Shown piece after piece: positions 1 to 26,231 of a stretch of 26,231 nucleotides of DNA; positions within the stretch are counted from its first letter, which is position 1, and every line of letters starts with the position of its first letter. The translations under genes and the position numbers were made by a program. The notes under the pieces were generated by a model that saw nothing but the letters and a program-made list of their open reading frames with translations, was not told the origin of the DNA and searched no databases. The DNA comes from a virus. The stretch is taken from positions 1 through 26,231 of IMG/VR virus record IMGVR_UViG_3300035665_000210. The stretch is one strand, 5' to 3'.

Positions 1-1
1 G

Positions 2-802
2 CCGGAAGCCGAGGCAGATCAGAGTGGACAAGATGGGGAAGGGAAGGACGCGACAGCAACAGATGAGGCTAAGGAAAAGAAGCCGAATCCTAAGCTAGAA
101 CGGCGGTTTTCAGAGATAACTAAGCAGCGGGAAGCGGCGCGAGATGAAGCGCGGCGGGAACGTGAAGCGCGGGAGGCTTTGGAAACACGGTTGCGGGAAC
201 TTGAATCGAAGGTCAATCCACCGGCTGAAAAGCCGCAAAATGATCTCGGCGACGAGCCACAGCCGGAAATGTTCAACGATATGTTTGAGTACGCGAAAGC
301 GTTAGCCGAATATACCGCTGACAAGAAATTGCTGGAACGGGATAACGAGGAAAAGGCGCGTAAAGCGGCAGCAGAGCAGGAAGCAAAGTTTTCTGCGTGG
401 GCTGACCGAGTGAACGCTGCCAAGAACGAGTTACCAGACTTTGATGACATGGTGCAAAGCAGTGAGGTTCGGGTATCCGATCCTGTCCGCGATGCGATCA
501 TTGAATCAGAGCATGGGCCAAAAATTTTGTATTGGTTGGCTGAAAACACCGACTATGCAAAGAAGTTGGCCGATATGTCCGCAGTTTCCGCCATTCGTGA
601 GATTGGGAAGATCGAGGCACGCTTCGAAAAGGCAAAAGAGCCGGAACCGAAAGCTGTTGTTGGGAAGTCAAAAGCGCCAGCGCCGATTAATCCGTTGCGA
701 GGCGCGGTCAGTACAGTTGATGGGAACTTGGATGCCGATGGCAATTTCCACGGAACCTATCAGCAATGGAAAGCCGCCCGCGCAAGCCGGAAAATCCGCT
801 GA
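2..802 (+). CDS. Scaffolding (capsid assembly) protein, 5' end cut by window
   Basis: The reading frame is open to the left edge, so the true start lies outside the window; an internal TTG at 179 is not a credible start. The visible 266 residues are very rich in Glu, Lys, Arg and Ala and look like a long charged coiled coil, followed by a more globular helical part and a short basic C-terminus ending in ARASRKIR. This matches tailed-phage scaffolding proteins, whose basic C-terminal helix binds the coat protein and which leave the procapsid before DNA packaging. Position directly before a P22-type coat gene fits the gene order portal-scaffold-coat. The identification rests on composition, length and synteny rather than a catalytic motif. 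The upstream gene would be expected to be the portal. Confidence 0.75.
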   Translation, partial: PEAEADQSGQDGEGKDATATDEAKEKKPNPKLERRFSEITKQREAARDEARREREAREALETRLRELESKVNPPAEKPQNDLGDEPQPEMFNDMFEYAKALAEYTADKKLLERDNEEKARKAAAEQEAKFSAWADRVNAAKNELPDFDDMVQSSEVRVSDPVRDAIIESEHGPKILYWLAENTDYAKKLADMSAVSAIREIGKIEARFEKAKEPEPKAVVGKSKAPAPINPLRGAVSTVDGNLDADGNFHGTYQQWKAARASRKIR

Positions 803-831
803 TTAACACCCTTTTCTAAAAGGAAATAGAA

Positions 832-2088
832 ATGTCCAACAATTTGCTAACCATTAGCAAGATCACCAACGAGGCGTTGATGGTCTTGGAAAACGAACTA
901 ACTTTTTCGTCCGAAGTAAACCGCGAGTACGATGACCAGTTTGCCGTCGTAGGCGCAAAGATCGGTAACACCCTGAACGTCCGTCGTCCTGGCCGTTTCA
1001 TCGGTACGACTGGCCCTGCGCTGAACGTTGAAGATTTCAACGAAACCAGCATTCCTGTTACTTTGTCGACCCAGTTCCACGTTGACACCCAGTTCACCAC
1101 GCAAGATTTGGCATTGTCGCTCGATATGTTCAGCGACCGCGTTCTGAAGCCTGCTGTGGCGGCTATCGCCAACAAGATCGACTTTGACGGCCTGACAATG
1201 GCTAAGAACAACACTGCTAACATCGTTGGCACTGCTGGCACGCCACCGACCGGCCTGATTACTTACCTGACTGCACAGGCGTATCTGGACTCAGAAGGCG
1301 CACCGCGTGATGGCCGTCGTTCTTGCATCATCGAACCATTCACTTCGGCAACCATCGTTGACAGCCTAAAAGGTCTGTTCAACCCTCAGTCGGCTGTAAG
1401 CGATCAGTACCAGAAAGGTCTGATGGGTCGTGATTCGGGCGGCATGAACTGGAAGATGGACCAGAACGTTGTCGCACAGACTTTTGGCGCGTGGACTACG
1501 ACTGCTGGCACGCTGACGGCTAACACTCAATCAATCGGTATCTCGACCGGCTGGGCATCGTCATCGACCATCACCCTGACCCACTCGACCGGCCTGACCC
1601 TGCGTCAAGGCGATGTGATCCAGATCGCTAACGTGTTTGCGGTCAACCCACAGAACCGTCAGGCCTATGGTTCGAACAAGGCGCGTAACTTCGTGGTTCA
1701 GTCCACCGTTACAGGTTCTGGTTCTTCAACAATCTCGGTTACTGTTGTTCCAGCGATCATCACTGGCGGTCAGTTCCAGAACGTTACGATCCCAACCACT
1801 TCGGCTACTGCGACTGTCACCCCGTTCTCGATTGGCACTTCGGCTACCGGCACCGTATCGCCGCAGAACATCATCATGCACCGCAATGCGTTTACGCTGG
1901 CGACTGCTGATCTTGAACTGCCTGACGGTGTGCATTTCGCTGGCCGTGCGTCGGACAAAGAGCTTGGTCTGTCGATGCGTATTGTTCGTCAGTACACGAT
2001 TAACAACGACTCGATCCCGACCCGTCTGGATGTCTTGTATGGCTGGGCACCGCTGTATCAAGAACTGGCCTGCCGTGTCGCAGCCTAA
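832..2088 (+). CDS. Major capsid (coat) protein, P22 gp5 family
   Basis: 418 residues against about 430 for P22 coat. The N-terminus (MSNNLLTISKITNEALMVL), the early NREYDDQF and VRRPGRF segments and the C-terminal IVRQYTINNDSIPTRLDVL segment are typical of the P22 coat family, which has an HK97-type fold. Residues of roughly 220-335 are Thr/Ser/Val-rich and correspond in position to the inserted I-domain that stabilises the P22 subunit. A good ribosome site (AAAAGGAAA) sits 5-6 nt before the ATG. The protein should form the icosahedral shell on the scaffold encoded just upstream. Codon use is strongly biased to C/G at third positions, as expected for the most highly expressed gene. Confidence 0.93.
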   Translation: MSNNLLTISKITNEALMVLENELTFSSEVNREYDDQFAVVGAKIGNTLNVRRPGRFIGTTGPALNVEDFNETSIPVTLSTQFHVDTQFTTQDLALSLDMFSDRVLKPAVAAIANKIDFDGLTMAKNNTANIVGTAGTPPTGLITYLTAQAYLDSEGAPRDGRRSCIIEPFTSATIVDSLKGLFNPQSAVSDQYQKGLMGRDSGGMNWKMDQNVVAQTFGAWTTTAGTLTANTQSIGISTGWASSSTITLTHSTGLTLRQGDVIQIANVFAVNPQNRQAYGSNKARNFVVQSTVTGSGSSTISVTVVPAIITGGQFQNVTIPTTSATATVTPFSIGTSATGTVSPQNIIMHRNAFTLATADLELPDGVHFAGRASDKELGLSMRIVRQYTINNDSIPTRLDVLYGWAPLYQELACRVAA

Positions 2089-2110
2089 TTAACATTGAAA
2101 GGAAACTGAC

Positions 2111-2533
2111 ATGAGCAATCCAGGACCAGCAAGTACCCAAACCAACCACCCATCGAACCTAGCCACTAACCAGGCTTACCGCCTGCTGGCTAGCGTTCAG
2201 GGTGTAAACCTTAACTCCGTAGCTGACACCATTGCCCCAATCCTGAATTCAACATCGTGGAGCGTTCAGGAAATTATTGTGGCCAATGCCAGCATCAACC
2301 TGACCACCGCGCAGCTTGCTGTTTACAGCGGCCCAAGTGCAACTGGTGTTGCAGTCAAAACCGCTTACGCACTGACCGGCAATTCGGCTAGCGACAAAGT
2401 GGTTGTGACTGCTGCGACTGATACTGACTCACTTACCGGTGACAATCTGTACATTCGTTGCACGACTGCACAAGGCGCTGCTGCTACCGCTGATGTGTTC
2501 ATTTATGGTTTCGACCTGTCGTTCCTTCCTTAA
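2111..2533 (+). CDS. Probable head-decoration or minor capsid protein, unassigned family
   Basis: 140 residues, rich in Thr, Ala, Ser and Val with regular beta-strand-like alternation, no transmembrane segment and no enzyme motif. It begins after a clear ribosome site (GAAAGGAAACTGAC-ATG), 22 nt behind the coat gene, and shares the same high-expression codon style. A strong terminator follows directly. The position between coat and tail genes and the beta-rich, low-charge composition suggest a virion surface protein such as a decoration or head-fibre subunit. This is inference from context; I do not recognise the family. Confidence 0.6.
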   Translation: MSNPGPASTQTNHPSNLATNQAYRLLASVQGVNLNSVADTIAPILNSTSWSVQEIIVANASINLTTAQLAVYSGPSATGVAVKTAYALTGNSASDKVVVTAATDTDSLTGDNLYIRCTTAQGAAATADVFIYGFDLSFLP

Positions 2534-2553
2534 CTGGAATGGAATAATGAACT

Positions 2554-2588
2554 GAGAAAGCCGCCCTCCAAAGGGGTGGCTTTTTCTC
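2554..2588 (+). terminator. Rho-independent terminator after the capsid genes
   Basis: Stem AAAGCCGCCC (2557-2566) pairs with GGGTGGCTTT (2574-2583), with one G-U pair, a 7-nt loop and a T run (2581-2585). It falls 20 nt after the stop of the second capsid gene and before the next small gene. No promoter is obvious in the 26 nt that follow, so it may act as a partial terminator that lowers tail-gene expression relative to coat. Confidence 0.8.
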
Positions 2589-2613
2589 ATTAAAATCAAT
2601 GAAAGGGCAAACC

Positions 2614-2955
2614 ATGCTGCCAAGTTTTAGACCCAACGGCCCGTCTTATCGCATCACAGTACCGAGCAGCGCATCAACAGCGTTGCAAATCGTTCCGAAT
2701 ACCAACGTTCAAAACAATTACGTCTCGCTGATTAACACTGGTTCCGCGCTAGTGACGGTATCGCTTGGCACGACATCGGCGACAACGGTCGCTCCAACAG
2801 TGCCATCGACCGGCGCATCGGTGCCAGGCGTATTGCTTCCGCCGTCTATGAACTATCCAATCGTTGTGCCTGCGCCGCGAAATGAGTTCTTTATTTCGAT
2901 CATCGGCAGCGCAGCCAACGGTGAGTTATTGGTAACACCGCTGGCGGCGGGGTAA
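2614..2955 (+). CDS. Small virion-associated protein, unassigned
   Basis: 113 residues from the ATG at 2614, which is preceded by GAAAGGG at a 6-nt spacing. An upstream in-frame ATG at 2599 overlaps that ribosome site and is less likely. The protein is Ser/Thr/Val/Pro-rich, with predicted short beta strands such as YRITVPSS and NYVSLINTG, no charged coiled coil and no membrane segment. The pattern of a beta sandwich with an SLINTGSALVTVSLG stretch is common in small phage structural proteins encoded between head and fibre genes. It could be a capsid decoration or tail-associated protein. Function is not established from sequence. Confidence 0.6.
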   Translation: MLPSFRPNGPSYRITVPSSASTALQIVPNTNVQNNYVSLINTGSALVTVSLGTTSATTVAPTVPSTGASVPGVLLPPSMNYPIVVPAPRNEFFISIIGSAANGELLVTPLAAG

Positions 2956-2958
2956 GCC

Positions 2959-5163
2959 ATGACCAATCAGGTCGCTAACCAGCAGACCATCAATATTGTT
3001 CCGGTACAGGGCATATTTGGCCCTGAGCCGACGTTTACGCCGATAACGCTGGTCGGCCCTGCTGGTACACCGTTTTTTGCGCCAATTAGCCCGATTCAGT
3101 CGGGGCTGACAATCACGAATTCGACCATTGATTCGTCGATTATTGGTGGGAATGTACCGGCTGCGGCGTATTTCACAACCGCGCAGGTCGCTGCGACCCC
3201 GACGGCTGACGCCGATGTGGCCAACAAAGCGTATGTGGATTCGGTAGCGCAAGGGTTGGACATTAAAGCGTCCTGCCTTTACACCACGACCAACATCATT
3301 ACGCTGTCGGGGCTTGGAACACAAGCTGGTGGCGACTGGCCATCAACCCTGACGGCGGGCGACCGCATCTTGGTCAAGAATCAGGCTAACCAGGCGCAAA
3401 ACGGTATTTATGCGGCGGCATCAAGCGGCTGGACGCGCACCGCTGACATGAATAACTGGTCGGAAGTACCTGGGTCGTTTACTTTTATTGAAGCTGGCAC
3501 CAGTTTGTTAAATACAGGCTGGGTGACTACCGCAGCATCGACCGGCACTATTGGCGTGACGGCCATGCCCTGGACGCAGTTTTCGGGCGCTGGCACGTAC
3601 ACCGCCGGAACGGGGCTGTCGCTGATTGGCACGACATTCAGCATCGCGAACACCGGCGTGGCTGCCGCGTCGTATGGCAGCGCCAGCCAAACATTGACGG
3701 CGACCGTCAACGCCCAAGGGCAATTGACCGCCCTGGCCGCGGCCAATATCGCCATTGCGGCCAGCCAACTGACCAGCGGAACCATCGACACCGCCAGGAT
3801 CAGCGGCGATTACACGGGAATTACCGGCCTTGGCACGTTGCTGAATCTGACGGTGACCAACACCATCACCGGATCAATCAGCGGCAACGCGGCCACAGCA
3901 ACCACCGCGGGAAGCGCCACAACGGCCACCACGGCGACAAACCTGGCTGGTGGTGGGGCTGGGTCGGTTCCGTATCAATCGGGCGCTGGAGTCACGGCTA
4001 TGCTGGCCGCTGGGGCAAATGGCCAAGTGCTGACCCTGGCCAGCGGTGTCCCAACCTGGGCAACGCCTACGGTCGGCACGGTAACATCGGTCAGCGGCAC
4101 GGGTACGGTATCGGGCATTAGTTTATCGGGAACTGTTACCAGCACCGGCAATTTGACTTTGGGCGGCACGTTGGATTTGTCAGCGCCCCCCACGATTGGC
4201 AACACGACTGCAAACACAGTCAGGGGTACAACCGTAACGGCCACAACCAAGTTTGTCGGCCCGTTTTTTGATGCGGCCACAAGTGCGGGCGGCGCTTTGC
4301 GAAACGCTGGCGGCACGGCCCAATTGCAATGGGGCGGCGGCGGCGGCGACAATGTGACGCTGAACGTGTCAACTAACATGAACGGCGCAAATGCTCAAAT
4401 TGACATAAGCCCGACCGGAACTGGTCACGTTCATATCAAACCAGCGGGCGCTGGATCGGTTGAAATCGCCCCGACTATTGCCGGCACGATCAACAATATG
4501 TCGATTGGCGCCACGACGGCGGCATCGGGCAAATTCACCACCATTGATTTCAGCAGCACGTTGGCCGTGTCTGGTGTAACTGGTACGGCTGGTCAGGTGT
4601 TGCAATCCAACGGTGCGTCGGCCCCGACTTGGGTCACGCCAGTGGCTTACGCGACGGTCACTGATGACACGACCACGAATTCGACGTTCTACCCGCTATT
4701 TGCGAACCAAACCAGCGGCAACTTAACAACACTTTTTTCGTCGTCCACAAAATACCAGTACAACCCCAGCACCGGCACGCTGACATCGACCGTGTTTAGC
4801 GGGTCGGGCGCAAGTCTTACCAACTTGCCAGCGGGTCAACTGTCAGGCACGATTCCGTCAGGGGTTTTGGGCAATTCCAGCCTGTTTATTGGCACGACTT
4901 CGATTGCGTTAAACAGGACAAGCGCCAGCCAAAGCCTGACAGGGGTAAGCATCGACGGGTCGGCAGGATCGGCGACAACTGCAACAAATGCAAACAATGT
5001 GGCGGTGACAGATGACACCACGACAAACGCAGATTATTACGTTACTTGGGTCAACAATACGTCGGGAAATCGGGCGATCAGCGTATCATCGACCAAGCTG
5101 AAATTTAACCCGTCCAGCGGCGTTTTAACGACCACCGGCGGCATCGGTGGAGGGGCATTCTGA
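2959..5163 (+). CDS. Tail fibre protein 1 (repeat-rich)
   Basis: 734 residues, very rich in Thr, Gly, Ala and Ser, as in trimeric beta fibres. Near residues 85-95 the motif ANKAYVDSVAQGLDIKAS, followed by a GDRILVKNQ...NGIY block, is a module seen in many phage tail fibres. Residues about 55-75 carry ITNSTIDSSIIGG, echoed in the 79-aa protein at 12220. Two related repeats beginning VTDDTTTN lie near residues 567 and 682, and the chain ends in GGIGGGAF. There is no enzymatic motif. The stop overlaps the next start by one base (TGATG), suggesting coupled translation. It probably forms a side fibre or shaft that positions receptor-binding parts. Confidence 0.85.
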   Translation: MTNQVANQQTINIVPVQGIFGPEPTFTPITLVGPAGTPFFAPISPIQSGLTITNSTIDSSIIGGNVPAAAYFTTAQVAATPTADADVANKAYVDSVAQGLDIKASCLYTTTNIITLSGLGTQAGGDWPSTLTAGDRILVKNQANQAQNGIYAAASSGWTRTADMNNWSEVPGSFTFIEAGTSLLNTGWVTTAASTGTIGVTAMPWTQFSGAGTYTAGTGLSLIGTTFSIANTGVAAASYGSASQTLTATVNAQGQLTALAAANIAIAASQLTSGTIDTARISGDYTGITGLGTLLNLTVTNTITGSISGNAATATTAGSATTATTATNLAGGGAGSVPYQSGAGVTAMLAAGANGQVLTLASGVPTWATPTVGTVTSVSGTGTVSGISLSGTVTSTGNLTLGGTLDLSAPPTIGNTTANTVRGTTVTATTKFVGPFFDAATSAGGALRNAGGTAQLQWGGGGGDNVTLNVSTNMNGANAQIDISPTGTGHVHIKPAGAGSVEIAPTIAGTINNMSIGATTAASGKFTTIDFSSTLAVSGVTGTAGQVLQSNGASAPTWVTPVAYATVTDDTTTNSTFYPLFANQTSGNLTTLFSSSTKYQYNPSTGTLTSTVFSGSGASLTNLPAGQLSGTIPSGVLGNSSLFIGTTSIALNRTSASQSLTGVSIDGSAGSATTATNANNVAVTDDTTTNADYYVTWVNNTSGNRAISVSSTKLKFNPSSGVLTTTGGIGGGAF

Positions 5164-5441
5164 TGAATTGCAGAATATTAGATATTCAGGCCAACGAAGG
5201 CGTAATTACAGCCGCCAAATACTTGTGTTCTATCGGCGACGTTGAATCCGAAGGCTGGTGGTATTTCAAAGAGCCTGGCAACAAGGATTTTGCTGAAGTG
5301 GTTGAGGCTGATGTCATTGCGTGGGTGACTGCTGAAGCTGGGCAGATGATCCAGACCAATCTTGAAAATCAAATTGCGGCGATGAAAGTGCCAAAGGCGG
5401 TAGCGCCGTGGCTGCCGCAAACTTTTACGCCAGAGGTCTAA
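5163..5441 (+). CDS. Small conserved-type protein between fibre genes
   Basis: 92 residues, mixed alpha/beta and mildly acidic, with a GWWYFKEPGN segment near residue 31 and a helical second half (QMIQTNLENQIAAMK) before a proline-rich end (PWLPQTFTPEV). It overlaps the preceding fibre stop by one base and ends directly against the next fibre start, so it is locked into the fibre operon. It resembles short phage proteins found near tail genes, possibly the DUF7936 group, but I cannot confirm that. A role in fibre folding, attachment or as a small baseplate part is possible. Confidence 0.55.
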   Translation: MNCRILDIQANEGVITAAKYLCSIGDVESEGWWYFKEPGNKDFAEVVEADVIAWVTAEAGQMIQTNLENQIAAMKVPKAVAPWLPQTFTPEV

Positions 5442-7028
5442 ATGGCACAGACAGGATTTACACCGATTCAAATTTACAGCAGCAGCACCGCTGCGGCTAC
5501 GCCATCTGCGGGAAATTTAACCAATAGCACATTGGGATCGGAACTTGCCATCAATATTACCGATGGCAAGCTGTTTTATAAAGACAACGCTAACGCTGTT
5601 CAAGTTATTGGCTGGAAAGTTGTTCCGACTAGCGCTGGTGGCACTGGTTTGACTTCGTTTACGGCGAATCAAGTTTTTTACGCTTCGTCCACTAGCGCCA
5701 TAGGTCAATCTGCCAATCTAACTTTTAACGGTACAACGCTAACAGCCAACGACATCACAGATTCCTCTCTGACTTCTGGTCGAGTTACTTATGCTGGTAC
5801 GGGGGGTAATTTAGTAGACAGCGCCAACCTGACGTTTAACGGCACGACTTTAACGACGACTGGTATTAACAACACCGGCAACACAACCCTTGGCGATGCC
5901 TCGACCGACACCGTGACGGTGAATGGATATATGGGGGTGGGTGGCGCTGGCAACGTAGATAATATTTTGCGTATTACTGGTTCGGGATCGTTTGCTGGCG
6001 CAAATCAATCGGGCGGCGTTTTCTTCCCAACAGGAACAACCAGTGGAACCAGCGAGGTTGCTGCTGTGCTTGGAGTAGTGCAAACAGCAGCATCAGCGTA
6101 CACCGTTACTAATGTAGTAGGTTTAAAAGCTAATAACGCTGTTAAAGGCGCAGGCTCTACCATCACGAATCAGCACGGCCTTTACGTTGCCGATCAAACC
6201 CAAGGCACCAACAATTACGGCATTACCTCGCTAGTTTCCTCTGGCACGAACAAGTGGAACATCTACGCGTCGGGTACGGCGGCGAACTACTTTGCGGGAA
6301 CAACACTAATTGGCACAACAGCATCAAATGGTGTTGGTGGTGCATCAGGTTCCGGTACTTTGCAGGTAGAAACAGCAAACGCCGCATCAAATATCTCTGT
6401 TGCAAGAAATACAAATAACTCTACGCCGCCTTACTTTTTCTTTGGTAAGTCTCGTGGCGCTGCGTTGGGCGGAAGAACAATTGTTGCTTCAGGTGATATT
6501 TTGGGGCAAATGATATTTAGCGGGACAGATGGCACTGACTATATTCAAGCAGCGTCTATATTTTCTGCTGTAGACGGCACTCCCGGCACAAACGATATGC
6601 CCGGACGCTTAATATTTAGTACCACGGCTGATGGTGCGAGTTCGACTACAGAGCGGATGCGTATCAACAACGCTGGTATTACGCAATTCAACAGTAACCT
6701 TGTCATGCCCTATCAGGGCGCACCGACTTCAAAAGCGGCTTTGGCTACTCTGACCGGCGCTGAACTGATTACAGGTATTCTGAACACAACAGGTACGACG
6801 TATACCATTACGCTACCCACGGGGACAGATATAGAAGGCGCATTGTCTTGGTCAGCTAATAACGTAGCCCTTGATTGGTGGGTGATTAATACGGCTTCTG
6901 GCACGATTACTATTGGCGCTAACGGCAACACCACTTTAGGTACGTTGACAATTGCAACCGGCGTTTCAGCGTATTTTCGTATTCGCAGAACTGCTCTTAA
7001 TACATTTACTGTGTATCGCTTGAGTTAA
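5442..7028 (+). CDS. Tail fibre protein 2
   Basis: 528 residues, low in charge and rich in Thr, Gly, Asn and Ser. The N-terminal half contains twin copies of SANLTFNGTTLT near residues 90 and 127. The middle holds the common fibre phrase DMPGRLIFSTTADGA followed by TERMRINNAG, typical of beta-helical shafts. The last 100 residues (LTGAELITGIL ... FRIRRTALNTFTVYRLS) form a C-terminal beta domain that recurs at the end of many aquatic-phage fibres. The start abuts the stop of the 92-aa gene. It probably binds the host surface or links to the receptor-binding tip; no hydrolase motif is seen. Confidence 0.83.
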   Translation: MAQTGFTPIQIYSSSTAAATPSAGNLTNSTLGSELAINITDGKLFYKDNANAVQVIGWKVVPTSAGGTGLTSFTANQVFYASSTSAIGQSANLTFNGTTLTANDITDSSLTSGRVTYAGTGGNLVDSANLTFNGTTLTTTGINNTGNTTLGDASTDTVTVNGYMGVGGAGNVDNILRITGSGSFAGANQSGGVFFPTGTTSGTSEVAAVLGVVQTAASAYTVTNVVGLKANNAVKGAGSTITNQHGLYVADQTQGTNNYGITSLVSSGTNKWNIYASGTAANYFAGTTLIGTTASNGVGGASGSGTLQVETANAASNISVARNTNNSTPPYFFFGKSRGAALGGRTIVASGDILGQMIFSGTDGTDYIQAASIFSAVDGTPGTNDMPGRLIFSTTADGASSTTERMRINNAGITQFNSNLVMPYQGAPTSKAALATLTGAELITGILNTTGTTYTITLPTGTDIEGALSWSANNVALDWWVINTASGTITIGANGNTTLGTLTIATGVSAYFRIRRTALNTFTVYRLS

Positions 7029-7042
7029 CTTAGGAAATAAAA

Positions 7043-9481
7043 ATGTCTTTTACATTATCTTTGTTTGCTGGCGCTGGCCAACAGTTTTTTGATGACAATG
7101 GCGTTCCCTTGTCTGGTGGAAAAATTTACTCTTATTATGCGGGAACAACAACGCCGTTAGCAACTTATACAACTAGTTCAGGAACAATCGCACATACAAA
7201 CCCAATTATTTTAGACGCTGCTGGCCGTGTTCCTGCTGGCGGAGAAATTTGGCTAACCACAGGAATTGGATACAAATTTATTGTAAAAACATCAACCGAA
7301 TTATTAATTGTTACTCTTGACAATATTCCATCTTCGGCGCAGCCACCAGCAGCCAATGACGCCGATTCCATTATGTATGAGCAGGGCTATTCTGTAACAG
7401 CAGGTAATTTTGTTATTGGAAAAACATACCGAATTGTTTCGGTTGGAACCACAAATTTTACGTTAATTGGCGCTACATCTAATACCCCAGGGTTGCATTT
7501 TATTGCAACTGGTGTTGGTTCGGGAACAGGCGTTGCAGAACTTTCTCAAACAGTTCAAGCCAAATTACAGCAAATAGTTAACGTTAAAGATTTTGGGGCT
7601 GTAGGAGATGGTGTTGCGGACGATACGGCTGCAATTTATGCCGCAGTACAAAATGCAACAAATGGTTTGATATTTGAAGGCACATTTCGTTTAGCAAGTG
7701 CTCCACCTTACACGGGCGCTTTTAGTGGTGCGCCAAATGCTTATATTCCAATTATCAGTAAAACCAATTTTAAGATAGACGCATCTAGGGCGACATTTAT
7801 TGTCGAATACGATTTTGTGGCAAACAATACAAACGCAGGTTTGTTTGTTATTGTTGGTAGTGAAAATGTAAACATTGATGCAATTAATTGTTATGCGCCA
7901 TCAAATGTTACAAGCCGTTTTGTAGATGGTATTGATGCGTTACTTATAACTGACAACGGAACAACCGGTAGCAAAAATGTCTATGTATCGTCGATTGATT
8001 GCGAAAACGTGGCGGATTGTATTCGTGTGTATTTAAGCGGCGGCGATGCTGAGTATTTAGCAAACGGGTTTAATAGCGCTCAGCGTTCATCTGGCATTTA
8101 TGTCGCCAATGCCAAAATGCAAAACGGTTCTAATTTAAGTCAGGCTGGATACGGCATATCTTTGCAGTTGTCTGGCGACAATGTTGTTGTAGACAACGCA
8201 AGATTTATTAACTCGCATCGGTCAATGATTGCGTATGGCTGTCAATCAGTCAAAGCTAATATTTGGAATACTGATTCATACGCGGCAAATCTTGCATTTG
8301 CAGGGTACGGAAACATTACTGATTTTAATATTTTTTTAAAGGAAGATGGCACCGACGCTGTTCAAGCGACAGCGGCAAATATTGCTCAACTTAGTGTATA
8401 CGACATAGGAACGACTGGCGGCTCGTCTATTGATATTCAGGCTGGTCGAACCGGCTTGATGAAGAATGTAAAAGTACATTTTGATGTTTCTGTTGCTAGC
8501 AGATCAGCGCTATGTTACGTAGGAAAAGAAGGCAACAATGTTGCAAATAACAACATATTGATTCAAAACGTCATTTTGTCAGGTTTTGCGTCTGGCCTTT
8601 CATCGGGGGTCAGAATTGCTCAAGCATACGATTCGCCAACTGCGGTTTGGTCAAACACTACTTTTGAAAATATTGTTGTGCGAGATATGAAATGTTCGGC
8701 AAGTAGTCAAGCGGTTTTAAGAACTGGGTTTAAAAACGCATTGGTATTTGAAAACTATATTGGCAATAGCATTTTTGGTTCGTATGAACCGTCAGTTAAT
8801 GCTTACCCAATAATTTACAGAAATTGTACTATTTCTCAAATAACTGAGGGAAGTTATAAAAATTTGTACGCTATTTTAGAAAATAGCCACATTAATTTTG
8901 ATAACAATAGTTCGTTACGCATACAGCCCTTTAATAAACAATTTGTAAATTCAAGAATTGGAACTTCTGACCCTATTAATAAACGTCAACATGACATATA
9001 TAGTGACGTTAATAGTTCTAGTCTTAGTTATCCATTAAGCAATCCACAAGCCACAAAAACCAATTTGGTTGGTGGTGCTTTTTTTGAGGGTAATAACACC
9101 GACAATCCGATTAATTTAGATTTGATTGCTGAACCTGCTGCAACCAAACCAACATCAACTACGTCTCGTCAAATTGACCATGATTCATTTGTAAATACAA
9201 CTGATTACGTTCTTATTAATTCAAAATTGTTTAATCTGTACGTCAGAAATACGGCTGCAACAATTGTGGCTTTTTACACTGGACATCTTGTGCTTCGAGG
9301 CCCAGCTAAAGATGATTTTAATGCTTGCACGATTGCACTTGCTGATGTCAGCGTAACAAACATTGCTGGTAGTAGTTATCTTGTTGGAGATTTGACTGTT
9401 AGCGCTCCGGACGCAGACACAATCCGATTTTCAATGTCGCGCGCGTCTGAACTTATGAATATAGTTTTGTATGACAATTAA
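7043..9481 (+). CDS. Tailspike with head-binding domain and pectate-lyase-like beta-helix
   Basis: 812 residues. Residues 1-95 resemble the P22 tailspike head-binding domain (LFAGAGQQFFDDNGVPLSGG, then AGRVPAGGEIWL). Residues about 119-165 form a small beta module (VIGKTYRIVSVGTTNF). At 181-205 the sequence VKDFGAVGDGVADDT is the classic start of the pectate-lyase-3 right-handed beta-helix, which fills the middle. The C-terminal 150 residues are probably the trimerisation or adhesin part. Such spikes bind and often cleave host surface polysaccharide; the catalytic residues cannot be picked out here. Base composition is distinctly more A/T-rich than the neighbouring coat and gp4/gp10 genes, which suggests recent exchange. 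Confidence 0.88.
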   Translation: MSFTLSLFAGAGQQFFDDNGVPLSGGKIYSYYAGTTTPLATYTTSSGTIAHTNPIILDAAGRVPAGGEIWLTTGIGYKFIVKTSTELLIVTLDNIPSSAQPPAANDADSIMYEQGYSVTAGNFVIGKTYRIVSVGTTNFTLIGATSNTPGLHFIATGVGSGTGVAELSQTVQAKLQQIVNVKDFGAVGDGVADDTAAIYAAVQNATNGLIFEGTFRLASAPPYTGAFSGAPNAYIPIISKTNFKIDASRATFIVEYDFVANNTNAGLFVIVGSENVNIDAINCYAPSNVTSRFVDGIDALLITDNGTTGSKNVYVSSIDCENVADCIRVYLSGGDAEYLANGFNSAQRSSGIYVANAKMQNGSNLSQAGYGISLQLSGDNVVVDNARFINSHRSMIAYGCQSVKANIWNTDSYAANLAFAGYGNITDFNIFLKEDGTDAVQATAANIAQLSVYDIGTTGGSSIDIQAGRTGLMKNVKVHFDVSVASRSALCYVGKEGNNVANNNILIQNVILSGFASGLSSGVRIAQAYDSPTAVWSNTTFENIVVRDMKCSASSQAVLRTGFKNALVFENYIGNSIFGSYEPSVNAYPIIYRNCTISQITEGSYKNLYAILENSHINFDNNSSLRIQPFNKQFVNSRIGTSDPINKRQHDIYSDVNSSSLSYPLSNPQATKTNLVGGAFFEGNNTDNPINLDLIAEPAATKPTSTTSRQIDHDSFVNTTDYVLINSKLFNLYVRNTAATIVAFYTGHLVLRGPAKDDFNACTIALADVSVTNIAGSSYLVGDLTVSAPDADTIRFSMSRASELMNIVLYDN

Positions 9482-9491
9482 ATTTTCGTAA

Positions 9492-9743
9492 ATGAAATTA
9501 ATTTCTTTAATTAACGTATTGCTGAAATTGCCCCACGACAAAGCGCTGCACTTTATTGCTGGCGTACTTATCTATGCCGTGGCGCACTTTATTCACCCTG
9601 CTGTTGGTATGGCTGCGGTAGTTGTCGCGGCTGTTGGCAAGGAAGTGTACGATTGGTTTCACCGTGACCGACACACGCCAGACGTATGGGACGCGGTGGT
9701 AACTGTGATCGGCGGCGTTGTAGGCTTAATCTGCGGTTTGTAA
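9492..9743 (+). CDS. Small membrane protein, YfiM/DUF2279-like
   Basis: 83 residues with two hydrophobic stretches (about 18-47 and 66-82). The conserved-looking motifs HDKALHFIAG at 14-23, GKEVYDWFHRDRHTPD at about 48-63 and WDAVVTVIGG after it match the short YfiM-like/DUF2279 pattern found in bacterial envelope proteins and in phages, often next to tail or lysis genes. It has only a weak ribosome site before the ATG. Its position after the tailspike and before gp4 is unusual for a lysis gene. A role in the envelope (holin-like, or superinfection-related) is possible but not shown. Confidence 0.65.
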   Translation: MKLISLINVLLKLPHDKALHFIAGVLIYAVAHFIHPAVGMAAVVVAAVGKEVYDWFHRDRHTPDVWDAVVTVIGGVVGLICGL

Positions 9744-9752
9744 AGGATAACT

Positions 9753-10733
9753 ATGACCACCCCTTACGACATCATTACCCGCGCTATGAAGGACATCGGC
9801 GCGTTGGCTGCTGGCGAAATCCCGACCGCTGACGAAGCCCAGGACGGGCTGGATATGCTGAACGACATGATCGCGCAGTGGTCAAACGAAAACATGATGG
9901 TGTTTTACCGCACCGAAATTGTGTTTCCGTGCGTCCAAAATCAGGTGCAATACACCATCGGCCCGTCGGGTAACGTGTCTGCGCAGTTTACCGGATCGAT
10001 CAGCGGCACGACCTTAACTGTACCTACTGACGGCGTTCTAAAGGGCGCAATCACGATGGGCATGACCTTGACAGGGCCGGGCGTGCTGCCTGGCACTACC
10101 ATCGTCGGGTTTGGTACGGGTGCGGGTGGTAACGTCAATGAGGGCGGCACTTACACGGTCAGCCGTGGACATACAACGCCTGTTGTGCTGCAAATTATCG
10201 ATTCTTACTATGAGCGCCCACTGACCATTGAATCGGCCTTTGTGCGGGTCAATACGACCAGCAACGGCGTGCCGATCTATGGCGGCGGTCTGGATTATCC
10301 AATCGCCATTTTGAGCCTGGAAGAATACGAATCCATCGGTTTGAAAACGCTGAACGGCCCGTGGCCAAAGTCGCTGTATTACCAGCCGTCGGAATTGCTG
10401 GGAACCATTTACCTGTGGCCAAACCCAGCTCAGGGCGAGATGCACTTATTCACTCAGACCATTTTCCGCGAGTTTGGCGACTTGTACGGGTCGATTCAAT
10501 TTCCGCAGGGTTATAACATGTGCCTGCGGTGGTGTTTGGCTGAACGGTTGATGCCGATGTTTGGCAAGATCAATCAGATTCAGGTAAGCCAGATCACGGC
10601 CTACGCAGCACAGGCTAAGGCTACGGTTAAGCGCACAAATATGAAGCCGCCACAGGTCAGCAAGTACCCTGACGTATTGATGACCGGCAGACCGAAGGAT
10701 GCGGCCTTTATCCTCGACGGCGGATTCAATTGA
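9753..10733 (+). CDS. Tail adaptor / packaged-DNA stabilisation protein, P22 gp4-like, with inserted domain
   Basis: 326 residues against 166 for P22 gp4. The N-terminus (TTPYDIITRAMKDIGALAAGE, then LDMLNDMIAQWS) is the helical part typical of gp4-type head-completion proteins that plug onto the portal ring. Homology-like features resume at SYYERPLTIESAFVR. Between them, residues about 76-146 form a glycine/threonine-rich beta module (FTGSISGTTLTV ... GGTYTVS) that looks inserted. The ribosome site AGGATAACT precedes the start. The next gene is gp10-like, as in P22, where gp4 and gp10 close the portal after packaging. Confidence 0.85.
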   Translation: MTTPYDIITRAMKDIGALAAGEIPTADEAQDGLDMLNDMIAQWSNENMMVFYRTEIVFPCVQNQVQYTIGPSGNVSAQFTGSISGTTLTVPTDGVLKGAITMGMTLTGPGVLPGTTIVGFGTGAGGNVNEGGTYTVSRGHTTPVVLQIIDSYYERPLTIESAFVRVNTTSNGVPIYGGGLDYPIAILSLEEYESIGLKTLNGPWPKSLYYQPSELLGTIYLWPNPAQGEMHLFTQTIFREFGDLYGSIQFPQGYNMCLRWCLAERLMPMFGKINQIQVSQITAYAAQAKATVKRTNMKPPQVSKYPDVLMTGRPKDAAFILDGGFN

Positions 10734-10747
10734 CAAAAGGGCAATAA

Positions 10748-12220
10748 ATGGCAGATTTTGGCTTTGTCGGCGCGTCGTACACCACTCGGTCGATCTATCA
10801 GAACGATCAGGAGTGCATTAATTTTTACCCTGAAATCGACCCGACTAAACAGCCGGGTGAGCGCGGTATTGTCGCGCTGTATCCAACGCCAGGCTTAGTC
10901 ACTGAAATCCAGTTCCCGATCCCTGCTGAGATTCGCGGGATGAGGGCGCTATCTGGCCTGCAATATGCCATCGCGGTCTGCGGTAGTCGGGTTTATCGCA
11001 TAGCCACTGACCTAACTTATATTCAGGTCGGCACCCTGACCACCAGCTCGGGGCCGGTGTCTATTACGGACAACGTAATGACCACGCAAGGGCTGACCGC
11101 TTATCTGGTCGATGGGATCAATCGGTATTACTACGTTGTGGCCACCAATACGTTTGTGACCTTGCCATCAACTGACGGCGATTGGCAGGGTGCAAATACC
11201 GTCGATACGGTGGACAACTATGTCGCCTACAACGAGCCAGGAACGCAGAATTGGGCGGTGACTGACTTGGGATCGCCCTTGTCCACCACGGGGCTGTATG
11301 GGGCTAAGGACGGGTCGCCTGACAAGCTGGTGGCGCTGATTATCGACCACCGGCAGGTTTATCTGCTGGGCGAAGTAACCACCGAGGTTTGGATTGATGT
11401 CGGCAGCCAGATACCTAACATCATCACTTTCCCGTTTCAGCGGGTGTCAGGAACGAGCAGCCAGAACGGTTGCGGTGCGCCGTTCTCAATTGTTCGCTTT
11501 GCCGAAACCTTCATGTTTCTGGCGCGGGATACGCTGGGAACCGCGACCATCGGCCAGATGAAAGGCTACGAATTTCAGAGGCTTTCGACCCACGCGGTCG
11601 AAAATAGTCTGGTTGGGGTTGATGTGTCGGATGCTAGGGCTTGGTCGTTCCAGATTGAAGGCCACGAAATCTATGTGATTAATTTCCCATCTATCGACCT
11701 GACATGGGCTTATGACTTGGCTACCCAGCAGTGGTTTAAATGGCTGTGGTGGGATGCGCCCAACGCGGTCTATAAGCGCCACAGAGGGCAGAATTGCATC
11801 GCATTTGCCAATAAGAACTTAGTAGGCGATTACGAAAACGGCAAGATTTACAGCCTAGATTTTGACGAATACACCGATGCTGGCAACCCGATCCGTCGGT
11901 TGCGCCGTGCGCCGCACCTGACCACAGACTTGCAAAGACAATATTTTGAGGAATTCCAGATTCAATTCCAGCCTGGCGTTGGGCTGACCACAGGGCAGGG
12001 CGACAATCCGCAGGCGATGTTACGTTGGTCGAATGATGGCGGTTCTACTTGGTCAAATGAGCATTGGGTCAGCATGGGGCAGCAGGGCAATTACGTCAAC
12101 CGAGCGATCTGGCGGCGGCTGGGCTGGGCGCGGGATCGTATTTTCGAAGTGGCGATTACCGATCCGGTCAAGGCTGTGATTGTGTCGGCAAATCTGAAAG
12201 CATCGGCAGGCGATAACTAA
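10748..12220 (+). CDS. Packaged-DNA stabilisation protein, P22 gp10 family
   Basis: 490 residues against 472 for P22 gp10, which forms the tail hub beneath gp4. The opening MADFGFVGASYTTRSIYQND followed by ECINFYPE and ALYPTPGL is characteristic of this family. The body is a beta-rich propeller-like chain with many aromatic residues. A good ribosome site (AAAGGGCAATAA-ATG) precedes it. The stop codon shares its final base with the next start (TAATG). Function follows from family and synteny: it helps retain DNA and provides the platform for the tail needle and spikes. Confidence 0.9.
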   Translation: MADFGFVGASYTTRSIYQNDQECINFYPEIDPTKQPGERGIVALYPTPGLVTEIQFPIPAEIRGMRALSGLQYAIAVCGSRVYRIATDLTYIQVGTLTTSSGPVSITDNVMTTQGLTAYLVDGINRYYYVVATNTFVTLPSTDGDWQGANTVDTVDNYVAYNEPGTQNWAVTDLGSPLSTTGLYGAKDGSPDKLVALIIDHRQVYLLGEVTTEVWIDVGSQIPNIITFPFQRVSGTSSQNGCGAPFSIVRFAETFMFLARDTLGTATIGQMKGYEFQRLSTHAVENSLVGVDVSDARAWSFQIEGHEIYVINFPSIDLTWAYDLATQQWFKWLWWDAPNAVYKRHRGQNCIAFANKNLVGDYENGKIYSLDFDEYTDAGNPIRRLRRAPHLTTDLQRQYFEEFQIQFQPGVGLTTGQGDNPQAMLRWSNDGGSTWSNEHWVSMGQQGNYVNRAIWRRLGWARDRIFEVAITDPVKAVIVSANLKASAGDN

Positions 12221-12459
12221 TGGTTGCGCTGACCAACATCCGGTTCCCGACCAGCCCGTTTATCGAGCCAACCACGGGCAGACCGTCGCGGGAGTGGATT
12301 ATCTGGCTGCAAAACCCGAACGTTGTCAGCAGCACGGTGGAGTATCAAATTATTAACGGCGGTGAAATTAACAACACAATTATTGGTAATGTCACACCGG
12401 CAGCGGGTACGTTTACTTTGTTGACGGCGTTACAGGGGATCGGCGGGGGTACGTTTTGA
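12220..12459 (+). CDS. Small fibre-like protein in the tail-needle position
   Basis: 79 residues. The C-terminal half carries INGGEINNTIIGNVTPAAGT, closely matching ITNSTIDSSIIGGNVPAAA of tail fibre 1, and both proteins end in GIGGG-x-F. The N-terminal half has a SREWIIWLQN segment. In P22 the gene after gp10 is the tail needle gp26; this one is far shorter (gp26 is 233 aa) and has no long heptad coiled coil. It may be a fibre adaptor, a tail-tip stub or a degenerate fibre. It overlaps the previous stop by one base and the next gene by four. Confidence 0.7.
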   Translation: MVALTNIRFPTSPFIEPTTGRPSREWIIWLQNPNVVSSTVEYQIINGGEINNTIIGNVTPAAGTFTLLTALQGIGGGTF

Positions 12460-12914
12460 ATGTACGGCCAGCCACCGTCGCCGACTTAGATGTTTATGTG
12501 GAACTGTTATCAGACTTTCACAACGCATCGCCGATGAAAGGTGTGGCTGATTATGATGTTATGGGCATTCGTGCTTTTTTGACCGCTTCATTAGAAAATG
12601 CCAACATTTTGTTACTGGTTGGCGAGTTAGGTGGCAAGATTGTCGGCGTGACATCGTGTCTGTTATATCCGCTGTATTTCAGCCCGAATTATTATGTGGC
12701 GCAGGAATTGTGGTGGTGGCTGACACCAGAAGCGCGAGGTAGTGGGATCGGTCAAGCGATGTTTAAACACATTGAAAATTGGGCAAGGTTAAAAAACGCA
12801 AGGGCGCTGTTTATGATTGCATTAGAGGATGAACGCGCAGCAGCGATGGAAAAAGTTTATGGTCGAGCTGGCTTTAGACCGCTTGAACGGACGTTCATCA
12901 AGGAGTTGACATAA
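12456..12914 (+). CDS. GNAT-family N-acetyltransferase
   Basis: 152 residues. The acetyl-CoA binding loop is visible as RGSGIG at 94-99, following WLTPEA and preceding the helix QAMFKHIENWA; beta strands ILLLVGEL and IVGVTSCLL and the C-terminal YGRAGFRPLERTFIKEL complete the GNAT fold. The start is a TTG at 12456, overlapping the previous stop (TTGA); the ATG at 12460 is in another frame. The GGCGGGGG stretch upstream could serve as ribosome site. The family transfers acetyl groups to amines or protein side chains; the substrate here is unknown. Its place within the virion operon hints at modification of a structural or host protein. Confidence 0.88.
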   Translation: MNVRPATVADLDVYVELLSDFHNASPMKGVADYDVMGIRAFLTASLENANILLLVGELGGKIVGVTSCLLYPLYFSPNYYVAQELWWWLTPEARGSGIGQAMFKHIENWARLKNARALFMIALEDERAAAMEKVYGRAGFRPLERTFIKELT

Positions 12915-13555
12915 TGGCAATCGGAACAGGAACCGCTTTATTGCTAGGGGCTGGCGCTGGTCTTATTGGATCAGGAATGCAAGCTAGAGCTGCCGAGCGT
13001 GCTGGCGAAAGGCAAGCTGGAGCAACTAGCTATGCCGCGGACATCCAGAAACAGATGTTCGACATCCAAAACCTGCAACAAAAGCCGTACCGCGAAGCCG
13101 GCTATGGGGCATTAACGCGCATCGGTGAGTTGCTGCCAGGACTGACTAAGCCAGTTACTCGCGAAGAAATTTTAGGATTGCCAGGATTCCAAACTGCGAT
13201 TGAACAAGGCACGGGCGCTGCGCGGCAAATGTTTAACGTTGGCGGCGGTGGTTCGAATGTGGATCGGGCTGCGCAAAAATTTGCTTTAGATTACACGTTA
13301 ACCCAAGCTATGCCGCAAGTTATTTCGCAGCGGCAAAACATTTATAACACTTTAGCGGGTATTGCTGGGATTGGCCAAACCGCACAAGGTCAAGTAAGTA
13401 ATTTGGCGCAAAACGTGGCGGGCAATATAGGCCAAGCGGCTATTGGTGGTGCCACCGCACTGGGCGCTGGTCAGATCGGCGCTGCCAATGCTTATGCTGG
13501 TGGGCTAAGTAATATCGGCAATACAGCCCTTATGTATTCTTTATTAAAGGCATAA
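12914..13555 (+). CDS. DNA ejection (pilot) protein, P22 gp7-like
   Basis: 213 residues against 229 for P22 gp7. The N-terminus is a glycine-rich hydrophobic segment (LLLGAGAGLIGSGMQA) suited to membrane insertion, followed by an Ala/Arg/Gln helical part (AERAGERQAG), a KPYREAGYGALTRIGELLPG motif typical of these DNA-transfer proteins, and a Gly/Ala/Asn-rich C-terminal half. Ejection proteins are packaged in the virion and move into the cell envelope to form the DNA conduit. The start overlaps the GNAT stop by one base (TAATG). It is the first of three ejection genes in the gp7-gp20-gp16 order of P22. Confidence 0.75.
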   Translation: MAIGTGTALLLGAGAGLIGSGMQARAAERAGERQAGATSYAADIQKQMFDIQNLQQKPYREAGYGALTRIGELLPGLTKPVTREEILGLPGFQTAIEQGTGAARQMFNVGGGGSNVDRAAQKFALDYTLTQAMPQVISQRQNIYNTLAGIAGIGQTAQGQVSNLAQNVAGNIGQAAIGGATALGAGQIGAANAYAGGLSNIGNTALMYSLLKA

Positions 13556-13558
13556 AAA

Positions 13559-14926
13559 ATGGCTGATCTATCGCTTACGCCAGTTGGCACTCAAGTCAAG
13601 CCGGTTCCAAGCATGAGCTTGGGCGAAATGATTAACTTTGCGCGAGGTGCGCAAGAATACAAATTTGCCAAAGAACTTAGACCGCTAGAACTTGAGCGTG
13701 CGTCAACAGAATTACTTCGTTTGCAACAGTTAATGCCGCAAGAATTGGCAAAAGCAAAAGCCGAAGCCGAAGTTGCTCAGGAAACAACTGCGCCTCGAAT
13801 TTCGTCCGCAAAAAGCGCTGCCACAACTGCTGAGGCTGGAGCCGAAGAAGCTAAATTTGCGTTGTACCAAAAATATCTAAAAAATGTGCGTACAGAAGCA
13901 TCTGATTTGCTAAAACAACCAGAAATTACTTATGAGGATATTGAGAAAAAATTAAGGGCAAGCATTGAAAATGCAACGTCTGACAAGGCAATGATTGACA
14001 AGGTTATGACCGAAGGAATGATGGCAATTCCTAAAAATCAAACTAGCGATCAATATCGCGCTTTACTTGCAAATCAATTAGTCAAAACAGTTAGCGCAGA
14101 AAGCCAACTATCGACGCTATTCCCGGGAATGCAATTGTTGAGTACAGGCGCACGCGCATTGCCGGTTACCACAGGCGGCGCTTTAGCTGTGCAGCCGCCA
14201 GGTCAAATAAGCGGCGCTGGTATTCCGATGGAGATACCACCGACCACCGAAGTAACAGATCCGCAAACTGGGCAGAAAATTTTGCTTGGCACTGCTGGCC
14301 AGCCAAAAAGATTGACAACTAACGTAGCACCAGAGCAAGCTAAATTACTGGAAACAAGAGGCAACGTTATTGCGCAGGATATGCCGCAAACAATAGCAAA
14401 AGCTGCCGATGCGCCATCAAGGATTGCCATATTCCAAAACATCAAAAAACTTGCACCGGATGCGTTTACAGGACCAACTGCTGAACGTCGGCAAGCGGCT
14501 GCAAGCCTTCTTCAAATGTTTGGCATTCCTGCTTTTGAAAGCGAAACAGCAACAACTGACGAATTAATGAAAAACACTAATTTGTTAGCGTTGGGTGGTG
14601 GCACTACTGATGCTGCGCGAGAAATTGCTAAGTTTGCCAATCCTAATAATAAGATGACCAAAGAAGGTATTAACCGCGTTGCAAATCAATTAATCAGCAT
14701 TGAAGAAATGAACTTGGCAAGGGCGCGATACATGGCAGCAGCGCAAAACGATCCGCAAGCCTATTTCAACCGCAAACTTCAATTTGATGCAATTGCTGAT
14801 CCGCGATTGTTCCTTGATGTGGAACCGTCTGAAAATGAAAAAATGCTAAAAGCATTAACGCCGAGAGAACGCGAAAAGCTAATTTTTAAGGCAAAGCAAG
14901 CTAAACAAATGGGAGTCATACCGTAA
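13559..14926 (+). CDS. DNA ejection protein, P22 gp20-like by position
   Basis: 455 residues (P22 gp20 is 471). The chain is mostly helical, Ala/Glu/Lys/Gln-rich, with a coiled-coil-like section at about 35-130 and a proline/glycine-rich linker at about 195-245. Phrases such as NFARGAQEYKFAKELRPLEL occur near the N-terminus. No enzyme motif is evident. The assignment rests on length, composition and its place between gp7-like and gp16-like genes; sequence similarity to P22 gp20 itself is not apparent by eye. The start lies 3 nt after the previous stop, and the end overlaps the next start by one base (TAATG). Confidence 0.65.
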   Translation: MADLSLTPVGTQVKPVPSMSLGEMINFARGAQEYKFAKELRPLELERASTELLRLQQLMPQELAKAKAEAEVAQETTAPRISSAKSAATTAEAGAEEAKFALYQKYLKNVRTEASDLLKQPEITYEDIEKKLRASIENATSDKAMIDKVMTEGMMAIPKNQTSDQYRALLANQLVKTVSAESQLSTLFPGMQLLSTGARALPVTTGGALAVQPPGQISGAGIPMEIPPTTEVTDPQTGQKILLGTAGQPKRLTTNVAPEQAKLLETRGNVIAQDMPQTIAKAADAPSRIAIFQNIKKLAPDAFTGPTAERRQAAASLLQMFGIPAFESETATTDELMKNTNLLALGGGTTDAAREIAKFANPNNKMTKEGINRVANQLISIEEMNLARARYMAAAQNDPQAYFNRKLQFDAIADPRLFLDVEPSENEKMLKALTPREREKLIFKAKQAKQMGVIP

Positions 14927-17085
14927 TGGGGACATTTGCCGATTACTTGTTAACCGCCGAGGAAAAGCCAGCTAAACAGCCGAAGCCAGCGGAGCCTAAA
15001 GGTAAGACGCAGACTTTTGCTGACTATCTATTGGAAAGCGAAGGCGCAACGCCAACAAAAGAAGGAACTGTTAAACGACCAAAGACGGATGCAAAACAGG
15101 AAGGCATCAAAGATTTAGAGCAAGTTGTTTTCCAACTTGAGGGCAGTTTGGCCGACACCAAGCCAGGCACAGACACGCACAAACGTATTTCGTCAAGCCT
15201 TGCCGAAGCTAAAAGAGAACTTGCAAGCTATGGAGTTCAGCCAGTATCGCAACCTGCGCCTGTGGTCGAATCGGCTGCTGCGCCTGCGGAACGCAAAAAG
15301 CCTGCCGTTGCCACAAAAGCCGATCAAATCTTGCGTGGTGATTTATCTGTGCCTACGCCTGAAGCCATGCAAGCTGAAGAACAGCGCAGGCAACAGGCAC
15401 AAGCGCAGACAAGAAAAGAACAAGCCGAGCGTGGGTTTGTTGAAAAGTACCTTGCGCCACTTATTGAGGTGCCAACTGCTGTTTTAACTGCGCCTATTGG
15501 CATGGCAGTTCAACAAGCTACTGGTGGCAAGCGAACATTTTTTGAACCGCAGTCGGGTCAGTCTAAAGAAATACTCGGTGAAATTGGCGGTGCTTTTGAG
15601 GCTGCAAAACTCGAAGGTTTAATGGGCTATCCCATCTTACAGCGGGGTGCTAAAGCGCCTGGTATGGCACCAAAGCCAGAGCCACGGCCACGGGTTGAGC
15701 CTACTTTTGCTGCCGCTGCTGAGGGCGCACCGGCTGCCGCCCCTGCTGCTGCACCGGCGGCGGCACCCGCTGCTGGTCGCGTAAGTGTGGGCGCTGCTGC
15801 ATCTGCCGATCCGACCACCATTCGGCAAGCATTGGAAGTTGCCAGCCCAGCGTTAAAAGCGGAGATTTCCGCAACACCAGCAAACAAACTTAACTTTGCG
15901 GCGCTTCAGCGACAGATTGAAGCCGATTCGCTTGGCATTTCCTTGACTGAAGGCCAAGCAACTGCCGATCCGGTCAAGTTATCAAATGAATTTAATCGGC
16001 GAGGTAAAGATACCGATATTGCATACCGTCTAGGCGATCAAAATCAAAAGTTAATTCAAGCCATTGATGACACTAAAGACATAGCATCGCCAGATGTTTA
16101 TGGCGCTAGAACAATGGATCACGGTCAAGCGGTCATTGACGCGTACAAAAAACTCGATACAGATTTAACAACAGCAATTGACGCAAAATACCAAGCCTTG
16201 CGCGACGCTGCTGGTGGTCAATTTCCAGTTGATGCGCCTGCGCTATTAAAAAATGTGCAAGCAAGCCTAAAAAAGCAATTGCTATCCAACGATGCGCCGC
16301 CATCGCAATTTAAGGAATTGACGCGCCTAGCGGAAGAAAACAATATGACGTTTGAAGATTTTTTATCTTTGCGTCGTAACTTGGGAAATGTCGCTAGAAC
16401 CGCGCAAGATGGAAATGTGCGCACCGCTGCTGGCATCATGGTGAAGGAATTGGAAAATTTGCCGCTACAAGAAGGCGCAAAACAATTGAAGCCATTAGCG
16501 GATGCAGCCCGTAAATCTGCAAGAGATCGATTCCAAATGCTTGAAAAAGACCCGGCGTATCGCGCTGCAATTGATGACAAAGTGCCAGCCGAAAAGTTTA
16601 TTAATACTTTTGTTATTGATGGCGTAAATAAAAACATGAAAACCATGATGACGCATCTTGACGATACGTCAAGGCAACATTTGGCCGCTGGCACCATCAA
16701 TTATTTGCGCGAAAGGGCAATTGACACCAAAGGCAATTTTACGCAAGCGGGTTACAACAAAGCATTGATGCACTTAGACAGAAATGACAAATTGCCAATA
16801 ATTTTTGATGGTGATTCTGCAAGCCGGTTAAAAACCATCGGCGCAGTTGGGCGATATACTCAGGCGCAGCCAGCAGGTTCTTATTTAAACCATTCAGGAA
16901 CTTTCATTGCGGCGATGGCTGAACGTGCCAAAGCTGCTGTTGGCAAAGCCGCCGAAACAAGTCTTAACCTTGCTGTGCCTGGTGCGCAGGTTGGGTCGGC
17001 AATTATGGAAGCCAGAGCGCGTCGTGCGCAGGCGAAGGAAACGCAACGAGCATTGAAACCTGGGGCAGGCATCAGAAATGAATGA
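14926..17085 (+). CDS. Large DNA ejection / internal virion protein, P22 gp16-like by position
   Basis: 719 residues (P22 gp16 is 609). Two copies of TFADYLL occur at residues 3-9 and 30-36, followed by a Lys/Pro-rich linker. Residues about 260-285 are an Ala-Pro low-complexity hinge. From about 290 a long helical region contains TRLAEENNMTFEDFLSLRRN-like helices and ends in an Ala/Arg-rich tail. There is no lysozyme or transglycosylase motif that I can see. It is the last and largest of the three ejection genes, and overlaps the next start by 8 nt. It probably sits in the capsid core and enters the cell first with the DNA. Confidence 0.65.
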   Translation: MGTFADYLLTAEEKPAKQPKPAEPKGKTQTFADYLLESEGATPTKEGTVKRPKTDAKQEGIKDLEQVVFQLEGSLADTKPGTDTHKRISSSLAEAKRELASYGVQPVSQPAPVVESAAAPAERKKPAVATKADQILRGDLSVPTPEAMQAEEQRRQQAQAQTRKEQAERGFVEKYLAPLIEVPTAVLTAPIGMAVQQATGGKRTFFEPQSGQSKEILGEIGGAFEAAKLEGLMGYPILQRGAKAPGMAPKPEPRPRVEPTFAAAAEGAPAAAPAAAPAAAPAAGRVSVGAAASADPTTIRQALEVASPALKAEISATPANKLNFAALQRQIEADSLGISLTEGQATADPVKLSNEFNRRGKDTDIAYRLGDQNQKLIQAIDDTKDIASPDVYGARTMDHGQAVIDAYKKLDTDLTTAIDAKYQALRDAAGGQFPVDAPALLKNVQASLKKQLLSNDAPPSQFKELTRLAEENNMTFEDFLSLRRNLGNVARTAQDGNVRTAAGIMVKELENLPLQEGAKQLKPLADAARKSARDRFQMLEKDPAYRAAIDDKVPAEKFINTFVIDGVNKNMKTMMTHLDDTSRQHLAAGTINYLRERAIDTKGNFTQAGYNKALMHLDRNDKLPIIFDGDSASRLKTIGAVGRYTQAQPAGSYLNHSGTFIAAMAERAKAAVGKAAETSLNLAVPGAQVGSAIMEARARRAQAKETQRALKPGAGIRNE

Positions 17086-17308
17086 GCAAATTGATCCGGT
17101 GAAATACGGCGTGCTTTGGCAAAAGGTCCAAGACTACGAGCGCCGGTTTGACCAAGTGGACAAAAAAATGGACAAGATGGAAAACCAGCTCGAACACTTG
17201 GTTGCTTTAGCCAATCAAGGGCGCGGTGGGTTTTGGGTCGGCATGTCTATTGTGTCGGCAGCATCCGCTGCGGCAGGGTATGTCATGTCGTTTTTTGGTA
17301 AACACTAA
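17078..17308 (+). CDS. Small coiled-coil membrane protein, XhlA/holin-accessory-like
   Basis: 76 residues: a charged coiled coil at about 10-48 (YERRFDQVDKKMDKMENQ) followed by one transmembrane helix at about 52-72 (FWVGMSIVSAASAAAGYVMS) and a short basic end. This layout matches the XhlA-like/haemolysin-type proteins often encoded before phage holins. It overlaps the last ejection gene by 8 nt and precedes the holin by 9 nt, which places it in the lysis cassette. Function as a holin partner or antiholin is inference. Confidence 0.65.
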   Translation: MNEQIDPVKYGVLWQKVQDYERRFDQVDKKMDKMENQLEHLVALANQGRGGFWVGMSIVSAASAAAGYVMSFFGKH

Positions 17309-17317
17309 GGAATCATT

Positions 17318-17707
17318 ATGTTGCAAAGTTTAATTCCTGCATTGCTTCCTGTGTTTCAAAAGGTCATTGGCAATCTTTTTCCCGACCCAGCAGAAAAGGC
17401 AAAAGCCGAAGCCGAGATGATGCGCCAATTGTTAGAGGCGCAGGCTGAAATTGAACAAGCTGCGTCAAAAATCATTCAGACTGAAGCCGCATCAACGCAC
17501 TGGCTTGCGGCTAATTGGCGACCGCTGACCATGTTAATTTTTGTTGGTTTGATTGTGGCGCGGTGGTTTGGATGGGCTGCGCCAAATTTATCGGAAGCCG
17601 AGTATCTCAAATTGTGGTCAATCGTTGAGATCGGTTTGGGCGGTTACGTTATTGGCCGGTCGGTAGAAAAAATAGCACCCACAATTGCGCAGGTTAGCCG
17701 TCGATGA
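17318..17707 (+). CDS. Holin, GTA-type three-helix family
   Basis: 129 residues. An N-terminal helix (SLIPALLPVFQKVIGNLF) is followed by an amphipathic charged region and two clear membrane segments at about 68-88 (LTMLIFVGLIVARWFGWA) and 100-117 (SIVEIGLGGYVIGRSV). The phrase THWLAANWRPLTML is a hallmark of the 3-TM holin family found in gene-transfer agents and many proteobacterial phages. The protein should form the inner-membrane lesion that releases the endolysin encoded next. It overlaps the endolysin start by 4 nt (ATGA). Confidence 0.85.
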   Translation: MLQSLIPALLPVFQKVIGNLFPDPAEKAKAEAEMMRQLLEAQAEIEQAASKIIQTEAASTHWLAANWRPLTMLIFVGLIVARWFGWAAPNLSEAEYLKLWSIVEIGLGGYVIGRSVEKIAPTIAQVSRR

Positions 17708-18159
17708 GTTTTAAGCTATCGGCCCGCAGCATTAAGATGCTGACGGGGGTTAATCAGCAATTAGTCGAAGTTGTTTACCATGCGATCAAGATCAGCAAGA
17801 TTGATTTTGCGGTCATCGAGGGCGTTCGCACCCAGGCGCGGCAAAAGGAACTGGTTGCTAAGGGTGCCAGCCAAACCATGCAAAGTAAGCACATGGATGG
17901 TCGGGCTGTGGACTTGATGGCGTACATCGGCACTCGGCCAAGCTGGGAGCTGAACTTGTACGATGACATTGCTGACGCGGTAAAAATCGCAGCCATTGAG
18001 GTCGGCGTGCCGATCCGGTGGGGTGGGGCTTGGTCGGTGATGGACATCACAAAATGGTCAGGCACCATGCAAGCGGCGCAGGATTCCTACATCGCCCTGC
18101 GCCGTTCACAAGGCCGTCGCGTATTCATCGACGGGCCGCACTTTGAGTTAGCTGATTAA
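17704..18159 (+). CDS. Endolysin, M15-family L-alanyl-D-glutamate-type peptidase
   Basis: 151 residues. The zinc-peptidase signature SKHMDGRAVDL at 61-71 supplies His63 and Asp70, and the C-terminal GPHFEL supplies His146. EGVRTQARQKELVAKG at about 39-54 and IRWGGAW at about 106-112 are also typical of VanY/T5-endolysin-like enzymes that cut the peptide stems of peptidoglycan. There is no signal peptide, so export depends on the holin. No Rz/Rz1 spanin pair is recognisable next to it. The last 12 nt overlap the convergent winged-helix gene on the other strand. Confidence 0.93.
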   Translation: MSFKLSARSIKMLTGVNQQLVEVVYHAIKISKIDFAVIEGVRTQARQKELVAKGASQTMQSKHMDGRAVDLMAYIGTRPSWELNLYDDIADAVKIAAIEVGVPIRWGGAWSVMDITKWSGTMQAAQDSYIALRRSQGRRVFIDGPHFELAD

Positions 18160-18354
18160 GCGGTAAAACCACTTATCAGCACGGCGCTGGCAGGTGATTT
18201 GATACCCTGCTTGCCGTAGTTCGCTGACGATGCTGTTGACTGCGCAGACTCCTGCGCGTTGAATAATATCCAGTGTGGTGTACTCGCCGCCCTTTTTGAG
18301 CAGTTTGTACACCCGCTGGAGCCGGTCCGACTTGTCGAAGTTGGCGGCGTTCAT
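18148..18354 (-). CDS. Small winged-helix DNA-binding protein
   Basis: 68 residues. A basic N-terminal helix (DRLQRVYKLLKKGG) leads to YTTLDIIQRAGVCAVNSIVSELRQAGYQI, where TLDIIQRAGV and VNSIVSELR form the turn and recognition helix of a winged-helix motif, and CQRRADKWFYRL is the wing. This small fold is common in phage regulators and helix-capped DNA-binding proteins. It is the last gene of the leftward operon, its start overlapping the previous stop by one base (TAATG). It may regulate the late genes or serve replication; the target is unknown. Confidence 0.75.
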   Translation of the reverse strand: MNAANFDKSDRLQRVYKLLKKGGEYTTLDIIQRAGVCAVNSIVSELRQAGYQITCQRRADKWFYRLIS

Positions 18355-18614
18355 TAGTTGAAATCCGGAATGTCATCGTCAAAATCCACCGGCTGACGCT
18401 GTGGCACGGTTAGACCTTCTTTAGGTTTCGGGTCGTTCATATATGCCCAGCCGTCCCAGCCACCTTCTTTCAGCGGTATGACATCAAGTTTGAGCATTTC
18501 GCCGTTGCGCGTGGCAATGACCGAGCCGATCCGCTGGTAGCGGTTTTTCTGCTGGCCCTGTGCGTTGGTGTACTGACCGACGATGCAGCTAATTTCTTTG
18601 ATGACTTTCGACAT
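18354..18614 (-). CDS. Small protein with SSB-like acidic C-terminal tip, possible ssDNA-binding protein
   Basis: 86 residues. The body has alternating hydrophobic strands (EISCIVGQYTN, RIGSVIATRNGEMLKLDVIPL) compatible with a small OB-like fold. The end, VDFDDDIPDFN (76-86), is almost the same as the DFDDDIPF tip by which bacterial SSB recruits RecQ, RecO, PriA and exonuclease I. The gene is preceded by a GGAGAG ribosome site lying in the end of the exonuclease gene. Position directly after ERF and YqaJ supports a role in recombination. The binding activity is inferred, not proven. Confidence 0.65.
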   Translation of the reverse strand: MSKVIKEISCIVGQYTNAQGQQKNRYQRIGSVIATRNGEMLKLDVIPLKEGGWDGWAYMNDPKPKEGLTVPQRQPVDFDDDIPDFN

Positions 18615-18615
18615 T

Positions 18616-19236
18616 TCACTCTCCTATGATTTTGCGTAGTGCTGCAACTTTGGCATCGACTTCAGCCAAAAACTTTTTGACTTCAATTTCGGTTTCCTTA
18701 ATCCACTGATCGTCGCGTTCAACGCGGTAGACAAAAAGCTGGGCTTTGGCTGGCATCCGTGGGTCGAATACAACGTAGTCGCACCAAAACCGCCCAGCGC
18801 AGGCCATTTGCCACTGCATTTGCGTGAAATACTTGGATTCCACTGGATCGGCTGACAGCCAGCATTCCAGCGCGGTCTTGCTGTCAGGGCATTTAATCTC
18901 GACCATGCCGTCAGCGCCCACCAAGCCGTCAGGCGAGGCGCCAGAGGCTTCAATCATTGGGTGCGGTATGAAACCCACTTCATCCACTAAAACGCCCTTA
19001 GAGGCTTCGTAAGCCGCCCGTGCGAAGGGTTCCTGATCGATACCCCATTGCATTGCGGCGCTGGTAAACCCTTCGGACTTGGTGCCAGTTACTCGTTCTA
19101 ATACAAGCTGGGTCAGGTAATTAGCGCGGCTGGCGCTGTAGCCGGTTTTGGTCCTGGCTAGTACGTCGGCCACGCGAGACGCGGTGACCTTACCTAGCCT
19201 GGCTGCGAACCAATCTTCTGTGCGTTGCTCATCCAT
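18616..19236 (-). CDS. YqaJ-type phage recombination exonuclease
   Basis: 206 residues, close to the 226 of lambda exonuclease, whose fold it shares. Motifs: RTEDWFAARLGKVTASRVAD at the N-terminus; WGIDQEPFARAAYE with Glu69; GASPDGLVG with Asp103; and EIKCP with Glu113 and Lys115, the PD-(D/E)xK core. Such enzymes degrade one strand of double-stranded DNA 5' to 3' and hand the 3' tail to an annealing protein, here the ERF protein upstream in the operon. The start overlaps the 58-aa gene by 8 nt. Confidence 0.92.
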   Translation of the reverse strand: MDEQRTEDWFAARLGKVTASRVADVLARTKTGYSASRANYLTQLVLERVTGTKSEGFTSAAMQWGIDQEPFARAAYEASKGVLVDEVGFIPHPMIEASGASPDGLVGADGMVEIKCPDSKTALECWLSADPVESKYFTQMQWQMACAGRFWCDYVVFDPRMPAKAQLFVYRVERDDQWIKETEIEVKKFLAEVDAKVAALRKIIGE

Positions 19237-19405
19237 TTTGTTGCCTCGCTTTCATCATTGCGTCCGCTATTTCGTATGCTTTTTCAGCAAACGAATCTAC
19301 AGATGCGTTTACGTTAGACGCTAATAAACCCTGCATTGCTTTGGCTGCAAAGTAATCGCGTAGTTCCATTCCTACGGCCCCGGTGGCTGATGGAAATGCT
19401 TTCAT
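19229..19405 (-). CDS. 58-aa protein between ERF and exonuclease
   Basis: The short frame opens with ATG at 19405, overlapping the ERF stop by 4 nt (ATGA), and runs to TGA at 19229, overlapping the exonuclease start by 8 nt. The product begins MKAFPSATGAVGMELRDYFA and contains AAKAMQGLLA and EKAYEIADAMMKARQ. The LRDYFAAKAMQ...AYEIADAMLKAR pattern is common in small proteins of phage early operons, so I judge this real despite its size. It is helical and probably binds a partner; function is unknown. Confidence 0.8.
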   Translation of the reverse strand: MKAFPSATGAVGMELRDYFAAKAMQGLLASNVNASVDSFAEKAYEIADAMMKARQQNG

Positions 19406-20019
19406 TGGGCTTTTTCCTTTTTAGCGCGTTCGACACGGGTTTTCTTTGCTGCGATTACCTTAGCCTGCAATTCCTGATGCTCACCACAAGCCTCAATCGC
19501 TGCCTTAAATACGACCGCTAATTCCTCGCTGTTGGCGCTGGCATCAATGGCTGACAGGTGGTCGGTAATGTCTGGCAGCGGTTTGCGGCGGCTGGCAGCG
19601 TTGCCATCGTCATCTTCGGGCGCAATGCCGCACGCAGCCATCAGCGAGTATCGACGGGCATAGGTCAACGCCGAGCCGTAGCCTTGTGGGTCATGTTTGC
19701 TGGCCGGAACGTGGAGCTGGCCGCAGGACATAATTTCGCCGCTTTCGTGGACAAACACGGTTTCGATAATGATTCCGTCGCTGCACATACTAGTGCGCTG
19801 GGTCATGGCAATGCCGTGATTATTTAAGGCATCGATAACCGCTTCGACGCAGGCCGACAGGTCGGCGTAGCGTGACCGGAAATGCGGGTTGGTGGCTGAT
19901 TTAAGCGCAGGGCCGAATTCGCGCTGGGCTTTGACAAACGCTGCTGCTACTTTGCTGAATGTGGTTTCCATATATTCCTCTTGTCGCTGTACGGTTTCAT
20001 AAAATTGTTGTTGTGTCAT
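19402..20019 (-). CDS. ERF-family ssDNA-annealing recombinase
   Basis: 205 residues, the same size as P22 Erf. The N-terminal core has FSKVAAAFVKAQREFGPALK, NPHFRSRYADLSACVEAV at about 44-61, and the family signature GSALTYARRYSLMAACGI at 115-132 followed by the acidic EDDDGN. The C-terminal third is a Lys/Glu-rich helical tail. ERF proteins form rings on single strands and promote annealing, acting with the YqaJ exonuclease two genes downstream. The start overlaps the small membrane-protein gene by 4 nt. Confidence 0.92.
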   Translation of the reverse strand: MTQQQFYETVQRQEEYMETTFSKVAAAFVKAQREFGPALKSATNPHFRSRYADLSACVEAVIDALNNHGIAMTQRTSMCSDGIIIETVFVHESGEIMSCGQLHVPASKHDPQGYGSALTYARRYSLMAACGIAPEDDDGNAASRRKPLPDITDHLSAIDASANSEELAVVFKAAIEACGEHQELQAKVIAAKKTRVERAKKEKAQ

Positions 20020-20216
20020 GGCTGCACCATTATTTCTTGCCCTACTGAGGCGGGTTCGACGGTTACGGCTGCGTCTACCATTGCTGGCTTTTCTTCGATG
20101 GGTTGCTCAATTACTGGTGGGTCAACTGGCTTTTGGCCGAGCGTCCAGACCGCTAGGTATCCAGCTACAAATACCGGCACGGCTACGACAAACGCGGTTG
20201 ACTTGAGCAGTTCCAT
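20016..20216 (-). CDS. Small single-span membrane protein
   Basis: 66 residues. A transmembrane helix at about 7-26 (TAFVVAVPVFVAGYLAVWTL) is followed by a Pro/Glu/Val-rich tail (PVDPPVIEQPIEEKPA). The tail probably faces the periplasm or cytoplasm as an extended linker. The stop overlaps the ERF start (ATGA) and the start abuts the stop of the 32-aa gene. It is the second of two adjacent tiny membrane proteins in an early operon, which suggests a host-envelope role such as superinfection exclusion; that is inference. Confidence 0.7.
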   Translation of the reverse strand: MELLKSTAFVVAVPVFVAGYLAVWTLGQKPVDPPVIEQPIEEKPAMVDAAVTVEPASVGQEIMVQP

Positions 20217-20315
20217 TTAGAAGATCGCCATTGCAACCCACAGTAGGACGTAAAAAACGGCGGCGATACAGACTGCCGCCAGTGCTAGGACAAGATCGCT
20301 AGGTTCGCGGTTCAT
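20217..20315 (-). CDS. 32-aa membrane microprotein
   Basis: ATG at 20315 to TAA at 20217. The product is MNREPSDLVLALAA followed by VCIAAVFYVLLWVAMAIF: a short charged head and one transmembrane helix. The start overlaps the preceding stop by 4 nt (ATGA) and the stop touches the next start, the same close packing as its neighbours, which supports translation. Function is unknown. Confidence 0.65.
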   Translation of the reverse strand: MNREPSDLVLALAAVCIAAVFYVLLWVAMAIF

Positions 20316-20494
20316 GCTGTCCTCACTGTGAAGCCTTCGGCCTCAAGCTGGTCAGCGACGATAGGTGCCGCGCTTTTGCGCACCTGGATGCTAATTGCGC
20401 CGTCGAAACGGGCTTTGGCTGCGGTGGTTTCGGCCACGAAGGTGATCGTGGTGTCGTTGAAATCGGAAGGGAGGATAACGAAGTCGATGAACAT
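20312..20494 (-). CDS. 60-aa early protein
   Basis: First full gene after promoter P1, with a strong AAGGAG ribosome site (20501-20506) six bases from the ATG. The 60 residues show alternating beta strands and a helix (MFIDFVILPSDFNDTTI ... PIVADQLEAEGFTV), a compact alpha/beta fold without recognised motif. The SAAPIVADQLEAEGF segment resembles a C-terminal helix-strand unit. It overlaps the 32-aa gene by 4 nt. Unknown function; probably an early accessory protein. Confidence 0.75.
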   Translation of the reverse strand: MFIDFVILPSDFNDTTITFVAETTAAKARFDGAISIQVRKSAAPIVADQLEAEGFTVRTA

Positions 20495-20504
20495 TTAAAG
20501 CTCC

Positions 20505-20525
20505 TTAAAAGACCCGTGAGGGCAT
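20505..20525 (-). CDS. Possible 6-aa leader peptide (MPSRVF) at P1
   Basis: An ATG lies exactly 6 nt after the P1 -10 box, so the transcript would begin at or next to it. The frame reads MPSRVF and stops at TAA just at the ribosome site of the 60-aa gene. The P2 transcript has a counterpart beginning MPS. Translation is speculative; the matching placement in both leaders is the reason to list it. Confidence 0.3.
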   Translation of the reverse strand: MPSRVF

Positions 20526-20531
20526 GGGTAG

Positions 20532-20560
20532 ATATTAAGCTAGGTTTACATTACTGTCAA
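20532..20560 (-). promoter_or_regulatory. Promoter P1 (sigma-70 type) for the leftward recombination operon
   Basis: -35 TTGACA (20560-20555) and -10 TAATAT (20537-20532) are separated by exactly 17 nt, a near-consensus promoter reading leftward. The -35 lies in the last codons of the upstream 58-aa gene. It repeats the P2 design closely, including the spacer segments TGTAAA and AGCT. An operator-like element (20534-20549) lies across the spacer and -10. Confidence 0.85.
20534..20549. promoter_or_regulatory. Operator-like element, copy 1
   Basis: ATTAAGC-TA-GGTTTAC, the weakest palindrome of the three but in the same place relative to the P1 -10 box as copy 2 is to P2. Confidence 0.45.
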
Positions 20561-20722
20561 GCGGTCAATCAACATATAAGCGACGGCGAAGGATTCTGCT
20601 TCTGCCTGCGTGCCGCAGCGTTCTATGGTCTTGCCGGTTTTCTGGTTTTCGCTCGTAGTCCACTCGACCACGCACCAAGTTGGGCGCTGGTCGGCATCGT
20701 CGTAGTATTCAACTGTGTACAT
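20546..20722 (-). CDS. 58-aa early protein
   Basis: The frame could open further upstream, but the ATG at 20722 (MYTVEYYDDADQRPTW...) is favoured because the preceding part would cross a hairpin and reads poorly, and AGGGGC lies before this ATG. The product has beta strands (YTVEYYDD, WCVVEWTTSE) and a helix (AEAESFAVAYMLIDRL), compatible with a small ferredoxin-like or dsRBD-like fold. Unknown function. Its final codons contain the P1 -35 box. It is the second gene behind P2. Confidence 0.65.
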   Translation of the reverse strand: MYTVEYYDDADQRPTWCVVEWTTSENQKTGKTIERCGTQAEAESFAVAYMLIDRLTVM

Positions 20723-20737
20723 GGCTGCCCCTAATAC

Positions 20738-20755
20738 GCCGGGGTTTCTCCCGGC
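20738..20755 (-). other. Intergenic hairpin between two early genes
   Basis: A perfect 6-bp GC stem GCCGGG/CCCGGC with a 6-nt loop lies between the stop at 20763 and the start at 20722. No T run follows on either strand, so it is not a standard terminator. It may protect the mRNA or define processing. Confidence 0.5.
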
Positions 20756-20762
20756 TGATTGA

Positions 20763-20963
20763 TTAAAACGAATAAACATTTTCTGTTTTTTTAAGTCTTT
20801 TTGTTCCCAAAATTCCATGCTCACGATCAACAGCTTGCCAAGAAATGTTGCTAGTTTTCATTTTTCTCCAGCCTTTGCGGAAACTTGGGTGAAATAACTT
20901 TTGCTCCAACCAGTTAAAAGTCGCGCCTGTTTCTAGCAATTCGATCAATTTAGCTTTGTTCAT
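20763..20963 (-). CDS. 66-aa early protein, first gene behind P2
   Basis: Strong AAGGAG ribosome site (20970-20975) before the ATG. The 66 residues are basic: MNKAKLIELLETGATFNWLE, then KLFHPSFRKGWRKM. The ATFNWLE...LFHPSFRKG phrase recurs in small early proteins of other phages as far as I recall, without a known function. A basic helical N-terminus might bind nucleic acid. It lies where a lambdoid phage would often carry cI, but is too short and unlike a repressor. Confidence 0.75.
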   Translation of the reverse strand: MNKAKLIELLETGATFNWLEQKLFHPSFRKGWRKMKTSNISWQAVDREHGILGTKRLKKTENVYSF

Positions 20964-20998
20964 TTTGCTCTCCTTAAAAAGACCGTCGTTGACGGCAT
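20960..20998 (-). CDS. Possible 12-aa leader peptide (MPSTTVFLRRAK) at P2
   Basis: The ATG lies exactly 6 nt after the P2 -10 box. The frame crosses the ribosome site and its TGA overlaps the ATG of the 66-aa gene (ATGA), a layout that would allow translational coupling. It shares the MPS opening and a VF pair with the P1 leader peptide. No direct evidence of translation. Confidence 0.35.
   Translation of the reverse strand: MPSTTVFLRRAK
20983..20995 (-). other. Small hairpin in the P2 leader
   Basis: CCGTC/GACGG with a 3-nt loop lies between the probable transcript start and the ribosome site. The P1 leader has only a weak CCC/GGG version at 20513-20522. It could tune access to the ribosome site. 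Confidence 0.4.
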
Positions 20999-21004
20999 GG
21001 GTGA

Positions 21005-21033
21005 ATATTAAGCTGGCTTTACACCCATGTCAA
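21005..21033 (-). promoter_or_regulatory. Promoter P2 (PL-like, leftward)
   Basis: -35 TTGACA (21033-21028) and -10 TAATAT (21010-21005) with a 17-nt spacer. An operator-like palindrome (21007-21022) fills the spacer and overlaps the -10. It drives the 66-aa gene and, with P1, the recombination operon. It diverges from the Cro promoter 15-20 nt away, so the two must be co-regulated. Confidence 0.88.
21007..21022. promoter_or_regulatory. Operator-like palindrome, copy 2
   Basis: ATTAAGC-TG-GCTTTAC: core AAGC-TG-GCTT is a perfect inverted repeat. It sits in the P2 spacer and overlaps its -10. Related elements are at 20534-20549 (in P1) and 21052-21067 (in PR). Confidence 0.6.
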
Positions 21034-21040
21034 GCTATCT

Positions 21041-21069
21041 TTGCAAAATAATTTAATCTGGCTTAAAAT
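21041..21069 (+). promoter_or_regulatory. Promoter PR-like for the Cro-type gene
   Basis: -35 TTGCAA (21041-21046) and -10 TAAAAT (21064-21069) with a 17-nt spacer. The -10 box ends 6 nt before the ATG of the Cro-like gene, so the mRNA is probably leaderless. An imperfect palindrome TTTAATC-TG-GCTTAAA (21052-21067) covers the spacer and part of the -10. Confidence 0.8.
21052..21067. promoter_or_regulatory. Operator-like palindrome, copy 3
   Basis: TTTAATC-TG-GCTTAAA, an inverted repeat matching at 6 of 7 positions per arm. Its centre is 45 bp from that of copy 2. It is the most symmetric copy and the likely site for the Cro-like protein or a repressor. Confidence 0.6.
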
Positions 21070-21075
21070 CCGCGC

Positions 21076-21231
21076 ATGGATACTAAAACCGCAATCAATC
21101 TAGCTGGCAGCGCGTCAGAACTTGCCAGATTGCTAGGCGTTACCAGACAGGCAATTAGTCAGTGGGGCGAAAAGCTGCCACAGCAGCGGATTTGGCAGCT
21201 ACAAGTATTGATGCCGAGTTGGTTCAAATGA
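21076..21231 (+). CDS. Cro-like transcriptional regulator (51 aa)
   Basis: ATG at 21076 to TGA at 21229-21231. The product contains SASELARLLGVTRQAISQWG followed by EKLPQQRIWQLQVL: a helix-turn-helix (LARLLGVT as first helix and turn, RQAISQWG as recognition helix) with the I-S-Q-W-G phrase typical of the P22 Cro family, which is about 60 aa. It diverges from the leftward operon across a shared control region, exactly where cro sits in lambdoid phages. There is no ribosome site; the probable transcript starts at the AUG. It should repress P2, P1 and its own promoter through the palindromes nearby. Confidence 0.85.
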   Translation: MDTKTAINLAGSASELARLLGVTRQAISQWGEKLPQQRIWQLQVLMPSWFK

Positions 21232-21243
21232 GGAAAAATTAGG

Positions 21244-21249
21244 TATGAT
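21244..21249 (+). promoter_or_regulatory. Possible -10 box for the structured RNA
   Basis: TATGAT lies 6 nt before the first hairpin of the RNA. An upstream TTGGTT at 21219-21224 is 19 nt away, longer than optimal, so this promoter is weak or doubtful; the RNA may instead be read from PR. Confidence 0.35.
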
Positions 21250-21251
21250 TG

Positions 21252-21360
21252 ACCCACGCTTGGCGGCGTGTACAGGTAAGCCTTAGACGGGACTCTGCTG
21301 GTACCTGCCAGTCCGCCAACATCCACACGGATGAGAGTCTCGCCTAAGGCTTTTTTTTTG
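21252..21360 (+). ncRNA. Structured RNA with three-way junction, long-range pairings and terminator
   Basis: Hairpin H1: CACGC (21255-21259)/GCGTG (21266-21270), loop TTGGCG. Closing stem P1: 21278-21296 with 21334-21352, 19 positions with one A-C mismatch and one G-U pair. Inside P1: hairpin P2 CTGG/CCAG (21298-21311, loop TACCTG) and hairpin P3 CATCC/GGATG (21320-21333, loop ACAC). The H1 loop TTGGCGG (21260-21266) is complementary to the junction strand CCGCCAA (21313-21319), and CAGGTA (21273-21278) is complementary to the P2 loop TACCTG (21302-21307). A run of nine T (21351-21359) follows P1. No tRNA features such as a T-loop GTTCGA are present. It could be a cis-acting attenuator or a separate small RNA. 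Confidence 0.75.
21278..21359 (+). terminator. Intrinsic terminator formed by the closing stem of the structured RNA
   Basis: The GC-containing P1 stem ends directly in nine T, so rightward transcription from PR should stop here unless the RNA refolds or an antiterminator acts. This is the position of tR1 in lambda. Confidence 0.75.
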
Positions 21361-21370
21361 GGGAAAAGCG

Positions 21371-21625
21371 ATGTTGAAATTTCAGGCTATCGAAGGTTGT
21401 GAAGCCTTCATTAATGATGCCGGTTGCTTGGTAATTAAGCAATACGATCTAACGATGGGGCAAACAGTCATGGTGATTTTAACGCCTGCGATGGCGTGGG
21501 AAATTGCCAGAATGGTTGATGATTATCACGAAGAAATGATTTTTGCTTGGGCTGATGGATTAATTGAAAGACATGAAAATCCAAAAAATGACGAGGCAAA
21601 AAATGGCACGCATAAGAACCATTAA
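21371..21625 (+). CDS. 84-aa early protein after the terminator
   Basis: The ATG follows GGGGAAAAGCG directly after the terminator T run. The product starts MLKFQAIEGCEAFINDAGCL and continues with two strands (LVIKQYDL, TVMVILTP) and a helix (AWEIARMVDDYHEEMIFAW), ending in a charged tail. It has no recognised motif. It overlaps the O-like gene by 23 nt. Since it is the first gene that depends on readthrough of the terminator, its expression may report the state of the RNA switch. Confidence 0.65.
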   Translation: MLKFQAIEGCEAFINDAGCLVIKQYDLTMGQTVMVILTPAMAWEIARMVDDYHEEMIFAWADGLIERHENPKNDEAKNGTHKNH

Positions 21626-22337
21626 GCCTGAGTTTTGGCGCGACGAAAAACTGTCAACAATTAATGCCGAGGCTGCTTTGCTGGCGGTCGGCCTGCTAAA
21701 CCACAGCGATGATGAGGGCTACTTTAACGCTCATCCAAAGCTGGTTGAATCCGACGTTTTCCCACTTCGCACATTAAAAATTACTACTACCGAACTACTA
21801 CGGGAGTTGTCTGGTATTGGTTATATCGAGCTTTTTTCGGGGTCTGATGGCAAGACTTATGGTCGAGTTGTCAACTTTGAAAAGCATCAAGTCATCAACA
21901 AGAAAACACCTAGCAAAATCAAGGCATTTTGCGATATACCGCACGACTACGGTAGTGATCCGGTAGCCCTACCCTCTGGAAAGGAAAGGAACAGGGAACA
22001 GGGAAAGGGAACAGGGAAAAGGAATAGCGCAACTCCGTTGCGCCCCACCGATGTCGATGAAACGGTTTGGGACGATTGGATCGCTTTGCGTAAACGCAAA
22101 AACGCCGTTGTTTCCGAAACGGTAATCAAGGCTGCAAAAGACGAAGCTGCCAAACTCAACTGGTCGCTGGAGCAGTTTTTGCGGGAATGGTGCCTGCGCG
22201 GTAGCCAGGGGCTGAAGGCTGATTGGATTCAAGGCCAGCCAAAAGTTTACGAAAGCGCCAAAGACCGCAGCCGCCGTGAAATCATCGAAGGATTAACCGG
22301 AAAGAAAAGCCATGACACCACAATTATCGACATCTGA
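21603..22337 (+). CDS. Replication initiation protein, phage O-like with winged-helix N-terminus
   Basis: 244 residues from ATG 21603 (ribosome site GAGG at 6 nt); an upstream in-frame ATG at 21564 lacks support. The opening MARIRTIKPEFWRDEKLSTI and the following HSDDEGYF...LVESDVFPL are typical of phage replisome-organiser proteins with a DNA-binding winged helix at about 1-95. A basic Gly/Lys/Arg/Asn linker at about 128-141 coincides with purine repeats in the DNA. The C-terminal part (VWDDWIALRKRKNAVVSETV, then SLEQFLREWCLRGSQGLKADW) resembles the partner-binding domain of O-like proteins. It overlaps the P-like gene by 26 nt. Confidence 0.8.
   Translation: MARIRTIKPEFWRDEKLSTINAEAALLAVGLLNHSDDEGYFNAHPKLVESDVFPLRTLKITTTELLRELSGIGYIELFSGSDGKTYGRVVNFEKHQVINKKTPSKIKAFCDIPHDYGSDPVALPSGKERNREQGKGTGKRNSATPLRPTDVDETVWDDWIALRKRKNAVVSETVIKAAKDEAAKLNWSLEQFLREWCLRGSQGLKADWIQGQPKVYESAKDRSRREIIEGLTGKKSHDTTIIDI
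21980..22023 (+). repeat. Purine-rich direct repeats, candidate replication origin
   Basis: Within the linker of the O-like gene, the unit GGGAACA or close variants occurs several times (GGAACAGGGAACAGGG, then GGGAACAGGGAAAAGG). The stretch is almost free of pyrimidines on the + strand. Lambda-type phages carry their origin as iterons inside gene O at the same place in the gene. Confidence 0.55.
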
Positions 22338-22989
22338 ACCGCTACCGACCGCTTGGATTGAGAAGCTCTTTGAACGTATGGCTGCGCTTTATGGCAGCAA
22401 GTTTGCCGATATGTGGCGCGGCACCGATCCAGAACAGGTCAAGGCACTTTGGTCGCAAGAGCTGGGCAAACTTAGCCGCGAGGAAGTTACCAAAGGCGCA
22501 CAGGCGCTAATGACTTTGGAATGGCCACCGAGCCTGCCGCAGTTCATCAATCTCTGCCGCCCAAAGCTAGACGCTCAAAAAGCCTTCACAGAGGCATTAA
22601 ACGGGCTTATGGCGCGAGATCGAGGCGAGGTTGGGGTATGGAGCCATCCGGCAATTTTTTGGGCTGCTGTGCGCGTTGGTGCGTTTGATATAAAAAACGC
22701 AACTTACCCGCAAATTAAAGGTCGGTGGGAAAGCGCACTCGGTGATGAGTTAGAAAAATCGCAATGGCCTGAAATACCTAAACCTGTGGTTTCTTTGCCG
22801 CCGGTTAAGGTTTCTGCTGAAGTTGCACAAAAATATCTTGCAAAGATGCAAGTTCATAAGTCAGAATCAAGCCACATTGACCATAAGCGATGGGCAAAGA
22901 AAATTATGGAACGGCACGAACATGGCGACAAATCTCTTTTGCCGGTTCAGGTGTCGATGGCCAAGGCAGCGTTAAACGCACCGACATAA
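22312..22989 (+). CDS. Replication protein P-like helicase loader
   Basis: 225 residues (lambda P is 233). An N-terminal helical part (WIEKLFERMAALYGSKFADM) leads to the family phrase LEWPPSLPQFINLCRPK at about 70-86, the most recognisable part of the lambda P group. The C-terminal part is Lys/Pro-rich and ends in helices. P proteins bind the O-origin complex and deliver the host DnaB helicase. No phage DnaB is visible in the window, consistent with use of the host helicase. The start overlaps the O-like gene by 26 nt. Confidence 0.85.
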   Translation: MTPQLSTSEPLPTAWIEKLFERMAALYGSKFADMWRGTDPEQVKALWSQELGKLSREEVTKGAQALMTLEWPPSLPQFINLCRPKLDAQKAFTEALNGLMARDRGEVGVWSHPAIFWAAVRVGAFDIKNATYPQIKGRWESALGDELEKSQWPEIPKPVVSLPPVKVSAEVAQKYLAKMQVHKSESSHIDHKRWAKKIMERHEHGDKSLLPVQVSMAKAALNAPT

Positions 22990-22998
22990 GGAAAAGCG

Positions 22999-23244
22999 AT
23001 GAGAAAGAATCCAATACCACCGCACGCGCTGATGGACGATCTGCGCAACAGGTTGCATTGCGTCAACGATTGTGAGTTAGCGCGTGAGATTGGTTGCGCA
23101 CCTAGCATGATCTCAAAGTTTCGGCACGGCACCTGTGCGGTATCGGCGGCGTTAATTTTGGATATGCACGAAAAGTTTGGTATGTCGGTGGCTGAAATCA
23201 AAATGTTGATTCAGAGGGCAGAAGATGAACGTAACCTTTGCTGA
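22999..23244 (+). CDS. Small XRE/Cro-type helix-turn-helix protein
   Basis: 81 residues with ribosome site AAGGAAA before the ATG. CELAREIGCAPSMISKFRHG at about 25-44 is a clear helix-turn-helix, followed by AVSAALILDMHEKFGMSVAE and a helical end. Proteins of this type with the LAREIGCAPSMISKFRHG...LILDMHE pattern are frequent in nin-like regions of phages and in bacterial genomes. It could be a second regulator, perhaps of middle or late genes. The DNA target is unknown. Confidence 0.8.
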   Translation: MRKNPIPPHALMDDLRNRLHCVNDCELAREIGCAPSMISKFRHGTCAVSAALILDMHEKFGMSVAEIKMLIQRAEDERNLC

Positions 23245-23344
23245 GATTATTTTGCTGGTCGCAGGTGGGTTGATGGGCGCTGGCCTTATTTTTTTTATTG
23301 CTGGCTGGTTGGCGGTGCTGTTGCTTGATGACCCGAATGAATGA
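23225..23344 (+). CDS. 39-aa membrane microprotein
   Basis: ATG at 23225, overlapping the previous gene by 20 nt, to TGA at 23342. The product MNVTFAEIILLVAGGLMG, then AGLIFFIAGWLAVLLL, ends in a short acidic tail. It is one or two hydrophobic helices. The tight overlap with neighbours and an AGAGGGCAGAAG purine stretch before the start support translation. Unknown role; a toxin-like or envelope function is possible. Confidence 0.55.
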   Translation: MNVTFAEIILLVAGGLMGAGLIFFIAGWLAVLLLDDPNE

Positions 23345-23558
23345 ATACACTTGGTCTGAGGAATGGCGGCGAATTACAGAAGCAAAGTTTTGGGTAGCAC
23401 AGTACAAATTGCATAAAAAGGAACACGGCGCGAAAGCGGCGGTAACGTGGTGGGAAGATATAAAGCGCCAGATTGCCGTTAAGCGTGGGCAGAAGGCAGT
23501 CGAAATTTTAATTGGTGACATGAATGCGCAGAGCAGCAAGAGTAGACAAAAACCATGA
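23337..23558 (+). CDS. 73-aa helical protein (DUF7696-like)
   Basis: The most likely start is ATG 23337, embedded in ATGAATGA at the end of the preceding gene. The product MNEYTWSEEWRRITEAKFWV, then AAVTWWEDIKRQIAVKRG and QKAVEILIGDM, is helical and aromatic/basic. The WRR.TEA...IK..RG pattern is shared by small phage proteins of the DUF7696 type as I recall them; no function is assigned to these. It overlaps the nuclease gene by 35 nt. Confidence 0.65.
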   Translation: MNEYTWSEEWRRITEAKFWVAQYKLHKKEHGAKAAVTWWEDIKRQIAVKRGQKAVEILIGDMNAQSSKSRQKP

Positions 23559-23811
23559 AGATATTGTCCAGGCACTTAGGGCTGCTGGTGCAACGGTTCA
23601 GAGTTTGGCTACGGTCGGTAGCGGTGTGCCGGATTTACTGGTCGGATTCAGGAAACAAACATTTCTGGTCGAGATCAAAAACGGTGAAGCGTCGCCAAGC
23701 GAAAAAAAGCTAAACCCAGCGCAGGTAATCTGGCACTACAACTGGAACGGTGGACCGTTGGCGGTCGTAGAATCTGTTAATGATGCGTTGAAATTGATAG
23801 GGCTGAAATGA
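23524..23811 (+). CDS. VRR-NUC-like PD-(D/E)xK nuclease
   Basis: 95 residues. HEDIVQALRAAGATVQSLAT with Glu12, GSGVPDLLVG with Asp37, and FLVEIKNGEASPSEKKLNP with Glu50 and Lys52 form a compact restriction-like nuclease core of the VRR-NUC type. Family members act as Holliday-junction or structure-specific nucleases. In the nin-like block such a small nuclease may replace the RusA/Rap resolvase of other phages, resolving recombination or packaging intermediates. The stop overlaps the NinB start by 4 nt. Confidence 0.85.
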   Translation: MRRAARVDKNHEDIVQALRAAGATVQSLATVGSGVPDLLVGFRKQTFLVEIKNGEASPSEKKLNPAQVIWHYNWNGGPLAVVESVNDALKLIGLK

Positions 23812-24212
23812 TTGTTGAGCTACGTTCAACCACGCAGGCCAAGGTTTTAATGGGCAGTTTGTGGGCGAAGTTAAAGCCAGCGTTAGAAGCAGGAAAAGAA
23901 TTTACGCTTGAGATCAGACCGCTGACGCGGACGCTTGACCAGAACGCCAAGTTTCACGCCATGATTGGCGACATTGCCAAGCAAATGGGCGAAGCGGGGT
24001 CGAGCTGGACGCCAGAGGATTGGAAGCGATTATTAATTGACCAGTGGGCTGCGGACACTAACCGCCGGATCGGGTCGGTGGTGCCGAGCTTAGACGGGCA
24101 TCGAGTAGTTCAATTAGGGCTTCAGAGCGCCAAGTTTTCCGTAGAGGATGCTGGCGAGTTTATTGAATGGCTGGATGCGTGGGCAGCGCAAAAAGGCATT
24201 GAATGGAGGTGA
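23808..24212 (+). CDS. NinB-family recombination protein
   Basis: 134 residues (lambda NinB/Orf is 146). The hallmark RTLDQNAKFHAMIGDIAKQM at 41-60, preceded by FTLEIRP, and SSWTPEDWKRLLIDQW after it are typical of the NinB/Orf family, which binds ssDNA and works with SSB and the annealing protein in recombination. Its presence alongside ERF, YqaJ and an SSB-tailed protein gives the phage a full recombination kit in two operons. Confidence 0.92.
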   Translation: MIVELRSTTQAKVLMGSLWAKLKPALEAGKEFTLEIRPLTRTLDQNAKFHAMIGDIAKQMGEAGSSWTPEDWKRLLIDQWAADTNRRIGSVVPSLDGHRVVQLGLQSAKFSVEDAGEFIEWLDAWAAQKGIEWR

Positions 24213-24214
24213 CG

Positions 24215-24397
24215 ATGTTACGAGATGGGAAATTTATCAAAGAGGAACCTATCAAGATCGGGTCGCATTACACACCGTGCTACCGGCCCAGCTTTTTCAG
24301 CAAAGAAGAACAGTTTATGCAGGCTGTTTTGTTGGGCATCCAGCAACGCCGCGAATCATTTTTATCGAAAGTCTTAGGTTTAATGCTTCGCGTATGA
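24215..24397 (+). CDS. 60-aa hypothetical phage protein
   Basis: ATG 24215 follows an ideal GGAGG site that lies in the NinB stop region. The product starts MLRDGKFIKEEPIKIGSHYT and contains FFSKEEQFMQAVLLGIQQRR. The PIKIGxHYxP...EExFxQAVLLG pattern is typical of small phage proteins near nin-type genes. Function is unknown. It overlaps the next start by 4 nt. Confidence 0.7.
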   Translation: MLRDGKFIKEEPIKIGSHYTPCYRPSFFSKEEQFMQAVLLGIQQRRESFLSKVLGLMLRV

Positions 24398-24567
24398 ATA
24401 CCGACGAAATCCTAAAGTCGGCCATCATGCTGCACAGCGATACCCGCGATGCGGTGCGCTGGGCGATAAAACAAGAACGCGCAGAGTGCGCCAAGCTATG
24501 CGAGGAAGCTAGCCGCGCAGCACAGCCAGTAGAGCTAGCCGACATGATTCGGCAGAGGAATTTATGA
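24394..24567 (+). CDS. 57-aa helical protein with CAKxCE motif
   Basis: ATG 24394 overlaps the previous stop (ATGA). MNTDEILKSAIMLHSDTRDA, then IKQERAECAKLCEEASRAA. The ERAECAKLCE motif recurs in the next gene as EREACAKVCE. Both are short, helical, and common in the early or middle regions of betaproteobacterial phages. The two cysteines might bind metal or form a dimer, but function is unknown. Confidence 0.7.
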   Translation: MNTDEILKSAIMLHSDTRDAVRWAIKQERAECAKLCEEASRAAQPVELADMIRQRNL

Positions 24568-24776
24568 CTACAGATGACATTATCCGCATGGCGCAAGAAG
24601 CGGGTTGGGGCTTTAGCAATTCGCGTGATTCAGATTTTGTAAAAGCCCAGCTAAAGTTTGCAGAGCTAGTCGCAGCAGCAGAACGCGAGGCGTGTGCAAA
24701 GGTGTGTGAATCAGCAGGGCCTGGTGCAGGGCAAATATATTGCGCGTTCGCTATCCGCGAAAGGGGTGCGCCATGA
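24564..24776 (+). CDS. 70-aa helical protein with CAKxCE motif
   Basis: Starts in an ATGA overlap with the preceding gene. MTTDDIIRMAQEAGWGFS, then AAEREACAKVCESAGPG. The MTxDDIIRMAxEAG opening plus the EREACAKVCE motif is a familiar small phage protein pattern without known activity. It appears to be a relative of the 57-aa protein just upstream. The stop overlaps the next start by 4 nt. Confidence 0.7.
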   Translation: MTTDDIIRMAQEAGWGFSNSRDSDFVKAQLKFAELVAAAEREACAKVCESAGPGAGQIYCAFAIRERGAP

Positions 24777-24958
24777 CTAATGAAGAATTTGCAGATCAGG
24801 AATTATTTAGAATGCATCGCCAAACGCTGATCAGGTATTTGGAATTGATGGTCAGTCGATGTGATTGGCACGGCGTATCGGATGCAGCTAATGATCTTCG
24901 GGTGCTGGAGGCTGAAAACGGCTATTTTGACCGTGAGCATAAGAAAAATGGAAGCTGA
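24773..24958 (+). CDS. 61-aa helical hypothetical protein
   Basis: ATG 24773 in an ATGA overlap, with AAGGGGTG as ribosome site. MTNEEFADQELFRMHRQTLI, then RYLELMVSRCDWHGVSDAAN and a Glu/Asn/Lys tail. All helical with a WHGVSDAANDLRVLEAE segment; this resembles small phage proteins of unknown role. It overlaps the next gene by 11 nt. Confidence 0.65.
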   Translation: MTNEEFADQELFRMHRQTLIRYLELMVSRCDWHGVSDAANDLRVLEAENGYFDREHKKNGS

Positions 24959-25127
24959 ACCGAAGCGCCGGTTTTGCACAAGCTGCCAAGCGCACCGCGA
25001 GGAAGCGACAGGCGAAATGAGGACTTTTAGGAACACAAAACGCTGGATATGCGCCGCTTGCTTAGACCGCAGATCGGAAAGCATTTACAAAAACCACGAT
25101 AAAAATGACCGTTATCAGTATTCCTAA
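24948..25127 (+). CDS. 59-aa zinc-ribbon-like protein
   Basis: ATG 24948 is the most likely start; a longer in-frame extension lies inside the previous gene. Cys10 and Cys13 (CTSC) and Cys35 and Cys38 (CAAC) are spaced for one zinc ribbon, joined by TGEMRTFRNTKRWI. The basic C-terminus and zinc knuckle suggest nucleic-acid or protein binding. It overlaps the next start by 23 nt. Confidence 0.65.
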   Translation: MEAEPKRRFCTSCQAHREEATGEMRTFRNTKRWICAACLDRRSESIYKNHDKNDRYQYS

Positions 25128-25464
25128 ACGCAAATATGTGCGCAGCCAGAAGCTATTGCGGTTGGTGGCTACGCTAGAATGTCAGCTCTGCGGGTCGTAT
25201 GATTTTGTGCAAGCAGCGCACACTAACTGGGGCGGCGGCAAGGGCCGGTCAATTAAGTCGGATGACAATTTAATCGCGGCGCTGTGTGCGTCGTGCCACT
25301 TTGACATCGATCAGGGCAACAAATGGTCGCGCAAAGAACGGCAGCAAGCTTGGTGGCTGGCGCATCGTAAGACGGTTGAGAACTTGGTGGACGCGGGATT
25401 ATGGCCAGTTGACGTACCCGTGCCTAATGACACAGAATGGCAGCGTCTCTTTTCGCTCCTCTAG
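25105..25464 (+). CDS. YbcO/DUF1364-like HNH-type nuclease
   Basis: 119 residues. ECQLCG (Cys26, Cys29), AAHTNWGGGKG (His39) and LCASCHFDID (Cys61, Cys64, His65, Asp68) are arranged as in the YbcO-type beta-beta-alpha-metal nucleases of lambdoid nin regions. The SQKLLRLVATLECQLC opening and KSDDNLIAALCASCH are close to that family. It probably cuts branched or single-stranded DNA during replication or recombination. It is the last gene before a strong terminator. Confidence 0.82.
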   Translation: MTVISIPKRKYVRSQKLLRLVATLECQLCGSYDFVQAAHTNWGGGKGRSIKSDDNLIAALCASCHFDIDQGNKWSRKERQQAWWLAHRKTVENLVDAGLWPVDVPVPNDTEWQRLFSLL

Positions 25465-25479
25465 TTGGGACGCTGCTTT

Positions 25480-25510
25480 GACCGGAGGTCGCTAACTCCG
25501 GTCTTTTTTT
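25480..25510 (+). terminator. Rho-independent terminator after the nin-like block
   Basis: Perfect 8-bp stem GACCGGAG (25480-25487)/CTCCGGTC (25496-25503) with an 8-nt loop and seven T (25504-25510). A second hairpin, CAGCGTC (25441-25447)/GACGCTG (25469-25475), lies just before it and overlaps the end of the nuclease gene. Confidence 0.9.
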
Positions 25511-25519
25511 AGGGCTGAC

Positions 25520-25879
25520 ATGGACGAAGAAGCCGCAGAATTTATAGCTACGCTATTTCACAGCAGCACGGTGGCGCATTTTATGCACTTATCCACGGAT
25601 TCCTACTCGGCGCACAAGGCGCTGGGGCGTTATTACGAGGAGATCATCGAGCTGACCGATAACTTTGCCGAGGCTTATCAGGGGCGGTATAGCAAGATCA
25701 AAAAATATCCCGATGATTTCCACGCAGGCAAAGACCCAATCGCTTATCTCAAACAAATGCAGAAATTTGTTGACGAAGCACGGGAACATTTACCCCAAGA
25801 CAGTGAAATTCAGAATATCATTGACGAAATCTCAGAATTGATCGATTCGACGCTGTACAAACTCAAATTCCTTGACTGA
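25520..25879 (+). CDS. DUF5856-like helical protein
   Basis: 119 residues. LFHSSTVAHFMHLSTDSYSA, then HKALGRYYEEIIELTDNFAE and AYQGRYSKI form a four-helix-bundle-like chain with conserved-looking His and Glu residues (HFMHL, HKAL, YYEEI) that recall ferritin-like folds. It matches the short phage group I know as DUF5856; a metal-binding role is speculative. The start follows the terminator by 10 nt with AGGGCTGAC as ribosome site, so expression needs readthrough or a promoter I cannot identify. Confidence 0.7.
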   Translation: MDEEAAEFIATLFHSSTVAHFMHLSTDSYSAHKALGRYYEEIIELTDNFAEAYQGRYSKIKKYPDDFHAGKDPIAYLKQMQKFVDEAREHLPQDSEIQNIIDEISELIDSTLYKLKFLD

Positions 25880-25889
25880 AAGGACTATC

Positions 25890-26111
25890 ATGAAAGACAA
25901 CGCAGAAATGACTCCGAAGGGCTACGGTTCCGGCACTAAGCCGCCTGCTGGCGCGTCCGCTTCGGATTCGTCGGGTGAGCGCCGTGGCAAGATTGTGAAC
26001 GGCGTAGGGATGGGCATGGCTGACGGCACCGGCAGCAACAAAGAATTCAACGGTGGCCGTTCTAAGGGCGTGTGCTATACGCACGACCGTTCGTCTTACC
26101 AGAAAAAGTGA
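25890..26111 (+). CDS. 73-aa Gly/Ser-rich small protein
   Basis: ATG 25890 with AAAGGA at 6 nt; an in-frame ATG at 25872 lies before the ribosome site. The product begins MKDNAEMTPKGYGSGTKPPA, and its remaining part is Gly, Ser, Lys and Asn-rich with little predicted structure, ending in HDRSSYQKK. It has no recognised family. The compact start and good codon use suggest a real gene, perhaps a small basic DNA- or capsid-associated protein. Confidence 0.6.
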   Translation: MKDNAEMTPKGYGSGTKPPAGASASDSSGERRGKIVNGVGMGMADGTGSNKEFNGGRSKGVCYTHDRSSYQKK

Positions 26112-26123
26112 TTGTCAATAAAA

Positions 26124-26153
26124 CAACGGGCATCCTATGAGCGATGTCCGTTG
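26124..26153 (+). promoter_or_regulatory. Hairpin enclosing the start codon of the last gene
   Basis: CAACGGGCAT (26124-26133) pairs with ATGTCCGTTG (26144-26153), 10 bp with one G-U pair; the 10-nt loop CCTATGAGCG holds the ATG at 26137. The possible ribosome-binding GGG lies in the stem. It may repress translation, or be a relict terminator stem. Confidence 0.65.
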
Positions 26154-26231
26154 CAAATCCTGCCGTTTCTTTACGCAGGCCCAGGTTATGGGCTTGTGCC
26201 GTCGTTTTCCCGAAACTCAAAACAAACACGA
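26137..26231 (+). CDS. Small cysteine-rich protein, 3' end cut by window
   Basis: Begins MSDVRCKSCRFFTQAQVMGL and continues past the edge. Cys6 and Cys9 (CKSC) and Cys21, followed by RRFPET, look like the first three ligands of a short zinc-finger protein of the kind often found beside phage terminase genes (CxxC...CRRFP). The fourth ligand would lie outside the window. The start codon sits in the loop of a strong hairpin. Confidence 0.65.
   Translation, partial: MSDVRCKSCRFFTQAQVMGLCRRFPETQNKH

Follow-up and report, generated by a model that had tools for sequence, protein, structure and literature searches.

Background

The C4 RNA (Rfam RF01695) of the P1/P7 phages and its target motif (c4-a1b1, RF03163) are both catalogued, and the P1 record annotates a1, b1 and C4. 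It has been shown that RNase P processes C4 at the 5' end of its closing stem (PMC5320573). The CI RNA of P4 comes from the leader of the replication operon and stops that operon prematurely by pairing with targets in the leader (PMC4825925). This RNA is a member of the C4 family, and seqA lies in an isrK-type unit that is separate from CI. IsrK of Gifsy-1 is a short terminated RNA from a phage leader which acts in trans on its own read-through transcript (PMC4825925). In pT181 the leader of the replication gene holds a pre-emptor and a terminator, and an antisense RNA brings about termination (PMC5703833).

Here we describe an element in a 26,231-nt stretch of viral DNA (the window, meaning the whole stretch analysed) which is a member of a phage RNA family absent from the catalogues searched and is not a product of chance. 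With moderate confidence we read it as a self-targeting antisense RNA like C4 and P4 CI that is fused to an attenuator like that of pT181, such that the terminated product would force the termination of sister transcripts.

Organization of the element

The -10 box TATGAT and the full set of helices and complements can be read directly from the window, all on the plus strand:

21244..21249, plus strand: -10 box TATGAT, its position conserved among homologues
21255..21270, plus strand: H1 (CACGC-TTGGCG-GCGTG), 5'-terminal hairpin showing element a in a UUGGCG (YUNR) loop
21260..21266, plus strand: element a (target), TTGGCGG
21273..21278, plus strand: element b (target, specificity), CAGGTA
21278..21296, plus strand: 5' arm of the closing/terminator stem P1, with one A/C mismatch in the stem
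21298..21311, plus strand: hairpin P2 (CTGG-TACCTG-CCAG), its loop being b' TACCTG (21302-21307)
21313..21319, plus strand: a' CCGCCAA, in the junction 3' of P2
21320..21333, plus strand: hairpin P3 (CATC-CACACG-GATG)
21334..21352, plus strand: 3' arm of P1, pairing with 21278-21296
21351..21359, plus strand: nine-T U-tract of the intrinsic terminator, whose first T's also pair with the stem foot

The first-pass annotation of this stretch had described the helices, the hairpins, the nine-T tail and both complementarities, and all of them are found in the sequence where it placed them. It had also taken TTGGCGG as the loop of H1; the complementarity of this heptamer to CCGCCAA stands, but the loop is TTGGCG and the final G closes the H1 stem. 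The complements TTGGCGG/CCGCCAA (a/a') and CAGGTA/TACCTG (b/b') are exact, they are nested with each other and both cross the closing stem, as had been proposed. The very strong structure claimed for the region is borne out by folding, the minimum free energy of the 122-nt stretch being -49.2 kcal/mol (z = -3.4), and 1 of 200 dinucleotide shuffles folds equally well. Nested 7+6-nt long-range complements of the a/a' and b/b' kind arise in 27 of 5000 dinucleotide shuffles; the window alone is therefore suggestive, and it is the comparative evidence that settles whether they are real.

The GC-rich stem is followed by a U-tract, as in an intrinsic terminator, and a simple terminator scan did not pick it up, the probable reason being the branched stem. 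Together the promoter box, the RNA and the terminator make up a compact unit of about 105 nt. A leader peptide was considered and rejected: in the window an ATG inside the -10 box is followed by 13 codons across H1, but this ATG is missing from homologues, for example L004 and L008.

Comparison with C4 and other described RNAs

What the first-pass annotation had missed is the C4/P4-CI layout, together with a putative antisense-RNA kissing loop in the 5' hairpin and a candidate promoter box belonging to the element itself. Both C4 and this element have a closing stem that holds two hairpins, and in both of them b' occupies a hairpin loop and a' the single-stranded junction that follows directly on its 3' side. 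A co-linear a-b target lies upstream in the same transcript, with a spacing of 6 nt here and 7 nt in P1, and a begins with UUGA in P1 and with UUGG or UUGA here. The cores are near-identical, with CTGCTGG, b', CCAGT and an a' ending in CAAC; they align as CTGCTGG-TTTCACTAACG-CCAGT-CTGTCAA-CCC in P1 C4 and CTGCTGG-TACCTG-CCAGT-CCGCCAA-C in the window. The differences are as clear as the likenesses. The accessory hairpin is 5' of the b' hairpin in C4, whereas P3 is 3' of a' here and in all aligned members. Here the closing stem doubles as the terminator and runs into a U-tract, and the a-b target is within the first ~25 nt, in and beside its own 5' hairpin, whereas the target of C4 is ~70 nt away. 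P1 has a second target, a2-b2, at the ribosome-binding site of the gene under control, and none was found here by exact matching in 120 loci. The Rfam C4 covariance model did not match the window or six related records even at an E-value of 10, although the positive controls P1, P4 and N15 matched it strongly, and conversely R1, the covariance model of the family described here, does not find P1, P4 and N15. By analogy, then, the element appears to work like C4 and CI, but it is not filed as C4.

Like P4 CI, the element would be an antisense RNA from the leader of a replication operon with an upstream target and premature termination as the outcome. CI, however, is separate from seqA and has a second target, seqC, downstream, whereas here the terminator is the putative antisense RNA and the upstream target is the only one found. 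Like the pT181 and pIP501 attenuators, the element sits in a replication-gene leader that combines an intrinsic terminator with a pre-emptor pairing permissive for read-through; these plasmids transcribe their antisense RNA from the opposite strand, whereas the antisense RNA here would arise by termination on the same strand. The element would resemble IsrK (RF01394) as a short terminated RNA of a phage leader with a trans effect on the transcript that reads through it; IsrK, however, activates translation and has another structure, and it gave no match to the element.

Distribution of the family

The first-pass annotation had called this an unrecognised structured RNA, and the Infernal comparison agrees, because Rfam 15 gave no relevant match to the element at the gathering threshold or at E<=10. 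All counts of family members given here are lower bounds. An exact pattern for H1 plus b was found in nine viral contigs, eight of which carry the whole element, and patterns that fix only a and a', or only parts of the stem, each gave 64 to at least 120 contigs. The combined regular expression gave at least 239 matches in at least 235 contigs, at least 3 of the matches being spurious (the second match in each of L364, L111 and L021). Outside environmental viral contigs the family is nearly absent, be it from cultured phages, plasmids or bacterial genomes. Among cultured phages BLAST returned only the pair MW202462/MW202544 (Manatee Spring), and nothing for a third subfamily; no member was found in the plasmids searched. 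From the pattern matches in bacterial genomes a structural filter retained only L244, in a Burkholderiales MAG, and in about 800 genomes from this MAG's order a covariance search turned up two carriers. A divergent member with the pair TTGGTCG/CGACCAA, L297 (G070:C30:17722-17833), is in a genome of that same order and is probably a prophage or a binned phage contig. In MW202462.1 a 'hypothetical protein', UOF77143.1, is annotated at 33654-33896 antisense across the element, and it is probably not a real gene. Under the few terms looked up in it, a 2025 review of phage small RNAs (PMC12197685) has no resembling RNA.

Conservation and covariation

All helices and both crossing pairings, a/a' and b/b', are conserved by covariation. 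Among 63 distinct aligned members 97.7% of the cells in the four helices are paired, and both-side changes are seen in 25 of 30 pairs compared to 19.6 expected by shuffling (396 cells compared to 110); when the partners are slid out of register, pairing falls to 35-46%. Taken singly, H1 is paired in 98.7% of cells with both-side changes in 4 of its 5 pairs, P1, for which 17 pairs were counted, in 97.4% with such changes in 15, P2 in 97.6% and P3 in 98%, each of the last two with 3 of 4 pairs covarying. The T-rich tail is kept in nearly all homologues and is less clear in L026, L051 and L128. The H1 of L029 (3495-3621) is longer and less typical.

The H1 plus b pattern and the a plus a' pattern fix a/a', and the two stem patterns fix part of the stem; hence the covariation evidence for a/a' was drawn only from the stem-pattern sets and from covariance searches, in which a was not fixed. 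In all of the 161 elements examined a and a' are exact complements, and five exactly complementary versions occur in total. Three came from patterns that do not fix a (TTGGCGG/CCGCCAA, TTGGCAG/CTGCCAA and TTGACGG/CCGTCAA) and two from covariance searches of whole genomes or records (TTGGTCG/CGACCAA in L297 and TTGGCCG/CGGCCAA in L404). The 48 distinct loops comprise about 40 b sequences, and almost every one of these is complementary to the b' of its own element; the contiguous match is 5.8 nt on average with the own partner and 3.6 nt with swapped partners, and the observed score was reached in 0 of 20,000 permutations. The match is poor in some members, with 4 nt or less in 9 of 129. Compensatory changes, which the first-pass annotation had proposed looking for, are thus present among homologues in both crossing pairings.

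Predicted two-state folding

The folding switch was predicted from the equilibrium folding of progressively longer truncated RNAs, and not from a kinetic simulation. In the nascent window RNA 21256-21320 the form with a/a' and b/b' predominates (P 0.95 and 0.87, respectively) and lasts to 21340, and from 21344 on the terminator wins. The nascent form has a/a' above 0.5 in 58 of 63 homologues, and at full length it is below 0.5 in 63 of 63. The pairings a/a' and b/b' are thus predicted to be an anti-terminator that forms first, the terminator forming later, and by this folding the pre-emptor and the terminator in the leader are mutually exclusive. If about a dozen nt are hidden in the polymerase, the anti-terminator would still be favoured when the polymerase is at the U-tract. 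In the putative processed RNA the median unpaired probability over the 63 homologues is 0.98 for a' and 0.71 for b'.

It had been suggested that the crossing pairings either make a pseudoknot or compete with the terminator. Folding supports competition, and with it the earlier idea of an attenuator. Since no nucleotide separates b from the stem, the b/b' helix and the complete 17-pair stem should be sterically incompatible, which makes the pseudoknot the less favoured form.

Transcription unit and gene context

Matches to TATAAT at 5 or more of 6 positions were found in 49 cases at 15-20 nt upstream of CTTGGCGG and in 2 or fewer at any other position among 65 representatives, and despite this shared -10 position the sequences upstream of the element are mostly unrelated among them. 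Transcription is predicted to start at about A21256, the foot of H1; with the -10 box just upstream, H1 and its UUGGCG loop would be the 5' end of the RNA. A strict promoter scan did not call the window promoter because its -35 is weak. The flanking genes are as follows:

21076..21231, plus strand: P22-Cro-like gene, upstream (PF14549, E 1e-13)
21371..21625, plus strand: first downstream gene, 84 aa, no known family, start codon 12 nt after the U-tract
21603..22337, plus strand: replication initiation protein gene (phrog_1408, E 5e-37)

A P-like helicase loader gene follows the replication initiation gene, so the neighbours named in the first-pass annotation, Cro-like upstream and replication-side downstream, hold. 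Among members the start codon is usually within about 15 nt of the U-tract, and the genes 3' of the element are mostly replication-initiation or primosomal ones, with ParB-like, HNH endonuclease, DNA polymerase and helicase genes as well. The gene on the 5' side is Cro-like in many members (the window and L017 among them), and elsewhere it is SSB-like, by inspection, or another. The tR1 position that had been assigned to the element is right insofar as it follows cro in the window, but it is not a fixed tR1 of the cro operon: with a promoter box of its own it need not be one, and other genes precede it elsewhere. Judged from this sequence context, the element is a portable leader.

Some further observations were made on the neighbouring genes. 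HNH/NUMOD4-type endonuclease genes are directly 3' of the element in L022, L032, L040, L044 and L068 (L032 confirmed by PHROGs), a pattern that might reflect insertion of homing endonucleases at this site or their use of the switch. In L029 the gene after the element resembles Rha-type phage regulators by sequence, which recalls P1 C4 ahead of the antirepressor. To the left of the cro region the window has RecE-like/YqaJ exonuclease and ERF annealing genes (18616-20963, minus strand), and the minus-strand ORF 20763-20963 that adjoins cro matched no family. An S24-type repressor was not found in the window.

Action in cis or in trans

The main rival is a purely cis-acting attenuator, in which a/a' and b/b' are the anti-terminator and the choice is made by transcription speed, a ribosome, a protein or a small molecule. 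It would fully explain the covariation, which a wholly intramolecular switch would produce just as well, and also the folding switch. It also agrees with the finding that a strict promoter scan of the window, a weak test, showed no minus-strand promoter-like site inside the element, and that no separate antisense gene was found within it. What it leaves unexplained are four observations. The first is that a starts with UUG[G/A], that is YUNR, in every version, and this UUGR is invariant even though other positions of a accept G-C/A-U exchanges. Loops of the YUNR type are known to enhance the pairing of antisense RNAs (PMC4485353), and a UUGGCG loop has also been used in engineered loop-loop attenuators (PMC3753616). 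The second is the fast change of b, the fastest-changing part in close relatives. In a test that compares phages with near-identical downstream genes, the per-site change of b' (0.106) was about 6 times that of the stem arm (0.016; 20 clusters, 10 v 1, Wilcoxon p = 0.01). With the a plus a' pattern set, which has no stem bias, the values were 0.133 and 0.022 (6 v 0 of 10 clusters), and at an 85% clustering threshold of this set the contrast shrinks to 0.134 and 0.095. The third is that one genome, L280/G836 (IMGVR_UViG_3300034053_000030), carries three elements, at 20299-20412 (minus strand), 23008-23116 (minus strand) and 27261-27371 (plus strand), the a and b codes of which do not match one another. 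The fourth is the C4-like core. The YUNR conservation, the fast change of b, the orthogonal paralogues, seen in one genome, and the C4 layout favour action in trans, as far as we can infer, and are not proof of it. We regard the cis-only attenuator as unlikely, while taking it seriously.

It is improbable, in our view, that the element is a trans-acting small RNA whose main target is a host mRNA or that of another phage, the upstream a-b site being merely a sponge or self-lock. The compact promoter box-RNA-terminator unit of ~105 nt and the exposed a' and b' would suit such an RNA, but exact-match searches found no further a-b site in 120 loci of phage contigs, which leaves the element itself as the sole evident target; the diversity of b speaks against a conserved host target, and the close start codon in most members points to a leader. 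A plain strong intrinsic terminator of the tR1 type with incidental extra structure, which would suit the strong stem and the U-tract in the position expected of it after cro, is very improbable and is largely refuted by the covariation of H1, a/a' and b/b', also in phages with non-cro upstream genes, and by the -10 box downstream of cro. Least probable of all is an RNA of the put type, modifying the polymerase, or else a riboswitch that binds a ligand. Both were raised in the first-pass annotation, and position and fold complexity are all that speaks for them: pairing segments make up the conserved core and the variable parts form complementary codes, not the core of a ligand pocket, there was no Rfam match at any threshold used, and nothing tested points to a PUT-like RNA.

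Proposed mechanism

In the self-targeting antisense attenuator that we prefer, polymerase from the upstream promoter would make H1, with a in its YUNR loop, and b, and then the terminator unit with b' and a'. When an RNA is made on its own, a/a' and b/b' would pair once a' emerges and, because they sequester the 5' half of the terminator, polymerase would tend to read through into the early genes by default. Some transcripts would terminate. The terminated unit, possibly trimmed to its closing stem as RNase P trims C4, would expose b' and a' and may pair in trans with the a-b target on nascent RNAs made later, which would free the terminator arm of the nascent RNA and force it to terminate. 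The level of this product would climb with genome copies and so give a delayed negative feedback on the early/replication operon, and a later-arriving phage with the same a/b code would also be shut down.

As to the physiological role, a search of 52 records, most of them >30 kb, for four families of lifestyle genes found a tyrosine integrase in 3 and an S24 repressor, ParA and a serine recombinase in none, in records that may be incomplete. Classical lysogenic immunity like that of P1 and P4 is thus not supported, finding little in the gene content, and we have downgraded it. With integrase and S24 repressor mostly absent, feedback control or superinfection immunity is likelier, and copy-number-dependent early-gene shut-off and superinfection immunity ('incompatibility') would fit better.

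Implications

Tentatively, and with some doubt, we suggest that a self/non-self code made of RNA alone is carried by many environmental phages that look virulent, in which the terminator is its own antisense repressor and the hypervariable b/b' is a 'password' that times replication and excludes superinfection by the same type, new b versions being favoured by frequency-dependent selection. If this is true, an abundant and uncatalogued class of phage regulatory RNA would unite C4/CI immunity RNA and plasmid attenuation in ~105 nt, and the terminated transcript itself would be the repressor. The family supplies dozens of natural candidate orthogonal pairs and may serve as a metagenome marker of phage 'incompatibility groups', and RNA-based superinfection immunity without classical lysogeny genes becomes directly testable.
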